Shown here in pieces: positions 1 through 64,000 of a stretch of 64,000 bases of DNA (positions are counted from its first letter, which is position 1; every line of letters begins with the position of its first letter). The DNA is from Domibacillus indicus (GTDB taxonomy: Bacteria; Bacillota; Bacilli; Bacillales; Domibacillaceae), in assembly GCF_023715895.1 (NCBI RefSeq), contig NZ_JAMBOO010000004.1:62001-126000 (forward strand), read 5' to 3'. The notes under the pieces were generated by a model. That model had not been told where the DNA came from. It was given only the letters and a program-made list of their open reading frames with translations, and did no database searches. The position numbers were made by a program, and so were the translations under genes.

Positions 1-191
1 AAGCGTATGTTGAGCGGTTTGCTTTTCCTTTTATCCTGGCAGTCCGGGGCAAAAACAAAGAAGAGATTTTCGCCTCTATACAAGAAAGGCTGCAGCATTC
101 AAAGCAACAGGAACGCGACCGGGCGCTGGCCGAGATCAGCCACATTATCCGCTTTAGAATAGAAGACCAAATAAAAGAAGAAGGAAGCTGA
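1..191 (+). CDS. uraD: OHCU decarboxylase, C-terminal fragment (cut by window start)
   Basis: This is the last 62 codons of a gene that starts before the window; the frame begins at base 3 and stops at 189-191. The visible residues include FAFPFILAVRGK followed by a charged helix with the pattern RDRALAEISHIIRFRIEDQI. Both are characteristic of the C-terminus of 2-oxo-4-hydroxy-4-carboxy-5-ureidoimidazoline decarboxylase, which makes S-allantoin in the last step of urate breakdown. It is 4 bases from uraH, which makes the substrate's precursor chain continuous. In Bacillus subtilis this domain is the N-terminal part of the fused uricase PucL. Here the protein ends right after the domain, so it is not an N-terminal fusion of that kind; what lies upstream cannot be seen. 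Confidence 0.85.
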   Translation, partial: AYVERFAFPFILAVRGKNKEEIFASIQERLQHSKQQERDRALAEISHIIRFRIEDQIKEEGS

Positions 192-195
192 TTCG

Positions 196-549
196 ATGAC
201 TGGATTAACCACCCACATATTAGACCTGGCGCATGGCCGCCCTGCTGAGAGTGTAAAGATTGAGCTTTTTGAACTCAACGGCTCCGAAAAACAGCTTTTA
301 AACCGTGCACAGACCAACTCAGACGGCCGTCTGGATGCTCCGCTTCTTTCCTCGGACAGCATGCGGACAGGAGAATATGAACTATTGTTTTGGATTGGCG
401 ATTATTTTAGAAAAAAAGGGCTCGAGCTGCCGCAGCCTTCTTTTTTGGAAAAGGTCTCCGTACGAATCGGGCTCGATCATTCATCGCCGCATTATCATGT
501 TCCTCTGCTTGTTTCGCCATGGGGCTATCAAGTGTACCGCGGAAGCTGA
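196..549 (+). CDS. uraH: 5-hydroxyisourate hydrolase (transthyretin-like)
   Basis: This 117-residue protein hydrolyses 5-hydroxyisourate to OHCU, the second step of urate degradation in the cytoplasm. The family's signatures are all present: THILD near the N-terminus (His7), the segment HYHVPLLVSPWGY, and the C-terminal YRGS tetrapeptide that ends every active HIU hydrolase. Length is normal for the family. The start ATG is preceded by GAAGGAAG about 10 bases upstream. The gene is 4 bases downstream of uraD and is followed after 36 bases by a flavoprotein gene, so the three probably form one transcript. Confidence 0.93.
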   Translation: MTGLTTHILDLAHGRPAESVKIELFELNGSEKQLLNRAQTNSDGRLDAPLLSSDSMRTGEYELLFWIGDYFRKKGLELPQPSFLEKVSVRIGLDHSSPHYHVPLLVSPWGYQVYRGS

Positions 550-585
550 CGATTTCGTTTTAATCATTTAAAGGAGATGAGAACC

Positions 586-2016
586 ATGAGTATAGAAGCA
601 TTGAATGAACAAGTAAAAACAGATCTTTCTTATTTGGCATTTGGCAGAGAGGGCTGGGTGCATCCGGCCCGTCATTCTGAAGGCCACGTGTATGATGCCG
701 TCATTGTAGGCGGCGGGCAAAGCGGGTTAGGGATTGCTTTTGGCCTTTTGCGCGAGCGTATCTCTAATATTTTGATTATCGATGAAAACAAAGAAGGATA
801 TGAGGGACCATGGGTCACATATGCACGGATGATGACGCTGCGGACACCGAAACATTTAACATCCATTGACCTTGGCGTTCCTTCTTTAACCTTCCGTTCC
901 TGGTGGGAAGCGCAATTCGGGCCGAAGGGCTGGGAAGCTGTCGATAAAATTCCCCGAAGCGACTGGATGAATTATTTACGCTGGTACCGGAAAGTTTTGC
1001 AGCTGCCCGTGATAAACGAAGTGAAGCTTAAGCTCATTGAGCCAATGGAGGAAGGGATTCACCGGATGCATATTGAAGGTCCCGGCGCCCCTTCAAACGC
1101 CCTGCTCGCGCGCAAAGTTATTTTAGCGACGGGGATTCAAGGCGGTGGTGAGTGGCATGTGCCGCCAATGATTTCTGAGAAGCTGCCCCCTGATCTTTAT
1201 GCCCATACGTCCCAAACAATTGATTTTAACGCACTGAAAGGAAAGAAAGTAGCCGTTTTAGGAGGCGGTGCTTCTGCTTTTGATAATGCAAACTTTGCCC
1301 TAACGGAGGGAGTGGCCGAGGCTCATATATTTGTCCGCCGTAAAGAAATGCCAAGAATTAATCCGATTCGCCAAATGGAAGGCTCCGGGATCATTGAGCG
1401 CTTCCATGCGTTATCGGACGAACAAAAATACGCGGTGATGGCTCATTTTTTCAAGCATAATCAGCCGCCGACCAACGATACATTCCAGCGTGCCGCTTCA
1501 TGGCTGGGATTTCATTTGCATCTTGAATCACCCTGGCTTGAGGTGGAAAGCAAAGAGAACAAAGCGTTGGTTACAACACCACATGGCACGTTTTCGTTTG
1601 ATTATTTGATCATCAGCACCGGTCTTGTGACCGATCCAGCGCTGCGCCCGGAGCTGAAGCTCGTTGAAAACGGAATTGCCCGCTGGAGCGATTATTATAA
1701 AGCGCCTGCTGAACGCGCAAACCCGCTTATTGATGCGCATCCGTATCTCAGCCCCGGCTTTGCGTTTATGGGACGGGATAAAGAAGCGCAAAAAAAGCTG
1801 CACGGCCTTTTTGTTTTTAATTATGCAGCGTTAATCAGCTGTGGTATTTCAGCTTCTGCTCTTTCCGGTATGAAATATGGGATTCCTAAAATTGTCTCCG
1901 CGGTAGCTGACCAGCTTTTTCTTGATGATCAAGACACGATTTTAAAACGCTTTTTTGCTTACGATGAATTGGAATTTACAGGAGAATGGACCGGAAAAAC
2001 AGTGCTGGAAGCGTAA
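586..2016 (+). CDS. FAD/NAD(P)-binding monooxygenase-like flavoprotein, candidate urate hydroxylase
   Basis: The 476-residue protein has two dinucleotide-binding motifs: GGGQSG near residue 43 for FAD and GGGASA near residue 224 for NAD(P)H. This layout is that of flavin-containing monooxygenases and related NAD(P)-binding oxidoreductases. The preceding genes handle the two steps after urate oxidation, and no uricase is visible. An FAD-dependent urate hydroxylase of this two-domain type (HpyO, described in Xanthomonas) is known, so I infer, without proof, that this protein may hydroxylate urate to 5-hydroxyisourate. The start is the ATG at 586, 9 bases after AAGGAG; an ATG at 577 overlaps that ribosome site and is less likely. 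A strong terminator follows. Confidence 0.75.
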   Translation: MSIEALNEQVKTDLSYLAFGREGWVHPARHSEGHVYDAVIVGGGQSGLGIAFGLLRERISNILIIDENKEGYEGPWVTYARMMTLRTPKHLTSIDLGVPSLTFRSWWEAQFGPKGWEAVDKIPRSDWMNYLRWYRKVLQLPVINEVKLKLIEPMEEGIHRMHIEGPGAPSNALLARKVILATGIQGGGEWHVPPMISEKLPPDLYAHTSQTIDFNALKGKKVAVLGGGASAFDNANFALTEGVAEAHIFVRRKEMPRINPIRQMEGSGIIERFHALSDEQKYAVMAHFFKHNQPPTNDTFQRAASWLGFHLHLESPWLEVESKENKALVTTPHGTFSFDYLIISTGLVTDPALRPELKLVENGIARWSDYYKAPAERANPLIDAHPYLSPGFAFMGRDKEAQKKLHGLFVFNYAALISCGISASALSGMKYGIPKIVSAVADQLFLDDQDTILKRFFAYDELEFTGEWTGKTVLEA

Positions 2017-2106
2017 ACCGCTTAAAGAAATTGAAGAAATGATTTCAAAGCTTCCCTTTTGGGCCGGAAAACGTTGCATTATGACCGGATTCTCTTTTTT
2101 CCGGCT

Positions 2107-2161
2107 ATAAAAAAAGGAGGTCTCAGCAGTCGGTTTTCCGGCTTAGAGACCTCCTTTTTTG
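2107..2161. terminator. Bidirectional rho-independent terminator
   Basis: An inverted repeat AAAAAAGGAGGTCTC ... GAGACCTCCTTTTTT encloses an inner hairpin and ends in T runs in both orientations. It lies between the rightward urate operon and the leftward lrgB gene and can serve both. Confidence 0.9.
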
Positions 2162-2170
2162 CGTGTTGGT

Positions 2171-2863
2171 TTAAATTTGAAAGAGCCAGACGACAATGGG
2201 CCCAAACAGGGAGCCCAGCACAGCGCTGAGCGTCATAGAGACCGAACTCATGGACATGGCAAGTTCCCCGTATTCAAATGCTTTTGAAGTGCCTAAAGCG
2301 TGAGAGGCGCTCCCAAAGGCGATCCCCTTTCCCAACGAACTGCGAATACGCACCCACTTTAAAACCATCGGTCCGAGCAAAACACCGGAAAATCCGGCAA
2401 TCATTACAAATACAACGGTCATAGATGGTACGCCGCCAATCCCGGTGGCGATTTGAATTGCAACGGGTGTGGTAATAGATTTCGGTATAATTGAAAGAAT
2501 TAAATCACGGTCCACTCCGAATACCTCGGCAAATAAAAGCCCGCTGACCATTCCTGAAAAAAGTCCGACCAGTACGCCCCCGAGAATGGGAAAGCCGTAT
2601 TGAAGCAGCACATGGCGCTGCTTGTAAAGTGGATAAGCAAGGGCCACAACGGCTGGGCCGAGCAGGGAACTAATCCACTGGCCGCCGACCATATAGCCGT
2701 TATACGAGATGTGAAACGCTGTCAGCAGCACAATAATCAACACGGTCGTTGTCAGGACCGGGAGAAAAAATGGATAAGGAAACCGCTGATATACCTTCAT
2801 CATTACTAAATAAGCAGCAACGGTAAGTAAAATGATCAGGACTGCGAGAATGAATTGCGGCAT
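2171..2863 (-). CDS. lrgB: LrgB/CidB-family membrane protein
   Basis: This 230-residue protein is almost wholly hydrophobic with about 6-7 membrane segments. It carries the family pattern SIIPKSITTPVAIQIATGIGG in the middle and the glycine-rich FGSASHALGTSKA near residue 185. LrgB/CidB proteins work with LrgA/CidA partners in the membrane. In staphylococci they are linked to murein hydrolase control, while in B. subtilis the paralogue PftAB moves pyruvate. The ATG at 2863 has the ribosome site AAAGGAGA 7 bases away. Its first 28 bases overlap the end of lrgA, so the pair is translationally coupled. Which of the two physiological roles applies cannot be told from the sequence. Confidence 0.93.
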   Translation of the reverse strand: MPQFILAVLIILLTVAAYLVMMKVYQRFPYPFFLPVLTTTVLIIVLLTAFHISYNGYMVGGQWISSLLGPAVVALAYPLYKQRHVLLQYGFPILGGVLVGLFSGMVSGLLFAEVFGVDRDLILSIIPKSITTPVAIQIATGIGGVPSMTVVFVMIAGFSGVLLGPMVLKWVRIRSSLGKGIAFGSASHALGTSKAFEYGELAMSMSSVSMTLSAVLGSLFGPIVVWLFQI

Positions 2864-3237
2864 GTTTTTTTCTCCTTTCGTTTATTGGCCCGCGTCTCCA
2901 GCAGCTGGCTGACAATTCCTGCTGCGGCCATGGTAACGATTGTGCTCAGCACTACAACGAAAAGAAGCACAGCGCCGCTGCTGGAAAAAAGAGACGGATA
3001 ATTGATGACACCCGTCATGGCCGGAATAAACAAAAGAGGAAGAAACGACAATAAAAAACCAGCGCCATTTTCAATCATTTTAACCGGGATGATGTTAAAA
3101 ATTAAACAAAGAAGCATCAGCACTAAACCGATAATACTTCCTGGAATCGGTATATGAAACAGTTGATGAATGGTTTCTCCCAGTACGGAAAAGACATATA
3201 AAATGGCGACCTGCAACACAACTTTTATAGCTTTCAA
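2836..3237 (-). CDS. lrgA: LrgA/CidA-family holin-like membrane protein
   Basis: The 133-residue protein has four predicted membrane helices and the LrgA/CidA signature HIPIPGSIIGLVLMLL near residues 27-42, followed by GAGFLLSFLPLLFIPAM. A basic tail ends the protein. The reading frame opens with TTG at 3237, and no in-frame ATG matches the family N-terminus, so TTG is taken as the start although its ribosome site (AAAGAG) is weak. It forms an operon with lrgB and is divergent from a MarR regulator gene. A near-ideal promoter (TTGACA, 16 bp, TATAAT) lies 130 bases upstream and is covered by a palindrome, which suggests repression by that MarR protein. Confidence 0.9.
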   Translation of the reverse strand: MKAIKVVLQVAILYVFSVLGETIHQLFHIPIPGSIIGLVLMLLCLIFNIIPVKMIENGAGFLLSFLPLLFIPAMTGVINYPSLFSSSGAVLLFVVVLSTIVTMAAAGIVSQLLETRANKRKEKKTCRNSFSQS

Positions 3238-3339
3238 TGTAAGATGCTGCTCTTTAGGTGAAGAACAACGTCCTCCTTTCCGGCCGTCCGGGCCTTTGAA
3301 TTATAATGTGAGAATTTTCTTTACTTTCTGTTTATTTAC

Positions 3340-3352
3340 TTGTACGATACAA
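3340..3352. promoter_or_regulatory. Second MarR-type operator half-turn site
   Basis: The sequence TTGTACGATACAA is an imperfect copy of the core of the main palindrome 5 bases to its right (TTGTATTATACAA). It would fall in the first 20 transcribed bases of lrgA, a position suited to blocking transcription. Assignment to the neighbouring MarR protein is inferred from proximity. Confidence 0.55.
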
Positions 3353-3356
3353 ATAT

Positions 3357-3381
3357 ATATAGTTGTATTATACAACTATAT
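3357..3381. promoter_or_regulatory. Perfect 25-bp palindrome, probable MarR operator
   Basis: Two 12-base arms (ATATAGTTGTAT and its exact reverse complement) flank a single central T. The palindrome covers the -10 box of the lrgA promoter and ends 7 bases before the -35 box of the marR promoter. Size and symmetry are typical of MarR-family operators. Confidence 0.75.
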
Positions 3382-3394
3382 AACACTTTGTCAA
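3367..3394 (-). promoter_or_regulatory. Sigma-A promoter of lrgAB
   Basis: Read leftward, TTGACA (3394-3389) and TATAAT (3372-3367) are separated by 16 bases; both hexamers match the consensus perfectly. The -10 box sits inside the 25-bp palindrome, so an operator-bound repressor would exclude RNA polymerase. Confidence 0.75.
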
Positions 3395-3415
3395 CGAAGG
3401 GAAAGCCTGTATACT
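3388..3415 (+). promoter_or_regulatory. Sigma-A promoter of marR
   Basis: TTGTCA at 3388 and TATACT at 3410 are 16 bases apart, about 25 bases upstream of the marR start codon. Its -35 box overlaps the -35 box of the opposing lrgA promoter, so the two promoters compete. Confidence 0.6.
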
Positions 3416-3436
3416 CAGGGAGGGGAATGAAGAAAA

Positions 3437-3868
3437 ATGGAAAAGCGAAGCCCGGTTGAACGCATCGAGTACGAACTGACTACATTTATCCGGCGGGCGG
3501 TTTATCTCGATAACTCGGAAAAGAAAATCGGAAACCTGGAGCGGTCTGCTTACTTATTATTAAGGCACTTGGATGAGTTTGGTCCGGCACGTGTAAAAGA
3601 GCTGGCAGAATCATTTAAATTAGATATTTCAACCGTTTCAAGGCAGGCAGCGGCTTTAGAAGCAAAGGAGCTGATCATCCGTTTTTCGGATCCTGCAGAC
3701 GGGAGAGTCAGTTTATTCACGGTTACCAAGCTTGGCAAGCAAAAATTGAAAGCGGATAAAAAAATGCGGCTGAAACGATTTGAAAGCATCACGAGTGAGT
3801 GGTCAGCTGATGAAAAACAACTATTTGGCGATCTGCTTATCCGTATGAATGAAGCGTTTTTTGATTAA
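3437..3868 (+). CDS. MarR-family transcriptional regulator
   Basis: The 143-residue protein has the MarR winged-helix layout: an N-terminal dimerisation helix, then SAYLLLRHLDEFGPARVKELAESFKLDISTVSRQ as helix-turn-helix (about residues 36-70), the wing ALEAKELIIRFSDPADGRVSLFTVTKLG with the family's conserved D-x-R motif, and a C-terminal helix. The ATG at 3437 follows GGGAGGGG by about 10 bases. It is divergent from lrgAB and the intergenic region holds two related palindromes, so it very likely represses lrgAB and itself. The effector is unknown. In B. subtilis the comparable holin-like pairs are controlled by LytST or a LysR protein, so a MarR partner is less usual. Confidence 0.92.
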   Translation: MEKRSPVERIEYELTTFIRRAVYLDNSEKKIGNLERSAYLLLRHLDEFGPARVKELAESFKLDISTVSRQAAALEAKELIIRFSDPADGRVSLFTVTKLGKQKLKADKKMRLKRFESITSEWSADEKQLFGDLLIRMNEAFFD

Positions 3869-3883
3869 TAAAGATGAGAAAAG

Positions 3884-3932
3884 GAAGCCTGGTTTGCACT
3901 TTTTTCGGCTGCAGGCAGGCTTTATTTTTTTC
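3884..3932 (+). terminator. Terminator after marR
   Basis: The stem AAGCCTG (3885-3891) / CAGGCTT (3916-3922) is followed by TATTTTTTT. It separates marR from the ldh promoter. Confidence 0.7.
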
Positions 3933-3954
3933 TCAATAAAAATGAATTTGCCTA

Positions 3955-3983
3955 TTGCACGGAAAGAATTCCTGTAGTACAAT
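3955..3983 (+). promoter_or_regulatory. Sigma-A promoter of ldh-lctP
   Basis: TTGCAC (3955-3960) and TACAAT (3978-3983) are separated by exactly 17 bases. The first Rex operator begins 4 bases after the -10 box and thus covers the transcription start, which implies direct repression. The leader to the ldh start codon is about 195 bases long and contains two more Rex sites. Confidence 0.8.
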
Positions 3984-3987
3984 CTAA

Positions 3988-4005
3988 TTGTGAAATGATT
4001 CACAA
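3988..4005. promoter_or_regulatory. Rex operator 1
   Basis: TTGTGAAATGATTCACAA is a nearly perfect 18-bp inverted repeat with the TTGTGAA half-sites known for the NADH-sensing repressor Rex. It covers the predicted start of transcription of ldh. Confidence 0.88.
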
Positions 4006-4044
4006 TTGATTTTGAAGAAACAAATTATATTTTTTTATCAGTTT

Positions 4045-4062
4045 ATGTGAAAAACTTCACAA
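4045..4062. promoter_or_regulatory. Rex operator 2
   Basis: ATGTGAAAAACTTCACAA is a second TGTGAA/TTCACA inverted repeat, in the ldh leader and 57 bases from the first. Confidence 0.78.
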
Positions 4063-4143
4063 ATATTTAAAGAAAAGGAACGGCTGATCATTTTTCAGGT
4101 CAACCATTCAAAACAGCGATTATACAATTTTTTATACAAAAAC

Positions 4144-5130
<987 letters not shown>

Positions 5131-5156
5131 GTATTTTACACAAGGGAGTCCTTCTT

Positions 5157-6728
5157 ATGTTAGTCAGCACGTTTGATCCGTTTCATAATCTGGCACTTTC
5201 CGCTTCTGTTGCTGCGATTCCGATTTTATTGTTTTTACTATGCTTGACCGTCTTAAAGATGAAAGGCATTCATGCAGCACTGGTGAATTTAGCAGTAACC
5301 TTTTTGATCGCCCTGTTTGTTTTTAAGCTTCCCATCGGCGAGTCTGTTGGCAGTGTGATTCAAGGCATTATTCAGGGCATTTGGCCGATTGGCTATATTA
5401 TCGTCATGGCGGTCTGGCTGTATAAAATTGCTGTGAAATCAGGAAAGTTTGATGTGCTGCGCGGCAGTATCGTTGGGATTTCGCAGGACCAGCGCATTCA
5501 GCTGCTGCTGATCGGCTTTTGTTTTAACGCCTTTTTGGAAGGAGCGGCAGGGTTTGGCGTACCGATTGCCATCTGTGCCGTGCTGCTCGTTTCACTCGGC
5601 TACAAGCCTCTGCAGGCAGCGATGCTCTGCTTGATCGCAAATGGGGCTTCCGGCGCTTTTGGCGCCATCGGTATCCCGGTTGGTATTGTCGGCACCTTTG
5701 GCCTTGACGGGGTAACATCCATGAATGTATCGATGATGACAGCTCTGACACTGCCTATCATCAACTTTACGATTCCATTTCTTTTGATATGGCTGATCGA
5801 TGGTTTCAAGGGAATTAAAGAAGTACTGCCGGCTATTTTGGTTACTTCAACGGTGTATACCGTCGCGCAGGCACTGATGACGGTTTTTGTAGGACCGGAA
5901 CTTGCTGATATTATTCCATCTTTACTTGCAATGGGCTTACTTGCTTTATTCCTGCAAAAATGGCAGCCAAAACACATTTTCCTCCTGAACGGCCGGGAAA
6001 TGAAAACAGAAAAGCATTCTGCAGGCGAAGTGATCAAAGCGTGGTCGCCATTTTACTTATTAACGATTTTTGTCCTGATCTGGAGCCTGCCTGTTTTTAA
6101 AGGTTTGTTTGCCGAAGGAGGAATGCTGGCCCAATCGGTCTTGAAATTTGTGATACCAGGATCATCTATTGGAATGAGTGTTGATTTGATTGGTGCAACA
6201 GGGACAGCGATCCTGCTCGCTGGATTAACAACAACCGCTTCAACAGGCGCGATTTCATTAAAAGAAAGTGTGAGGCTGTTACGTAAAACAGTAGCTGAAT
6301 TTTGGATTCCCATTTTGATGATCTGTGCCATTATTGGGATTGCCAAGCTGATGACATATGGAGGCTTAACGGTGGCACTAGGGGAAGCGGTGGCAACAAC
6401 CGGCCAGGTGTTCCCGCTGTTATCGCCTATACTGGGCTGGGTCGGCGTGTTTATGACAGGATCCGTTGTAAACAACAACACACTGTTTGCGCCGATTCAA
6501 GCTACAGCCGGTCATATTATCGGAACAAATCCATCTTTGCTCGTTTCAGCAAACACAGCGGGCGGAGTCATGGCAAAGCTCGTGTCGCCACAGTCCATTG
6601 CGATTGCAACAGCTGCGGTTGGTGAAACAGGGAATGAAGCTGCGCTGACAAAAATGACGATCAAATACAGCTTCGGCCTGCTGGCATTTGTCTGCATCTG
6701 GACATTTGTACTCTCACTGATTTTTTAA
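5157..6728 (+). CDS. lctP: L-lactate permease (LctP family)
   Basis: The 523-residue protein has about 13 membrane segments and the LctP family motifs FLEGAAGFGVPIAI, NGASGAFGAIGIPVG and, near the C-terminus, GSVVNNNTLFAPIQ and GGVMAKLVSPQSIAIA. LctP proteins are proton-coupled lactate transporters of the cytoplasmic membrane. Start ATG follows AAGGGAG by 9 bases. It is co-transcribed with ldh from the Rex-controlled promoter, so lactate made in fermentation can be exported, or lactate taken up, under the same control. A strong terminator directly follows the stop codon. Confidence 0.96.
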   Translation: MLVSTFDPFHNLALSASVAAIPILLFLLCLTVLKMKGIHAALVNLAVTFLIALFVFKLPIGESVGSVIQGIIQGIWPIGYIIVMAVWLYKIAVKSGKFDVLRGSIVGISQDQRIQLLLIGFCFNAFLEGAAGFGVPIAICAVLLVSLGYKPLQAAMLCLIANGASGAFGAIGIPVGIVGTFGLDGVTSMNVSMMTALTLPIINFTIPFLLIWLIDGFKGIKEVLPAILVTSTVYTVAQALMTVFVGPELADIIPSLLAMGLLALFLQKWQPKHIFLLNGREMKTEKHSAGEVIKAWSPFYLLTIFVLIWSLPVFKGLFAEGGMLAQSVLKFVIPGSSIGMSVDLIGATGTAILLAGLTTTASTGAISLKESVRLLRKTVAEFWIPILMICAIIGIAKLMTYGGLTVALGEAVATTGQVFPLLSPILGWVGVFMTGSVVNNNTLFAPIQATAGHIIGTNPSLLVSANTAGGVMAKLVSPQSIAIATAAVGETGNEAALTKMTIKYSFGLLAFVCIWTFVLSLIF

Positions 6729-6741
6729 AAATAAGACCAAT

Positions 6742-6771
6742 AAAAAAAGGAGCGGAGCCGCTCCTTTTTTT
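6742..6771. terminator. Bidirectional terminator between lctP and the next leftward gene
   Basis: AAAAAAAGGAGCGG and CCGCTCCTTTTTTT form a near-perfect hairpin with A/T runs on both sides. It ends both convergent transcripts and slightly overlaps the stop of the leftward gene. Confidence 0.9.
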
Positions 6772-7996
6772 ATTGGTTCCCAAGCAGGGGCCGATCCTGC
6801 CGGTACAGGTCTAAATCAGCACTGTGGCCATCCCGTATATCCTCGGCAATCAGTTTAGCGAGCAGCTGGCTGTATACAGTTCCGTTGTCGCCAAAGGCGA
6901 ATAAAAAGTAGCTGTCCGGGTAATCATCGTATCGGCCGACAATCGGCAGACCATCGACCGTTCCTCCATAAAAAGCCGTGGAATAATACTCAGGCTTTAC
7001 ATTCAGGCCCGGGAATAATGTTTCCAGCTCCTCAATCAGCTTTTTCTTTTTATGCACCAGCTTGCTGTCACGGTCTTCGGGATACGTTGTATTGTCATCG
7101 AGACCGCCGATCAAAATCCGGTTATCCGCTGTTGTCCGCAGGTACAAGTAGGGACGGGCGGTTTCCCAAATCAGCGTACGGTTATGCCAGGCGGATAAGT
7201 CATCGACCGGGCTGGTTGTAACAGTATAGGTGCTTACGAAAGAAGCTTTTTTCTCCTTTTTCACGTCTATTCCATCATATCCCGCTGCGAAAATAACGCG
7301 GCGTGCCCGGATCGAGTGCCCCGTTTTTGTCGACACAACCATGCGTTTTTGCTCACGGTCGTAATGATGGCCATTCACTTCTGTTTCTTCGTAAACCTCA
7401 GCGCCTCTTTTTGCTGCCCACCCGAGCAGGGCGTGGGTAAATTTAAATGGATTCAGTTCGCCATCGTCGTAAGAATAAATCGCGGCTTCTCGGCTGAACG
7501 GATAGTGAGCTTCAATTTTGTCCTTATCCCAAAAACCCAGTTTAAAGCCTTGCTGCTTCAGCCATTCATATTCCTTCTTTAAGGGTGAAACGTCTTCTTT
7601 GGAGCTGGCGGAGTATAAAGTGTCTCGCCGGCTGAATTCAAAATCAAGGTCGACCGTTTTGGAGGCTTCTTCGATTTCATCAATGGCTTCTTTCAGCAAG
7701 CGGGCATGCCGGCTGATATATTCTTCTCCGAATGTATGAATCAGGTCTGTAAACATTTTTTCGCCTGAATATTGAATCAGGGCTGTATTCGTAATCGTGC
7801 TGCCGAAGCCGATTTTTCCTTTTTCCACCACCACTACATCCAAACGGTGGGAAGCAAGGTAGTAAGCGCACTGAGCACCAGAGCTTCCGCCTCCGATAAT
7901 TAAGACATCACAGTTAAGATCCTGATCCAGAGAAGGATAGGACGGGGCATCAGGGAAAGTGGCCGGCCAGTAATACGTTCCAGAATGTAAGTTCAT
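6770..7996 (-). CDS. DadA-like FAD-dependent oxidoreductase
   Basis: This 408-residue flavoprotein has an N-terminal FAD-binding GGGSSGAQCAYYL motif near residue 35. At its C-terminus it has a PIVGRYDDYPDSYFLFAFGDNGTVYSQLLAKLIAED segment, typical of D-amino-acid dehydrogenase / glycine-oxidase-type enzymes (DAO superfamily). The substrate, probably an amine or amino acid, cannot be named. The reading frame is open further upstream, but the ATG at 7996 has the ribosome site CAGGAGGA 6 bases away and is chosen. It stands alone, with a terminator at each end. Confidence 0.82.
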   Translation of the reverse strand: MNLHSGTYYWPATFPDAPSYPSLDQDLNCDVLIIGGGSSGAQCAYYLASHRLDVVVVEKGKIGFGSTITNTALIQYSGEKMFTDLIHTFGEEYISRHARLLKEAIDEIEEASKTVDLDFEFSRRDTLYSASSKEDVSPLKKEYEWLKQQGFKLGFWDKDKIEAHYPFSREAAIYSYDDGELNPFKFTHALLGWAAKRGAEVYEETEVNGHHYDREQKRMVVSTKTGHSIRARRVIFAAGYDGIDVKKEKKASFVSTYTVTTSPVDDLSAWHNRTLIWETARPYLYLRTTADNRILIGGLDDNTTYPEDRDSKLVHKKKKLIEELETLFPGLNVKPEYYSTAFYGGTVDGLPIVGRYDDYPDSYFLFAFGDNGTVYSQLLAKLIAEDIRDGHSADLDLYRQDRPLLGNQ

Positions 7997-8076
7997 TTGT
8001 TTCCTCCTGCGTGTAAAAAACGATACTCTTACTATTTCCAACCTGTTCAGGTCCATACAACGTATATGTAATAAAA

Positions 8077-8112
8077 AATAGAGCAGAAAGCACCCGCTGA
8101 ATCTGCTCTATT
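8077..8112 (-). terminator. Terminator of the sulfite-oxidase-like gene
   Basis: The 11-bp arms AATAGAGCAGA and TCTGCTCTATT form a perfect stem. Read leftward it is followed by TTTTTATT, so it ends the gene at 8130-9197. Confidence 0.8.
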
Positions 8113-8129
8113 GACTTGTAAGCAGTTCA

Positions 8130-9197
8130 TTATTCGACTTTCACTTCAATTTGATCAATGGCATTGTATCCGTAGCCTTTCCGGTTCCAAAACGGGGAGG
8201 CCGGCTGTGTTCGTCCGTAGGAGTCAACCGCTCTTGACATGATCGTGTATTCTCCTTTTTTCTGTGCTTTCCATTCATATGACCAGGAAACCCATCCATA
8301 GCCCGTCTGGGCAGGCTCCTTTTTTGCCGTCAGCCATGTTTGCCCGCGGTCGAAGCTGATTTCTACTTTTGTGATCACGCCTTTGCCGGTCCAGGCAATT
8401 CCTCGTATCATATGCGTTCCGGTGTTTAAGATATCCATATTCAGCGGTTTTTGAATCGTCGAATTGACATTGATATGGGTAACGGGGAACGCATCTTTGT
8501 TTGATTCTTTGTGCGGATAATACACATAGTCGACGGATTGAAAAGGACCTCTATAGTGATCGTCTATAACCGTGATTTGTTTGATCCATTTAACGGAAGC
8601 CATCGCATACCATTGTGGAACGATGAGCCGCAATGGATACCCGTGCTTAAAAGGAATCGGCTGATGATTATATTCATAAGCAATGAGGGTATCAGGGTGA
8701 AGGACCTTTTCGATAGGTAAACTCCTGGCATACGTATACACTTTATTTGAGTCGGTTCTTTTTCCATAGTCATACCCTTCCACTATTACTTCTTTCGCTC
8801 CTTTTTTCATTCTGGCTCTTTCAAGCAGAAGGCGCAGCGGAACACCCTTCCATATACCTTGACTGATCGCTCCTTTTTCCCATTGCTCACCGAATACTTT
8901 AGGATGGAATAAACTTCGTTTGTTCCCTGAGCACTCCAGCACAACTTGAACCGTTTTAGATGGAAGATGAAGAAGGTCTTGTATGGAAAGAAGGGCAGGT
9001 TTAGCCACGCATCCGTTTAAAGGGAGCCAGTAGTTAGAGTAGGAAAGGGAAGGATAAGAAAAATGGTTCCGCCGGTAAAACAATGGATCAGGTACCGTGT
9101 CGGTTTTGAAAAATTGAACGGGTGCTTCCTGGTTTTCCGGCTGCAGGCGATGCGTCCGCAAATAGGGCTTAGCTGCAGGCTTTTTCGCATTAAACAT
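8130..9197 (-). CDS. Sulfite-oxidase-family molybdopterin enzyme
   Basis: The 355-residue protein carries the molybdopterin-binding domain of the sulfite oxidase family, with the Mo-ligand cysteine in VVLECSGNKRS (Cys89), KHGYPLRLIVPQWY, and MASVKWIKQI. A C-terminal Mo-co dimerisation (Ig-like) domain follows from about residue 235 (GIAWTGKGVITKVEISFDRGQTW). There is no heme domain, no signal peptide and no twin-arginine motif, so it is predicted to be cytoplasmic, unlike many bacterial sulfite dehydrogenases. The ATG at 9197 follows GAGGAGGA by 7 bases. Molybdenum cofactor genes mobA and mobB lie 20 kb away in this window. The true substrate (sulfite or another oxo-acceptor) is unknown. Confidence 0.85.
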   Translation of the reverse strand: MFNAKKPAAKPYLRTHRLQPENQEAPVQFFKTDTVPDPLFYRRNHFSYPSLSYSNYWLPLNGCVAKPALLSIQDLLHLPSKTVQVVLECSGNKRSLFHPKVFGEQWEKGAISQGIWKGVPLRLLLERARMKKGAKEVIVEGYDYGKRTDSNKVYTYARSLPIEKVLHPDTLIAYEYNHQPIPFKHGYPLRLIVPQWYAMASVKWIKQITVIDDHYRGPFQSVDYVYYPHKESNKDAFPVTHINVNSTIQKPLNMDILNTGTHMIRGIAWTGKGVITKVEISFDRGQTWLTAKKEPAQTGYGWVSWSYEWKAQKKGEYTIMSRAVDSYGRTQPASPFWNRKGYGYNAIDQIEVKVE

Positions 9198-9307
9198 AAG
9201 TTCCTCCTCGTGAAAAGTAGTCACTTATCTATATGCCGCGCACTTTTTCATTAAGCTATTTGTATTCATCGATTGTGACAAGCAGGGAGCTTAAAGGAGA
9301 AATGAAA

Positions 9308-9334
9308 AGCCGAACTCTTATAAAGAGTTCGGCT
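9308..9334 (-). other. 12-bp hairpin in the leader of the sulfite-oxidase-like gene
   Basis: AGCCGAACTCTT (9308-9319) and AAGAGTTCGGCT (9323-9334) are perfect complements around a 3-base loop. Leftward it is followed by TTTTCATTTC, only a weak T tract. It lies 110 bases upstream of the start at 9197, so it could be a second terminator of the amino acid permease or an attenuator. The rest of 9225-9445 shows nothing I can assign. Confidence 0.45.
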
Positions 9335-9445
9335 ACGGTTACAATTCTCTTTTTACAGTCTTTACGTAAAAACCGCCACTTTAAATCCAGCCTTTATCTT
9401 ACCCGCTCGTTTTTCCTTTCATTATTTCCGGAGGAAAAGAGGGAT

Positions 9446-9493
9446 ATAAAAAAACAGCCCGGCCTGCAGCGGTTAAGCTGCAAGGCCAGACTG
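9446..9493 (-). terminator. Terminator of the amino acid permease gene
   Basis: GGCCTGCAGC pairs with GCTGCAAGGCC (one bulged A), extended by CAG/CTG. Leftward it is followed by TTTTTTTATATCC. Confidence 0.78.
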
Positions 9494-9512
9494 TTATGCA
9501 TTTTTGTATTTC

Positions 9513-10904
9513 TTATTTTGTATTCAACGTGCTGTGTCTGCGGCCATAAGCGAAATAAATCAACAGACCGATGACAAACCAGATGCCGCATGCGATCCAT
9601 GTAAGACCGGAAAGCTGGGTCATAAGGAACAAGCACAAAAAGAAAGAAAGAATCGGCAAGACCGGGTAGAACGGTACTTTAAAGCCGCCGGATGGAATGT
9701 TTTTGTTTTTTCTCAAATACAAAATACCGAGTGAAACGATCGTGAACGCAACGAGCGTACCCATGTTGACAAGCTCCGCCAGTTTAGAAAGCGGGGTAAC
9801 GCCTGCACAAAACGCGATAATGATGGCGAAAACCCATGTGTTTTTCACAGGTGTTTTGGAAATCGGATTGACTTCAGAAAGCATTTTCGGAAGCAAGCCG
9901 TCGCGGCTGAACGCATAAAGAAGACGCGTGCCGCCATACATCATTACAAGAATAACGGTAATCATTCCGATAACGGCACCGAGTGAAATCACACCGGCTG
10001 CCCAGTCCTGGTTGACAAGCTGCATGGCAAAGCTGACCGGGTCGCTTACATTTAACGTCGTATAAGGCGTCATGCCTGTCAGGACAAGTGAAACAGATAC
10101 GTAAAGCAGTGTACAAACGAACAGGGAACCAATAATCCCGATTGGCATGTTCCGCTGCGGATTTTTCACTTCTTCCGCTGCAGATGATACGGCATCGAAT
10201 CCTAAATACGCAAAGAATACGAGTGCAGCACCGGTCATAATGCCACCCACGCCAAACGGCATAAACGGCTGCCAGTTGGCAGGTTCTACATAAAATACGC
10301 CGACAAAGATAAACAGCAAAATAACTGCCACTTTAACGAATACCATCACCTGATTTAAGCGGGCAGATTCTTTCACACCCCGCGACAGCAGAATGGCAAT
10401 AATGAAAATAATCGCCACGGCTGGAACGTTGACGTACGTTCCTTCTGCCGGATTAAAGGAACCTGAAATCGCTTTTGGCAGATGAATATTAAATCCTTCT
10501 AAAAGCGTAGAGAAGTAAGCAGACCATCCGGTTGCGACCGCAGCCACAGCCAATCCATACTCCAATACCAATGCCCAGCCGACAAGCCAGGCGACCAATT
10601 CTCCAAAGACGATATAGCTATATGTGTACGCACTGCCCGTTACCGGTACAGCTGAGGCAAATTCTGAATAACACATAGCTGCCAAAGCACAAACAATTGC
10701 AGCAACGACAAAGGAAAAGATGATAGCCGGTCCAGCGTGGGTAGCAGCTACTGTTCCGGGAAGGATAAAGATTCCTGTTCCGACGATAGCACCTATACCC
10801 ATCAACGTCAGATCAAACGCTCCAAGCGTCTGCTGAAGCTGCCCAGGGCCATTTTTCCCTAACAACGATTCGACACTTTTCTTTCTAAATACTGTATTTT
10901 TCAC
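9513..10904 (-). CDS. APC-family amino acid permease (YfnA-like)
   Basis: The 463-residue protein has 12-13 predicted membrane helices and the amino acid-polyamine-organocation signature GAFDLTLMGIGAIVGTGIFILPG near residue 28. FFAYLGFDAVSSAAEEVKNPQRNMPIGI around residue 240 is the consensus of cationic amino acid transporter-type permeases such as YfnA. It imports an amino acid across the cytoplasmic membrane; the specificity is unknown. The start is GTG at 10904, 6 bases after GAGGG. It is a single-gene unit with its own terminator. No T-box or SAM-type leader is visible upstream, which is why its substrate cannot be inferred from regulation. Confidence 0.9.
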   Translation of the reverse strand: MKNTVFRKKSVESLLGKNGPGQLQQTLGAFDLTLMGIGAIVGTGIFILPGTVAATHAGPAIIFSFVVAAIVCALAAMCYSEFASAVPVTGSAYTYSYIVFGELVAWLVGWALVLEYGLAVAAVATGWSAYFSTLLEGFNIHLPKAISGSFNPAEGTYVNVPAVAIIFIIAILLSRGVKESARLNQVMVFVKVAVILLFIFVGVFYVEPANWQPFMPFGVGGIMTGAALVFFAYLGFDAVSSAAEEVKNPQRNMPIGIIGSLFVCTLLYVSVSLVLTGMTPYTTLNVSDPVSFAMQLVNQDWAAGVISLGAVIGMITVILVMMYGGTRLLYAFSRDGLLPKMLSEVNPISKTPVKNTWVFAIIIAFCAGVTPLSKLAELVNMGTLVAFTIVSLGILYLRKNKNIPSGGFKVPFYPVLPILSFFLCLFLMTQLSGLTWIACGIWFVIGLLIYFAYGRRHSTLNTK

Positions 10905-11042
10905 GCTTAACCCTCATTCTTTCTACAAACATGTAAAGATTCTAACGGTTTCTGCCGCATAGGTCAACTGCTTTTTTTAAATAGTAAGATATTTTCAAAT
11001 AGTAAGCGTTATCAATATTTCAGGCAAGTGAAAACGTCTTTT

Positions 11043-11061
11043 TTTGTCGAAATTTGTCAAA
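11043..11061 (+). promoter_or_regulatory. Tandem Spo0A-box-like sequences
   Basis: TTTGTCGAA (11043-11051) and TTTGTCAAA (11053-11061) both fit the Spo0A consensus TTTGTCRAA and are exactly 10 bases apart, one helical turn, in the same orientation. They lie about 46 bases upstream of an extended -10 box for the Fic module. Binding is not shown; this is a motif match. Confidence 0.45.
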
Positions 11062-11103
11062 GTTTTATACCCGGCTCAGCCGCATGCTGGAGAGTAGTGC
11101 GTG

Positions 11104-11112
11104 TGGTATAAT
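11104..11112 (+). promoter_or_regulatory. Extended -10 promoter of the antitoxin-Fic pair
   Basis: TGGTATAAT is a perfect extended -10 element (TGn-TATAAT). No good -35 box is present at 17 bases, which is usual for extended -10 or activator-dependent promoters. Confidence 0.45.
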
Positions 11113-11131
11113 AGAAGGAAATAAACTGGAT

Positions 11132-11323
11132 ATGGCGGGTTGTGAAAAAGTGAAAAAGCTAAGCGCAACATCAAAGGAATTTAACCGCATTTTAAAAAAC
11201 TTGTCTCTTGAAAATTTAGAGCTGAGCAAACACCTGCAGGAAAGGGCTCTTCAGCTGGTAAATTCAAAAAAAGACATTACAAGTGAATCGATCAAGGAAC
11301 AATTTCATGGGAAAGTACTTTGA
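11132..11323 (+). CDS. Probable VbhA-type antitoxin of a Fic toxin
   Basis: The small protein (63 residues from the ATG at 11132; 57 if the in-frame GTG at 11150 is used) directly precedes and overlaps a Fic gene by 17 bases. Its centre, LKNLSLENLELS, followed by a helix and DITSESIKEQF, resembles the VbhA antitoxin family, in which a helix with the motif [S/T]xxxE[G/N] blocks ATP binding by Fic. Here the Glu-Asn pair is present, but the position four before Glu is Asn rather than Ser/Thr, a departure from the strict motif. Ribosome sites are weak for both candidate starts. Identity rests on size, context and this short motif. Confidence 0.6.
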   Translation: MAGCEKVKKLSATSKEFNRILKNLSLENLELSKHLQERALQLVNSKKDITSESIKEQFHGKVL

Positions 11324-11888
11324 CGGGCTCAACGACGAGTATCTGCTTCAAAACAATGTAATCGGCGCAAGAACGCTGGAGGAACTGAGCAGCGCCGAAG
11401 CTTTTGCGTTTACCGTACGCGCTGCTCAAATGGAAAGAGGCGGCTTCGTCCTGAAGCATTTTACGGAAGAGGAATTTAAACAGCTTCATCATTTTCTGTT
11501 TCAAGATGTTTATCCGTTTGCCGGCGTATACCGGAACGTGAACATTTCAAAAGGAACGACGGTTTTTTGCCATGCTTCTTACCTGGGCAGCATGGCCGCT
11601 CACATTTTCAATGAGTTAACGAATGATTCGCTGCAGGGGCTGACGACGGTCCAGGCGGCCAAACGTCTCGCTTATTACAAAGCCGAATTAAACATGCTGC
11701 ACCCGTTCCGCGAGGGGAATGGCCGGACGGCCCGGATTTTTTTATTTCATTATGCAAAGCGTTTCGGTTTCGAATGGGCTTACGAAAAGCTTGACTATGA
11801 TGAATATATGCAGGCGATGATCCAGTCGGTAACCGATTCATCAGGTCTGGAGTCAATTTTTGAAAAAACACTTGCTCATATAAAATAG
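11307..11888 (+). CDS. fic: Fic-family protein, putative AMP-transferase toxin
   Basis: This 193-residue Fic-domain protein has the complete active-site motif HPFREGNGRTAR at residues 132-143. Fic enzymes transfer AMP (rarely other groups) from ATP to hydroxyl side chains of target proteins; the class with a separate antitoxin typically hits DNA gyrase and topoisomerase IV. The protein has no N-terminal inhibitory helix of its own, as expected for a class I Fic with the antitoxin encoded immediately upstream. The ATG at 11307 follows AAGGAA by 7 bases; an in-frame GTG at 11283 has no ribosome site. Overlap of 17 bases with the upstream gene suggests coupled translation. Confidence 0.9.
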   Translation: MGKYFDGLNDEYLLQNNVIGARTLEELSSAEAFAFTVRAAQMERGGFVLKHFTEEEFKQLHHFLFQDVYPFAGVYRNVNISKGTTVFCHASYLGSMAAHIFNELTNDSLQGLTTVQAAKRLAYYKAELNMLHPFREGNGRTARIFLFHYAKRFGFEWAYEKLDYDEYMQAMIQSVTDSSGLESIFEKTLAHIK

Positions 11889-11903
11889 ATGAAAGAATGG
11901 AAG

Positions 11904-11937
11904 AATCCTGCTCTGATTTTCAGAGCAGGATTTTATA
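11904..11937. terminator. Terminator between fic and the Bce permease gene
   Basis: AATCCTGCTCTGA and TCAGAGCAGGATT form a perfect 13-bp stem with a 3-base loop, followed by TTAT rightward. It lies in the gap between convergent genes and probably serves both. Confidence 0.85.
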
Positions 11938-11940
11938 ATA

Positions 11941-13890
11941 TTAAAGCGCGTCTTTGATGACTTTTTTGCTATAGAGAACGGACAGAATACCGAATACTGA
12001 GTAAAGCACCGTATATAAAAGCATCACAATAAGCATCGGTGTCCACAGCTCGCCTCCGAAGAAAAACCAGCCGGATTGTACAGCAAAGTAGCTATGCAAA
12101 AGGCCAATCACAAGCGGAATACCGAAGCTGAAAAACTGCTTGATGCGGATACCCTGCACAAGGTCACCGCGCGTAAAGCCAAGCTTGCGTAAAATGGTAT
12201 AGCTGCCTCGTTCTTCTTCGCTTTCGTCCATTTGCTTAAAGTATAAAATACAGCCGGAGGTCACGAGAAACGTTAAGCCCAGGAAGCCAACGACAAACAT
12301 TATCAGCCCCATATTTTGTTTTTGGGTCTCGGCTGTCTGTGCCTGGGAAAGCTGTGTGCCGAAAGGCGGATTGTAATATCCTTGAGAGAATACGTCATTC
12401 GCTTTGTCCAGCTGCGATTCGTCGGTTACATCCAGTCCAATATAAAGAGAAGTACCGTACTGAAGAGCTGGGTCGGCGTCCTGCTTTAAGCGGTGAAATA
12501 CCGTATCATCCACAACGGCAGTCGGCCGGCCGCCGCTTGTAAAGGTGTACGGAAGCAGGAAGTCCCGCTCAAGCCCGATATAGTTTTGCGGAATGGTTTC
12601 TGTTTTGCCAAGCAGCTCAATAGTACCTGAATCTTCAAGCGGCATCACCTTGCTGAGCATATCTACATAACCGGAAAAAAGAGTGTCATCTGGCGACAGG
12701 TCCATGCCTTTTACACTTTTATCGCTAATGATGGGCATTTGCATTTTATCCGCATCAAACGTTGTTTCATCCAGCTTAGTACTGAGAATATCAGACGTAT
12801 TCACTACTGCCTGTACAACCTCGACCCGTTTCTCTTCATAGGCAATATTTTCTGCGTCAAACGCCTGCTTCAGCTTTGCGGCCTCCTGGTCGTCTGGAAC
12901 GACGAAATCATTCGGCACCTGCTGCTGGGCTGATTTTTCCGCCGAGTAGTACGATATGTAGCTGAGTGACAACAGGCCAATCGCTAGTGCCGACAACGTT
13001 GTAATAACCGTCAGCATGAGGGCGTTTGATTTCATCCGGAACATAATAGAAGAAAGCGACAGCACGTCTTTCACATGTAAATAGCCATTTTTCCGTTTGC
13101 GGACGAGATGAAACAGAAAACGGACAGACCCTTTATAGAACAAATAAGTTCCGATAATGACCGAAGCGAGAATAAACGCCATCGCCGCAAACAGCTCGTT
13201 CATCGAACTAAAATCGCCGCCGAATAATTTAGAGGAAACAAAGTAGCCGGCTGCGATAAAAAGAATACCAAGAAGCCCAATGAAAATTTCCCAGATGGAA
13301 ATTCGTCTACCTTTTTCTTCTCTTGTACCTGTCACCCGGAAGAGGGATAAAATATTTTGCCGCTTTAAAAACAGCCCGTTCACGGCCAAAATACATCCAT
13401 AAATCATCGTAAAGACAATCAAGGTCTGTAAAAGTGCCTGTGATGAAAAAGATAGGGAAGCCACAGCGTCTACACCCGTTATTTTAAACAAAATCATCGT
13501 GACGAGCTTTGAAGCGGCAAATCCGACAAACAAGCCGATCACGAGGGAGCCGAAATAAAGCAGCAGGTTTTCGGCACTTAACAGCTTGAAAATCTGCCCT
13601 TTCGTCAGCCCAATCAGCTGCAGGAGCCCAATTTCTTTACTGCGGCGCTTAATGAAAATGGCATTGGCATACAAAAGAAAAACCGTCACGATGGCAATCA
13701 AAAGAATAGAAGCCGTCCGAATAGCCGCAGCTCCTTTCATACTGCCTTGTGCTTCATCCATCGCTGGATCATACTGAAGTGTAACGAACGCAAAGTAAAG
13801 CGCGGCACTGAACACGAGAGCAAACACGTACAAATAATAGTTTTTTACATTCTTTTTTAAATTTCGGAGAATCAGACCATTAATGCTCAT
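11941..13890 (-). CDS. BceB-type ABC transporter permease
   Basis: The 649-residue permease has the Bce layout: about ten membrane helices, FtsX-like domains near residues 60-180 and 540-640, and a large extracellular loop (roughly residues 310-520, between [20 protein letters not shown] and [20 protein letters not shown]). BceAB-type transporters remove peptide antibiotics such as bacitracin from their lipid target and also act as the sensor for the partner kinase. The start overlaps the end of the ATPase gene by 11 bases. The downstream end abuts the fic terminator. The specific drug cannot be deduced; close relatives include B. subtilis BceB, PsdB (YvcS) and YxdM. Confidence 0.92.
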
Positions 13891-14641
13891 GCTGCACCCC
13901 GCTTAAGAGAGCCTGCGTTTTCATAATGTCCTGGAAAAAAGTCTGCCTTGACTGTTCTCCTTTATTAAGCTGGGTATACATTTGTCCGTCTTTAATAAAG
14001 ATAACCCGGCTTCCAAAGCTTGCCGCGGTCGGATCATGCGTAACCATCATAATCGTAGCGGTTCGTTTCTTATTAAGTGTCGTTAATTTATTTAAAAGGT
14101 CAGAGGCCGATTTAGAATCAAGGGCACCGGTCGGCTCGTCTGCAAAAATCATGCTCGGTTCATGAATAAATGCCCGTGCTGCGGATGTCCGCTGTTTTTG
14201 CCCGCCGGAAATCTCATTCGGATATTTATCCCGGATTTCATAGATGCCAAGCTCATTGGCAATGACATTAAACCGCTCTGTCGCTTCTTTTGGGCCGGTT
14301 TTAACAATCGTCAGCGGCAGCAGGACATTTTCTTTGACCGTCAATGTATCGAGCAGGTTATAGTCTTGAAAAATAAAGCCAAGGTGGTGCTTGCGGAACT
14401 CGGCCAGCTTTTTTTCTTTCATCTGAGTCATTTCATGGCCGTCAATCCAGATCGTTCCCTGGCTTGCCTGGTCAATGGAGGACAGGACATTTAAAAGCGT
14501 TGTTTTACCTGAACCGGATGCACCCATGATGCTGACGAACTCGCCTTTTTCCACATTGATATCAATGCCTTTTAACACTTCCTGGCGATTGAATTTGTTT
14601 CCGTAGCTTTTGCGAAGCTTCGCCGCTTTTAACATACTCAT
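13880..14641 (-). CDS. BceA-type ABC transporter ATPase
   Basis: This 253-residue ATPase has Walker [10 protein letters not shown] (near residue 39), the LolD/MacB-type Q-loop [16 protein letters not shown], the signature [14 protein letters not shown] and Walker [14 protein letters not shown]. It energises the adjacent BceB-type permease. The ATG at 14641 follows a good ribosome site (AAGGAG) by 9 bases. Note that the signature reads [14 protein letters not shown] where most relatives have QQRVAIARA. That substitution is outside the residues needed for ATP contact, so the protein should be active. Transcription probably starts in the 100 bases between this gene and the kinase gene terminator, where BceR-type regulators usually act. 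Confidence 0.94.
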
Positions 14642-14710
14642 ATCGATTCACTCCTTTAATTGATACATTTATTGTAAAAAGAGGAGAGGAGAAAGTCCTT
14701 TCATTTGACG

Positions 14711-14750
14711 AACAAAAAGCAAAAGCATGTGACATTTTCGTCACATGCTT
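14711..14750 (-). terminator. Hairpin after the BceS-type kinase gene
   Basis: AAGCATGTGAC and GTCACATGCTT are perfect 11-base arms with a 6-base loop; leftward they are followed by TTGCTTTTTG. The stem overlaps the kinase stop codon. It looks like a terminator separating bceRS-type from bceAB-type genes, but its symmetry would also suit an operator in front of the ATPase gene. Confidence 0.6.
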
Positions 14751-15748
14751 GTCAGGCGGACAAACGCATTCGGCTCAGGAAATGTAAGTGTAAAGGTTGT
14801 GCCAGAGCCGGGATGGGAAACGGCTTCTAATTCAATTAATAGAGAATCAGCCGCTTTTTTGGCTAAATAAAGTCCCATCCCCGTGGCAGAATCGTTTTGA
14901 TGAAAGCTGCCGGTTGCCGTAAATCCTTTATCAAAAATACGTGGAAGATCCTGTGGCGAAATGCCGCGGCCAAAGTCGGTAACTGCAACGGCTGTTTGAT
15001 TTCCTCTTTGGATACTGCGAATCATAATATCACCTGAATCGCTGTATTTCACTGCGTTTGTCAGCAGCTGCCGAAAAATAAACGCCAGCCATTTCGCATC
15101 GCTCAGTACGGGCGGACCGGTTATCTCAACATCAAAGCCGATGCCTTTTTGCAGGCACCAGGATTGGAGAGACCGTATTTCGGTAAATAGGAGCGGCTCC
15201 AGCGCCACGTGCTCAACGTACAAGTCATTTTTAATAAATGGCATCCGTTTTTGATGCAGCTGCCGGTCCAAAAGCAGATGAACGCGCAGCCATTCATACG
15301 TAAGCTGCGCTTTCATCCTCTCGTCCTCTATCCGGTCTATCATTAAATGCATGGCGGTTAAAGGGGTTTTCACTTCATGAACCCAGGACATCAGATCGTC
15401 TTTTTCCTGTTCAAGCTCTGTCCGGTGGCGGGAAGCCTCCTGTTTATACTGTTCAACCTGCTTTGTGAAGTACGTGTGAACGATTTTTTGGAACGGGCTT
15501 TCTGCCTCAGCCAGCGGTTCTCCGTCCAGTGAGGTGTCCCGTTCCTGCAGCTCCCGGTAAAAAGCCGATTCTTTTTGAAGGCGGACAAAGAAGAAAACGA
15601 GGAAAAGAAGGGCAGACAGGAAGTTTACATATAAAATAGATGAAAAGGGAATGGTTGTATCGACGAATACGACCAGAACCAAAAGCAGCTGCTGAACGAG
15701 AAAAAAACCAATCCAGCTGCGCCGTTCTTTTATGTAGGCTCCGATCAT
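14741..15748 (-). CDS. BceS-type intramembrane-sensing histidine kinase
   Basis: The 335-residue kinase has two closely spaced N-terminal membrane helices (about residues 13-32 and 38-57) with almost no extracellular loop, the hallmark of intramembrane-sensing kinases that take their signal from the partner transporter. The phosphoacceptor motif is SWVHEVKTPLTAMHLMID (His near 123). The ATP-binding domain has N (LLTNAVKYS), G1 (VTDFGRGI) and G2 (GMGLYLAKK) boxes. It overlaps the upstream regulator gene by 4 bases (ATGA), indicating translational coupling. The pair should activate the downstream transporter genes when the drug is present. Confidence 0.93.
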   Translation of the reverse strand: MIGAYIKERRSWIGFFLVQQLLLVLVVFVDTTIPFSSILYVNFLSALLFLVFFFVRLQKESAFYRELQERDTSLDGEPLAEAESPFQKIVHTYFTKQVEQYKQEASRHRTELEQEKDDLMSWVHEVKTPLTAMHLMIDRIEDERMKAQLTYEWLRVHLLLDRQLHQKRMPFIKNDLYVEHVALEPLLFTEIRSLQSWCLQKGIGFDVEITGPPVLSDAKWLAFIFRQLLTNAVKYSDSGDIMIRSIQRGNQTAVAVTDFGRGISPQDLPRIFDKGFTATGSFHQNDSATGMGLYLAKKAADSLLIELEAVSHPGSGTTFTLTFPEPNAFVRLTSM

Positions 15749-16434
15749 ACGCTTTCCTCTTCAACTGCCATGTACCCCTGGCCGACTTTTGTTTCAATAA
15801 AATGGCCGATCCCGAGTTCATCCAGCTTTTTTCGCAGCCGGTTCACATTAACCGTCAATGTATTGTCGCTGACGAACCGCTCATCGTCCCACAGACTTTT
15901 AATCAGCTTTTCCCGGCTGACAATGTTGTTTTTTTGTTCAATGAGCTGTTTTAAAATAAACATTTCATTTTTCGTTAGTTCGACTGACCCGTACTCATTT
16001 TGAAGAAGGTTTTTATCGTAATCGACTGTAGCACCGCACCAGGCTTTAAGAAGGGACGGGGCAGTACTGTAATTGTAGGCACGCCGCAGCACGGCTTGTA
16101 TTTTGGCAACCAGTACGTCAAAATGAAACGGCTTCTGAATAAAATCATCCGCTCCAAGCTGCATAGACATGACCATGTCAGTCGGGTGGTCGCGTGAAGA
16201 CAGGAATAAAATCGGCACGTTGGAATGGGTACGAATCATTCGGCACCAATGAAAGCCGTCAAATTTCGGCAGCTGGATATCAATAATGACCAAATCAGGC
16301 TTTAGAGCTGTGAATTCTTTCATCACCTGTCCAAAATCGGTAACCCCGTAAACATCATATGACCATTGCGTCAGTCGTTCCCTCGTTTCTTTAAACAGCG
16401 TTTCATCATCTTCAATCAGCAGCAGTTTAAACAA
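15745..16434 (-). CDS. BceR-type OmpR-family response regulator
   Basis: The 229-residue regulator has a receiver domain with the acidic pair IEDDE, phosphoacceptor Asp in LVIIDIQLPKFDG, LFLSS and the KPF lysine, then a winged-helix DNA-binding domain (SVELTKNEMFILKQLIEQKNNIVSREKLIKSLWDDERFVSDNTLTVNVNRLRKKL). It is the usual partner of BceS kinases. I place the start at TTG 16434, 6 bases after GGTGAT, giving the normal family length. A TTG 7 codons earlier also keeps the frame open but lacks a ribosome site. It is the first gene of the kinase operon. Nothing recognisable lies in the 210 bases upstream. Confidence 0.92.
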   Translation of the reverse strand: MFKLLLIEDDETLFKETRERLTQWSYDVYGVTDFGQVMKEFTALKPDLVIIDIQLPKFDGFHWCRMIRTHSNVPILFLSSRDHPTDMVMSMQLGADDFIQKPFHFDVLVAKIQAVLRRAYNYSTAPSLLKAWCGATVDYDKNLLQNEYGSVELTKNEMFILKQLIEQKNNIVSREKLIKSLWDDERFVSDNTLTVNVNRLRKKLDELGIGHFIETKVGQGYMAVEEESV

Positions 16435-16645
16435 ATAATCACCACACTTTTCCAATTATCTTTCTTTTATTGTATCGAAAAGCGGCGGGCAGTTGAATGT
16501 TTTTTTAAACGGAACGAATGGCGTGGGGATCCTTCACCTGCTTTCATTCTGCAACGATATGGTTTCTCCGTTTCCTTCAATTAGAGATTCACTTGCTTCT
16601 ATATTTACAGGATAAAAAGTAAAAAAGGAAAAATAGTCCAATTGT

Positions 16646-17731
16646 TCATGTGTATTTTGTAACCTGAAAAGTCATACTTTCTTTTGAGATTCCGTTTACG
16701 AGAATGACAAGAGTGTGTTCACCTGCATAGTGCTTGCGAGTTGTCATATCACGAAAAGATTGGGTACGGACTATTACTTTGGATTGTCCGGCTGCAAGGT
16801 GAGTGTCTGAAAGCTGAAATACTTTCCGGCTTGGACGGCCGTTTTTTTTCATATAGTCAATCGCATATTCAACTCGTACTTTTGTATCGAGTGCGGCATG
16901 GAGTTCTACTGAAAAATGCAGGGACTCGCCAATCACAACTGTCTGTTTTTCAAGGGTGAGCCGTTGAACGGAAACGTGCTCACTGTCTGGATAACCGAAC
17001 AGGCGGAGGACATCCGCATTTCCCTGCTTGAGCAATGTACGGGCGGCATGGCGCAGGATCCAGTCGGTATAAGGATGCTGTCCATACCGCTGGCGGATAA
17101 ACTCAATAACAAGGTCAGGGTGTGTTTTTGAAATATCATTTAAATGGTTCGCGACACTTTTTCGTACATACAGTGAATCATCCTGCATAAGCGGCTCAAG
17201 CAGCGCAAAAAGCGGGGCGGGGTCTTGTTTAAAAGCTGGGATCGACTGTGCCCATGGCAGCTGCGGGCGGGCGCCTTCGCTTGCGAGCCGGCGTATATGT
17301 TCATTGCTGCTTTTTGTCCATTTCATCATCTGAGAAAGCATGCGTTCTTGATCCTGCAACAGAAAAGGCCGGACGGCAAACTCAGAAGTGGAGTATACGG
17401 TTAACCGGGCAAGCGCGTCCATCGATTTTTCCCAGAAGGCAAGCCCATACTGCTCTACATAATCCGGAAATACAAGTCCTTCCAGCTGTTTGAACGGAGG
17501 AGCTGCATCCAGCAGCACAGGGAGCGCTTCTGGAAAAGATTTATTGACCCCCACATACATCGCAGTCGATAACTGGCGAACACGTTGTTTAAGAGCCAGA
17601 GACTCCCATTCTTCTTGATACACACAGTTTAAGAATGCTTTTCGGTTAAAGGACAAGTCAGCCCGCTCAAGCGTATTGGCTAATGAATCGATAAAGTCAT
17701 TATTGTATATATCTTTTAAATCTGCCATCAT
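16646..17731 (-). CDS. AlkC-type DNA alkylation repair protein
   Basis: The 361-residue protein has an N-terminal array of HEAT-like helical repeats (to about residue 255, including LYVRKSVANHLNDISKTHPD and WILRHAARTLLKQG). A C-terminal immunoglobulin-like beta domain follows (about 262-361). This combination is specific to the AlkC branch of the AlkC/AlkD glycosylases, which excise 3-methyladenine-type lesions without flipping the base. The start ATG ATG follows AAAGGAG by 8 bases. It is a lone leftward gene with no visible damage-box palindrome upstream, and none of its neighbours has a repair role. The 16456-16645 gap beyond its stop holds nothing I can recognise. Confidence 0.82.
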   Translation of the reverse strand: MMADLKDIYNNDFIDSLANTLERADLSFNRKAFLNCVYQEEWESLALKQRVRQLSTAMYVGVNKSFPEALPVLLDAAPPFKQLEGLVFPDYVEQYGLAFWEKSMDALARLTVYSTSEFAVRPFLLQDQERMLSQMMKWTKSSNEHIRRLASEGARPQLPWAQSIPAFKQDPAPLFALLEPLMQDDSLYVRKSVANHLNDISKTHPDLVIEFIRQRYGQHPYTDWILRHAARTLLKQGNADVLRLFGYPDSEHVSVQRLTLEKQTVVIGESLHFSVELHAALDTKVRVEYAIDYMKKNGRPSRKVFQLSDTHLAAGQSKVIVRTQSFRDMTTRKHYAGEHTLVILVNGISKESMTFQVTKYT

Positions 17732-17962
17732 TCGTCAGCTCCTTTCTGCCAGTATAACATATGCACGAATGTATGTTTGTTTCGTGTGTGAATCCTGGCA
17801 AACCATAGCGGATTGCAGTCTTTTCTGCTTGTATAAGGTCTTTTTTATGATGAATGATCACCAGCAGGAAACGGATAAGGTAAAAAGAAACAGCTGGAAA
17901 GCGCGTTTAAGGGTACTTCCCAAAAGGATAAGAATATAGTGGAAAGATTTTTTAGACTATGT

Positions 17963-17980
17963 TTGTGAAGTATTTTACAA
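17963..17980. promoter_or_regulatory. Rex-like operator upstream of the dicarboxylate transporter
   Basis: TTGTGAAGTATTTTACAA matches the Rex consensus TTGTGAAATATTTCACAA at 16 of 18 positions and ends 21 bases before the start codon of the transporter. It closely resembles the three sites in front of ldh in this window. The remainder of 17732-17960 shows no clear feature. Confidence 0.5.
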
Positions 17981-18001
17981 TGTAAGAAGAAAGGAGAGAG
18001 A

Positions 18002-19444
18002 ATGATGAGTAAAAACAAGATGCCTGCTCGGGGAAAGGGAGAAGTAAGGCTTGGTCTTCTTTTTTTAACGCTTTTAATTGGAGCACTTATTTGGTTTGTT
18101 CCTGCACCGTCTGGACTCTCGTCTCAGGCATGGCATTTATTCGCTATTTTTGTAGCCACCATTATTGGGCTTGTAGTTAAGCCCATGCCAATGGGCAGTG
18201 TGGCTGTTTTAGCCCTGACCGCAACGGTTTTAACACAGACACTGACCATTGAAGAAGCGCTCAGTGGGTTTCAAAACACGACGATCTGGCTGATCGTCAT
18301 TGCTTTCTTTATTTCAAGAGGATTTATCAAAACCGGCCTTGGCACCCGGGTTGCGTACATGTTTGTGAAAAAGTTCGGTAAGAAAACACTTGGCTTGTCT
18401 TATTCGCTTGTGGCAAGTGATCTTATTCTGTCTCCGGCGATGCCGTCCAACACAGCCAGAGCCGGCGGTATTTTACTTCCAATTGTCCGGTCGCTGTCTG
18501 AAGCGTACGGCTCCCGGTCAGGAGATGGAACGGAACGAAAGGTAGGGGCGTTTTTAACAACGGTTTCCTTTCATGGAGATATGGTCACATCCGCCATGTT
18601 TTTAACAGCGATGGCAGCCAACCCGCTTGCAGCACAAATTGCCGGAGACATTACCGGCGAACCAATTTCGTGGGTCGGCTGGGCCGCAGCTGCGTCTGTG
18701 CCAGGTCTGCTCAGCCTGCTGCTTATTCCATATGTGCTGTACAAGCTGTACCCGCCGGAAGTGAAAGAAACACCGGCTGCACCCCAAATGGCCACCCAAA
18801 AATTAAAAGAGATGGGTCCTTTAAAAAGAGAAGAGTGGTTTATGATCGGTGTGTTTGTCCTGATCTTAGCTTTGTGGATTTTCGGAACAAACTTTGGCAT
18901 CAGCGCTACGACAACGGCTTTTATCGGACTTGTCGCGCTGCTGATCACTCAAGTGCTGAGCTGGTCGGATATTAAAAAAGAAGAAGGTGCGTGGGATACG
19001 CTCGTCTGGTTTGCGGTTTTGGTTATGATGGCCGGCTTCTTAAACGATCTCGGTATGATTCCATGGTTTACGGATACAATGAGAGGGGCCGTCAGCGGCA
19101 TGTCCTGGCTATGGACACTGGTCGTTTTGGCTGTCGTTTATTTTTACTCTCATTATCTTTTTGCGAGCAACACGGCTCATGTCAGTGCCATGTACGCCGC
19201 TTTTCTGGCTGTGATCGTGGCTGCCGGAGCTCCGCCGGTTGCCTCTGCTCTTTTGCTCGGCGTATTCAGTAATTTGTTCGGCTGCTTAACTCATTACAGC
19301 AGCGGGCCGGCACCTGTATTTTTTGGTGCGGGTTATGTAACACAAAGTAAATGGTGGACGCTCGGGCTGATCATTTCCATTGTTCATTTAATTGTCTGGC
19401 TTGGAGTCGGCGGTGCCTGGTGGAAGGTGCTTGGTCTTTGGTAA
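18002..19444 (+). CDS. DASS-family anion transporter (YflS-like di/tricarboxylate carrier)
   Basis: This 480-residue protein has about 12-13 membrane helices and both SNT signature motifs of the divalent anion:Na+ symporters: SPAMPSNTARAGGILLPI (near residue 147) and FASNTAHVSAMYAAFL (near 388). Family members carry malate, succinate, 2-oxoglutarate or citrate; B. subtilis YflS is a malate transporter of this type. ATGATG follows AAGGAGAG by about 6 bases. Its stop codon overlaps the start of the methyltransferase gene (TAATG). A Rex-like operator precedes it, which would tie dicarboxylate transport to the redox state. Confidence 0.9.
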   Translation: MMSKNKMPARGKGEVRLGLLFLTLLIGALIWFVPAPSGLSSQAWHLFAIFVATIIGLVVKPMPMGSVAVLALTATVLTQTLTIEEALSGFQNTTIWLIVIAFFISRGFIKTGLGTRVAYMFVKKFGKKTLGLSYSLVASDLILSPAMPSNTARAGGILLPIVRSLSEAYGSRSGDGTERKVGAFLTTVSFHGDMVTSAMFLTAMAANPLAAQIAGDITGEPISWVGWAAAASVPGLLSLLLIPYVLYKLYPPEVKETPAAPQMATQKLKEMGPLKREEWFMIGVFVLILALWIFGTNFGISATTTAFIGLVALLITQVLSWSDIKKEEGAWDTLVWFAVLVMMAGFLNDLGMIPWFTDTMRGAVSGMSWLWTLVVLAVVYFYSHYLFASNTAHVSAMYAAFLAVIVAAGAPPVASALLLGVFSNLFGCLTHYSSGPAPVFFGAGYVTQSKWWTLGLIISIVHLIVWLGVGGAWWKVLGLW

Positions 19445-20064
19445 TGGACAAGAAGCATCTAGAAAAAGCGTATGATGAGCAGCTGTCCATTCAGACAACG
19501 GGTGACCAGCAGGGGTTTCCTCAGCTTGCCCACTATCATCGCTACGAGCCGACACCCTATGCGGGGCTTGATGAGCTTTTTGAACGCTGTACACTGGATG
19601 CAAACGACGGATTTGTTGACGTCGGCTGCGGAAAAGGGCGGGTCGCCTTTTACGTGCATGACCGATTCCGGGCTTCGGTTACGGGGATTGAAATGAACCC
19701 TGCTTTTTTTGATGTGTGTCTTCAAAACAAAATAGGGTATATGAGAAAAAGAAAGCGCCGGCACGGATTGATCGATTTTCAATGTGTGATGGCGCAGGAG
19801 TATAAAGTAAAAGCAGAAGATACTGTTTTTTACTTTTTTAATCCGTTCTCAGTGCAAATTTTCGTGCGGGTCGTACAGCGGATTTTGGCGTCAATGGAAG
19901 CCTTTCCGCGCCAGGTGACACTCATTTTGTATTATCCATCAGACGAATATCTGTATTATTTGGAGCATCAGACGGTATTTGACTGGCTCGATGAAGTGAA
20001 ATTAGGCGGGATGTACGAAAAAAACGAGCATGAACGGTTTGTTCTTTTTCAATACCAATCATAA
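19444..20064 (+). CDS. Class I SAM-dependent methyltransferase
   Basis: The 206-residue protein has the SAM-binding motif FVDVGCGKGRVAFYV (near residue 57), an acidic residue at the end of strand 2 (GIEMNPAFFD), and YFFNPFSVQIF in the motif IV position, a Rossmann-type methyltransferase core. Motif IV reads FNPF, similar to N-P-[PF]-[FWY] of nucleic-acid or protein amide methylases, but here the fit is loose and the substrate is unknown. The start ATG overlaps the transporter stop codon by one base, so translation is coupled although no functional link is evident. Confidence 0.82.
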   Translation: MDKKHLEKAYDEQLSIQTTGDQQGFPQLAHYHRYEPTPYAGLDELFERCTLDANDGFVDVGCGKGRVAFYVHDRFRASVTGIEMNPAFFDVCLQNKIGYMRKRKRRHGLIDFQCVMAQEYKVKAEDTVFYFFNPFSVQIFVRVVQRILASMEAFPRQVTLILYYPSDEYLYYLEHQTVFDWLDEVKLGGMYEKNEHERFVLFQYQS

Positions 20065-20078
20065 AGGAGTGCTTGAAC

Positions 20079-20309
20079 ATGAGCGAATGCAGCATTGACC
20101 ATTCACACGCAGATGTAATCAAAAAATTGGAAAGCCAGAAAACATTTCTTCCGTCAGATCTTTATGAAAGCTTATACAATTACCTGCAGGAAGAGCGGAC
20201 ACAGGATTTGTTAAATGATTTGTTTCATCTCCTGAAAAAATATGATCTTGTATCCGAAGAAGAGCGGGACGTGCGAAACAAGCGGCTTGCGCTTATTGTG
20301 AACAACTAA
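20079..20309 (+). CDS. Small hypothetical protein (76 residues)
   Basis: I do not recognise this protein. It is acidic and helical, starts MSECSIDHSHADVIKKL, and contains the pattern LLNDLFHLLKKYDLVSEEER. It has no signal peptide or membrane segment. The start ATG follows the excellent ribosome site AAAGGAG by 9 bases and the gene is 14 bases after the methyltransferase gene. It is followed by a terminator, so it is a real last gene of the operon. Confidence 0.75.
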   Translation: MSECSIDHSHADVIKKLESQKTFLPSDLYESLYNYLQEERTQDLLNDLFHLLKKYDLVSEEERDVRNKRLALIVNN

Positions 20310-20321
20310 CCCGTATAGCAA

Positions 20322-20365
20322 AGAGCCTCCTGTATAACTTACCACTTGTGCAGGAGGCTTATTTG
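20322..20365 (+). terminator. Terminator after the transporter-methyltransferase operon
   Basis: AGCCTCCTG (20324-20332) pairs perfectly with CAGGAGGCT (20351-20359); an AGCAAAG/TTATTTGC flank extends it. The T tract is short, so strength is uncertain. Confidence 0.6.
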
Positions 20366-20423
20366 CGTTATTTTTGAAGGTAGTACATTTTTAATTTAAG
20401 CAACGAAAAGAGGCTATAAATAC

Positions 20424-21482
20424 ATGAACAAAAAATCCATTTACGGATTGACGCTTGAGCAGCTGGAGGCATGGCTTTTGCCATTTGGACATAAGAAATT
20501 CCGGGCGCAGCAAGTGTGGGACTGGCTGTACCGGAAACGGGTAACCGATTTTGACGAGATGACAGACGTAAATGCGGACTGCATCGCACTGCTGAAAGAG
20601 CATTTTGTTCTTCATACCCTAAAAGAACACGTGAAACAGGAATCAGCGGACGGAACGATCAAATTTTTGTTTAAATTAACAGACGGCAACTTAATTGAAA
20701 CGGTGATGATGCGTCATAAATTCGGCTTATCTGTTTGTGTAACGACGCAGGTCGGCTGCAACATTGGCTGCAGTTTTTGTGCAAGTGGCTTATTAAAGAA
20801 AACGCGTGACTTATCGAGCGGTGAAATCGTGGAGCAGATTATGAATGTGCAGCACGCACTGGATGAAGCAGGCAACGGAGAAAAAGTAAGCCATATTGTC
20901 GTGATGGGGATTGGGGAGCCGTTTGATAACTTTGACAATCTGATCGATTTCTTAAAAGTCGTCATCGACCAAAAAGGATTAGGCATTGCAGCCCGCCATA
21001 TTACCGTTTCAACGAGCGGTCTGGCGAATAAAATTTACGACTTTACCGATACAAAAATTCCGGTTAACCTGGCGATTTCTCTACATGCACCGAACAACGA
21101 GCTGCGGACAAAAATTATGAAAATCAACCAGGCGATTCCGATTGAAAAGCTGATGGAAGCGGTCGATTACTACCTGGAAAACACAAACCGCCGTATCACC
21201 TTTGAATATATCCTGTTAAAAGGCGTGAATGACCGGGTGGAAGACGCGCTTGAGCTGGCGGAATTAATTGGCGATAAAAAGCAGTATGTGAATTTAATTC
21301 CGTACAATCCAGTGGATGAACACAGCCAGTATCAGCGGAGCACGCCGGAAGCGATTATGGCATTTTATGATACGCTGAAGAAAAAAGGCTTGAACTGTGT
21401 TGTACGCCAGGAACACGGAACAGATATTGATGCAGCATGCGGACAGCTGCGAAGCAAACAAATCCAAAAAGCAGCCCAATAA
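20424..21482 (+). CDS. rlmN: RlmN-family 23S rRNA A2503 C2-methyltransferase
   Basis: This 352-residue radical-SAM enzyme has the CxxxCxxC cluster motif [12 protein letters not shown] (Cys112, 116, 119) and the C-terminal methyl-carrying cysteine in [10 protein letters not shown] (Cys339). It also has [13 protein letters not shown], the hallmark of RlmN. RlmN methylates C2 of A2503 in 23S rRNA and of A37 in some tRNAs. The gene stands alone here, not in the rsmB-rlmN-prpC cluster usual in Bacillus. Parts that are nearly invariant in Bacillus RlmN (CASTLGGLKRNL) read [12 protein letters not shown]. It may therefore be a second, divergent copy. The Cfr type (C8 methylation) is less likely given the overall match to RlmN. 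Confidence 0.88.
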
Positions 21483-21596
21483 AAAACGGCTAAAAAAGCA
21501 GTATGATGAGTGTTTTCTAGACCTGGTTCTTTTTGTAAAGCTGTTAAGTGCTAAATAAACGCGGCTTTCTATATAACATGAATAGTGATGAGATAT

Positions 21597-21633
21597 AAAA
21601 AAGCTGAACCTTTTATTGGGTTCAGCTTTTTTT
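21597..21633 (+). terminator. Terminator after rlmN
   Basis: AAAAAGCTGAACC and GGTTCAGCTTTTTTT form a strong hairpin with a T7 tail, 115 bases after the rlmN stop codon. Confidence 0.85.
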
Positions 21634-21787
21634 ATGAAATGGCGCGCTTTTTAGCAGTGATGAAGAAAAGAAAGTAAACGTCTATATGAAAGATGAATAA
21701 GCAGAGATGTCCAGGCGGCATCTAGATTTATGGTATGATTGGTAGCAGCAAAACCGTCATTTTGATAAACAAAAAGGAGGTATTGAA

Positions 21788-22459
21788 ATGGAATATGTAC
21801 AAGTGAACAGCATTGATGATCCGATGTTTGCGCGCCTGCATAAAACAATGCAGGATGTGTTTCCACCGGAGGAAGTACTGGAGTATGAATTATGGGCGGA
21901 GCCGCTGAAAGACCCGACGATTCGTGTATTTCTGGCAGTTCAGGACGATGAAGTAGCAGGAATAACGGAGTATCGGTACAATAAAGAATTAAACGTGGCG
22001 ATGACGGATTTTACGATTATCGTAAAAGAAGGGCTTGGGGTCGGGCCATTTTTAGCGAAAAAACGCCATGAAGATTTAATGCGCCTGGCAGAAGAAAACG
22101 AACTTGATTTAATGGGCATGTTTGCGGAAATTTATGACCCGTACCGTATGAAGGATCACTCCTTTGCTGGTATTAAAGTGATGGATCCATTTGTACGACG
22201 CGAAGTACTTTCCCACCTCGGCTACATGCGTCTTGATTTCCCGTATGTTCATCCTGCGTGGACAAATGAAGGGGAAGCGGTCAGTCATTTGGACCTTTGT
22301 TTCCAGCCATTCAAAGAAAATATTGCGTCACTTAAAGCAAGTTTGATCCGCAATTTTATCACCAGTTATTACTCCGTTTTATCGAATAAGCCTCAGGAAT
22401 GGCACGATATGGTGGCAAACCTTGAAAAGAAAGACGAAATATTGTTAAAGCCGTTATAA
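21788..22459 (+). CDS. GNAT-family N-acetyltransferase-like protein
   Basis: The 223-residue protein has a GNAT-like fold signature. RVFLAVQDDEVAGITEYRYNKELNVAMTDFTIIVKEGLGVGPFLAKKRHEDLMRLA matches strands 2-4 and the acetyl-CoA loop region, although the usual Q/R-x-x-G-x-G/A loop is degenerate (GLGVGPFL). After it comes an extended C-terminal part with HLGYMRLDFPYVHPAW, seen in a group of Bacillus GNAT-like proteins of unknown substrate. The ATG at 21788 follows a textbook AAAGGAGG by 7 bases. It is monocistronic. Function beyond acyl transfer cannot be stated. Confidence 0.75.
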   Translation: MEYVQVNSIDDPMFARLHKTMQDVFPPEEVLEYELWAEPLKDPTIRVFLAVQDDEVAGITEYRYNKELNVAMTDFTIIVKEGLGVGPFLAKKRHEDLMRLAEENELDLMGMFAEIYDPYRMKDHSFAGIKVMDPFVRREVLSHLGYMRLDFPYVHPAWTNEGEAVSHLDLCFQPFKENIASLKASLIRNFITSYYSVLSNKPQEWHDMVANLEKKDEILLKPL

Positions 22460-22471
22460 GAATCTAGAAAA

Positions 22472-22487
22472 TGTTTCACGTGAAACA
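22472..22487. promoter_or_regulatory. parS: parS site (ParB/Spo0J binding)
   Basis: TGTTTCACGTGAAACA is a perfect 16-bp palindrome identical to the Firmicute parS consensus TGTTNCACGTGAAACA. It lies 13 bases after the GNAT gene. ParB/Spo0J loads at such sites and spreads to organise the origin region. It is intergenic and not part of a ParAB operon. Confidence 0.93.
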
Positions 22488-22533
22488 AATGCTGTTTTTG
22501 AATCGATATTTTAATTGAAAGCAAACTTCAAAA

Positions 22534-22576
22534 ATCCCGGGCTGTTATTTGAACAGGCCGGGATCTTTCTTTCTTA
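22534..22576. terminator. Bidirectional terminator between the GNAT gene and cotD
   Basis: ATCCCGGGCTGTT and AACAGGCCGGGAT form a 13-bp stem with one mismatch, ending in CTTTCTTTCTT rightward and TTTTTGAAG leftward. Confidence 0.8.
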
Positions 22577-22795
22577 ACGTTTGCAGCCGCAGCCGCAACC
22601 CCAGCCTTTTCCTGGATAACCAGGATCCACAACTTCGTTTCTTGTGATCGGCTGATAAATGTGGCGTGGTACATTGACGATATGCTGGCGATTAATCGTA
22701 ACAACTGGATGAATAACTGGAATTTCGCGCTGAATATACGTATCTTTTACAATACACTGCGGCGGGCAGACGATCGGACGAACATGACGACGCAT
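22574..22795 (-). CDS. cotD: CotD-like inner spore coat protein
   Basis: The 73-residue protein has the CotD family pattern: RPIVCPPQCIVKDTYIQREIPVIHPVVTINRQHIVNVPRHIYQP, with regularly spaced Pro, His and Val, and a Gly/Cys-rich tail (GKGWGCGCGCKR). CotD is a small inner-coat protein made in the mother cell under sigma-K. The start is ATG 22795, 8 bases after GAGGTG; a longer frame upstream lacks a ribosome site. About 20-30 bases upstream is CATTTACTA, one base off the sigma-K -10 consensus CATANNNTA. The gene supports a spore-forming host. Confidence 0.8.
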   Translation of the reverse strand: MRRHVRPIVCPPQCIVKDTYIQREIPVIHPVVTINRQHIVNVPRHIYQPITRNEVVDPGYPGKGWGCGCGCKR

Positions 22796-22881
22796 ATTTT
22801 TCACCTCCACGCTTCTATACAACTAGTAAATGCATCTGCTATCCTCTCCGCAACGGCAAACATCCAATTATTCAAATAAAC

Positions 22882-23763
22882 TTAAATAATATCAAGTGGT
22901 ACTTTTCGACCAGGAGCTGAAAATCGCTCGTTCAGCTCGGCCAGTTCCTGTTCTGTTAACACAATTTGGGCAGCTTTTGCGTTAGCGGCTGTATGCTCCT
23001 CCTGCGCGGATTTGGGGATGGCTATCATACCAGGAAAGCGAATCGCCCAGGCAAGCATAATTTGAAGGGGAGATGCTCCGTGCGCCTGCGCCATTTTTTG
23101 AACAACAGGATCATCCATCAGCTCTTTTCGCAGCGAGCCGCCCTGTGCCAGCGGACTGTAGGCCATAACGGGTATTCCCTGTTTCTTATGCCACGGAAGC
23201 AGGTCGAATTCAATACCGCGCGAACCAAGATGATAGAGAACTTGATTAACAGCGCATCCATTTCCACCCGGTTTTTGCAGAAGCTCCTTCATATCGACTG
23301 TGTCAAAGTTAGAAACACCCCAGCGGATGATTTTCCCTTCTTTCTTCAACCGTTCCATTCCTTCAATCGTTTCTTCAAGCGGCACCCGTCCACGCCAGTG
23401 AAGCAGATACAAATCGAGCCGGTCTGTTTGAAGCCGCTGTAAGCTTTTTTCACATGAAGCAGTAATCTGATCAAGCCCTGCGTTATGCGGATAAACCTTC
23501 GATACTAAAAACACTTCGTCCCGGATGCCTCGAATGGCTTCGCCGACGACCCGTTCCGACCGGCCTTCTCCGTACATCTCTGCCGTATCAATCAGTGACA
23601 TGCCGAGATCAACGCCGAGTCGCAGCGCCCGCACCTCCGCTTCTTTTTTGGCCGGATCATCTCCGATACGCCACGTTCCCTGCCCGAGCGCCGGAACGGC
23701 TGCCCCGTCCGGCAGTGTAACAGCCCGTTTTCTTAATGCTTCTTTAACAGATTGGTTTTCCAA
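22882..23763 (-). CDS. Aldo/keto reductase
   Basis: This 293-residue NADPH-dependent reductase has the catalytic tetrad of the AKR superfamily: Asp and Tyr in SLIDTAEMYGEGRSE, Lys in VFLVSKVYPHN, and His in LYLLHWRG. The cofactor segment IAIPKSAQEEHTAANAKA is close to the C-terminus. The substrate is unknown. The reading frame stays open into the neighbouring transporter gene, but the proper start is TTG at 23763, 8 bases after AAAGGA; the resulting N-terminus (MENQSVKEALRKRAVTLPDG) fits the family. It is a separate transcription unit, probably terminated near its own stop codon. Confidence 0.88.
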   Translation of the reverse strand: MENQSVKEALRKRAVTLPDGAAVPALGQGTWRIGDDPAKKEAEVRALRLGVDLGMSLIDTAEMYGEGRSERVVGEAIRGIRDEVFLVSKVYPHNAGLDQITASCEKSLQRLQTDRLDLYLLHWRGRVPLEETIEGMERLKKEGKIIRWGVSNFDTVDMKELLQKPGGNGCAVNQVLYHLGSRGIEFDLLPWHKKQGIPVMAYSPLAQGGSLRKELMDDPVVQKMAQAHGASPLQIMLAWAIRFPGMIAIPKSAQEEHTAANAKAAQIVLTEQELAELNERFSAPGRKVPLDII

Positions 23764-23814
23764 AGAATCAAATCCTTTCCTTATTATATAAATCTGTTCC
23801 CCCTGTAACATGGC

Positions 23815-23866
23815 ACCAAAACAAAAAAAGGCCAAGCCTATGACAGGCCAGCCAGTATTGGAAAAG
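23815..23866 (-). terminator. Probable terminator of nasA
   Basis: Leftward, GGCTGGCCT and AGGCTTGGCC can pair with one wobble and a bulge and are followed by T8. Imperfect stem but a good T tract. Confidence 0.5.
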
Positions 23867-23870
23867 GTGA

Positions 23871-25070
23871 TTAAGCAGATTCTTCTTTTAAAGCATAGGC
23901 TTTGCGCCATGAAATTTGCGCCACGGTTAAAAGAATAAGAGCAGCGATACCAATTACTGCATAAACAGTAAATCCAGCCGCATATGTTCCGGTCATTTGC
24001 TTGAGTGTACCCAAAATATTTGGAACAAAAAAGCCGCCTACACCGCCGGCTGCACCGACAACCCCCGTCACCATGCCAATTTCTTTTTGAAAACGCTGTG
24101 GAACAAGCTGGAATACCGCCCCATTGCCCATGCCAAGGCACATCATGCCGACAAACAGCATCATTGTCACGACTGTTAAAGAAGGCAGCGTGCTAACGCC
24201 GAACATCATCAACGCTACACCAATAAACAAGAACTTAAGAAGTGCTGCTCCGCCAATTTTATCGGCAATCATGCCGCCGACCGGACGGAACAAGCTGCCT
24301 GCAATCACGCAGAGTGTCACAAAATCACCTGCACGGACGCTGGTCAGCCCATACTGGTCGACAAAGAAGATACTTAAAAAACTAGTCAGCCCAACAAACC
24401 CGCCGAACGTTACACTATAAAGCAAGCAGAAATACCAGGTGTCACGCTGTTTAAACACTTTAAAATAATTAACCAAAGGCTGTGGCTCCGGCTGTGTAGG
24501 AGCGTCTTTGGCAATCAGCACGTACGTAATAAAAACAAGTGTAAGAGGAATAAGGGCAAGGCCCATCACGCCATTCCAGCCGAATACTTCTGCCAGGCGC
24601 GGACCAAATAGTGTAGCAAGCACTGTACCGCTGTTTCCGGCACCGGCAATTCCCATTGCGAGCCCCTGAAGGTGTGGCGGGTACCAGCGGCTTGCCATTG
24701 GAAGGGCAACAGAAAAGCTTGCGCCGGCAACGCCAAGCAGAATACCAATGAAGTAAAGCTCTGTCATGGAATTTCCGAAAAGCCATCCCCATAAAAGAGG
24801 CACCATAGTGACTATCATGCCGCCTATTGCCGTTTTACGCGGGCCAATCCGATCCGTAAAGATTCCGAGAATAATCCGGAAAAAAGAACCAGCCAAAATG
24901 GGAATCGCTACAATTAATCCCTTTTGAGAAGGAGAAAGACCGAAATCCTGTGTAATATACACACCAAGCGCCCCGAGCATAACCCAAATCATAAAGCTGA
25001 TATCAAAATACAAGAATGACGCCAATAGAGACGGCGCGTGGCCGCTTTTTCGCAATTCTGCTAGTTTCAT
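23871..25070 (-). CDS. nasA: Nitrate/nitrite transporter (NarK/NasA family)
   Basis: The 399-residue MFS protein has 12 predicted helices and the NarK-type motifs [41 protein letters not shown] (helices 4-5, with the nitrate-signature glycines) and [37 protein letters not shown] (helices 10-11). These mark nitrate/nitrite porters rather than sugar MFS carriers. It is divergent from nasBC, the same arrangement as in B. subtilis, so import of nitrate for assimilation is the likely role. The ATG at 25070 follows AAAGGAGAGG by about 7 bases. A TnrA-like box lies about 50 bases upstream of its predicted transcription start, the position where TnrA activates. Confidence 0.93.
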
Positions 25071-25116
25071 GTGTTCCTCTCCTTTGCATTCAATGAGTGA
25101 TATGTTGCTTACCGTT

Positions 25117-25122
25117 AGTGTA
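25117..25122 (-). promoter_or_regulatory. Candidate -10 box of the nasA promoter
   Basis: Leftward TACACT is a fair -10 hexamer, with no good -35 (TGGAAA). A transcription start near 25110 would put the TnrA-like box centre at about -50, matching known TnrA-activated promoters that lack a strong -35. Confidence 0.45.
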
Positions 25123-25151
25123 GGGCGGCGAAAAGATACTTTCCATATACT

Positions 25152-25168
25152 TGTTAGAAAACCTTACT
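25152..25168. promoter_or_regulatory. TnrA/GlnR-like box 1
   Basis: TGTTAGAAAACCTTACT fits TGTNAN7TNACA at all defined positions but the last. It lies upstream of the nasA promoter. Confidence 0.55.
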
Positions 25169-25197
25169 AACTATTTCAAAAAATCAAAAAAATCTGA

Positions 25198-25226
25198 TTG
25201 ACTTTCCAAAAAACGTTTTATATTGT
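25198..25226 (+). promoter_or_regulatory. Sigma-A promoter of the nasBC operon
   Basis: TTGACT (25198-25203) and TATTGT (25221-25226) are 17 bases apart. The TnrA/GlnR-like box 2 starts at the last base of the -10 hexamer. Confidence 0.6.
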
Positions 25227-25242
25227 GTTAGTTAAGCTGACA
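25226..25242. promoter_or_regulatory. TnrA/GlnR box 2 (perfect consensus)
   Basis: TGTTAGTTAAGCTGACA fits TGTNAN7TNACA at every defined position. It overlaps the end of the -10 box and the presumed start of transcription of nasB, a place more typical of GlnR-type repression than of TnrA activation. Confidence 0.75.
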
Positions 25243-25265
25243 CGAAATAAAAAGGAGTGATCGCT

Positions 25266-25394
25266 ATGAAAATCAAAACGGTTATACTGGCACGGACAAC
25301 GAATAGGAGCGCCCGCAAAGAGCCAGCCAAATCAATGCGTATACCGTTTACGGGGAACGAAGCGGACGAGAACCCGGCCTTCAAAGCGGACTAA
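25266..25394 (+). CDS. Small ORF (42 codons) leading the nasBC operon
   Basis: This small frame codes for a basic-then-acidic 42-residue peptide beginning MKIKTVILARTTNRSARKEP. It has no membrane segment or signal peptide, and I recognise no family. The ATG follows a very good ribosome site (AAAAGGAG, 8 bases), and the stop is 22 bases before nasB, whose own ribosome site (GGGAGGGG) follows. It may be a small protein of the nitrate operon or a regulatory leader peptide. Its existence rests mainly on the ribosome site and position. Confidence 0.5.
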   Translation: MKIKTVILARTTNRSARKEPAKSMRIPFTGNEADENPAFKAD

Positions 25395-25416
25395 AAAGAA
25401 GGGAGGGGACTTTTCT

Positions 25417-27681
25417 ATGAATAAACGAAAACTGGTTGTAATCGGAAATGGAATGGCGGGTGTCCGTGCAGTTGAAGAAATCTTAAAGATTCAGCCGAAT
25501 GAATTTGAGATTACGATATTTGGGAAAGAGCCGCATCCAAACTATAATCGGATTTTACTGTCTAAAGTCCTTCAAGGCGATACAACGGTTGAAAGCATTA
25601 CCTTAAATGACTGGGCATGGTATGAAGAAAACGGCATTACTCTTTATACGGGAGAGCCGGTTGTTCAAATTCACACAAGCGAAAAATATGTGGTGACCTC
25701 TAAAGAACGCATCGTATCCTATGATGAATTGATAATTGCCACAGGTTCACTGCCATTTATGCTGCCGCTTCCAGGTGCAAAAAAAGAAGGCGTGACGGCT
25801 TTCCGGGACATATACGATTGCGAGAAAATGGTCGAAGCATCCAAAAAACACGAAAAAGCCATTGTGATCGGCGGTGGGCTGCTTGGACTGGAAGCAGCCC
25901 GTGGTCTTCTTAATTTAGGAATGAAAGTCGATGTTGTCCATATCGGGGAGTACATTATGGACCGGCAGCTTGACCCTGTCGCGGCTCGCATGCTCCAACG
26001 GGAATTAGAGGCACAAGGAATGAATTTTCTGCTGCAACAAAATTCAGCAGAAATTACCGGCCATAAACGGGTAAAAGGCCTTCGCTTCTCAGATGGAAGC
26101 TGGCGTGAAGCGGATTTGGTCGTCATGGCGGTTGGGGTCCGCCCGAATACACAAGTGGCTGCCGGCACAGACATCGAAGTAAACCGGGCTATTGTCGTAG
26201 ACGACTATATGCGCACAAGCGTCCCACATGTATACGCAGTTGGAGAATGTGCAGAGCATCGGGGCTTTGTTTACGGCCTTGTCGCGCCTTTGTATGAACA
26301 GGGAAAAGCATTGGCAGCCGCTTTGTGCAAAGAGGAGCATCCAGGCTATCAAGGCTCGGTGCTGTCTACTCAATTGAAAGTGTCTGGCGTGGACGTTTTT
26401 TCAGCGGGAGAATTTATGGACAGTAATGACACGCAGTCCATGCAATGGATAGATGGAATAAACAACACATACAAGAAAATCGTCGTAAGAGATGGCAAAA
26501 TCGCAGGTGCCGTGCTATTTGGCGACATTACTGAAGGCGCCAAGCTGTTCGGGATGATTCAAAAGAAAGAACATTATGCCGTCCTGGAAAAAGAAATGGC
26601 CCAGGGCAGCGGCAGCAAAGATGAACGCATTGCTTCTATGGCGGATCATGACACAGTGTGCGCGTGCAATGGTGTATCGAAAGGAGCCATTGTGAAAGCT
26701 GTTTGCGAGCAGGCGCTCGAAAGCGTGGAGGATGTGAAGGCCTGCACGAAAGCTTCAAGCTCCTGCGGCGGCTGTCGCCCGGTAATAGCGGATATTTTGG
26801 ACTTTATTAAAAGAAATGGAGTCGAAGGGGAAGCAGAAAAAGCATCGATCTGCGCTTGTACAGACGCGGATCACGGAGATATCATACAGGCGGTTCAAGC
26901 TCATCCAAATGAAGGGATGGCGCAGGTGATGCACCGGCTTGGATGGAGAACAGAAGGCTGCGCAGTATGCCGGCCGGCTCTTTACTATTACATGGGTGTG
27001 CACAGCAGCTGCGTGCCGGATATTTTAGAAGAACAGACAGCGGACGGTACGTACATGGCCGCTCCGCGCATGTACGGCGGTATAACAGGAGCAGACCAGC
27101 TTCGAACGATTGCGGATGTGGTGGAAAAGTACAGCATTCCACTCGTCAAGCTGGCAGCTGGACCCCGAATGGAGCTGTATGGCATTAAAGAAGAGAAAAT
27201 TTCTGAGGTGAGAGCAGCTCTTTCTGCTTCCATGCCTTCCTATGGCGCATCTCTTCGCGCTGTCGGTACATGTGCCGGCATCCGATATGCAAAATATGCT
27301 TTTCACGACTCGCTGGCTCTTGGCAGGAAGCTGGAAGAACGGCTGGAATCATTCGTTTTCCCGGCAGAGGTAACAGTCGCCGTTTCCTCAAGTCTTGAGG
27401 ATGAAGCGGGATCACTCGGGGAAAATGTCGGCTTGATCGGGGCACCGGGCGGCTGGGAATTGTACGTGTCGGGTGAGCGGCTTTACGCATCAATGAAGCC
27501 AGAGGATGCTGTCTGGATGACAGAAGCGCTGCTTGCTTATTATCGTCTATCCGCTTTTTATGGAGAAAAGATGGACCGCTGGGCCGGGCGGCTTGGCTTA
27601 ACGTCGATTCGAGAAGAAGTATTAAAAAGAAAACGACAAGGGATATCCATTCAAAATCAACAGGCAGCCGCTGCCTTGTAA
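25417..27681 (+). CDS. nasB: Assimilatory nitrate reductase electron-transfer subunit (NasB)
   Basis: The 754-residue flavoprotein has four parts: an N-terminal FAD/NAD(P)H pyridine-nucleotide-disulfide oxidoreductase domain (GNGMAGVRAVEE at residue 10; second nucleotide motif GGGLLGLEAARG near 150), then two BFD-like [2Fe-2S] domains (CACNGV...CGGC near 410-450 and CACTDA...CAVC near 475-530), and a C-terminal nitrite/sulfite-reductase-like domain. In that last domain the siroheme/4Fe-4S cysteines are not complete: one Cys is in VGTCAGIRY, but the CPRNC-type motif is replaced by SSSLEDEAGS. It is therefore NasB, passing electrons from NAD(P)H to NasC, not a nitrite reductase. Length is close to B. 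subtilis NasB (about 770). Confidence 0.92.
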   Translation: MNKRKLVVIGNGMAGVRAVEEILKIQPNEFEITIFGKEPHPNYNRILLSKVLQGDTTVESITLNDWAWYEENGITLYTGEPVVQIHTSEKYVVTSKERIVSYDELIIATGSLPFMLPLPGAKKEGVTAFRDIYDCEKMVEASKKHEKAIVIGGGLLGLEAARGLLNLGMKVDVVHIGEYIMDRQLDPVAARMLQRELEAQGMNFLLQQNSAEITGHKRVKGLRFSDGSWREADLVVMAVGVRPNTQVAAGTDIEVNRAIVVDDYMRTSVPHVYAVGECAEHRGFVYGLVAPLYEQGKALAAALCKEEHPGYQGSVLSTQLKVSGVDVFSAGEFMDSNDTQSMQWIDGINNTYKKIVVRDGKIAGAVLFGDITEGAKLFGMIQKKEHYAVLEKEMAQGSGSKDERIASMADHDTVCACNGVSKGAIVKAVCEQALESVEDVKACTKASSSCGGCRPVIADILDFIKRNGVEGEAEKASICACTDADHGDIIQAVQAHPNEGMAQVMHRLGWRTEGCAVCRPALYYYMGVHSSCVPDILEEQTADGTYMAAPRMYGGITGADQLRTIADVVEKYSIPLVKLAAGPRMELYGIKEEKISEVRAALSASMPSYGASLRAVGTCAGIRYAKYAFHDSLALGRKLEERLESFVFPAEVTVAVSSSLEDEAGSLGENVGLIGAPGGWELYVSGERLYASMKPEDAVWMTEALLAYYRLSAFYGEKMDRWAGRLGLTSIREEVLKRKRQGISIQNQQAAAAL

Positions 27682-27694
27682 AGTAGGTGAAAAA

Positions 27695-29794
27695 ATGGAA
27701 ACAGCCGTAAAAACAGTGATGGAAACACAGTGCCCTTTTTGCAGTGTTCAATGTAAAATGACGGTTACAGAGACAGAAGAGCAGGGACATACAACCTATC
27801 ACGTGGCGCCCAAGCAAAATGCAGCCTCAGAGGGCCGTCTTTGTATTAAAGGAATGAACGCTTATCAGCATGCGCTGACCGGCGAGAGAATCACAGAACC
27901 TTTAATGAAAAAAAACGGTGAATTTGTACCCGTTTCATGGGAGGAAGCGTACAAGCAAATTGCCGAGCGGTTTACCGCTCTGCAGCATCAATTTGGCAGG
28001 GATACGATCGGGGTGTATGGAGGCGGCTCGCTTACAAATGAAACGTCCTATACACTCGGTAAGTTTGCGCGCGTGGCCCTGCAAACAAAGTACATTGATT
28101 ACAATGGGCGGTTTTGCATGTCTGCGGCTGCTGCGGCCGGCAATAAAGCATTTGGCATTGACCGGGGATTAACAAATCCGCTTTCGGAAGTAAGAGAATC
28201 AGACTGTTTAATTCTCGCAGGAACCAACATTGCCGAATGCCAGCCGACACTAATGCCGTACTTTAGAGATGCAAAAGAAAATGGCACTTTTATCCTTGTA
28301 ATCGACCCGCGCAGCACGGCTACAGCAGAGATGGCCGATATGCACCTGAAAGTCAAGCCGGGTACGGATGCGGCGCTTGCCAATGGACTGCTGAAAGTGA
28401 TTATAGATAACGGGTATATCGACAAAGCATTTCTGGCTGCACGCACTACAGGATTTGAAGAAATAAAAGCACATATCGATTCATGTAAAATCGAAGAGAT
28501 CGCCGCCTTAACAGGTGTGCCCCAAGAAGATATCGAACGAGCAGGGCGGAAATTTGGGCAGGCGGCATCGGGAATGATTTTAACTGCCCGTGGTGTAGAG
28601 CAGCAAACAGACGGATCGCTGGCTGTAAGGAATTTTATTAATCTATTGCTTACCACAGGTAAAATCGGCAAGAGAGGAAGCGGCTACGGAGCAGTGACAG
28701 GTCAGGCGAACGGACAGGGCGGACGCGAGCATGGCCAAAAAGCAGACCAGCTGCCAGGATACCGGTCGATTGAAAATGAGGAGCATCGCGCGTACATCGC
28801 GAAAATATGGGGCGTTGACGCGGAGAGTCTTCCAGGTAAAGGTGTATCTGCATACGAAATGATGGAAAAAGTGCATGCGCAGGAAATCCGGGGGCTGTTT
28901 TTAATGGGATCCAACCCGATCGTTTCCAACCCCAATGCAAACTTCGTAGAAGAAGGTCTGCGGAAGCTGGATTTTCTTGTTGTGGCCGATATGCTTTTTT
29001 CGGAGACGGCCCAGCTGGCTGATGTTATTTTGCCTGCGGCGGCTTACTTGGAAAATACCGGAACGTTAACGAATCTGGAAGGCCGCGTGTTGCTTCGGGA
29101 AGCAGCCCGGCCGGCACCGGGTCTTGCAAAACAGGATTGGGAGATTTTATCTGACATTGCTGCTTCTTTAGGAAAAGCCGCTCATTTTTCGTATACAGAT
29201 GCCGAAGGGATTTTTGAAGAGCTTCGTCTGGCAAGCAAGGGCGGCATTGCGGATTATTATGGAATTACGTACGACCGGCTTCGGAAAGAAGAAGGGGTTT
29301 ATTGGCCTTGTCCTTCCCCGGAGCATCCAGGTGAGGCCCGTTTGTTCGAAGCATCGTTTCCTCGTCCGGATGGAAGAGCCGCCATGGTGCCGGTGCCGAA
29401 TGAGTTTCCGAAAGAACAGGCGGGAGGAGACTATCCCCTTTATTTAACGACCGGCCGGGTACTGGGGCACTATTTAACGGGTGTGCAGACACATCAAAGC
29501 CCGACGCTTGAAGCCCAGCAGTTTGAGTCCTTCGTGGAGATTCACCCGAAAACAGCAAGGCGTTTGAAGATAAAAGATGATTCGCTTGTAAAGGTGCGGT
29601 CCCGCCGGGGGGAAGTCGTTGTTCGCAGCAAGCTGACCGCATCCATTCGTGAGGATACAATTTTCATGCCGATGCACTGGGACGGCATTCAAAACGTCAA
29701 TAAACTGACCAGTGAAGCCTTGGACCCGGCCTGTAAAATGCCCGGCTTCAAAGTTTGTGCCGCAATGGTAACACCCTTGTCCGCCCGGTATTAG
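27695..29794 (+). CDS. nasC: Assimilatory nitrate reductase catalytic subunit (NasC)
   Basis: This 699-residue molybdoenzyme reduces nitrate to nitrite in the cytoplasm. It has an N-terminal [4Fe-4S] motif (Cys13, Cys16, Cys20, Cys50: CPFCSVQC and GRLCIKG), the Mo-coordinating Cys141 in NGRFCMSAAAAAGN, and molybdopterin dinucleotide-binding stretches MGSNPIVSNPNANFVEEGL and YLTTGRVLGHYLTGVQTHQS, all as in prokaryotic NasA/NasC and NarB enzymes. The ATG is 13 bases after nasB with ribosome site AGGTG. It ends the operon: a strong terminator follows and no nitrite reductase (nasDE) gene is adjacent. Confidence 0.95.
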   Translation: METAVKTVMETQCPFCSVQCKMTVTETEEQGHTTYHVAPKQNAASEGRLCIKGMNAYQHALTGERITEPLMKKNGEFVPVSWEEAYKQIAERFTALQHQFGRDTIGVYGGGSLTNETSYTLGKFARVALQTKYIDYNGRFCMSAAAAAGNKAFGIDRGLTNPLSEVRESDCLILAGTNIAECQPTLMPYFRDAKENGTFILVIDPRSTATAEMADMHLKVKPGTDAALANGLLKVIIDNGYIDKAFLAARTTGFEEIKAHIDSCKIEEIAALTGVPQEDIERAGRKFGQAASGMILTARGVEQQTDGSLAVRNFINLLLTTGKIGKRGSGYGAVTGQANGQGGREHGQKADQLPGYRSIENEEHRAYIAKIWGVDAESLPGKGVSAYEMMEKVHAQEIRGLFLMGSNPIVSNPNANFVEEGLRKLDFLVVADMLFSETAQLADVILPAAAYLENTGTLTNLEGRVLLREAARPAPGLAKQDWEILSDIAASLGKAAHFSYTDAEGIFEELRLASKGGIADYYGITYDRLRKEEGVYWPCPSPEHPGEARLFEASFPRPDGRAAMVPVPNEFPKEQAGGDYPLYLTTGRVLGHYLTGVQTHQSPTLEAQQFESFVEIHPKTARRLKIKDDSLVKVRSRRGEVVVRSKLTASIREDTIFMPMHWDGIQNVNKLTSEALDPACKMPGFKVCAAMVTPLSARY

Positions 29795-29814
29795 AGGACG
29801 CTTGTCTGTACGTT

Positions 29815-29845
29815 AAAGCACTCACATTGCGTGAGTGCTTTTTTA
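29815..29845. terminator. Terminator between nasC and mobA
   Basis: AAAGCACTCAC and GTGAGTGCTTTTTT form an 11-bp stem with a 5-base loop and T6 tail. It lies between convergent genes. Confidence 0.88.
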
Positions 29846-30418
29846 GTTGTTTTCGTTATGTTTTTGGAAGTCAAGCTGTGTGTTAATGTTGATAAAGGAT
29901 GGTTCGTTCTCAAATGGAACGGTCTTGAATGGAATCTTGTGTAACAGCGCCATTAAACTTCTTCTTCCTTCACCGAGCGCTTCGTTCATATAAGGAAGGC
30001 AGCGTCTATGGTAAAGAGCGAGAAGCGGCTGCAGTTTTTCTCCTTCTGCCGGCACAACCGCGTTATAATCGGGGTGGCAGTGCAGGAGCAGCTGATCAAT
30101 AAAAGCTTCTCTTACAAACGGGATATCGGCAGAAAGCACAAAAAACCAATCCGGTTCCCTAAATTGTGAGATGGCGTGATGCAGGGCAAAAAGTGGTCCT
30201 TGATGAGGAGTGGGCTCCACGATCAGCTCAACGCCGGATAAATCAAACCTATCAGCAAGAAAGCGGTTTGTCGAAAGAATAATAGGATGCAGCCCGTTGG
30301 CGTTAAGGGCGTCTACGCTATGCTGGTAAAACGGCTTTTGTTTATACTGTTCAAACATTTTAGGGCGGCCGTATCGTGATGACTGGCCGCCGGCAAGTAC
30401 AATGCCGGCTGTTTTCAT
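29843..30418 (-). CDS. mobA: Molybdenum cofactor guanylyltransferase
   Basis: The 191-residue protein has the nucleotidyltransferase start MKTAGIVLAGGQSSRYGRPK, with the GTP-binding LAGGxSxRxGxxK motif, the acidic metal-binding pattern FFVLSADIPFV, and GEKLQPLLALYHR. MobA joins GMP to molybdopterin to form the bis-MGD cofactor needed by NasC and related reductases, whose gene is directly next door. The ATG at 30418 follows AGGAGTGA by 5 bases; the frame is open further upstream but lacks a ribosome site. It is divergent from mobB with only 42 bases between the start codons. Confidence 0.93.
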   Translation of the reverse strand: MKTAGIVLAGGQSSRYGRPKMFEQYKQKPFYQHSVDALNANGLHPIILSTNRFLADRFDLSGVELIVEPTPHQGPLFALHHAISQFREPDWFFVLSADIPFVREAFIDQLLLHCHPDYNAVVPAEGEKLQPLLALYHRRCLPYMNEALGEGRRSLMALLHKIPFKTVPFENEPSFININTQLDFQKHNENN

Positions 30419-30460
30419 CTTTATCACTCCTGGAGCTATTATAACGCGGAGGTTGTTGTC

Positions 30461-30955
30461 ATGGAAAATGTATTTCAAGTAGTGGGTTATCAAAACAGCG
30501 GCAAAACAACACTGATGGAAAAACTAATACAAGCGGCTGCAAAGCAGGGAGCGCGCGTTGCAGCGATTAAGCACCACGGGCACGGGGGCGCGCCGGACGG
30601 GCAAAAAGACAGCGACAGACACCGGCAGGCCGGCGCCGTTCTAGCTGGTGTAGAAGGAGACGGGATTCTGCAGGTATCCATTACGCGGGATCAGTGGGCG
30701 CTTGGGGACATCCTCGCTTTGTACCGATCCTTTTCAGTGGACTGCATCTTTGTGGAAGGATACAAACAGGAAGCATACCCAAAAGCAGTTTTAATTCGCA
30801 CACCGGAGGACTTGCCGCTTTTAAAGCTTCAAAATATTCAATGTGCGATCAGCTGGATTGATCTGCCTCAAGAGGATGCCGCTTATCCTGTGTTTCAGCT
30901 TGAGGAGGAACAACAGTATACGGCATTTATTCTTCAAAAAGCCGGACTTTTATAA
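30461..30955 (+). CDS. mobB: Molybdopterin-guanine dinucleotide biosynthesis adaptor protein MobB
   Basis: This 164-residue P-loop GTPase has Walker A GYQNSGKTT at residues 9-17, KHHGHGG (typical of MobB) near 37 and DRHRQAGA near 51. MobB helps MobA by providing GTP, and is not essential in other bacteria. ATG is 9 bases after GGAGG. The gene is divergent from mobA and is followed after 11 bases by the end of a leftward gene. A short AAAAGCCGG/CCGGCTTTT hairpin at 30938-30966 may end both transcripts. Confidence 0.92.
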   Translation: MENVFQVVGYQNSGKTTLMEKLIQAAAKQGARVAAIKHHGHGGAPDGQKDSDRHRQAGAVLAGVEGDGILQVSITRDQWALGDILALYRSFSVDCIFVEGYKQEAYPKAVLIRTPEDLPLLKLQNIQCAISWIDLPQEDAAYPVFQLEEEQQYTAFILQKAGLL

Positions 30956-30968
30956 AAAGCCGGCTTTT
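30938..30968. terminator. Short terminator-like hairpin between mobB and the leftward gene
   Basis: AAAAAGCCGG (30938-30947) and CCGGCTTTT (30960-30968) flank a 12-base loop. It overlaps the mobB stop region and the last codons of the convergent gene; the T run is short. Confidence 0.6.
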
Positions 30969-31962
30969 ACTCAGGTAATTCGATCTCCTGCTTGTTTGAG
31001 CCGTTACCATCCATTTTAAATAAATGATAATCCGCCTCTCCATTTCCAAAGTTAGGATCTGTCATAAAGTAAATGGTTTCGCCGGAAGGATGAAAAACAG
31101 GAGATCCCGCGTACGTGCCGAAAGATGTCAGCGCCTGTCTTTGTTTGGGCTGATTGTTGTAGCGGAACAGCTCATATTCAAAAATACCGGTGGTTTCTTC
31201 GTTTGCTACAGCTTGATAAACCATATCGCCGTTTTGTTCATGGAAAGCATAACCGGTCACTTCAAGGTGTGTTGCAGGCTTTGTATATGGCTTCAGAACG
31301 GATTTTCCATCAAGTGAAACTGTGTAAACAGATGCTTTGCCTTGAAACATGTCTACGGATTCATCCTGCATCAGTATAAAAGCCGATGTTCCGTCTGAAC
31401 GGACATGAAGGCTGCTCATGCTGTATGAGTTCAATGCAGTCAGCCGTTTTTTCTTTCCGTCAGCCAAGTTGTACCGAAAAATGTCCAAATTGGCTCTTTC
31501 ACTGGCTAAGCCAATATAGTAAAGGCTGGTTCCATCTTTGGAGAACTGGAGACTTGAAGCAGCCTGGTTTCCTTCCAATAAAAGTTCTCTTCTGCCGCTG
31601 GAAAGATTCAGTATATACACCTCGGTTCTAATGTTCCCCGTTTCAATCACATCGCCTTCACGAATGGAAATAAATGCAACAGCTGACCCGTCGGGTGACA
31701 CGTCTATATCCGTGATCAGCCGGTCGGCTGGCAAGCTTGTGATTTCCTCATCTTTCTGGGTGTTTTCTGAAAAGCTTCGCAAGGAAGGAATACCGTTTAT
31801 ATGTTTCACATAAAATATATTTTCAGCAGGTGAAAGATCAAACACATCCGTCAAGCCGTTCTGTTTCTCGTCATCTGTTTTTTGAAAAGCCACGCCAGCC
31901 GAAATTAAGGCGGCCCAGGCTGTGAAAAAAACACCTAACACCCATCCTGTTTTTCTTTTCAA
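30967..31962 (-). CDS. Membrane-anchored TolB-like beta-propeller protein
   Basis: From TTG 31962 (GAAGGCGATGGA just upstream) the product has 331 residues: a short basic N-terminus, one membrane segment (GWVLGVFFTAWAALISAGVAF), then an extracellular domain of WD40/TolB-like repeats. Examples are ITDIDVSPDGSAVAFISIREG, ASSLQFSKDGTSLYYIG, MSSLHVRSDGTSAFILMQ and GSPVFHPSGETIYFMTD, each with the S-x-D-G turn. The enzyme or binding role is unknown. The frame is open upstream into the neighbouring gene but lacks a good ribosome site there. It probably forms an operon with the following membrane protein gene. Confidence 0.75.
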   Translation of the reverse strand: MKRKTGWVLGVFFTAWAALISAGVAFQKTDDEKQNGLTDVFDLSPAENIFYVKHINGIPSLRSFSENTQKDEEITSLPADRLITDIDVSPDGSAVAFISIREGDVIETGNIRTEVYILNLSSGRRELLLEGNQAASSLQFSKDGTSLYYIGLASERANLDIFRYNLADGKKKRLTALNSYSMSSLHVRSDGTSAFILMQDESVDMFQGKASVYTVSLDGKSVLKPYTKPATHLEVTGYAFHEQNGDMVYQAVANEETTGIFEYELFRYNNQPKQRQALTSFGTYAGSPVFHPSGETIYFMTDPNFGNGEADYHLFKMDGNGSNKQEIELPE

Positions 31963-32045
31963 TCCATCGCCTTCTTTCTGGGGAAATAACCGGGAAACAA
32001 AAGCGGTCATTGAGCTGTACATGAAAGGCGGCCAACGGAAAGCCG

Positions 32046-32591
32046 TCAGCCAATCTGTGAACCTTTCTTTTTTTCCCAAGCAGACAGCCGTATTTTATAA
32101 AGCATAGCCCAGAGCAGAAAAGGAATAAGAAACAAGATAAGGAAAATGGAGGTACCTTCCATAATCCAAAAGCTGAATGCAACAAAAAGTGTGACCGCGC
32201 CGACCAAAAGCCCTGCTGTAATATAAAAAGCATGGATTCGCTTTAATTCCTTTTCCTTTCTTCCAGTTACATTCAACCGATATAAAAGAAAAATGCCAAA
32301 CCCAATAAAGATCCAAACGAGGATTGACAGGGCAAGCCTGCTGAAATGGTCCAAAAAAAGCAAAGAAAACCACCCATAAAGAAACAAAATGATCTGCATA
32401 ATCAGTAAAGCATTCACTCGTTTCCTCCTTGGATCTGTAAGCAGAAAGGAAACAGCACTTAAAAATGAAAGGGTCATCCAATAAAAAAGAGCTTCACCAT
32501 TCCATAGGAGAATAGCTGTATACAGGACAGCTGTTAAAAGTGCAGAGGACAAGCCAAAGAAAACCGTCGTTTTCACAGGGAAGGCATTCAT
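32046..32591 (-). CDS. Hypothetical multi-pass membrane protein
   Basis: This 181-residue protein has five to six hydrophobic helices and no recognised motif: TTVFFGLSSALLTAVLYTAILL, LFYWMTLSFLSAVSFLL, LLIMQIILFLYGWFSLLFL, ALSILVWIFIGFGIFLLY, then two more after a basic loop. ATG at 32591 follows AAAGGGG by 6 bases. It lies 83 bases upstream of the leftward beta-propeller gene, so the two may be co-transcribed. No function can be assigned; signal transport or sensing are both possible. Confidence 0.65.
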   Translation of the reverse strand: MNAFPVKTTVFFGLSSALLTAVLYTAILLWNGEALFYWMTLSFLSAVSFLLTDPRRKRVNALLIMQIILFLYGWFSLLFLDHFSRLALSILVWIFIGFGIFLLYRLNVTGRKEKELKRIHAFYITAGLLVGAVTLFVAFSFWIMEGTSIFLILFLIPFLLWAMLYKIRLSAWEKKKGSQIG

Positions 32592-32740
32592 AAGTACCCC
32601 TTTCACCAATCCTTATATTTCCATAAATAAGTATATATCCAAATGTTTCCTTATGCAAATTCTTACAAATGTTCTATTTAAAGCAGAGAATAAAGTACTT
32701 CTTTTCGGGATATCCTCTTGTTAAAAAGGAGATGGATGAA

Positions 32741-33211
32741 ATGTGGAAATGGATCATTGCGGTTACTCTGCTGGCAGGCTGTATGGCAGATGAAGAACCA
32801 GAAGAAATGTCAGCACCCATGAATGAAGCGCAGGACGCTGCTCAAAACCCAACAGGTCAGCTTCGTGTTATGAAGAAAGAAGAAACGGGCCAGTACCTGG
32901 CAGATTCGGCCGGTATGACACTTTACTTTTCCATAGAGGATAAAGAAGGCGTTTCTAATTGCACAAATCATTGTTTGGAAGAATGGCCGCCTTTTTATCT
33001 TGGATCGAGTAAAGTGCCGGAAGGGTTCAGCCCAAATGATTTTGGCGAGATTACACGTGAGGATACAGGGGAAAAGCAGTCCACGTACAAAGGATATCCG
33101 CTTTATTACTTTTCACGTGACCAAGTAGCCGGACAGACAAATGGGTATAGTGCAGACGACAAATGGTATACGGTCAATAACGCGATCGACCGTATGGCGC
33201 AGGCTAATTAA
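32741..33211 (+). CDS. Secreted lipoprotein with Yx[FWY]xxD repeats (COG4315 type)
   Basis: The 156-residue precursor begins MWKWIIAVTLLAGC, a lipoprotein signal with the lipid-anchored cysteine at residue 14. The mature part has two related repeats: LADSAGMTLYFSIEDKEGVSNCTNHCLEEWPPF and a second with KGYPLYYFSRDQVAGQTNG. Each has the Y-x-[FWY]-x-x-D motif of a widespread family of predicted lipoproteins of unknown function. Two cysteines and WPP match the family. The start is ATG 32741, 9 bases after AAGGAG; the ATG at 32732 sits on the ribosome site. A terminator overlaps the stop codon. Confidence 0.82.
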   Translation: MWKWIIAVTLLAGCMADEEPEEMSAPMNEAQDAAQNPTGQLRVMKKEETGQYLADSAGMTLYFSIEDKEGVSNCTNHCLEEWPPFYLGSSKVPEGFSPNDFGEITREDTGEKQSTYKGYPLYYFSRDQVAGQTNGYSADDKWYTVNNAIDRMAQAN

Positions 33212-33248
33212 AAAACGGCTGTCCTTTAACACTTGGACAGCCGTTTTT
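33211..33248. terminator. Bidirectional terminator after the lipoprotein gene
   Basis: AAAAACGGCTGTCC and GGACAGCCGTTTTT form a 14-bp stem with a 10-base loop and T5 on each strand. Confidence 0.88.
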
Positions 33249-34726
33249 CTATTTCTTCAGGAGAAAACGGCTTTGCATACAAATAGCCCTGTGCCTCGGT
33301 ACAATTAAGTGCCAGCAGCAGCTCCGCCTGCTCATTTGATTCTACGCCTTCGGCAATCACTTTTAAATTTAAATTTTGCGCCAGATCGATGATGGCTTTT
33401 ACGATCGCCTGGCGATTCTCGGTTAAATCCCGGACGAAAGACTGATCAATTTTCAGCTTCGTAATAGGAAAGCGGCTTAAATAGCTGAATGAACTGTAGT
33501 CGGTGCCAAAATCATCAATACTCACCTGAATGCCGATGCTGCGCAGCCGGTCTAAAATCTGCAGGGCGTGAGCTGCATCAGCCGTCATGCTCTCCGTAAT
33601 TTCAATCGTCAGCCACTCGGGTGAAAGGCCGGTTCGCTCTAAAATCGGCTCCACCTGTTCGGCAATGCGCTGGGCCGATTCACGTGAAATCGCTGGAAGC
33701 AAAATCGCATATTCATCACTGCCAAGCCGGGCAGCCGTGTCTGTGCCTCTAATACATTTTTGAAGCCAGGCGGCTACTTTGCTGAGTAAAAGATCTCCTG
33801 TATTGTGGCCTAAGGTATCATTTACATTTTTAAATCGGTCCAAATCAAGAAACATGAGGGCGAAAGACTGATTATATCGGGACGAAGAGGAAAGAGCTTC
33901 ATCTAGTTTTTTTGAAATTGACGCCGGTTGGCAAGACCCGTTAAATCATCATAATGAGCCATTTTTTGTACTTGTCTTTCTGTTTCTTTCCGCTCGGTAA
34001 TATCGGTGGCCGTGCCGATTACTTCTGTGACTTTTTCACCTTCAAAAAGAGGAGAAAGATGAACGAGAAGAGAGAAATGAAGTATATTTACCTCGAAATT
34101 AACTTATTCACCGGTAAAAGCGCGCCCCAAATAACCGGATATGTATGTAGCTGCCTGTTTTGAAACGATATCTTTAAGCTGGCTTTTGTCGGCCCAATCA
34201 GCTGCAAGCTCCATTTTCTCTAACAGCTTTCCTTCAAGCATTGTCAACACAATCTGCCCGTCTTCATTTTTCCTATACTTGAATACAGCATTTTACAAAT
34301 GTCTGGCTGTCGTTTGAAATTCGTTTTTTAATACGTGTTTTAAAGCGGCTTCTGCTTGAATTTTATCGGTAATATCCACATCAATCGAAAGGAATTTGCA
34401 AGGCATCCATTTTCATCCTGGATCGGTACAACCGTTGCATGAATGCTGTAAAGAGACCCGTCCTTTGCACGGTTATGCAATTCACTCTGCCAAACTTGTC
34501 CCCGCTCTAACATATGCCACATCTCATCAAAATAATCGTCCGGATGCATGCCCGAGACAAATAAGGAATGCTTTTGGCTAATAATTTCTTCCTGCTCGTA
34601 TTTACAAAGCGTGCAAAAACGGTCATTCACATACAAAATAATGCCGTCTCGACCGGTAACGGAAATAGAAAAGTGCTGGTCTAGAGCCCGGACAATTGAC
34701 GAAAAATCATGCAAATGGTTTAACAA
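33226..34726 (-). pseudogene. Decayed PAS-PAS-GGDEF-EAL signalling protein gene
   Basis: Read leftward, the region codes in order for a PAS domain (34726-34405), a PAC segment ending VDITDKIQAEAALK, a second PAS-like part ending EVIGTATDITERKETERQV, the start of a GGDEF domain (AHYDDLTGLANRR, then FLDLDRFKNVNDTLGHNTGD) and the end of an EAL domain (SIDDFGTDYSSFSYLSRFPITKLKID, KVIAEGVES). Damage: a frameshift near 34388-34404, in-frame TAA at 34293-34295 and 34104-34106, and a frameshift in a T7 run at 33907-33913. About 200 codons are missing near 33648-33655: the second half of GGDEF and the EAL signature are gone, and GGDEF itself reads GSDEY. No working cyclase or phosphodiesterase can be made. 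Confidence 0.88.
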
Positions 34727-34904
34727 TGGACTCCAATCCTTTCACTCGCTGCTTTTTGGAGGTCTATTGCACCTATCAGTTCCATTTTTTTAATGATCTT
34801 GTCAGTCCCTTTTTGATCTTGAGCTTGTTTTTATCAGTGAAATCTTTATTTTTTGGACTGAAATGGGTATAGAGCACATAATATATAAAATCGGAGGGAT
34901 TTAC

Positions 34905-35174
34905 ATGAGATGGAAATATTGGAAGGTGGTTTTACGCTATGGTCATGTAGGCAAGCGAAATGAGGTTAGTGTAGCACGATATTTATTAACAGAAGCTCAC
35001 TACACATCGGTGCTGGTTATGGATCAGGCTGCTCATATGCCGGGCGTGAAGCATAATGGGGTTACGTCTGTGACAGAAATTAGCCGGGATACATTTTTAG
35101 AGGGAAAAAGAAGGGAACAGGAGAACTTTTTTCTTCAAAAAATGAAAGCGTTCCATAAAGAGCTTCCAGCTTAA
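34905..35174 (+). CDS. Small hypothetical protein (89 residues)
   Basis: I do not recognise this protein. It is basic, begins MRWKYWKVVLRYGHVGKRNEVSVARYL and ends with a charged helix (FLEGKRREQENFFLQKMKAFHKELPA). It has no signal peptide or membrane segment. The ATG follows CGGAGGGA by 7 bases, and TATAAA sits about 12 bases before that site. It stands alone between the pseudogene and rbsK. Confidence 0.65.
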   Translation: MRWKYWKVVLRYGHVGKRNEVSVARYLLTEAHYTSVLVMDQAAHMPGVKHNGVTSVTEISRDTFLEGKRREQENFFLQKMKAFHKELPA

Positions 35175-35246
35175 ACAAGTGGTCTCGTCTGCCTCCTTGT
35201 GGCATTTGAGGCCGCTTTCTTTTATGCTTACATAGAGGTGAATAAA

Positions 35247-36170
35247 ATGGGGCGAGTAACCGTAGTAGGCAGTTACGTAACAGATGTCATGATCCGGACG
35301 CCGCATCTGCCGGCACCGGGAGAAACCGTTCTGGGAGGTCCTTTTCAAATCGGTCCTGGCGGTAAGGGGGGCAATCAAGCAACAGCAGCGGCGAGAAGCG
35401 GGTCAAATGTGATGTTTGTAACCAAAATTGGCACAGACATCTTTGGACAGGAAGCGGTCCAGCACTTCAAGCGGGAAGGACTTGATATTCGGTTTATGCA
35501 GAGAAGCGAAAAAGAAGCAACAGGCACGGCTCTTATTTCCGTTGATGACGCAGGGGAAAATAGTATTGTCATCGCACCGGGCGCGTGTGGAGCGATGAGC
35601 GGTGCAGATGTAGAAAGGGCAGAAGAAGCAATCGAACGAGCAGATCTTTTGGTGCTTCAGCTTGAAATTCATTTTGAGGCGATTGGGGCGGCCATTCAAA
35701 AAGCCGCCCGCTGCGGTGTGCCCATTCTATTAAATCCTGCTCCCTATACGGCTTTCCCAATGGAGTGGCTTCAGCATGTTACATACGTAACGCCAAATGA
35801 AACAGAAGCCCGCGGTTTAACGGGAATTACTGTAGAAGATGAAGCATCCGCCCAGCGCGCAGCCGATATCCTGCATGAAAAAGGCGCCAGTGTGGTCATG
35901 ATTACCATGGGCAAAAAAGGGGTGTTTTTATCGCAAGGAACGGGTAAAGGCCGGAAAGTGGAAGGGTTTTCGGTGGAAGCGGTCGATACAACTGGCGCAG
36001 GCGACGCTTTTAACGGCGGATTTGCGCATGCTATCACCAGCGGTATGAATATCGAAGAAGCCGTTCAATTTGGACAGGCTGCTGCGGCTCTTTCTGTTAC
36101 GAAAGCAGGCACTGCTGTGTCTATGCCGTCTAGTAAAGAAATAAAAGCGTTTTTAAAGACGGTGTTTTAG
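35247..36170 (+). CDS. rbsK: Ribokinase-family sugar kinase
   Basis: This 307-residue PfkB-family kinase has the N-terminal GSYVTDVMIRTPHLPAPGETVLG, with the substrate pattern GGKGGNQATAAA near residue 43, and the C-terminal DTTGAGDAFNGGFAHA, with the catalytic Asp in GAGD. These are the two PfkB signatures in the ribokinase subfamily. It phosphorylates ribose (possibly another pentose) at O5. ATG at 35247 follows AGAGGTGA by 5 bases; the longer open frame upstream has no ribosome site. There is no ribose transporter beside it, and the next gene is a PTS EIIA component, so its sugar is not certain. Confidence 0.88.
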   Translation: MGRVTVVGSYVTDVMIRTPHLPAPGETVLGGPFQIGPGGKGGNQATAAARSGSNVMFVTKIGTDIFGQEAVQHFKREGLDIRFMQRSEKEATGTALISVDDAGENSIVIAPGACGAMSGADVERAEEAIERADLLVLQLEIHFEAIGAAIQKAARCGVPILLNPAPYTAFPMEWLQHVTYVTPNETEARGLTGITVEDEASAQRAADILHEKGASVVMITMGKKGVFLSQGTGKGRKVEGFSVEAVDTTGAGDAFNGGFAHAITSGMNIEEAVQFGQAAAALSVTKAGTAVSMPSSKEIKAFLKTVF

Positions 36171-36199
36171 GGAATACAAAGAAAAAAGGAGGGTTCTGT

Positions 36200-36721
36200 A
36201 TGGGTTTTTTAAGCAAGCTTTTTGGCGGTAAAGAAGAAGGCAATACAGCGCAAAATACGGATGAAATCATTCTTGTCTCTCCAATGAGCGGGGATGTGAT
36301 CAGTTTGGAAGAGGTACCAGACCCGGTATTCTCACAAAAAATGATGGGTGACGGCATAGCGGTGAATCCATCGGAAGGAAAAGTAGTGGCGCCGGCTGAC
36401 GCAAAAGTACTGAATGTGTTTCCGACAAAGCATGCAATTGGCTTGGAAACAGCCGGAGGCCTTGAGCTTCTTATTCATGTTGGGCTTGATACGGTTAACA
36501 TGAAAGGCGAAGGGTTCGATGTAAAAGTCTCAGAAGGAGATCAAGTAAAGAAGGGGGATGTGCTGCTTACATACAGCCTGGAACTCGTTCGCGAAAAAGC
36601 AGCGAGCACCATCACCCCGCTGATCATCTCTAATGGGGATCTTGTAAAGCAAATGGCAAAGCATGAACATGTAAGAGCCGTCGCCGGCGAAACGCCTGTG
36701 ATGACGATCAAGATAAAATAA
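36200..36721 (+). CDS. crr: Glucose-type PTS EIIA domain protein
   Basis: The 173-residue soluble protein is a single EIIA(Glc) domain. VPDPVFSQKMMGDGIAVNPSEG and the catalytic histidine pair His78 (FPTKHAIGLET) and His93 (LELLIHVGLDTV) are all present; His93 is the one phosphorylated by HPr. It passes phosphate to PTS permeases lacking their own EIIA domain. B. subtilis has a free-standing copy of the same type (YpqE). ATG follows AAAAAGGAGGG by 7 bases. It is downstream of rbsK by 29 bases and may share its transcript. A strong terminator follows. Confidence 0.93.
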   Translation: MGFLSKLFGGKEEGNTAQNTDEIILVSPMSGDVISLEEVPDPVFSQKMMGDGIAVNPSEGKVVAPADAKVLNVFPTKHAIGLETAGGLELLIHVGLDTVNMKGEGFDVKVSEGDQVKKGDVLLTYSLELVREKAASTITPLIISNGDLVKQMAKHEHVRAVAGETPVMTIKIK

Positions 36722-36757
36722 AAAGGAAGCCCCTTGTATAGAGGGGGCTTCCTTTTT
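36721..36757 (+). terminator. Terminator after the EIIA gene
   Basis: AAAAGGAAGCCCC and GGGGCTTCCTTTTT form a 13-bp stem with T5. Confidence 0.88.
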
Positions 36758-36778
36758 GCGTGCAGGCAGTCTAAGCAT

Positions 36779-36984
36779 TTAATAAAATAAACAATGGCTA
36801 AAGCAGAAATGAAGATCAAAGCATGAAGAAAACCATTAACAATGGGCGCAGAGGCGCTGATCATTGTAGAAAGAATGACGAATAACATGAACGCATATTT
36901 TAAAGTAAAGTGAGTCGTATCGCTAAAAATGGATTTTGCACGGACAAAGGAACGTAAAAGCATCATTGCTGTGCGGACAGCCAA
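36779..36984 (-). other. Possible small membrane protein or remnant
   Basis: Leftward this stretch codes for about 68 residues with two hydrophobic segments (YAFMLFVILSTMISASAPIVNG and FLHALIFISALAIVYFI) and a TTG start at 36984. The frame then runs antisense through the EIIA terminator and gene without a nearby stop, which a real gene would not do. It may be a truncated gene fragment. No ribosome site decides it. Otherwise 36758-37019 holds nothing clear. Confidence 0.25.
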
Positions 36985-37019
36985 AGAAAGCGTCTGCCTC
37001 CGAGCCCAAACTGATTTAT

Positions 37020-38006
37020 TTAAGCCTGGTCTTGAGCGTTTTCGCCAACAGCGCCATCTCCCTCAGATTGCTGCTTGTTTAAAATATGGCCGGCGAGCGC
37101 ATATAACACAATAGTTGAAGACAAATGAGCAGAAAGCTGTGAAGGGTCTTGCTGTGGGTATACTTCTACAAAATCCATCCCGGCAATGCCCTGTTTGGCA
37201 ATTTCATGAACAAGCGTTAACAATTCATAGGATGTCAGCCCGTTTCCATCAACCGGCCCGCCTGGATTAAACGCATAGTCCAGAACATCGCTGCAAATGC
37301 TCAAATAAACGCAGTCCACTTCTCTAGATGCAAGCTCATGCAGACGGCGTGCCAGTGCCCTTAAGTCTGGATGCTCCCGAATATCGTTAATCGTAATGGT
37401 GATGGCGCCTGCATCGCGGGCATTCCGGCCGCTTTCAGGCTTGTTGCGGGGACCGTGAATACCGGTATGAATGATGCTTTCGTTTCGTACACCTTCCTGT
37501 TCATACAGCCGCATAAACGGACTGCACCGTGCATATGGATCGCCTTCATGAGACGGCAGGTTATCGTAATGGGCGTCTAAATGAATAATGCCTACCTTTT
37601 TTCCTTGATTCGTCAGGGACCGCACAATTGGAAATGTGACGCCATGGTCACCGCCAAGCCCGATTAAAAACTTGCCGCTTTTCCATAGCGGATCGGTAAA
37701 CTGCGTGATCCGGTTCATCGTTTCTTCTACATCGGCTGGTACAACATCTACATCCCCTATATCTCCGAGCTTCATATGTTCAAACACGTCTATATGATCA
37801 AGTTCAGGCAAATAGCCGCTATAGCGGCCTGAACTTAACCGCATCACTTTTGGCCCAAGTTCACACCCCGTGTAATCGCCCCATGTTACAGCGCCTTCCC
37901 ACGGCACGCCGTACACAACAGCGTCAACTTCACCCAAAAGGTTTTCAGCTGTTAAATTTTGTGACCCTAAAAAACAAGGCGTATTTCCGTAAATGGTCTC
38001 ACTCAT
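37020..38006 (-). CDS. Arginase/agmatinase-family ureohydrolase with altered metal ligand
   Basis: The 328-residue protein has the ureohydrolase metal motifs GLGGDHG (His121) and HLDAHYDN (Asp144, His146, Asp148). The third motif, usually S-x-D-x-D-x-x-D, reads SICSDVLD (236-243): the first Asp, which bridges the two Mn ions in arginase, is Cys238, while Asp240 and Asp243 remain. The context after it, YAFNPGGPVDGNGLT, is family-like. Agmatine, guanidinobutyrate, formimidoylglutamate or another guanidino compound may be the substrate; none of the neighbours helps to choose. ATG at 38006 follows AAAGGA by 8 bases. It is monocistronic, with about 110 bases to the divergent next gene. Confidence 0.85.
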   Translation of the reverse strand: MSETIYGNTPCFLGSQNLTAENLLGEVDAVVYGVPWEGAVTWGDYTGCELGPKVMRLSSGRYSGYLPELDHIDVFEHMKLGDIGDVDVVPADVEETMNRITQFTDPLWKSGKFLIGLGGDHGVTFPIVRSLTNQGKKVGIIHLDAHYDNLPSHEGDPYARCSPFMRLYEQEGVRNESIIHTGIHGPRNKPESGRNARDAGAITITINDIREHPDLRALARRLHELASREVDCVYLSICSDVLDYAFNPGGPVDGNGLTSYELLTLVHEIAKQGIAGMDFVEVYPQQDPSQLSAHLSSTIVLYALAGHILNKQQSEGDGAVGENAQDQA

Positions 38007-38114
38007 CCAAACAGTCCTTTCTCCATAAGATCTGGTTTTTCTTTTCCCTAACACGGCGGAAGAAAACCGGTAATTTGGAATAAGGCAGTGGTAAAATAGA
38101 ACAGAGGTGATAAG

Positions 38115-38222
38115 GTGAAGCAGTTATTCAATATTTTTCTAACCTTTTTTAAGCTGTCACCCATTATGTTTGGCAGCTGTTACGCTTTGATTCCAGTAAT
38201 TCAACAGGAAATTGTAGAAAAA
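38115..38222 (+). pseudogene. Chromate transporter (ChrA) N-terminal remnant
   Basis: From GTG 38115 (ribosome site AGAGGTGAT) the frame codes for MKQLFNIFLTFFKLSPIMFGSCYALIPVIQQEIVEK. This matches the start of ChrA-family chromate transporters, whose consensus has F-GGGYAMIP-x-I-x-x-E at the same place. Here GGGYA has become GSCYA, and after about 36 codons similarity stops and a terminator follows. The rest of the 200-400 residue protein is absent, so this is a truncated relic. Confidence 0.6.
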
Positions 38223-38264
38223 CTTGCCGGCATGGCTTTTATTCATAAATACAATGCAGCGGTT

Positions 38265-38321
38265 AAAAAAACCGGGCAGACAGCAGGAAAAGGAGAATCT
38301 GGCTGTCTGCCCGGTTTTTTT
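38265..38321. terminator. Strong terminator after the ChrA remnant
   Basis: AAAAAACCGGGCAGACAGC and GCTGTCTGCCCGGTTTTTT form an 18-19 bp stem with a purine-rich 20-base loop and T7. Confidence 0.88.
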
Positions 38322-38410
38322 AATGTAAAAAGACCATATCATTTCCTTGCTCAAACCGATCATGGTACTTTAAAAGGAGAGAGCTAGATGCAGCGGAAGG
38401 AAGGTTTTTT

Positions 38411-39469
38411 ATGGAAATTGGAATCAGCACATTTGTTGAAACCACACCGGATGTGGAGACAGGCAGTGTCATCAGTCACGCTGAGCGGCTGCGCCAGGTA
38501 GTAGAAGAAATTGTGTTAGCCGATCAGGTCGGTCTTGATGTGTTTGGCGTAGGGGAACATCACCGTGAAGATTACGCGGCGTCTTCTCCGGCTGTGGTGC
38601 TGGCTGCAGCGGCACCCCAGACCCAAAAAATCCGGCTGACGAGTGCGGTGACGGTGTTGTCATCGGCCGATCCGGTACGCGTATTTCAGGACTTTGCTAC
38701 GCTTGACGCCCTGTCAAACGGACGGGCAGAAATTATGGCCGGGCGGGGGTCATTTATTGAGTCCTTTCCTTTGTTTGGATATGATTTAAAGGATTATAAT
38801 GAACTATTTGATGAAAAGCTGGATCTGCTGCTGAACATTCGGAGTGCTGAAAAAGTAACGTGGCAGGGAAAACACCGGCCGGCGATTCAAAATCTCGGCA
38901 TATACCCGCGCCCGGTGCAAAACCCGCTTCCAGTCTGGATCGGCAGCGGCGGCAATTCTGAATCGGTCGTTCGCGCCGGGCTTCTCGGCCTGCCGCTTGT
39001 GCTCGCCATTATCGGCGGCAGCCCGGTTCAATTTGCCCCGCTTGTAGAGCTGTATAAAAAGGCGGCTGTGCATGCCGGGCATGATCCGGCTGTTCTGCCA
39101 GTAGCGTCGCATTCGCACGGCTTTTTAGCAAAAAGCACAGAGGAGGCGGCTGATTTATTTTTCCCGTCTACACAGGCGGCGATGAATAAGCTGGGCAGGG
39201 AGCGCGGATGGGGGCCGTACAATCGGGCAAGCTTTGATGCCGCCCGCAGCTTCGAGGGTGCTTTGTATGTAGGAGATCCGAAAACAGTCGCCCAAAAAAT
39301 CATTCATCTTCGTAAAAAAGTCGGGATTACCCGCTTTATGCTGCATGTTCCGGTTGGCACAATGCCGCATGATTTAGTAATGAATGCGATCGAACTGCTT
39401 GGAAGAGAAGTGGCGCCGGTTGTACGTGAAGAAATCGCTCAATGGGAAGCGGATGGGCAGCCGCAATAA
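38411..39469 (+). CDS. Luciferase-like (LLM class) flavin-dependent oxidoreductase
   Basis: This 352-residue protein is a TIM-barrel flavin monooxygenase of the bacterial luciferase family. GLDVFGVGEHHREDYAASSPAVVLAAAAPQTQKIRLTSAVTVLSSADPVRVFQDFATLDALSNGRAEIMAGRGSF holds the family's EHH and VxxLSxxDPVR patterns, and PLPVWIGSGGNSESVVRAGLLGLPL is the flavin-phosphate region. Such enzymes oxidise an unknown substrate with FMNH2. The ATG at 38411 follows GGAAGGAAGG by 7 bases. It is 16 bases upstream of the epimerase-like gene and likely in one operon with it. Confidence 0.87.
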   Translation: MEIGISTFVETTPDVETGSVISHAERLRQVVEEIVLADQVGLDVFGVGEHHREDYAASSPAVVLAAAAPQTQKIRLTSAVTVLSSADPVRVFQDFATLDALSNGRAEIMAGRGSFIESFPLFGYDLKDYNELFDEKLDLLLNIRSAEKVTWQGKHRPAIQNLGIYPRPVQNPLPVWIGSGGNSESVVRAGLLGLPLVLAIIGGSPVQFAPLVELYKKAAVHAGHDPAVLPVASHSHGFLAKSTEEAADLFFPSTQAAMNKLGRERGWGPYNRASFDAARSFEGALYVGDPKTVAQKIIHLRKKVGITRFMLHVPVGTMPHDLVMNAIELLGREVAPVVREEIAQWEADGQPQ

Positions 39470-39485
39470 GGAAAGGAGCCTTGAA

Positions 39486-40364
39486 ATGATTGTTCTCGAA
39501 AATGAACTGCTGACCGTGCACATTTCTCCATCTGGAGCGGAAGTACGGAAGGTATTTCACAAAAAAATAGGTCTGGATTATATGTGGAGCGGAGACAGCC
39601 AGTATTGGGGACGTGTGTCACCGGTTCTGTTTCCGATTGTCGGCCGTCTGAAACGAGACCGGTATGCGCTTGATGGCAGATCTTACAGAATGCCGCAGCA
39701 TGGTTTTCTGCGGGATGTGGAGTTTACCGTGCAGGATCAGGAAAAAGAGTATGCGGCTTTTTGTTTTGACCCGCTTGATTCATTTTTAGATATTTACCCG
39801 TTTCGATTTCAAGTGGTGATTTATTACACGTTAAAAGAGGACTCTTTAAATGTCCGCTGGGAAATTAAGAACGAGCATCAAGAAAAGATGTATTTCTCGA
39901 TCGGGGCCCATCCCGCCTTTAACGTACCGCTTCAAGCGGAAGAAAAAGCGGAAGACTATACATTGAATTTTACACCGGCCGCGGGCAGACAGGCAACGCA
40001 ATATGAGCTGGTAAATTCAATGGCAAAGGAAAAAAAGACGGTTCAAACCATAGAGCCGATCTCCATTCAGTCCTCCTTGTTTGAACAGGACGCCTTTATA
40101 TACAGCCATATTGACCGTGTTTCACTTCGCTCAAACCGGACCGGCCACGGGGTAGAAGTGGACCTGGCTGGATTTCCCTTCGTCGGCATTTGGTCAAGCT
40201 ACAACAAAAAAACCGGCACGATGGCACCGTTTGTATGCATCGAACCGTGGTACGGCATCGCTGATACAGTTGATGCCAGCGGCAAGCTGGATGAAAAGCT
40301 GGGCATAAACGAGCTTGAACCAGGCGGCCGGTTCGAAGCCAACTATACCATTTCATTTATATAA
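39486..40364 (+). CDS. Aldose 1-epimerase-like protein (LacX type)
   Basis: The 292-residue protein has the galactose-mutarotase beta-sandwich pattern. Near the start it has SPSGAEVRKVFHKKIGLDYMWSGDSQYWGRVSPVLFPIVGRL; in the centre are MPQHGFLRDVEF and FSIGAHPAFNVPL (catalytic-type His); near the end are ICIEPW-like VCIEPWYGIAD and ELEPGGRFEANYTISF. LacX-type members act on unknown hexose forms. Start ATG 39486 follows AAAGGAG by 8 bases. It follows the flavin oxidoreductase gene directly. Confidence 0.85.
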   Translation: MIVLENELLTVHISPSGAEVRKVFHKKIGLDYMWSGDSQYWGRVSPVLFPIVGRLKRDRYALDGRSYRMPQHGFLRDVEFTVQDQEKEYAAFCFDPLDSFLDIYPFRFQVVIYYTLKEDSLNVRWEIKNEHQEKMYFSIGAHPAFNVPLQAEEKAEDYTLNFTPAAGRQATQYELVNSMAKEKKTVQTIEPISIQSSLFEQDAFIYSHIDRVSLRSNRTGHGVEVDLAGFPFVGIWSSYNKKTGTMAPFVCIEPWYGIADTVDASGKLDEKLGINELEPGGRFEANYTISFI

Positions 40365-40403
40365 AAAAACGATCTGGCTGGTCAACAGCCGGATCGTTTT
40401 TTT
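40363..40403 (+). terminator. Terminator before the pectin ABC operon
   Basis: AAAAAACGATCTGGCTG and CAGCCGGATCGTTTTTTT form a hairpin with one mismatch and a T7 tail. Confidence 0.88.
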
Positions 40404-40442
40404 AATCCCAAAAAATTTAAACATTTTACTAAAAATATTCAA

Positions 40443-40471
40443 TTACCAATGATAGCGTTTTCAATTACACT
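40443..40471 (+). promoter_or_regulatory. Candidate promoter of the pectin ABC operon
   Basis: TTACCA (40443-40448) and TACACT (40466-40471) are separated by 17 bases, each hexamer four of six to consensus. A cre-like sequence sits between them. Confidence 0.45.
40450..40463. promoter_or_regulatory. cre-like CcpA site
   Basis: TGATAGCGTTTTCA matches TGWAANCGNTNWCA at all but one defined position. Lying in the spacer of the candidate promoter, it would let CcpA repress the operon when glucose is present. Confidence 0.65.
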
Positions 40472-40501
40472 AAGAAAAAATAAATCAGGGAGGATGATTT
40501 T

Positions 40502-41455
40502 ATGAGTACTCCGTCTAATGTCAATACGGCCAGACGTGCCCACCCATTTGAAGTACATGAAAAAAAACAAAAGAAAATCAACTGGGTTCCATATTTGATG
40601 ATTGCTCCGTCCGTTTTCATTGTCGTAGCGTTTCTGTTTTATCCAATTGGCACGGTATTTTATTACAGTTTGTTTAATTATGATTTATCAGCGCCTTATT
40701 ACAATGGATTTATCGGTCTTGAAAATTTTAAAGAAATCTTTACGGCGGACAAAACCTTTCTGCCGAGTCTGTTTATTACATTAAAATGGGTCGTGTCACA
40801 AGTGGGCCTTCAACTTGTTTTTGGCATGGCCGTAGCACTTCTCTTAAATCAAACGTTCAAATTCCGCGGTATGTTTCGGGCAGCAGCTTTTATTCCATGG
40901 GCCATTTCAGGCGTTCTGGCCTCGGTCATGTGGTCACTTATGTACAATGAACATATGGGTGTACTGAATGATTTGTTTATGCGGATTGGAATAATCAGCG
41001 AAAGCAAGGCATGGTTATCTGATGTCAGCACAGCTTTTGGCTCAATTGTGGTCGCTGAACTATGGCGCGGCATTCCTTTTTTTGCAATAACGCTTTTAGC
41101 CGCCCTGCAAAGCATTCCAAATGAGATGTATGAAGCAGCAAAAGTGGACGGGGCGGGAAGACGAAAAACGTTTTTCTTTATTACGCTGCCGCAGCTGAAA
41201 AACACAATTATCCTAACCGTGCTGCTCCGTACGATTTGGGAGTTTAATAATGTTGATTTGATTTTTAACTTAACAGGCGGCGGACCGGCAGAATCTACAA
41301 CGACGCTGACGATGTACATCGCATCACAGGCGGTGCACGGCAGCAATTTTGGATATGGCTCAGCGCTTACGGTCGTTTCATTCGCTGTTCTGCTCATTTT
41401 TGCGGTTGTCTTTTTGAAAGTAACGAAGTATGAAAAAGAGGAGGCGGAACGATGA
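40502..41455 (+). CDS. ABC transporter permease 1 (MalF/UgpA type)
   Basis: The 317-residue permease has six membrane helices and the binding-protein-dependent transport EAA loop NEMYEAAKVDGAGRRKTFFFITLPQLKNTI near residue 215. A charged N-terminus (KKQKKINWVPYLMIAPSVFI) starts the first helix. It is one half of the membrane channel of a carbohydrate ABC importer (CUT1 family), very probably for pectin or rhamnogalacturonan oligomers, given the downstream enzymes. ATG follows AGGGAGGATG by 8 bases. Its last 4 bases overlap the next permease gene. No ATPase is encoded in the operon. Confidence 0.94.
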   Translation: MSTPSNVNTARRAHPFEVHEKKQKKINWVPYLMIAPSVFIVVAFLFYPIGTVFYYSLFNYDLSAPYYNGFIGLENFKEIFTADKTFLPSLFITLKWVVSQVGLQLVFGMAVALLLNQTFKFRGMFRAAAFIPWAISGVLASVMWSLMYNEHMGVLNDLFMRIGIISESKAWLSDVSTAFGSIVVAELWRGIPFFAITLLAALQSIPNEMYEAAKVDGAGRRKTFFFITLPQLKNTIILTVLLRTIWEFNNVDLIFNLTGGGPAESTTTLTMYIASQAVHGSNFGYGSALTVVSFAVLLIFAVVFLKVTKYEKEEAER

Positions 41456-42279
41456 ATAAAACGATGGATCGCTGGCTGACACTCCGGCTTCCGCTTGCAG
41501 TAATGCTTATTTTCACCATGTTTCCGTTTTACTGGACAATTAATACCGCTTTTAAAATGGATGGAGATATTGTCAAACGTCCGGTTGAATACATTCCAAC
41601 TGCACCCACTATCGATAACTTTGTTATTGCCTGGAGCAATGTTGGCTTTGCGACTTACTTTAAAAACAGTTTAATTGTTGGTGTAAGCACGGTTGCCCTT
41701 GTTTTGGTCCTGTCTATTTTATCGGGATACGCACTCAGCCGGTACAAATTCAAAGGAAAACGTGCTTTCATGGTGATGCTTCTTTGTACACAGTTTATTC
41801 CAAGAGCAATGCTTATTATCCCATTGTTTATTATTTTCAAAAACCTGGGATTAATCAGCAGCCCGCTTTCATTAATTATTACGTATGCCGCTGTAGAAAT
41901 TCCATTTACAACTGTTCTCATGAGCGGCTTTATTTCCAACGTGCCGAAAGAGCTGGAAGAAGCGGCTATGATTGACGGATGCAATCGGCTTCAATCGCTG
42001 CGCCATGTTGTCTTCCCGCTTCTTGTACCGGGCATTGTAGCTACAGGCGTGTTTACTTTGATTTATACATGGAATGAGTTTCTGCTAGCGCTTATGCTGA
42101 CCAATCAGCAAAGCAAGTTTACACTCCCGGTTGGGCTCAGCTACATGATGGGTGAATTTAATGTGAACTACGGTGCTCTTGCTGCAGGAAGTGTCATTGC
42201 GCTTGTTCCGGCGGTTCTGCTGTTTATTTACGCACAAAAGCATTTGGTCAGCGGCCTGGGCGGCGCGGTCAAAGGTTAA
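41452..42279 (+). CDS. ABC transporter permease 2 (MalG type)
   Basis: This 275-residue permease has six helices and the EAA loop PKELEEAAMIDGCNRLQSLRHVVFPLLVPG near residue 165, the pattern of MalG-type CUT1 permeases. It pairs with the preceding permease. The start codon overlaps that gene by 4 bases (ATGA). It is followed 21 bases later by the binding lipoprotein gene. The EAA loop is where the ATPase docks, so a shared ATPase such as MsmX should be able to drive it. Confidence 0.95.
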   Translation: MNKTMDRWLTLRLPLAVMLIFTMFPFYWTINTAFKMDGDIVKRPVEYIPTAPTIDNFVIAWSNVGFATYFKNSLIVGVSTVALVLVLSILSGYALSRYKFKGKRAFMVMLLCTQFIPRAMLIIPLFIIFKNLGLISSPLSLIITYAAVEIPFTTVLMSGFISNVPKELEEAAMIDGCNRLQSLRHVVFPLLVPGIVATGVFTLIYTWNEFLLALMLTNQQSKFTLPVGLSYMMGEFNVNYGALAAGSVIALVPAVLLFIYAQKHLVSGLGGAVKG

Positions 42280-42300
42280 CATATCCAAGGGGGAATTGAG

Positions 42301-43647
42301 ATGAGAAAAAAATTATTTCACGGTATGTCAACGTCATTTGTGCTGGCTTCTATGCTGCTGGCGGGCTGCAACAGTGGTGACACAGAAGTTGAGGGCTCAT
42401 CAAGTCCTGGCACAAAATCTGATCCTAATGAACAAATTACGATTACATTCTGGGATGAAAATGCCGGCCCGCAGCGGACACCGATTTGGGAAGAGCTGAT
42501 TACACGCTTTGAAGCAGAGCATAAAAATATTGATGTAGAGTATGTAGGACTTCCAAAGGATTCAGCGAAGCAAAAGCTGGATGCTGCTATTGCAGCAGAC
42601 GATATGCCGGATGTCGGCAGTGTGCAGACAAGCTGGCTGCCGGAATTTGCAGCGCGAGACGCTTTGCTGCCGCTTGATGAGCAGTTTGACAGCTGGGAAG
42701 AAGGAAGCAAAATCAATAAAAGCGCGGTTGACTTTAACAAAGAAATTGTTATGGATGGAAAATTATACGGAGTTCCGTATACACAAAACCTGGATATTTT
42801 ATGGTACCGGCCAGACTGGTTCGCCGAGAAAAATGTAAAAGCACCAGAAACGTGGGATGAATTTTTCACAGCTGCCGAAAGCATGACTGACAAAGCGAAC
42901 AATCGGTACGGCTATACGATCCGCGGCGGAGCAGGGGGCTCCTTCCAGCTGCAGCGCCTTATGTATGCTTATTCCGGCCTTGAAGAGTATGTAGATAAAG
43001 ATGGCAAAAGTACAATCAACGATCCGAAACACGTTGAGTTTTTGGAAAAATATTTTGATATGTATCAAAAGTTCACACCAAAAAGTGATATAACAAACGG
43101 TTACAAAGAAATGATTGCAGGATTTGATACAGGAGCTGTTGCGATGGTGCAGCACAATGTCGGCTCATACGGGGAGCATAACGAATCACTTGAGCCGGGT
43201 CAATTTAAAGCGCTTGCACTTCCGAAATCAGAAGATGGTAAATATGTAGCAGAAGGCGGCAATACGATTGGTATGTCTATTTTTAAATCAACAGAGCATC
43301 CGGAAGCGGCCTGGGAATTTACTGCGTTCATTAACTCGGCCGAAAGTCAAAGCTATTGGAATGAAAAGGTTGGCCAGATTCCAACCAATTCAGACGTGCT
43401 GCAGGAAGACTGGGTGAAAAATGCTGATCATATTAAAGTAGCATTTGAAGTCTATGAAGATCCAAACCTTGTCCTATACAAACCGCCGTTTTATCTACCT
43501 GATTATCGATCTATTCTTGATAATACTGTGGATTCCGGCATTCAAAATGTAATGAGCGGCAAGGTGACTGTAAAAGAATTTTTAGATGAATGGGCCGGTG
43601 CGATTGAAGAATCACAAAAGCAATATGACGAACACTTTAAAAAATAA
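42301..43647 (+). CDS. Extracellular sugar-binding lipoprotein of the ABC importer
   Basis: The 448-residue precursor has a lipoprotein signal, LASMLLAGC, with the anchored Cys23, followed by an acidic linker and the type 1 solute-binding fold: TITFWDENAGPQRTPIWEELITRFEAEHKNIDVEYVGLP, MPDVGSVQTSWLPEFAARDALLPLDE, LYGVPYTQNLDILWYRPDWF and AWEFTAFINSAESQSYWNEKVGQIPTN. It captures the substrate outside the membrane and delivers it to the two permeases. The operon context suggests unsaturated oligogalacturonides or rhamnogalacturonides. A hairpin terminator follows, which would make this protein more abundant than the downstream enzymes. Confidence 0.95.
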   Translation: MRKKLFHGMSTSFVLASMLLAGCNSGDTEVEGSSSPGTKSDPNEQITITFWDENAGPQRTPIWEELITRFEAEHKNIDVEYVGLPKDSAKQKLDAAIAADDMPDVGSVQTSWLPEFAARDALLPLDEQFDSWEEGSKINKSAVDFNKEIVMDGKLYGVPYTQNLDILWYRPDWFAEKNVKAPETWDEFFTAAESMTDKANNRYGYTIRGGAGGSFQLQRLMYAYSGLEEYVDKDGKSTINDPKHVEFLEKYFDMYQKFTPKSDITNGYKEMIAGFDTGAVAMVQHNVGSYGEHNESLEPGQFKALALPKSEDGKYVAEGGNTIGMSIFKSTEHPEAAWEFTAFINSAESQSYWNEKVGQIPTNSDVLQEDWVKNADHIKVAFEVYEDPNLVLYKPPFYLPDYRSILDNTVDSGIQNVMSGKVTVKEFLDEWAGAIEESQKQYDEHFKK

Positions 43648-43684
43648 AAAAGGAAAGATGCCAGGTCAGGCATCTTTTCCTTCA
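43646..43684 (+). terminator. Internal terminator after the binding-protein gene
   Basis: AAGGAAAGATGCC and GGCATCTTTTCCTT form a 13-bp stem with a 6-base loop, but the T tract is short and broken (CTTCATTT). Placement within the operon suggests partial read-through. Confidence 0.7.
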
Positions 43685-43703
43685 TTTACTGGAGGAATGC
43701 AGG

Positions 43704-44852
43704 TTGATCGGCACAACATATCCGTCGGAAAAAAGAAGCTATATGGATGAGAAAACCGGCAGAAAAGTATGGCAGCTAACAGCGTCTTCATCTAATTTCC
43801 ACTTTTACTTTACAGATAATTCGTTTACGAAGAACAGCGGAGACATTTATTTTTTATCTGACCGAAGTGGACCGAAAAACTGCTACAACCTGTTTAAAAT
43901 GGATATGGACTCAGGCCTCATGACACAGCTGACAGATGAAGCGGATGGAATTACACCAAGTTACCATACAAAAACGCCCGACAGCAAAATCATTGTGTAT
44001 GTAACAGGGAACAAGGTGAAAAAACTGGAGACCGATACGATGGATCTGACTGTTTTGTACGAGGAGCAAGGCGATATAGACCTTGGCCACCCGCACATTA
44101 ACGCGGAAGGTACATATATCGGCCTGGCGCGAAATGAGCGTGCGCCTATTCAGCGCGGCGCCAATTACAAAGGGTTTAAAGAAACAATGTATACAACAAA
44201 AAAGGGCTGGATCACATTGATTTCAATGGATGGAGAGACGGTAACCAATGTATTTGAAGACACCCATTGGCTTGGCCATTTTCAATTTTCGCCGCATGAC
44301 AGCGATCTTGCCATGTTTTGTCACGAGGGACCTTGGAATCTTGTTCATCAGCGCATCTGGCTGCTTCGAATAGCCAGCCGGGATGTAAAGCCTTGTTTTC
44401 GCCAGTCAGAGGATGATTGTGTTGGCCACGAATTTTGGACAGCAGACGGCCGCATTTTTTTCGACAACCGGCGTAAAGGCCATGATGGAACGATCACCGT
44501 CCACAAAACACAGGCAACAATTGAACTGGAGAAGACGGATCAAGTTCCTTATGTAGGCCTGGCGGATTCTAAGGGAAATGTAATTCGGGTTATGGATTTG
44601 CCTTATTATTGCAACCACTATCATGCTAACCAAGAGGGTACATTGCTTGTCGGCGATGAAGCAGAGGATCTCGTTTTAATTGATATAAGCAGTAATAAGC
44701 CTTCAATTGAAACTCTTTGCACGCACAAAACGAGCTGGCAGTCACAAAAAACCCACTGCCATCCGACGTTCAGTTGGGATGACCGGCATATTTTATTTAC
44801 CTCGGACAGGGAAGGCGAATGCCAGATTTATTTACTTTCATTGGAGGAGTGA
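43704..44852 (+). CDS. Oligogalacturonate lyase-type protein (PL22)
   Basis: This 382-residue protein is a beta-propeller of the PL22 oligogalacturonate lyase family. Motifs include GRKVWQLTASSSNFHFYFTDNSFT near the start, FLSDRSGPKNCYNLFKMDM, and a run of metal-ligand histidines (NHYHANQEG, KTHCHPTFSWDDRHILFTSDREG) near the end. The enzyme cleaves short, often unsaturated, oligogalacturonides in the cytoplasm to release 4,5-unsaturated galacturonate, which becomes 5-keto-4-deoxyuronate. The start is TTG 43704 (GGAGGAATGCAGG before it). It precedes kdgF by 4 bases. Confidence 0.85.
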   Translation: MIGTTYPSEKRSYMDEKTGRKVWQLTASSSNFHFYFTDNSFTKNSGDIYFLSDRSGPKNCYNLFKMDMDSGLMTQLTDEADGITPSYHTKTPDSKIIVYVTGNKVKKLETDTMDLTVLYEEQGDIDLGHPHINAEGTYIGLARNERAPIQRGANYKGFKETMYTTKKGWITLISMDGETVTNVFEDTHWLGHFQFSPHDSDLAMFCHEGPWNLVHQRIWLLRIASRDVKPCFRQSEDDCVGHEFWTADGRIFFDNRRKGHDGTITVHKTQATIELEKTDQVPYVGLADSKGNVIRVMDLPYYCNHYHANQEGTLLVGDEAEDLVLIDISSNKPSIETLCTHKTSWQSQKTHCHPTFSWDDRHILFTSDREGECQIYLLSLEE

Positions 44853-44856
44853 AACC

Positions 44857-45180
44857 ATGTTTGTTAAGGGGAGCGAAACAAAAACAGTACACGCGGGAGA
44901 AGGTGCAGTGAGGAAACTGCTTGGCTGCGGCGGCACGCTGACAATGGCGGAAGTTGAGTTTGAAAAGGGAGCAATTGGAGAAATGCATTCACATGAACAT
45001 GAGCAGGTCTGTTATATCGTGCAGGGACGGTTCCAATTTAACTTAAACGGTGATATTCGCCTGCTTCAAAAAGGAGACAGCGTGTACGTTCCGTCAAATA
45101 TCCAGCATGGCGTTACAGCACTTGAGGATCATTCCATCATTTTAGATGTGTTTACGCCGCAGCGCGAAGATTTTTATTAA
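44857..45180 (+). CDS. kdgF: KdgF-like cupin, pectin degradation
   Basis: The 107-residue single-domain cupin has motif 1 EMHSHEHEQVCYIVQGRFQFNLNG (metal ligands His, His and Glu) and motif 2 LLQKGDSVYVPSNIQHGVTAL (His). KdgF converts 4,5-unsaturated galacturonate to the linear 5-keto-4-deoxyuronate used by KduI. Its place next to the oligogalacturonate lyase supports this. The ATG at 44857 follows GGAGGAG by 7 bases. Without the context, it would be just a cupin of unknown substrate. Confidence 0.82.
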   Translation: MFVKGSETKTVHAGEGAVRKLLGCGGTLTMAEVEFEKGAIGEMHSHEHEQVCYIVQGRFQFNLNGDIRLLQKGDSVYVPSNIQHGVTALEDHSIILDVFTPQREDFY

Positions 45181-45194
45181 GGGGGCTAAAGAAA

Positions 45195-46280
45195 ATGAAG
45201 ACGATTTCAATGGTTGAAACGGCAGAGCAGGCGTGCCGGGCTGTTATGAATACGTATACACCGGCTGAGCTGCCGCCGGCGGGTATTTGGCATTATCATC
45301 AAGGTGTGTTTTTGGAAGGGATGCGGCGTGTCTATGAGCAAACCGGAAACGAAGAATATTTCAATTATGTAAAGAACTATATTGACCTGCTCGTTGACGA
45401 AGAAGGAAATTTTTTATTTGCTAGAGAAGAATTGGATGCTATACAAGTAGGAATTCTTCTGTTTCCGTTGTATCAGAAAACGGGAGACAAGAGATACATG
45501 ATTGCAGCGAAAAAACTACGAAGCTTGTATGGGTCATTCAATAAAACGACAGAAGGCGGCTTCTGGCATAAAGACAAATACCCGTATCAAATGTGGCTGG
45601 ACGGCTTGTATATGGCCGGGCCGTTTGCGCTTATGTACAATGAACATTTCCATGAGCCGGAGCTGATTCAGCAGGTTCTTTATCAGGAAAAGCTGATGCG
45701 TAGCCATACAAAAGATCAGAACACAGGACTCTTTTATCATGCATGGGATGAGAAAAAACAGCAGCCGTGGGCAAACCGAGAAACAGGCTGTTCACCGGAG
45801 TTTTGGTCACGTTCTATTGGCTGGTATGGGACGGCTCTTATCGATATAGCAGAACGGCTGCCGGACTATCATCCATCCCGCACGGAATTAATAGAAGAAC
45901 TGCGTGCCCTTATCCCGGCGCTGCTCGCTTTTCAAGACGAACAAACAGGGCTATGGTATCAAGTTACCCATAAGGGGGCACAGGAGGAAAACTGGCTGGA
46001 GTCATCCGGCACAAGCTTGTTTATTTACACGATTGCCAAAGCGGTTCAAAACGGCTGGGCAGACGCTTCATACTTAAAAGAGGCGGAACGGGCGTTTAAC
46101 GGCTTGATGGAGCATATGGTATATACAAGCGGGGGACAGTGGAAGCTGAACGGCATTTGCATCGGGACCTCTGCCGGCGTATATGATTATTACGTTTCCC
46201 GCCCCGCGTCCGCTAATGACCTGCACGGAGTCGGTGCGTTTCTACTAGCAGTCATGGCTCTTGAACAAGCAAAAAAATAA
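45195..46280 (+). CDS. GH105 unsaturated rhamnogalacturonyl hydrolase (YteR/YesR type)
   Basis: This 361-residue protein is an (alpha/alpha)6-barrel glycoside hydrolase of family 105. The catalytic Asp is in YQMWLDGLYMAGPF (Asp136), with supporting WHYHQG, EFWSRSIGWYG and NWLESSGTSLFIYTIAKA. It removes the unsaturated galacturonate from rhamnogalacturonan or pectin disaccharides produced by lyases. There is no signal peptide, so it acts on imported oligomers in the cytoplasm, as YteR and YesR do. ATG follows AAGGGGGC by 7 bases, 14 bases after kdgF. Confidence 0.92.
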   Translation: MKTISMVETAEQACRAVMNTYTPAELPPAGIWHYHQGVFLEGMRRVYEQTGNEEYFNYVKNYIDLLVDEEGNFLFAREELDAIQVGILLFPLYQKTGDKRYMIAAKKLRSLYGSFNKTTEGGFWHKDKYPYQMWLDGLYMAGPFALMYNEHFHEPELIQQVLYQEKLMRSHTKDQNTGLFYHAWDEKKQQPWANRETGCSPEFWSRSIGWYGTALIDIAERLPDYHPSRTELIEELRALIPALLAFQDEQTGLWYQVTHKGAQEENWLESSGTSLFIYTIAKAVQNGWADASYLKEAERAFNGLMEHMVYTSGGQWKLNGICIGTSAGVYDYYVSRPASANDLHGVGAFLLAVMALEQAKK

Positions 46281-46349
46281 AATATCCAAACCGGCAGGAA
46301 GATGATATCGTTAAAGGATAGTTCACATGAGAGAAGGGCTTGAATACGC

Positions 46350-48170
46350 ATGCAGTTAAAAAAATGGAAAGCGTTTATTCAAAAACACTTCTTTTTTTCC
46401 TTTAAATCAACGATTATCAGCCTTTACCTGCCGGTTATGATTTTGTTTATAGCGATTATGGGCGGGGTATCTTATTTTCTCGCTGCTGACCAGATAAAAG
46501 AAAACGCATACAAAAATATCGATGATACTGTATTTCAGACGACGGGCTATTTGGAAAACCGTTTTACCGATGTGTTTGAGCAGCTGGTTTCGCTGGCGAA
46601 TGATCCAACAATGAATGCAATCATTGCGAATGATCCGGATGATATTGATCCGAAAGATTATATTTCTTTTAACAATCACTTAAATCAAATTTTTATTAAT
46701 TATAACTCTATGATTGAAGCGATTTTGGTTGACGTGCATGATGGGAAATTTCAACTGACGAAAAACGACGGCCAAACGAATTTTGTCCGCTTTCAATTTG
46801 AAGAGTATGCACAAAAGTTTACAGGAAGCAAAGAGGGCTATTACTGGCGGAATTTACATGCAGACGATATTTTTTATGGCATCAACAGCGAACCCAACAA
46901 TGTGATCAGCGTATTTAAGCTGGTTGGAACAGCCCAGTCAAAAGCACACGGCATCGTTCTTTTTAACTTGCGCGGTGATTATTTTGAACGCATTTTTAAT
47001 GAATCGCTGCTTGGTGAAAACGGCTACCTCGCTTTGATCAGCGAAGATGGATCGGTTTTATCCAAGCAGGTTGAAGAAGAATATATGATAGATGAAACGG
47101 TCGTTCAATACGCACAACGAGCGGATGCTGAACGGGGGCAGTTTGAGTTCCAAAAGCCAGGTGGCAAAGAAATGGTCGTCATTTACGATACGATGGAGTT
47201 AAACAACTGGAAAGTGGCCGCTGTATTTCCACAGGAGGACGTGCTTCAAAAAGTGAATTACATTAAATATGTAACGATTACGCTGATCCTCTGTTTAATG
47301 ATTGTCGCTGTTGCCATTTCAAATGTTTTTGCCCGCTACATTACCGGGCCCATCCGGTCACTCGTTCAAAATATGAAGCTGGTGAACGAGCAAAATATCG
47401 CGATCCCCGCTGAGCCTTCCGAGCATGTCATGAAAGAAATGAAAATTTTAAACCACGGTATGGAAGAAATGATGCAAAAGCTAAACAAACTCATTGAACA
47501 GGTAAAAGTTGAGCAGGAGGAAAAGAGAAGGCTTGAATACGCTATTTTGTACGCGCAAATTACCCCGCACTTTTTATATAACACCTTATACTCGATCAAA
47601 AGCTTAAGCGATATGGGCATGAACGAAGAAGCCAGTGCTATGATTAGTGCGCTGTCTAACTTTTTTCGCATCAGCATCAGCAAGGGACGCGAACTGATTA
47701 CCGTTGCAGAAGAAATCGAGCATATTCGCAGTTATCTTTTTATACAGGAAATGCGCTACGGTGATGATTTTTCATATGAGATCCAGATGGACGAAGGACT
47801 GGGACACTATCAAATCATGAAGCTTACCCTGCAGCCGCTCGTTGAAAATGCGCTTTATCATGGAGTTAAGCAGACAAGAGGAGAAGGAAAGATTTTGGTT
47901 TCGGTCCGCGAAGAAGAAGAGCAGTTAATTCTTTCTGTACAGGATAATGGCAAAGGGATACCACCGGAAAAACTGGCGGCTATCCGGCGTGAAATTTACC
48001 AAAAGGGGTCAGAAAAGCAGATGACTGGTATCGGGCTAAACAGCGTGCATGAGCGCATTGGCCTGCATTTCGGACCGTCCTATGGACTCTTTATAGAAAG
48101 CGAAGAAGGAAAAGGCACAGCTATTACATTGACAATACCAAAACGCGAACAAGGAGTGAAGCGGGCATGA
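46350..48170 (+). CDS. yesM: YesM-type sensor histidine kinase
   Basis: The 606-residue kinase has a membrane helix near 22-42, a large extracellular sensor domain (about 43-300, dCache-like), a second helix near 307-328, a HAMP linker (RYITGPIRSLVQNMKLV) and the LytS/YesM-type kinase core. The core has the phosphoacceptor in ITPHFLYNTLYSIKSLSDMG, then the HATPase boxes LQPLVENALYHG, DNGKGIPPEK and GIGLNSVHERIGLHFG. It senses an extracellular signal, presumably a pectin-derived sugar or the bound binding protein, and phosphorylates the YesN-type regulator, whose start codon overlaps its end by 4 bases. Confidence 0.93.
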   Translation: MQLKKWKAFIQKHFFFSFKSTIISLYLPVMILFIAIMGGVSYFLAADQIKENAYKNIDDTVFQTTGYLENRFTDVFEQLVSLANDPTMNAIIANDPDDIDPKDYISFNNHLNQIFINYNSMIEAILVDVHDGKFQLTKNDGQTNFVRFQFEEYAQKFTGSKEGYYWRNLHADDIFYGINSEPNNVISVFKLVGTAQSKAHGIVLFNLRGDYFERIFNESLLGENGYLALISEDGSVLSKQVEEEYMIDETVVQYAQRADAERGQFEFQKPGGKEMVVIYDTMELNNWKVAAVFPQEDVLQKVNYIKYVTITLILCLMIVAVAISNVFARYITGPIRSLVQNMKLVNEQNIAIPAEPSEHVMKEMKILNHGMEEMMQKLNKLIEQVKVEQEEKRRLEYAILYAQITPHFLYNTLYSIKSLSDMGMNEEASAMISALSNFFRISISKGRELITVAEEIEHIRSYLFIQEMRYGDDFSYEIQMDEGLGHYQIMKLTLQPLVENALYHGVKQTRGEGKILVSVREEEEQLILSVQDNGKGIPPEKLAAIRREIYQKGSEKQMTGIGLNSVHERIGLHFGPSYGLFIESEEGKGTAITLTIPKREQGVKRA

Positions 48171-49714
48171 CGTGCAGGATAGTAATTGTAGATGATGACC
48201 GGATTATCCGGCGCAGCTTGTCGACAGCAATTCCATGGAAGGAACACGGTTTTGAGCTGGCAGGCGAAGCGGCAGACGGAGAAAAGGGCTTGGCGTTAAT
48301 TAAGGAAACAAATCCGCAAATTGTGATTTCCGATATTAAAATGCCCTACATGGACGGACTTGAAATGGCCGGGAAAATCAAAGAAATGAATACGGGCATT
48401 AAAGTCATTCTATTAACAGGCTTTGAGGATTTTTCCTTTGCGCAAAAAGCCATATCGGTTCGGGCATTTGATTATCTACTAAAGCCGGTCAACCGGGATT
48501 GCCTGCTCCAAAAAGCGAAAGAAGCACGGGCAGAGTGGGAAAAAGAACAAAACGACCGGCGCCAGCTTGATGATCATCTTCCCGTGCGCCGTCAGCATTT
48601 CATTCGGGCGCTTCTTTATAAAAAAGTAGACAGTGCCGGGCTGGAAGACCAAATAAGGGAGCTGGGGCTGGCCCTGCACAGCCCGGTCCTTGCTGTACTG
48701 CTGGTGAAATTGGATGAACCGGTGCATCAGCAGTCCGGAAATAAACGGATCAAGCAGCAAGTTTTAGCGTTGGCCGAGCAGAACTTTCCGGCAAGTGCGA
48801 TAACGGAGATGAGGCCCGATGAGTTTGCTGTAATTTGGCCGATGCCAGCCGATATGGAAAACTGGACAATGAGGGTTGAAGCATTTCAATCGACTATTCG
48901 CGGGTCTCTGCATACATCTGTAACCGTTACGGCGGGAGGGCTTTGCGATGAGCTTCAGCGTGTACCGGACGCCTACTCGGAGGCAGCAGCTGCTATGGAA
49001 TTTCGGCATATCATCGGAAAAGACCGCTTTTTCACAATTGAAGATGTAGGGGAGTCCGTTCAAGAAGCCCAGCCTTTTCTTCAGCAGTTCGTTCAGGAAA
49101 AAGTGATCGAAAAAGTCAAAATGGGAATGTTATCGGAAGTAGAGCAATTTTTTTCGGAGGATCGGCTTCAGCAGCTGAAAAGAGCATACCTGCCTTTTCA
49201 GGAGGTTCGGATGGCGGCTATTCACCTGCTCATTATGCTGTCACAGGAAGTAGAGAGCTGGAGGGAAGAACGGCAAAAAGAAATCGTCGGTTACGTGCAG
49301 GATATAAACGGACTGCAGACGATTCAAGAGGTTTTTGAAAAACTTCACCATACATTTATACAAATGGCACAATCCGTAGAAGGGCAGCGCAAAAAACGGT
49401 CTGTTGTGGATGAGGCAGTCGATTATATTAAAGAGCACTTTTGTGAAGAAGACTTAACACTTCAAAAAACAGCCAGCCATGTTCACATGAATGCGGCTTA
49501 TTTAAGTACGCAGTTTAAAGCGGAAAAAGGAATCAATTTTGTCGATTTTCTACTTGATTTGCGAATGAAAAAAGCCATGCAGCTGCTGAGGCAGGAACAG
49601 CTGAAGATTTACGAAGTGGCAAGCATGGTCGGCTATAGTAACCCACAGTATTTCAGTATTTGCTTTAAACAGTACACCAATCATTCACCGGGCCAGTTTA
49701 AAAAACTGTCCTAA
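48167..49714 (+). CDS. yesN: YesN-type response regulator with AraC DNA-binding domain
   Basis: The 515-residue protein starts with a receiver domain (VDDD acidic pocket, phosphoacceptor in QIVISDIKMPYMDGLEMAG, TGF and KPV) and has a middle region of unknown fold. It ends with two AraC-type helix-turn-helix motifs (about 405-510: AASHVHMNAAYLSTQFKAEKGINFVDFLLDLRMKKAMQLL and IYEVASMVGYSNPQYFSICFKQYTNHSPGQF). It pairs with the YesM-type kinase and presumably activates the ABC/enzyme operon. The target site is not apparent. A strong terminator follows. Confidence 0.93.
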   Translation: MTCRIVIVDDDRIIRRSLSTAIPWKEHGFELAGEAADGEKGLALIKETNPQIVISDIKMPYMDGLEMAGKIKEMNTGIKVILLTGFEDFSFAQKAISVRAFDYLLKPVNRDCLLQKAKEARAEWEKEQNDRRQLDDHLPVRRQHFIRALLYKKVDSAGLEDQIRELGLALHSPVLAVLLVKLDEPVHQQSGNKRIKQQVLALAEQNFPASAITEMRPDEFAVIWPMPADMENWTMRVEAFQSTIRGSLHTSVTVTAGGLCDELQRVPDAYSEAAAAMEFRHIIGKDRFFTIEDVGESVQEAQPFLQQFVQEKVIEKVKMGMLSEVEQFFSEDRLQQLKRAYLPFQEVRMAAIHLLIMLSQEVESWREERQKEIVGYVQDINGLQTIQEVFEKLHHTFIQMAQSVEGQRKKRSVVDEAVDYIKEHFCEEDLTLQKTASHVHMNAAYLSTQFKAEKGINFVDFLLDLRMKKAMQLLRQEQLKIYEVASMVGYSNPQYFSICFKQYTNHSPGQFKKLS

Positions 49715-49728
49715 GATCCATTCGGTTA

Positions 49729-49774
49729 AAAAAAGAGGAGCGGTCTTGCGTGCAGCAAGCCCGCTTCTCTTTGT
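49729..49774. terminator. Terminator between yesN and tlp
   Basis: AAAGAGGAGCGG-T-CTTGC and GCAAG-C-CCGCTTCTCTTT form a long stem with one wobble and one internal mismatch, symmetric enough to end both convergent transcripts. Confidence 0.78.
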
Positions 49775-49785
49775 CATGTTTAGGC

Positions 49786-50016
49786 TTAGTCTTTTCTGCG
49801 TGCAGCCGCTTCGTCTTTAATTTCTTCACGCATTCCTTCAATGCTTTCTTCGCGGCGTTCATTTTTCGCTTTGATGGCTGCCCGTTCTTTCCCGTTTGCA
49901 AAAACCATTGTTTCTTCCGCTGCCTCGATGTTTCCGATTGTGTTTTGCACCATTTCTTGAAGCTTTTGAACGTTGTCGGAACGGTTATCCGGTTTTGGAC
50001 GGTTGTTGCGTGTCAT
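49786..50016 (-). CDS. tlp: Small acid-soluble spore protein Tlp
   Basis: The 76-residue protein matches Tlp (thioredoxin-like protein of Bacillus spores) along its whole length: [30 protein letters not shown], then [27 protein letters not shown]. It is a minor small acid-soluble protein made in the forespore. ATG at 50016 follows AAAGGAGG by 8 bases; longer frames upstream lack a ribosome site. A sigma-G promoter is found 40-70 bases upstream. The gene supports a spore-forming host. Confidence 0.93.
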
Positions 50017-50054
50017 GTGTATTCCTCCTTTGAAGTCTCGAGCAGTACAGTCCG

Positions 50055-50084
50055 TAGAATGCCCTTTATTTCTTCTGTCCATTC
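50055..50084 (-). promoter_or_regulatory. Sigma-G promoter of tlp
   Basis: Leftward, GAATG (fits -35 consensus GHATR) and CATTCTA (fits the -10 CATWMTA exactly) are separated by 18 bases. This is the forespore promoter expected for a small acid-soluble protein gene. Confidence 0.7.
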
Positions 50085-50129
50085 AAAAAGAAAATATGTA
50101 CAGCTATTTGATTTAAAAATTCTGACAAT

Positions 50130-50167
50130 ATTCCCGACTTGACTTATCGGAATTACGGAGTTAAAGT
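50130..50167 (+). promoter_or_regulatory. Candidate promoter of tcyP with ATTCC...GGAAT inverted repeat
   Basis: TTGACT (50139) and TAAAGT (50162) are 17 bases apart. ATTCC (50130-50134) and GGAAT (50149-50153) flank the -35 box, a symmetry that resembles sites of the cysteine regulator CymR, but with a longer spacer than usual. Weak evidence. Confidence 0.3.
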
Positions 50168-50202
50168 AAGAATCTACATTTTAGTCATTAGGGGGCTTTT
50201 TT

Positions 50203-51594
50203 ATGGAAAACGGATTTATCCTTTTAAATATCATCGGCCTTCTGATTCTCGTTGCTCTTTTGTTTTTCATGCAGCGCCGCCACGTTTCGTTTTCGAAACG
50301 GGTATTTACCGGACTTGGTCTCGGTATCGTGTATGGACTTATTTTGCACTTTGCATATGGAACAGAATCAGAAACGCTGGCAAGTTCTACAGCCTGGTTT
50401 GATTTAATTGGAACAGGTTATGTACGTTTGCTTCAAATGATCGTGATGCCGCTCGTATTTATTTCGATTTTAGGAGCATTCACAAAAATTACGATTGGAA
50501 AGAACTTTGCCAAGATGGCGACGCTTATTCTTGGTATTCTTCTTGGCACAACGGCTGTAGCAGCAGCGGTTGGAATTGCATCTGCTATTGGCTTTAACCT
50601 GGATGCATCTCAAATTGTCCAGGGTACGGCGGAGACAGAACGCGGCCAGTCTATTGCGGATCAATCGACTGAAGTGGCAGATAAACCGCTGCCGTCTCAA
50701 ATTGTAGACCTGCTTCCGCAAAATCCATTTTTGGATTTTACAGGCGCGCGTCCGACTTCGACGATTGCCGTTGTCATTTTCGCTGCATTTTTGGGCTTTG
50801 CGTACTTAACGGTAGCCCGGAAAGAGCCTGAGCATGCCGCTTTACTAAAACGAGGCATTGATGCTCTTTATTCGCTTGTGATCAATGTGGTGAAGATCGT
50901 GCTCCGTTTGACGCCATACGGCATTTTGGCTATTATGGCCCGTACGGTTGCATTGTCTGACTTTGGAGCTATTTATAACCTTGGCAAGTTTGTCATCGCT
51001 TCTTATGTAGCGCTGATTGTGATGTTTATTATTCACTTGTTGATTTTGACTTTATCCGGCTTGAGCCCGGCTACTTACGTGAAAAAAGTAGGGGAAACAC
51101 TCAGCTTTGCTTTTACGTCACGTTCAAGTGCAGGAACACTGCCAATGACATTAAACACGCAAACGACGCGCCTTGGCGTGCCGGAAGGAGTAGCCAATTT
51201 TGCCGGCTCATTTGGTTTGTCCATTGGGCAAAACGGCTGCGCAGGTATTTACCCAGCAATGCTTGCCGTAATGATTGCTCCTTCAGCAGGCATCAATCCG
51301 CTTGATCCTGGTTTTATCGTGACGTTAATCGCGGTTGTCGTGATCAGCTCGTTCGGTGTAGCAGGTGTAGGCGGCGGTGCCACATTTGCGGCTATTTTGG
51401 TTCTATCTGCGATGAACCTTCCTGTCGCGCTTGCTGGTGTGCTCATTTCAGTTGAACCGCTTATCGATATGGGACGGACAGCTCTTAACGTAAACGGCGC
51501 GATTACAGCAGGTGTCACGACTGCACGCGTAACAGGAGAACTGGACAAAGGAATATTTAACGAAGACCTGGCTAAACAAACAGCCGATGTATAA
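50203..51594 (+). CDS. tcyP: L-cystine symporter TcyP (DAACS family)
   Basis: This 463-residue protein aligns over its whole length with B. subtilis TcyP (same length): FMQRRHVSFSKRVFTGLGLGIVYGLIL, YVRLLQMIVMPLVFISILGAFTK, NPFLDFTGARPTSTIAVVIFAAFLGFA, SFAFTSRSSAGTLPM, SFGLSIGQNGCAGIYPAMLAVM and VISVEPLIDMGRTALNVNG-type motifs, with about 8-9 helices and two hairpin loops. TcyP imports L-cystine with sodium or protons. ATG follows AGGGGGCT by 7 bases. Its expression in relatives answers to sulfur supply. It is monocistronic with its own terminator. Confidence 0.95.
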   Translation: MENGFILLNIIGLLILVALLFFMQRRHVSFSKRVFTGLGLGIVYGLILHFAYGTESETLASSTAWFDLIGTGYVRLLQMIVMPLVFISILGAFTKITIGKNFAKMATLILGILLGTTAVAAAVGIASAIGFNLDASQIVQGTAETERGQSIADQSTEVADKPLPSQIVDLLPQNPFLDFTGARPTSTIAVVIFAAFLGFAYLTVARKEPEHAALLKRGIDALYSLVINVVKIVLRLTPYGILAIMARTVALSDFGAIYNLGKFVIASYVALIVMFIIHLLILTLSGLSPATYVKKVGETLSFAFTSRSSAGTLPMTLNTQTTRLGVPEGVANFAGSFGLSIGQNGCAGIYPAMLAVMIAPSAGINPLDPGFIVTLIAVVVISSFGVAGVGGGATFAAILVLSAMNLPVALAGVLISVEPLIDMGRTALNVNGAITAGVTTARVTGELDKGIFNEDLAKQTADV

Positions 51595-51596
51595 AC

Positions 51597-51628
51597 AAAA
51601 GCACCTCCACAGATGGAGGTGCTTATTT
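51597..51628 (+). terminator. Terminator after tcyP
   Basis: AAGCACCTCC and GGAGGTGCTT form a perfect 10-bp stem with a 6-base loop, followed by ATTTG. Confidence 0.8.
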
Positions 51629-51752
51629 GTTATTCAGCGTTTTTAGATTTTTTGGACAAATTAGCATGAAGACTTATTTACGGTTCATAGTATATAATAG
51701 AAGTGTCGTATACATAGACAAGAGGAGCGACTTACGAAACGGAGGCACTTTC

Positions 51753-52802
51753 ATGACGATCTATACAGGGTTTGTAGGAACGTACACAAAGCAGGACGGA
51801 AAAGGAATTCATACGTTCGAGCTTGATACAGAAAAAGCCGAACTCTTACATGCTGCGGTGGCAGCAGAAGTAAACAATTCAACATACATCACGATTAGTG
51901 AAAACGAACAATTTTTATACGCGGTAGAGAAAGGCGGAAAAGGCGGCGGTCTTGCAGCTTTTTCAATTCAAAATGGAAAGCTTAACAAACTGAATGACGT
52001 ACTCGACAGCGAAGGCGTGCCTTGTCACGTATCCCTGAATAAAAATGGCACGCGTGCTTTCACAGCTCAGTACCATACGGGGACAGCGGAAATGTACAGC
52101 ATCCATGCAGAAACAGGCGAATTAATTGATTTGCTTGATGTAGCGACTCATGAAGGGACAGGCCCGAATCCAGATCGCCAGGAAAAAGCGCATACTCACT
52201 TTTTCGGTATGACAAAAGATGAGCGTTTTGTTGTGGCGGTGGATCTTGGAACGGATGAAATTATCACCTATGAAGTGGCTGGAGAAGACCTATTGAAAAA
52301 AGCGGTTTTCAAAACAGAGCCGGGAGCAGGTCCGCGCCATATCGTGTTTCACCCGACGGAGTGCGTAGCTTATGTGATGACAGAGCTGAGCAACGAAGTA
52401 CTTGTTCTGGAACTTAACGAGCAGGATGGGACGTTTAAACAATTGTACGCCCACAAAACAATCCCGGCTGATTTTACAGCAAACAGCCAGGGCAGTGCCA
52501 TCCGTATTTCATCAGACGGCCGTTTTGTTTATGCAGGCAACCGCGGCCATAACAGTATCGCGGTATTTGAAACAACTGAAAATGGACGCCGTCTTCAGCT
52601 GGTAGAGATCGTGTCCACAAAAGGCGATTGGCCTCGTGATTTTGATTTAGACCCAACTGAAATGTTTTTAATCGTAGCACACGAGAAAACACATAATGTA
52701 GTCCTGTTTAAGCGTGAAGCGAAAACCGGCCGGCTGACGCCTGCACAATCAGAAGTGACTGTACCCGAAGGAGTTTGTGTGACCTTTTTAAAAGGAAACT
52801 AA
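51753..52802 (+). CDS. pgl: 6-phosphogluconolactonase (YkgB-type beta-propeller)
   Basis: The 349-residue protein is a seven-bladed lactonase-family propeller with family patterns TGFVGTYTKQDGKGIHTFELDT, NNSTYITISENEQFLYAVEK, AHTHFFGMTKDERFVVAVDLGTD, GAGPRHIVFHPTECVAYVMTELSNEV, GSAIRISSDGRFVYAGNRGHNSIAVF and GDWPRDFDLDPTEMFLIVAHEKTHNVVLF. It hydrolyses 6-phosphogluconolactone in the pentose phosphate pathway, as B. subtilis YkgB/Pgl does. The start ATG 51753 follows GGAGG by 8 bases, giving the usual length. It lies 19 bases upstream of the TerC-family gene. Confidence 0.93.
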   Translation: MTIYTGFVGTYTKQDGKGIHTFELDTEKAELLHAAVAAEVNNSTYITISENEQFLYAVEKGGKGGGLAAFSIQNGKLNKLNDVLDSEGVPCHVSLNKNGTRAFTAQYHTGTAEMYSIHAETGELIDLLDVATHEGTGPNPDRQEKAHTHFFGMTKDERFVVAVDLGTDEIITYEVAGEDLLKKAVFKTEPGAGPRHIVFHPTECVAYVMTELSNEVLVLELNEQDGTFKQLYAHKTIPADFTANSQGSAIRISSDGRFVYAGNRGHNSIAVFETTENGRRLQLVEIVSTKGDWPRDFDLDPTEMFLIVAHEKTHNVVLFKREAKTGRLTPAQSEVTVPEGVCVTFLKGN

Positions 52803-52821
52803 TTGAAAGAAGGCCTTCTAT

Positions 52822-53565
52822 TTGAATGCAATCGACCGTATCGTTCAGACGTACGCCTCCTTTTTTGACTGGGACATGTGGGTTCATGTCCTGACAGACC
52901 CAGTCAGCTGGGGATTGATTGGGACACTTGTCGTGATGGAAGGGCTTCTTTCAGCGGATAACGCCTTGGTGCTGGCCGTAATGGTTCGTCACCTGCCTGA
53001 AAATAAGCGGAAAAAAGCACTGTTTTACGGGCTTTTAGGCGCATATACATTTCGGTTTGTGGCGATTGGGCTTGGTGTCTGGCTGATGGAAATTCGATGG
53101 GTCAAAATTCTGGGCGCTATTTATTTAGCATGGCTCGTTTGGGATCATTTAAAAGAGCCCAATAAAGGAGAACAGCCTGTTGAAACGACGAAAACCGGCG
53201 TACTGATTCGGATGTTTGGCCCGTTTTGGGGAACGGTTGCAGCGGTAGAACTGATGGATATTGCTTTTTCTGTCGACAGCGTTCTGGCGGCGTTTGGGAT
53301 CAGCAAAGAAGTATGGATCCTGCTTTTGGGCGGTATGTTCGGTGTTCTGATGATGCGGACAGTAGCAGGCCTGTTTATGAAGCTGATTGACCGGGTGCCG
53401 GAGCTTGAGACGACTGCTTATATTTTAATTGGGATCATCTCCATTAAAATGATGCTGAGCATTGCGTATATAGAAATAAGCCATACCGTCTTCTTTGTGA
53501 TTTTAGCGATGGCGTTTGTAGGAACATTCGTCGTTCATATTTTTCGAAGAAACCCTGTCAATTAG
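52822..53565 (+). CDS. TerC-family integral membrane protein
   Basis: This 247-residue protein has 7-8 membrane helices and the TerC family's paired metal-binding motifs. They are VVMEGLLSADNALVLAVMVRHLP in helix 2 and VELMDIAFSVDSVLAAFGIS in helix 5, each with the E-x-x-x-S-x-D-x(N/S) pattern. B. subtilis relatives (YceF, YkoY) support metalation of exported enzymes with manganese. The start is TTG 52822 with ribosome site GAAAGAAGG. No yybP-ykoY manganese riboswitch is present upstream, as there are just 19 bases to the pgl stop. Its 3' end overlaps a terminator. Confidence 0.88.
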   Translation: MNAIDRIVQTYASFFDWDMWVHVLTDPVSWGLIGTLVVMEGLLSADNALVLAVMVRHLPENKRKKALFYGLLGAYTFRFVAIGLGVWLMEIRWVKILGAIYLAWLVWDHLKEPNKGEQPVETTKTGVLIRMFGPFWGTVAAVELMDIAFSVDSVLAAFGISKEVWILLLGGMFGVLMMRTVAGLFMKLIDRVPELETTAYILIGIISIKMMLSIAYIEISHTVFFVILAMAFVGTFVVHIFRRNPVN

Positions 53566-53581
53566 CGGCAGGGTTTTCTTT
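53549..53581 (+). terminator. Terminator after the TerC-family gene
   Basis: AAACCCTG and CAGGGTTT form an 8-bp stem overlapping the stop codon, followed by TCTTT; moderate strength. Confidence 0.6.
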
Positions 53582-53614
53582 ATGGAGATAAGAAAAGGAG
53601 AAAGGAAACAGAAA

Positions 53615-54844
53615 ATGAGCAGTTTAAGAAATGAGATAGAACAACAGCGGTCAAGGACCGGACAGCTTTTGCTGCTGTTCAGTATTATCCTGCTGGCGTT
53701 AAATATGCGGTCACCGATCACCTCAGTCGGACCGCTCACAACGATGATTCAAAATGACCTGCAGCTATCAAGTGCAGCAGCAGGGGCGCTGACAACGATT
53801 CCGCTGCTCGCTTTTGCCGTATTATCACCGTTTGCCTCAACGTTAGCGCGTGCATTTGGCATAGAGCGGGTGCTGTTTAGCGCATTGCTGCTTTTAACAA
53901 TCGGTTTGATGCTGAGGCCGGCGGGAAGCGTAACGGGATTGTTTTCCGGTACGATCCTGATTGGGCTGGCGATTGCTCTTTGCAATGTGCTCACACCGGC
54001 TGTTGTAAAGCTGAATTTTCCTCATAAAATCGGTGTTATGACAGGCTTTTATGCGATGTCTATGAATTTATCAGGAGCCTTTGCGTCTGGATTTAGTATT
54101 CCAATGGCGGCATTCAGTTCTTTTGGCTGGCGGGCTTCATTAGGGGTTTGGATCATACCAGCATGTGCGGCTATCCTTGTTTGGATGACGCAGTGGCGCT
54201 ACATTCGGCATCCGTTAAAAGCAGGGCGGCGTACAGGCCAAAAAACACCCCTTAAGCGCTCGGAACTCGCCTGGAAAATCACCGCTTTTATGGGCATTCA
54301 GTCTCTTCTGTTTTACTCACTTGTCGCCTGGCTGCCTGACATTTTGCATGAACAGGGGCTGAGTGTAGAATCGGCAGGGTGGATGCTGTCCGCCATTCAA
54401 TTCACACAGCTGCCGTTTACGTTCATTGTTCCGATCATCGCCGATCGAGTGCAGAATCAGCAGCCGCTTGTGATCGCGGCCGCCTTCTTTATGGCCGCCG
54501 GCTTGAGTGGTATTTTATTCGCCTGGACAGAATGGATCGTTCTTTGGGTTATTTTGATTGGGGTGGCTGGAGGGATTTCTTTTAGCCTTGCCATGATGTT
54601 TTTCACCCTGCGGACGAGAACATCGCTGGAAGCGGCTGACCTGTCCGGAATGGCGCAATCAGCCGGCTATTTATTTGCCGCATTAGGGCCAGCCTTGTTT
54701 GGTGCCATTCATGATACACTAAACGGATGGACAGTGCCTCTTCTGCTATTGATAGCGGCCGTGGTCGGTCTTTTTATCGCCGGTATGGATGCCGGAAAGA
54801 ACCAGTATGTAACGGGGGAGCCGGATCCTCGCTCCATGAAATAA
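53615..54844 (+). CDS. CynX/NimT-family MFS transporter (YycB-like)
   Basis: The 409-residue protein has 12 helices and the CynX/NimT family start LLLFSIILLALNMRSPITSVGPLTTMIQNDLQLSSAAAGALTTIPLLAFAVLSPFAS, with NMR-x-P-x-T-SVGP typical of this group. Members are linked to export or import of cyanate-like and 2-nitroimidazole compounds; the substrate here is unknown. ATG at 53615 follows AAGGAGAAAGGAAAC by about 5-10 bases; an upstream in-frame ATG lies before that ribosome site and is not used. A very strong terminator follows. Confidence 0.88.
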   Translation: MSSLRNEIEQQRSRTGQLLLLFSIILLALNMRSPITSVGPLTTMIQNDLQLSSAAAGALTTIPLLAFAVLSPFASTLARAFGIERVLFSALLLLTIGLMLRPAGSVTGLFSGTILIGLAIALCNVLTPAVVKLNFPHKIGVMTGFYAMSMNLSGAFASGFSIPMAAFSSFGWRASLGVWIIPACAAILVWMTQWRYIRHPLKAGRRTGQKTPLKRSELAWKITAFMGIQSLLFYSLVAWLPDILHEQGLSVESAGWMLSAIQFTQLPFTFIVPIIADRVQNQQPLVIAAAFFMAAGLSGILFAWTEWIVLWVILIGVAGGISFSLAMMFFTLRTRTSLEAADLSGMAQSAGYLFAALGPALFGAIHDTLNGWTVPLLLLIAAVVGLFIAGMDAGKNQYVTGEPDPRSMK

Positions 54845-54889
54845 AAGCTGCACGATAAGGAGTCTTGCTCCTTATCGTGCAGCTTTTTT
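54843..54889. terminator. Bidirectional terminator between the MFS gene and aroK
   Basis: AAAAGCTGCACGATAAGGAG and CTCCTTATCGTGCAGCTTTT form a perfect 20-bp stem with a 5-base loop and T6. Confidence 0.95.
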
Positions 54890-55457
54890 ACTTATGATTC
54901 GGTTCGTATAATTCCCATGTGTATTTAAGAGAATCAACAATAAAGTCGGCTACTTCTTCTGCGGAACGATGACGAACCGGCAGTGTAGAATGGTGAATGG
55001 CGTATGCGCTCTGCCGTTTGTAAAACAGCTCTTTAATTTCATCTATGCTTTTGCTTTGAAGAACAGGACGGGTATCGACCAAAAGATCAAGGCGTTCTTT
55101 CCATTCTTCCCAATCTACATCCAGATAAAAAACGATGCAATGATCCAGGCACGCTTTTCGGATTTCCGGGTTTAAAAAAGCACCACCGCCGATAGACAGA
55201 ACTTTCAGCTTTTCCTGGGCAAGAGAGCATGTTTTCTTCTGTTCATATTCACGAAAAAACGGCTCGCCGTGCTCGGCGAAAATTTGGGGAATGGTCATGC
55301 CGAAATCTTTTTCAATTTCCTGATCTACGTCAATAAATGTTCGGTAGAGTTTTTTTGCAACCAGTTCGCCGATCGTCGTTTTGCCGACGCCCATAAAACC
55401 GATCAATACAATGGATTTCTGTCTTGCCGGTATCTGTAAATGGTTCAATCGAAACAC
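54888..55457 (-). CDS. aroK: Shikimate kinase
   Basis: The 189-residue P-loop kinase has Walker A GFMGVGKTT at residues 20-28, DVDQEIEKDFGMTIPQIFAEHGEPFFREYE with the shikimate-binding Asp, Arg and Glu residues, and the glycine-rich LSIGGGAF. The lid region carries DTRPVL (Arg). It phosphorylates shikimate in aromatic amino acid synthesis and closely resembles B. subtilis AroK. The start is GTG 55457 with AAAGGAAAG just upstream; a TTG three codons later is the alternative. It is monocistronic and convergent with the MFS gene. Confidence 0.93.
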   Translation of the reverse strand: MFRLNHLQIPARQKSIVLIGFMGVGKTTIGELVAKKLYRTFIDVDQEIEKDFGMTIPQIFAEHGEPFFREYEQKKTCSLAQEKLKVLSIGGGAFLNPEIRKACLDHCIVFYLDVDWEEWKERLDLLVDTRPVLQSKSIDEIKELFYKRQSAYAIHHSTLPVRHRSAEEVADFIVDSLKYTWELYEPNHK

Positions 55458-55594
55458 TCTTTCCTTTGTTTAAATTACTTTTTAGTATAGTACAGCTGTG
55501 AAGCGCCGTAAACATGTTTCAGCGCAGGATAGAAGAAGGCTTTCCAATCGTTTCATGCTACACTAGAAGAAAATGTAAAGAAAGGATGATTTAA

Positions 55595-56554
55595 TTGAAG
55601 CCAGTTGTTGTGGTGTACAAGCCTTTGTATGAGGAAGCGCTCCAGTATATTCGGTCCCTATGCCAGGTTGAATATTTCCCGGGATATGAACGAACCGATC
55701 CAGCTTTCGTGGAAGCGCTCGGCCGCGCGGACGGCTTGATTGGTTCAGGTTTAAAAGTGGATGAGGCACTCTTGGGTAAAGCGCCAAATCTAAAAGTAAT
55801 CGCCAACAAATCAGTAGGCTACGATAATCTCGATATTGGGCTTTTAAAAAAGCGTGGCATACAAGCAGCGAATACGCCGGGTGTTTTAGACGATACAGTC
55901 GCAGATACCATTATGGCGCTCGTGCTGGCCGCTGCACGGCGGGTAACCGAATTGGACCGGTTCGTTAAAACAGGCGGCTGGGCTGAAAAGGGATTTCATG
56001 AGGGCCAATTTGGTGTGGATGTACATCATAAAACACTTGGTATTATCGGCATGGGTGGTATCGGGCGGACCGTTGCCAAGCGGGCGCATTTTGGCTTTGA
56101 TATGAACATTCTCTATCATAACCGTTCACGCCAGGAAGAAGCAGAGCATACATACAACGCTGTTTATTGTACGATGGATGAGCTGCTTGAACAGTCGGAT
56201 TTTGTGTGTGTGATGACACCGCTGACCGAACAAACGAGGGGAATGATCGGCCGGGAAGCGTTTGAGAAAATGAAGGAAACAGCTGTTTTTATCAATGCAT
56301 CACGCGGTCCGGTCGTAGATGAAAAAGCACTGATCCATGCCTTACAGTCCAAGCAAATCCGGGCTGCCGGACTCGATGTATTCGAGCAGGAGCCGGTCCG
56401 CTCCGACAACCCGCTTTTACAAATGGACAACATCGTTACGCTGCCGCATATCGGCTCGGCAACCGAAGAAACACGTAAAAAGATGGCGATGCTTGCGGCC
56501 GAAAACGTGGTTGCCGGTGTTACGGGGAGAACGTTGAAAACGCCTATTTATTAA
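55595..56554 (+). CDS. D-isomer-specific 2-hydroxyacid dehydrogenase
   Basis: The 319-residue dehydrogenase has the NAD(P)-binding motif GIIGMGGIGRTVAKRA near residue 153 and the catalytic triad Arg (INASRGPVVDE), Glu (DVFEQEPV) and His (LPHIGSAT). This is the GyaR/GhrB group of glyoxylate/hydroxypyruvate and 2-ketogluconate reductases. Position next to the pectin genes suggests a role with a sugar acid such as 2-ketogluconate, but this is inference. The start is TTG 55595, 8 bases after AAAGGA. A terminator separates it from the convergent regulator gene. Confidence 0.88.
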   Translation: MKPVVVVYKPLYEEALQYIRSLCQVEYFPGYERTDPAFVEALGRADGLIGSGLKVDEALLGKAPNLKVIANKSVGYDNLDIGLLKKRGIQAANTPGVLDDTVADTIMALVLAAARRVTELDRFVKTGGWAEKGFHEGQFGVDVHHKTLGIIGMGGIGRTVAKRAHFGFDMNILYHNRSRQEEAEHTYNAVYCTMDELLEQSDFVCVMTPLTEQTRGMIGREAFEKMKETAVFINASRGPVVDEKALIHALQSKQIRAAGLDVFEQEPVRSDNPLLQMDNIVTLPHIGSATEETRKKMAMLAAENVVAGVTGRTLKTPIY

Positions 56555-56582
56555 TATTTTATACTTTACTGTTTTAATTAAG

Positions 56583-56627
56583 AAAAAAGCACTTTCTGAA
56601 CCGAAGACGGTCTGGAAAGTGCTTTTT
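56583..56627. terminator. Bidirectional terminator between the dehydrogenase gene and kdgR
   Basis: AAAAAGCACTTTC and GAAAGTGCTTTTT form a 13-bp stem whose loop contains ACCG/CGGT, with T/A runs on both sides. Confidence 0.85.
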
Positions 56628-57387
56628 ATATTTGACAGCCAAGCTGCCGTGAAATATTTTTGGATGTTTCGCGCATTTTACGGATCAGTTCATCATGAAT
56701 GCGTTCCATAGTAATGCGGTGAACAGGGCCGGATACACTGAAACTGGCGACGATGCGGCCGCTGAAGTCGCGAATCGGCGCGGCGATACAGCGAATGCCT
56801 TCTTCATTTTCAATATTATCCAATGCATAATTCTGCTGTTTGACGAGATCAATTTCTTTCTTAAGTTCCTCAAGTGAATCAATCGTTTTGGCTGTTCTTT
56901 TTACAAAATCGATTGACGCTGTTGCCTGTTTAAATTCGTCTTCATCCATGCCGGACAGCAGGATTTTTCCTACCCCGGTGCAGTACATCGGATTACGGCT
57001 GCCGATTCGGGAATACATGCGGATCGTCTGGCTGCTTTCAATTTTATCGATATACACCACTTCTGCATTATCTTCAACACACAAATGAATCGTTTCGTTA
57101 ATATCCTCACATAAAGCTTCAAGAAAGGGCCGGGCAGCGGAAATAAGACCGTTGTTAGCCGTCATATTGCGTGATAAGTACAAAACTTGATAACCGAGCC
57201 GATACTTTTCCGTTTTCGGATCCTGCGTCACATACTTCATATTCAGCAGTGTGCCGAGCAGGCGGTGAATCGTACTTTTGGATAAGCCGGCTTTCTCAGC
57301 AAGCCGGCTGATTTGAATGCCGTCTGGATAGTCCGACATGATATTAAGAAGCGTCAATGCGCGTTCAAGTGACTGAACATTGGACAT
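56626..57387 (-). CDS. kdgR: IclR-family regulator of the kdu/kdg operon
   Basis: The 253-residue regulator has an N-terminal winged helix (QSLERALTLLNIMSDYPDGIQISRLAEKAGLSKSTIHRLLGTLLNMKYV) and a C-terminal IclR effector domain (GVGKILLSGMDEDEF, IRCIAAPIRDFSGRIVASFSVSGPVHRI). IclR-type KdgR repressors in enterobacteria respond to 2-keto-3-deoxygluconate and repress pectin genes; the divergent kduI operon here and a palindrome in its leader make the same role likely. By contrast B. subtilis KdgR is a LacI-family protein. ATG at 57387 follows GGAGGA by 8 bases. Confidence 0.9.
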   Translation of the reverse strand: MSNVQSLERALTLLNIMSDYPDGIQISRLAEKAGLSKSTIHRLLGTLLNMKYVTQDPKTEKYRLGYQVLYLSRNMTANNGLISAARPFLEALCEDINETIHLCVEDNAEVVYIDKIESSQTIRMYSRIGSRNPMYCTGVGKILLSGMDEDEFKQATASIDFVKRTAKTIDSLEELKKEIDLVKQQNYALDNIENEEGIRCIAAPIRDFSGRIVASFSVSGPVHRITMERIHDELIRKMRETSKNISRQLGCQI

Positions 57388-57482
57388 AAAAGTGTCCTCC
57401 TTCAAAGAGCTGTTCCATTTATCATAGGGAATCGTTGTTTTTTTGTAAATAGGCTCATTTTTTTCTTTTTTCAGAAAATAGC

Positions 57483-57497
57483 TTGCAAACGATGAAA
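57483..57497. promoter_or_regulatory. Candidate cre site over the kduI -35 box
   Basis: TTGCAAACGATGAAA fits the cre consensus WTGNAANCGNWNNCW at all but one defined position. It overlaps the -35 hexamer, so CcpA binding would repress. Confidence 0.5.
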
Positions 57498-57510
57498 ACG
57501 CCTTTATAAT
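57483..57510 (+). promoter_or_regulatory. Sigma-A promoter of the kdu/kdg operon
   Basis: TTGCAA (57483-57488) and TATAAT (57505-57510) are separated by 16 bases. Transcription would start near 57517, about 14 bases before the palindromic operator. Confidence 0.75.
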
Positions 57511-57530
57511 AAAAGTATAAATAATGAAAC

Positions 57531-57553
57531 ATTGTTCCACGATACGGAACAAT
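57531..57553. promoter_or_regulatory. Palindromic operator, probably for KdgR
   Basis: ATTGTTCC and GGAACAAT are perfect 8-base arms separated by 7 bases, a form typical of IclR-family operators (kdgR boxes have TGAAA...TTTCA or GGAAC-like arms). It lies just downstream of the start of transcription and 7 bases before the kduI ribosome site. Confidence 0.72.
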
Positions 57554-57574
57554 ATAAAAAGGAGTGTTCGATAT

Positions 57575-58405
57575 ATGAAAACGATCTATGCCCATCATCC
57601 GGATGATGTAAAAAACTACACGACTGACAAGCTGCGTGAACAGTTTTTAATGGAAAAGGTGTTTATCGAAGACAGCATTCAGTTAACGTACAGCCACGTT
57701 GACCGGATTATTTATGGCGGTGCCATGCCAGTTGAGAAAGCGCTAACAATGGAAGCAGGAAAGGAATTAGCCGCAGAATATTTTCTTGAGCGCCGCGAAA
57801 TGGGCGTCATCAACGTCGGCGGTGATGGGAAAGTCACACTGGATGGCAAAGAATATGAGATCAATAGCCGTGACGGCCTTTATATCGGCAAAGGAACGAA
57901 GGATATCGTGTTCGAATCAAAAGATGCAGGGAACCCGGCTAAGTTTTATATCAATTCATGTCCAGCCCATCACTCCTATCCAACGGTTAAAGTCGGTCTT
58001 GACAATGCCATTGCGCGTCCGATGGGGGCAGACGAATCAATGAATAAGCGGACGATTTACCAGTTTATCCATCCAGATGTATTAGAGTCGTGCCAGCTGA
58101 GCATGGGGATGACCATGCTTGAAAAAGGAAGCGGCTGGAACACGATGCCGTGCCATACACATGAGCGCCGTATGGAAGTTTATTTTTACTTTGACATGGA
58201 AGAGGACACACGCGTGTTTCATATGATGGGACAGCCGCAGGAAACACGTCATATTGTCATGGCGAATGAGCAGGCGGTGCTGTCGCCAAGCTGGTCGATT
58301 CATGCAGGTGCCGGTACGAACAACTACACGTTTATTTGGGGCATGTGCGGCGAGAACATTGACTTTGATGATATGCAGTTTGTCGATATGAAGGACTTGC
58401 GCTAA
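57575..58405 (+). CDS. kduI: 5-keto-4-deoxyuronate isomerase
   Basis: The 276-residue isomerase (also called DKI isomerase) interconverts 5-keto-4-deoxyuronate and 2,5-diketo-3-deoxygluconate, the first shared step of the pectin lyase pathway. The zinc site is in the cupin motif [20 protein letters not shown] (His, His, Glu), with later His in [22 protein letters not shown]. Length and motifs match the KduI family. ATG follows AAAAGGAG by 9 bases. It is the first gene of the operon, with kduD 14 bases downstream. Confidence 0.95.
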
Positions 58406-58419
58406 GGAGGCGGAACAGG

Positions 58420-59184
58420 ATGGCTTTTCAACAGGAGTTCTTTTCACTAAAAGGAAAAACAGCGCTCGTCACAGGAGCAAGAACAGGAATCGGGCAGGCG
58501 ATTTCCGTTGGTCTTGCCGCGTCTGGGGCACATGTTTTATTGCTTGGGCACCGCGATAATTTAGAAGAAACAAAAGCGCAGATTGCCGAAGCAGGTGGAA
58601 CATGTGAAACGGTATTGATTGATTTAAGCCAAACCGGCAGCATTCGGGAGCAGATTAAGCCGGTGCTTGAAAAGCATCAAATTGACATTTTAGTCAACAA
58701 TGCTGGCGTCATTTACCGCGAGCCGGCAGCCGAATTTGATGAATCAGAATGGAACCGTGTCATGGATGTAAATATAAATGCCGTGTTTATTTTATCGCAG
58801 GAAGCAGGGCGGTTCATGATTGAGCGGGGCTCCGGAAAAATCATTAATATTGCTTCGCTTCTTTCTTTCCAGGGCGGCGTCTTCGTTCCTGCTTACACGG
58901 CAAGCAAGCATGCGGTAGCCGGTTTAACGAAAGCGCTTGCGAATGAATGGGCCGCTAAAGGCGTCCAGGTGAACGCCATTGCACCTGGCTACATTGAAAC
59001 GAACAATACAGAAGCACTTCGTAACGATCCAGACCGAAGCAAATCGATTTTGGACCGGATCCCTGCTGGAAGATGGGGAGAGGCGGATGATATTGCCGGT
59101 GCAGCTGTTTTTCTTGCTTCCAGAGCAGCGGATTACGTGAACGGTCACGTACTCGTTGTCGATGGCGGCTGGATGGGAAGATAA
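58420..59184 (+). CDS. kduD: 2-deoxy-D-gluconate 3-dehydrogenase
   Basis: This 254-residue short-chain dehydrogenase reduces 2,5-diketo-3-deoxygluconate to 2-keto-3-deoxygluconate. It has the cofactor motif TGARTGIG (residues 18-25), NNAG, and the catalytic Ser146, Tyr159 and Lys163 in IASLLSFQGGVFVPAYTASKHA. EWAAKGVQVNAIAPGYIETNNTEALRNDPDRSKSILDRIPAGRWG follows, as in KduD. The ATG at 58420 follows AAGGAGGCG by 8 bases. It lies between kduI and kdgK, the standard order for this pathway. Confidence 0.94.
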   Translation: MAFQQEFFSLKGKTALVTGARTGIGQAISVGLAASGAHVLLLGHRDNLEETKAQIAEAGGTCETVLIDLSQTGSIREQIKPVLEKHQIDILVNNAGVIYREPAAEFDESEWNRVMDVNINAVFILSQEAGRFMIERGSGKIINIASLLSFQGGVFVPAYTASKHAVAGLTKALANEWAAKGVQVNAIAPGYIETNNTEALRNDPDRSKSILDRIPAGRWGEADDIAGAAVFLASRAADYVNGHVLVVDGGWMGR

Positions 59185-59197
59185 GGAGGCGAAAGAG

Positions 59198-60145
59198 ATG
59201 GATGTAATAACAATCGGCGATGGCATGATCACCTTTGACCCCGCTTCGAAAGGGCCGCTTCGCTTCGTCAATCAATTCCAGCGGAAAATTGGCGGGGCTG
59301 AATTAAACGTGATGCTGGGCTGTGCCCGCCTCGGTCTTCGCTCGGGCTGGATCAGCCGCCTTGGCAAGGATGAATTTGGCCGGCATATTATAAACACCGT
59401 CCGCGGAGAAGGAGTGGATGTTTCCGAGGTCAAGCTGGAGGAAGGATACGCGACGTCGTTGAATTTCAAAGAAGTACAGGAATCCGGTGCGGGACGAACC
59501 TTTTATTACCGCCTGCCTTCACCAACTGAAACACTGACACCGGAGGCACTGCCGGAGGAATACATCAAAGGAGCCAAAATTCTTCATGTTACCGGCGTAT
59601 TTCCGGCGATTCAGCCGCAAAACCGCCAGGTGATTCTGCGGGCGCTTCAAATTGCGAAAGAAAATGGTGTGAAAGTGTCCTTTGATCCAAATATCCGGCT
59701 TCGTCTTTGGTCAAAGACAGAAGCGCGTGAAACGATTTTATCCTATTTGCCATATGTTGATTATTTATTGACGGGCCGCGAAGAGCTGGAAATCATCTTT
59801 GATTCAGCGGATGACAGCTTTCTGCGCCGCGCACTTGGCGGATTTTCTTTTGAGCAGGTGATTATGAAAGACGGCGACAAAGGATCAGCTGTTCTTCAAA
59901 ATGGCTCGTGGCAGCATGTGGCTGGTTTTCCGGTTGCGAAAGTAGTAGACACAGTTGGAGCCGGCGATGGGTTTGATGCCGGTTTTCTATACGGCCTGCT
60001 CCAGGGCTGGCCGGTGGAACGGTCACTTGAATTTGCCAATGCCATTGGCGCGATGGTTGTACAGGTGAACGGCGATAACGAAGGCCTTCCTTACTTGGAA
60101 GAGGTGGAAGGGTTTTTAGGTCAGCGTGAAACGATAGAAAGGTAG
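59198..60145 (+). CDS. kdgK: 2-keto-3-deoxygluconate kinase
   Basis: The 315-residue PfkB-family kinase phosphorylates 2-keto-3-deoxygluconate to KDPG. It has the N-terminal pattern RKIGGAELNVMLGCARLGLRSGWISRLGKDEFG and the C-terminal DTVGAGDGFDAGFLYG with the catalytic Asp, and VSFDPNIRLRLW and YLLTGREELEI as in KdgK. ATG at 59198 follows AAGGAGGCG by 7 bases; an upstream in-frame ATG has no ribosome site. It is followed by kdgA, which cleaves its product. Confidence 0.94.
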   Translation: MDVITIGDGMITFDPASKGPLRFVNQFQRKIGGAELNVMLGCARLGLRSGWISRLGKDEFGRHIINTVRGEGVDVSEVKLEEGYATSLNFKEVQESGAGRTFYYRLPSPTETLTPEALPEEYIKGAKILHVTGVFPAIQPQNRQVILRALQIAKENGVKVSFDPNIRLRLWSKTEARETILSYLPYVDYLLTGREELEIIFDSADDSFLRRALGGFSFEQVIMKDGDKGSAVLQNGSWQHVAGFPVAKVVDTVGAGDGFDAGFLYGLLQGWPVERSLEFANAIGAMVVQVNGDNEGLPYLEEVEGFLGQRETIER

Positions 60146-60154
60146 GGAAACAGC

Positions 60155-60793
60155 ATGGTAATTGAACAGTTAACCGAGGCGCCCCTTGTGCCCATTTTAC
60201 GGAAAGTGCCTTATGACAAAAGCACTGCTATTGTAAAAGCGCTTGTTGACGGCGGTGTAACCTCAATTGAAGTAACAATGGAAAGCGACCGGGCCGAGGA
60301 GATCATAGCGGAAGCCATTCAGACGCACGGCAATCGTGTGCTGGTAGGTGCCGGAACAGTGCTGAATATTGAGGACTGCCGCCGGGCCATTGAAGCCGGT
60401 GCCCAATTTATTGTGACGCCGGCATTGGATGAAGAAGTAACGGCATACGCAGTCGAGCAAAACGTTCCGATCATTCCAGGTGTATTTACGCCGGCAGAGA
60501 TGATGCGGGCAATGAAGCTGGGGGCAGAAGCCATTAAGCTGTTTCCGGCATCCGTGCTCGGTCCTGCTTTTATCAAAGATGTAAAAGGGCCGCTCAGCCA
60601 TATTCCCATTATGACAACCGGAGGCATTACCCTCGAAACAGCTGCTGACTACATTAAAGCAGGAGCCGCGGCAGTCGGAACAGGCAGCGCTTTGTTGAAA
60701 AAAGACTTGATTGCTTCTAATGACTGGGAAGGGTTAAAGAAAGAAACTGAAAAGTGGATTCAAGCTGTAACGATCCATAAAGTAGCAGGGTAA
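60155..60793 (+). CDS. kdgA: 2-keto-3-deoxy-6-phosphogluconate aldolase
   Basis: This 212-residue class I aldolase splits KDPG into pyruvate and glyceraldehyde 3-phosphate, ending the pectin pathway. Visible active-site elements are Glu39 in SIEVTM, the phosphate-binding GAGTV and the Schiff-base Lys128 in AEAIKLFPAS. The family's usual length is about 205-215. ATG follows GAAAGGTAGGG by 8 bases. A strong hairpin separates it from the next gene, 146 bases downstream. Confidence 0.94.
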   Translation: MVIEQLTEAPLVPILRKVPYDKSTAIVKALVDGGVTSIEVTMESDRAEEIIAEAIQTHGNRVLVGAGTVLNIEDCRRAIEAGAQFIVTPALDEEVTAYAVEQNVPIIPGVFTPAEMMRAMKLGAEAIKLFPASVLGPAFIKDVKGPLSHIPIMTTGGITLETAADYIKAGAAAVGTGSALLKKDLIASNDWEGLKKETEKWIQAVTIHKVAG

Positions 60794-60838
60794 AACACCG
60801 TATAGCCGAAATACAAGGAAAACAGGCCGGAATTTTCC

Positions 60839-60875
60839 GCCTATGGCCGGAGTCTTTATCGTTCCGGCCATAGGC
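60839..60875 (+). other. Strong intra-operon hairpin without T tail
   Basis: GCCTATGGCCGGA (60839-60851) and TCCGGCCATAGGC (60863-60875) are perfect 13-base arms around an 11-base loop. No T tract follows directly; a T9 run comes only at about 60899. It may stabilise the 3' end of kduI-kduD-kdgK-kdgA mRNA, or stop part of the transcription. Confidence 0.7.
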
Positions 60876-60938
60876 TCGCTGATTCCGGCTCCCTTGCGTT
60901 TTTTTTTCGGCCTGCAGAAAAACAGGAGGGAAGCAAAT

Positions 60939-61766
60939 ATGAAACTAGGCATCCGTGGACATGATCTGGAAAAAATGCCGGCAGAAGAGCTGGCCCGGAC
61001 CATTTCTGATAAAGGATTTGATGCGGTGCAGCTGGCAGTTGGAAAATCATTCGATTTTTATACGGGGCCCGGCAGCTTAACGAAAGAGATTTCCCGGGAA
61101 ATTGGCGAGACATTCCGCCGGCATGATGTACAAATTGCGGTGCTTGGCTGCTATATTCAAATGATTCATCCGGACCCCGCTGTCCGCCGGCATGAGCTGG
61201 ATCGTTTCAAAGAGCACCTGGCTGCTGCAAATGATTTTGGCTGCCTGCTGGTCGGGACAGAGACTGGAAATGTTCGTGCAGAAATCGCGTACACAACAGA
61301 CAATTTCAAGGAAGAGCCGTTTCTAGCCGTTGTAGAAAGTATGAAAGAACTGGCTGCTGAAGCAGAAGCGCAGAATGCGATCATTGGAGTAGAGGCCGGT
61401 GTGAACCATCCGATCTACTCGCCGGAAACGATGAAGCGGCTGCTTGACCTTGTTCAGTCCGATCATGTGCGTGTTATTTTTGATCCAGTTAATTTACTGA
61501 CGGCCGAAACGTGGGAGAATCAAGCAGCGATATTCCAAGAGGCGTTTCATCTGTTTGGTGATAAAATTGCCGTGCTGCATGCCAAGGACGTTGAGCTGAA
61601 AAATGGTTCGTTTCAAGCGGTGCCGGTAGGGAAAGGCTTAATTGATTACGAGACTGTTTTTCGGCTGATCAGGGAAACAGGCCGGTCGATTCCGGTTTTA
61701 CTGGAAGATGTACGTGACCCCTTTATTGAAGAAAGCCGCCAATTTCTTGCTGCTCAACATCACTGA
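60939..61766 (+). CDS. Xylose-isomerase-like TIM-barrel protein (sugar phosphate isomerase/epimerase)
   Basis: The 275-residue protein is a member of the AP endonuclease 2 / sugar isomerase superfamily. GIRGHDLEK..., EAGVNHPIYSPETMKRLLDLVQSDHVRVIFDPVNLLTAETW and AVLHAKDVELKNGSFQAVPVGKGLIDYETVFRLIRETGRSIPVLLEDV hold the metal-binding Glu, Asp and His positions typical of the fold. It is not a known step of the KduI-KdgA route. I infer that it isomerises or epimerises a related uronate or sugar; no closer function can be given. ATG at 60939 follows AGGAGGG by 8 bases. Confidence 0.82.
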   Translation: MKLGIRGHDLEKMPAEELARTISDKGFDAVQLAVGKSFDFYTGPGSLTKEISREIGETFRRHDVQIAVLGCYIQMIHPDPAVRRHELDRFKEHLAAANDFGCLLVGTETGNVRAEIAYTTDNFKEEPFLAVVESMKELAAEAEAQNAIIGVEAGVNHPIYSPETMKRLLDLVQSDHVRVIFDPVNLLTAETWENQAAIFQEAFHLFGDKIAVLHAKDVELKNGSFQAVPVGKGLIDYETVFRLIRETGRSIPVLLEDVRDPFIEESRQFLAAQHH

Positions 61767-61794
61767 TTTTTAAACAAACTCCCCGGAAAAGTAA

Positions 61795-61820
61795 TATCGA
61801 AATTTTTCCTGATTTCGATA
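61795..61820. repeat. 9-bp inverted repeat before the YesL-like gene
   Basis: TATCGAAAT (61795-61803) and ATTTCGATA (61812-61820) are perfect complements separated by 8 bases, 26 bases before the YesL-like start codon. It could be a small hairpin or an operator for an internal promoter. Confidence 0.5.
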
Positions 61821-61845
61821 AACTGGATAAAAAGGGGATGGTATA

Positions 61846-62481
61846 ATGGTACAAATGATGACAAATGGTGTGTACCGGTTTTGTGAATGGGTGACCCGCC
61901 TTGCTTATTTAAACGTTTTATGGATAGCGTTTTCACTGGCGGGTCTGCTCGTTCTTGGCTTTTTTCCTGCGACGGCTGCCCTGTTTGCAGTCACACGCAA
62001 ATGGGCCATGGGGGAAACAGATATACCTGTTTTTCGGACATTTTGGCGTACGTATAAGGAATTGTTTTGGCGGTCCAACCGACTTGGCCTTACGCTGACG
62101 CTGCCCGCTGTTTTATTTGGTGCGAACTTTATGATCTTTGAGCAATATGGAGCGCCGCTTCCATTTATGCCGTTTCTGTTAACAAGCTTTTTTTTGTTGT
62201 ATAGTGTGGTTGCATTATTTGTTTTTCCGGTGTATGTTCACTATAACGTTCCGCTCAAACAAACGGTCAAGTATTCACTTTTGATCGGGCTGCTGCGCCC
62301 TGTTCATACCGTGCTGATGATTGCGAGTCTGATCGGAATGGCATATGTTATGATGCAGCATATTACGTTTGTGTTGTTCTTTAGTGGAAGCGCTTTCGGG
62401 TTTGTGCTTATGTGGTTTGCGATGAAGGCATTTCATAAGGTAGCGGAAAAGCAGGAAGAAGCCTCTCTGCAGCAAACGTAA
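61846..62481 (+). CDS. DUF624 membrane protein (YesL/YteU type)
   Basis: The 211-residue protein has five to six membrane helices and the DUF624 pattern. Near the start are RLAYLNVLWIAFSLAGLLVLGFFPATAALFAVTRKW and FWRTYKELFWRSNRLG; the middle has FPVYVHYNVPLKQTVKYSLLIGLLRP. In B. subtilis YesL and YteU are found beside YesM-type kinases and CUT1 transporters for rhamnogalacturonan sugars; their job is unknown. ATG follows AAAAGGGGA by 8 bases. The kinase gene starts 28 bases after its stop codon. Confidence 0.88.
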   Translation: MVQMMTNGVYRFCEWVTRLAYLNVLWIAFSLAGLLVLGFFPATAALFAVTRKWAMGETDIPVFRTFWRTYKELFWRSNRLGLTLTLPAVLFGANFMIFEQYGAPLPFMPFLLTSFFLLYSVVALFVFPVYVHYNVPLKQTVKYSLLIGLLRPVHTVLMIASLIGMAYVMMQHITFVLFFSGSAFGFVLMWFAMKAFHKVAEKQEEASLQQT

Positions 62482-62509
62482 AAAATGCGCCGGAGGAGGA
62501 TGCGTGTGA

Positions 62510-64000
62510 TTGAAGGCGTTATGGGAATACCTTGTTATCACATTTGAAAATTTAAAAATTAAGTATAAGTTTATTGTGTTTGTTTCCGCCATTATGTGTG
62601 TTTTTTTACTTTTTACCATTGCCGGCCTGCAGTATGCCTTTACAACGTATGATCAGCAAATTTATCGAAAATCCTCTCAGGTACTCAGCATGTCATCTGA
62701 CAGTGTAGAAAATGAACTGCAGCGTATTCAGGATATTTCATTTGAAATTGTCACCGACCCTTCTCTTATTCAGCAGACAGCCCATACAAAGAAAGCGGCA
62801 AACCGATATGAACAGTATGGCATTCAAACAGCCATCAGCAACCGGTTAAGCGACTACATCAGCTCTGAAAAATATATTCATTCCATTTACTTGATTGATA
62901 CAAATGGCAAAATGTATTCAGCAGGCAATTCGCTCGCCCCGGCAGCGGAAGAAGAAAAAGCGATGCTGATTGAACGGGCAGAGCAGGCGCACGGATCGAA
63001 TGTATGGGTAACGGCAGACGGCATGAACCGGTTCCTAACCGCTGCCCGTCAGATCCGTTCCTATGAGAATTTAAGTATGGAGAATCTGGGCACGATTGTT
63101 ATTCGTGTGGATTTAGCCAAAATCGTCGCGTCACTGCCTGAAGAATGGGAAGACACGCAGGGCAACACGATGATTTCAAATGGAGATCACGTGTTTTTTT
63201 CGGAGGAAGATATACGTCCGTTTCGCTCTTTTGATTTTTCCGAGCAGACAGCGCAAGGGTACACGGTCAAGGAAATCAATGGCAGCCGGTATTTTGTCAC
63301 CTACGTAAAAACATCGTTTGCAGACTGGACATATTGGCACTTTATTCCGTTTGACGCGGTATTTTCAAACATCACCAAAGTGAAGTATTCGATTATTGCC
63401 GCTTTTGTTGTTTTACTGCTTATTGTCATTATGACAGTGGTTCATTTCACACGAAAAATTACTACACCGATTGAAGAACTGGTCCAAACGATGCACCACA
63501 TACAGAAAGGGGATTTTGCAATCGCGGAAACGATGCCGCCGCCTCCTCGTCATCAGGATGAGATTGGGATGCTCCACCGCGATTTTACATTTATGGTTCA
63601 GCGCATTAATGAACTTATCAAAGAAAACTATGAAAAACAGCTGCTCTTAAAAGAAACGGAATTTAAAGCGCTGCAAGCACAGATGAATCCGCACTTTTTG
63701 TATAACACGCTTGAATCCGTCAACTGGCTGGCGAAGGCAAACAAGCAGACGCAGATTTCTAAAATGGTAGAGTCCCTTGCTTATTTGCTGCGGAACTCCG
63801 TTAATTTAAAAGAAGATATCGTTACGATTGAGCAGGAAGTCGATTTAGTCAGCCATTATGTGACCATTCAAAAATATCGCTTTGAAGACCGGCTTGATTT
63901 TCACCTTGAAGTGGAGCCGGAAGTACTGGAATGCCGTATTCCAAAGCTGACCATTCAGCCGCTGATTGAAAACGCGATTCATTATGCGCTTGAGAAAATG
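62510..64000 (+). CDS. YesM-type sensor histidine kinase, 3' end outside window
   Basis: At least 497 codons are present and the frame is open to the window end. The product begins with a helix (FIVFVSAIMCVFLLFTIAGLQ), then a large extracellular sensor (about residues 45-285), a second helix (IIAAFVVLLLIVIMTVVHF), HAMP (ITTPIEELVQTMHHIQKG) and the LytS/YesM-type core. The core shows the phosphoacceptor in LQAQMNPHFLYNTLESVNWLA and the N box TIQPLIENAIHYALEK. The start is TTG 62510, 10 bases after GGAGGAGG. It likely pairs with a YesN-type regulator encoded just beyond the window. Confidence 0.9.
   Translation, partial: MKALWEYLVITFENLKIKYKFIVFVSAIMCVFLLFTIAGLQYAFTTYDQQIYRKSSQVLSMSSDSVENELQRIQDISFEIVTDPSLIQQTAHTKKAANRYEQYGIQTAISNRLSDYISSEKYIHSIYLIDTNGKMYSAGNSLAPAAEEEKAMLIERAEQAHGSNVWVTADGMNRFLTAARQIRSYENLSMENLGTIVIRVDLAKIVASLPEEWEDTQGNTMISNGDHVFFSEEDIRPFRSFDFSEQTAQGYTVKEINGSRYFVTYVKTSFADWTYWHFIPFDAVFSNITKVKYSIIAAFVVLLLIVIMTVVHFTRKITTPIEELVQTMHHIQKGDFAIAETMPPPPRHQDEIGMLHRDFTFMVQRINELIKENYEKQLLLKETEFKALQAQMNPHFLYNTLESVNWLAKANKQTQISKMVESLAYLLRNSVNLKEDIVTIEQEVDLVSHYVTIQKYRFEDRLDFHLEVEPEVLECRIPKLTIQPLIENAIHYALEKM

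Follow-up and report, generated by a model that had tools for sequence, protein, structure and literature searches.

Among the closest described counterparts of the enzyme proposed here are two flavoproteins, namely HpxO, a class A, PHBH-like enzyme, and HpyO, a Xanthomonas urate hydroxylase that Michiel et al. 2012 are said to have described as using NAD(P)H and FAD. HpxO has been treated in Acinetobacter (PMC10117892) and in Klebsiella (PMC5270733). In Doniselli et al. 2015, the urate oxidases listed are Uox, HpxO, HpyO, and PuuD, the HpyO family is kept distinct from the HpxO hydroxylases, and uricase is described as a cofactor-free enzyme (PMC4562309). This PuuD survey regards the set of urate oxidases as complete with PuuD and states that uricase prevails in monoderms (PMC4562309). 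Other reports indicate that FAD-dependent urate hydroxylases have been named in Gram-positive strains by genome annotation (PMC10460076, PMC12029181, and PMC12732358) and that a uric-acid-dependent Bacillaceae strain carries six pucL copies (PMC11332149). Among the titles and abstract openings of the open literature that were searched, we found no description of a Gram-positive class B-like urate hydroxylase.

The locus considered here belongs to Domibacillus indicus (genome size 5.08 Mb) and was analyzed in a window of 64,000 nucleotides (positions 62,001–126,000 of contig NZ_JAMBOO010000004.1), in which positions 1–2016 hold the tail of an operon that runs NCS2 permease, uraD, uraH, and a gene for a 476-aa flavoprotein. 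We propose, with a probability of roughly 85%, that this last gene (586–2016) encodes a urate 5-hydroxylase that replaces uricase (PucL), and whose substrate, cofactors, and chemistry we infer. As the survey describes it (PMC4562309), HpyO resembles the window protein in being a non-HpxO flavoprotein that takes the place of uricase next to uraH and uraD. The two proteins, compared by description only, differ in that HpyO is known from Gram-negative bacteria. HpxO (Klebsiella, Acinetobacter) likewise stands in for uricase in a uraH/uraD operon and has the reaction proposed here (urate, NAD(P)H, and O2 to 5-hydroxyisourate), but its model NF033623 has no match to the window protein, which has two dinucleotide-binding domains and a predicted class B-like fold. 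Uricase (Uox/PucL, PF01014) serves the proposed pathway step, and it and the flavoprotein replace one another in the window's order, although uricase is an unrelated protein that is absent from the window genome. PuuD, a membrane cytochrome c urate oxidase, is an alternative to uricase that was found by similar profile reasoning, according to the same survey (PMC4562309). It is, however, unrelated to the flavoprotein, and PF06181 had no match in any of the 249 genomes sampled from the window's order, the window genome included, so that PuuD was rejected as their urate oxidase.

Operon structure and searches for other urate oxidases

In the numbering of locus L001, the + strand carries an MpsC-like small gene (15839–16189), which takes its name from the annotation of a Priestia plasmid homologue and has no Pfam family match, then the NCS2 permease gene (16354–17661; PF00860, E 1.3e-123) and uraD, encoding OHCU decarboxylase (17686–18192). 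The window's left edge truncates uraD, which starts 315 bases upstream; its 3' end occupies window positions 1–191 (+ strand), with the C-terminus at 3–188 (PF09349, E 1.1e-14) and the stop codon at 189–191. The next gene, uraH for 5-hydroxyisourate hydrolase (window 196–549, L001 18197–18550, + strand; PF00576, Transthyretin, E 5.1e-34), is over the TIGR02962 cut-off (124.6 bits vs 87.45), and the family assignments of uraD and uraH in the original prediction, made by inspection of the window, are thus borne out by PF09349, PF00576, and TIGR02962. The flavoprotein gene (586–2016, + strand; Pyr_redox_3, E 1.9e-17; NAD_binding_9, E 3.4e-13) was observed to follow uraH, as had been claimed, and encodes the sole predicted oxidoreductase between the permease and the terminator.

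A hairpin followed by a T run (2110–2160, + strand) is the probable terminator of the urate operon and, from the opposite side, of lrgB. The fold of 2095–2175 has an energy of -38.3 kcal/mol (z -6.98), with 0 of 200 shuffles equally low, and the hairpin is absent from the output of the terminator consensus scan. The lrgB/lrgA pair faces the operon end across this hairpin from the opposite strand. The adjoining region (2171–9224) is ordinary-looking, comprising lrgB, lrgA, and genes for a MarR regulator, L-lactate dehydrogenase, lactate permease, a DAO-type oxidoreductase, and a sulfite-oxidase-like molybdoenzyme. Upstream of the operon, no Rfam match to an RNA element was obtained (L001 13000–18601), and five promoter-like sites were found vs 4.2 expected.

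No uricase lies just upstream. None of the open reading frames from the permease to the end of the flavoprotein gene is a uricase, and a search of the full genome with PF01014 gave no match, although the Bacillus subtilis control did; an overlooked uricase is thereby ruled out, and on this point the original prediction withstood the result that would have counted against it. HpxO (NF033623), for which the seven best candidates were scored per genome, was over the cut-off in none of the 249 genomes. The window genome's best match reached 182 bits vs a cut-off of 500 and is located on another contig, and class A relatives of HpxO below the cut-off matched at E 0.001 in 207 of the 249. Such relatives being all that was found, HpxO was rejected as the urate oxidase of these genomes. 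A styrene-monooxygenase-like gene was also considered as the real urate oxidase and rejected, none being seen upstream of the window's operon by reading.

Sequence and predicted fold of the flavoprotein

Two possible starts share the gene end at 2016, the first ATG at 577, which gives 479 aa, and an ATG at 586, which gives 476 aa. The sequence AAGGAG (571–576) lies 9 bases ahead of ATG 586, and the length of 476 residues given originally fits this start; residues are numbered here from ATG 577. Both glycine motifs attributed to the third gene were recovered, GGGQSG at residues 45–50 and GGGASA at 229–234, and 10 of these 12 positions do not vary across 61 aligned sequences (S49 and A234 do). 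These conserved motifs appear compatible with the use of FAD and NAD(P)H. The protein matches six Pfam families, with PF13738 over its cut-off; PF01014 is not among them, in agreement with the claim that the third gene encodes two dinucleotide-binding motifs rather than a uricase. Seven NCBIfam models matched at E 0.001, none over its own cut-off, and the HpxO model NF033623 (cut-off 500 bits) was not one of the seven. The nearest named relative found is from Domibacillus sp. PGB-M46 (96% identical), and no relative was found on viral contigs.

A structural model built from the 61 sequences (pLDDT 87.2, pTM 0.86) has as its best fold matches the class B N-hydroxylating monooxygenases PvdA, KtzI, and SidA. 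The match to PvdA (3s61) gave Z 29.3 over 379 residues at 3.1 A, that to KtzI Z 29.1, and that to 4usr Z 26.7, while the best Foldseek E was 1.6e-18, with 13%–17% identity among the matches listed. Among proteins of solved structure, the small FMO 4usr is the nearest in sequence, a weak match at E 3.8e-06. No class A hydroxylase was present among the best 50 matches listed in either fold search, which does not prove that the folds differ. The two dinucleotide-binding domains and the matching fold of the model place the flavoprotein, as modeled, in the class B flavoprotein monooxygenases in the broad sense. The N-hydroxylating enzymes (PvdA, KtzI, SidA) and the small FMOs (4usr, 4a9w) are thus alike in fold, but differ in their substrates and share 14%–18% identity over the aligned part; the top structural matches of the model act on amines rather than purines.

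The classical FMO fingerprint is FxGxxxHxxx(Y/W). The window protein keeps only its His (H210, invariant in the 61 sequences), whereas it has other residues in place of F, G, and Y/W, and judged by this motif the protein is outside the flavin-containing monooxygenases in the narrow sense. The description of the protein as FMO-like therefore holds for the class B-like fold of the model, but not for the fingerprint, most of which is missing. We take K22879 to be the HpyO entry. One table row of PMC13210998 assigns this identifier, for FAD-dependent urate hydroxylase, to a short segment of a flavin-containing monooxygenase of COG2072, and on the strength of that row a class B-like origin shared with HpyO is plausible.

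Distribution with uraH and uricase

With carriers of the flavoprotein called at E up to 1e-60, the 249 genomes of the window's order contain the flavoprotein in 23 and uricase in 23, with an overlap of zero. All 46 of these genomes have uraH, which was found in 48 (47 over the cut-off), leaving two uraH genomes (G140 and G156) with neither enzyme. In G140, uraH survives as a 22-bit fragment containing a stop, at a site that on reading resembles a decayed puc locus. In G156, uraH is intact (G156:C57:166144–166488, L121) and adjoins a gene with weak similarity to FAD subunits of molybdopterin dehydrogenases; this genome has no flavoprotein, uricase, PuuD, or HpxO over the cut-off. Carriers and uricase genomes bear 10 family labels each, with three in common, and the rule linking uraH to the flavoprotein recurs across families; genus g46 includes three carriers and three uricase genomes, none with both. 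The uraH gene is located within 5 kb of the flavoprotein gene in 8 of the 23 carriers. In one genome (G241:C1:75047–76455), the flavoprotein match is split into two overlapping pieces, each in its own open frame, as a frameshift or a sequencing error would produce.

A second sample of 198 genomes, from the order of Paenibacillus rigui, contains the flavoprotein in 61, uraH in 115, and uricase in 76. The flavoprotein is carried by all 39 genomes that have uraH but not uricase, every uraH genome has at least one of the two enzymes, and one of the 83 uraH-negative genomes is a carrier (G443). In 10 of the 61 best matches in this order, the aligned stretch includes one stop codon, with open frames of 469–524 aa. 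When the two orders are pooled, the flavoprotein is carried by 62 of 64 uraH-positive, uricase-negative genomes and by 1 of 284 uraH-negative genomes. The flavoprotein thus occurs with uraH and accounts for the uraH genomes without uricase, and the two are found together far more often than chance would allow (Fisher p for carrier vs uraH of 1.8e-19 in the window's order and 3.3e-17 in the Paenibacillus order, values that are too small because the genomes are related).

Uricase was found in none of the 23 carriers of the window's order vs 21 of the 61 in the Paenibacillus order (G291, G296, G314, G325, G328, G331, G336, and 14 more). Screening of uricase and uraH in 48 named carrier genomes, drawn from 80 named loci, gave uricase in 7 and uraH in 44, with the four that lack uraH also lacking uricase; two of the seven with uricase (G253 and G259) have two uraH genes each. 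Since carriers with uricase exist, both enzymes can coexist, and in some Paenibacillus the flavoprotein may be redundant or may have shifted in function. The originally predicted non-orthologous replacement of PucL, a matter of inferred activity, is accordingly supported by the uraH link and by complementarity with uricase, but exclusivity fails in the Paenibacillus order.

This coexistence would also fit a flavoprotein that carries out another purine step (e.g., xanthine to urate, or the conversion of a modified purine), with the urate oxidase being a still unknown protein, and relatives of the flavoprotein family adjoin molybdo-hydroxylase subunits in Mesorhizobium. However, a xanthine step does not predict that nearly every uraH-positive, uricase-negative genome of the pooled sample would be a carrier, and a second unknown gene of the same pattern would be required, making this explanation improbable in our estimation. 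Slimmer still are the chances that the flavoprotein aids uricolysis without oxidizing urate, by acting on a by-product or protecting unstable intermediates, while urate is oxidized non-enzymatically or by a promiscuous class A hydroxylase. The class A relatives of HpxO described above, which are common and include one in the window genome, would suit this reading, but they are found everywhere, even without uraH, and therefore do not explain the pattern; moreover, in the window's order no genome with uricase carries the flavoprotein. The flavoprotein is present in nearly all sampled relatives that have uraH but lack uricase, and it therefore probably does uricase's job, by a different chemistry.

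Gene neighbourhoods and the proposed reaction

For the 80 named Bacilli loci, flanking sequence of at most 8 kb was fetched, in some cases shortened by a contig end; uraD or uraH was present in 17 and neither in 63. The order uraD-uraH-gene, as in the window, occurs in two Domibacillus, Ectobacillus, Priestia abyssalis, and a Bacillus, and uraD-gene-uraH in Neobacillus, Robertmurraya, Metabacillus, and others, while three members of the Paenibacillus terrae group have uraD-uraH ~4 kb upstream of the flavoprotein gene, and the arrangement in Anaerobacillus is divergent. A gene for a UbiD-family decarboxylase was seen near the flavoprotein gene at 12 Bacilli loci (including L071 9501–11405), all 12 outside the urate-gene arrangements.

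Plasmids also carry the flavoprotein gene. On Priestia filamentosa plasmid CP136440.1, five genes are in an order identical to that of the window, and the flavoprotein, 77% identical, is annotated merely as an NAD(P)/FAD-dependent oxidoreductase. A styrene/indole monooxygenase-family gene (L002 3870–5048; PF17885, E 1.2e-29) is located just upstream of this urate operon. A Tn3-family transposase gene lies ~4 kb downstream, and the operon may therefore be mobile. Alphaproteobacterial plasmids have the order uraD-gene-uraH in Novosphingobium (61% identical), Sphingobium (59%), and Niveispirillum (46%). In Novosphingobium, the open frame of the flavoprotein overlaps that of uraD on one side and that of uraH on the other, by 4 bases each, and the cluster includes genes for a class V aminotransferase, a polysaccharide-deacetylase-family protein, presumably PuuE-like, and an NCS2 permease. 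More distant relatives (31%–43% identical) are found in non-urate contexts, often beside ABC transporters; those at plasmid loci L006, L099, L111, L113, and L118 are near ABC transporters, LysR regulators, and a gene annotated "peroxidase-related enzyme". In a tree made by a quick method, with SH-aLRT support only and with L087–L090 and L121–L125 left out, Bacilli and Sphingomonadaceae form one strongly supported group (84 of 102 sequences) with Niveispirillum outside, and long branches make the deep joins uncertain.

A merely coincidental link to urate genes, with an unrelated role for the flavoprotein, would suit the 63 named loci whose fetched flanks lack uraD and uraH, but is made very unlikely by the genome profiles, with their genome-wide uraH co-occurrence in two orders, and by the recurrence of uraD-gene-uraH in two phyla, with overlapping frames in Novosphingobium.

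As a urate 5-hydroxylase, the flavoprotein would have its bound FAD reduced by NAD(P)H, the reduced FAD would combine with O2 to yield a C4a-(hydro)peroxyflavin, and one oxygen would then be placed onto urate C5 to give 5-hydroxyisourate, water, and NAD(P)+. Reduction by NAD(P)H, formation of a C4a-(hydro)peroxyflavin, and oxygen transfer are established flavin chemistry. UraH would hydrolyze 5-hydroxyisourate to OHCU, from which UraD would form (S)-allantoin by decarboxylation, and the co-encoded NCS2 permease would probably import urate or xanthine. Unlike uricase, a coupled flavoprotein urate hydroxylase would release no H2O2.

The window protein is probably a new member, from a Gram-positive bacterium, of the group of flavoprotein urate hydroxylases. 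A further-reaching interpretation, which we hold only tentatively and consider doubtful, would make it a fifth, independently evolved urate oxidase, which would have a class B fold resembling that of N-hydroxylases, would share no ancestry with Uox, HpxO, or PuuD, and would not be an ortholog of HpyO, present in about half of the sampled uraH genomes in the Bacillus-type order, and common to Bacilli and Alphaproteobacteria. Soluble urate oxidation without H2O2 release, if true, would be of interest for urate-lowering enzymes. In the window's order, the flavoprotein is found as often as uricase (23 vs 23 of 249), and in the Paenibacillus order no genome with uraH but without uricase lacks it (39 of 39 carry it). 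Given these frequencies, its generic annotation, and the lack of any NCBIfam model over its cut-off, much of Gram-positive uricolysis may use a not-yet-assigned enzyme.
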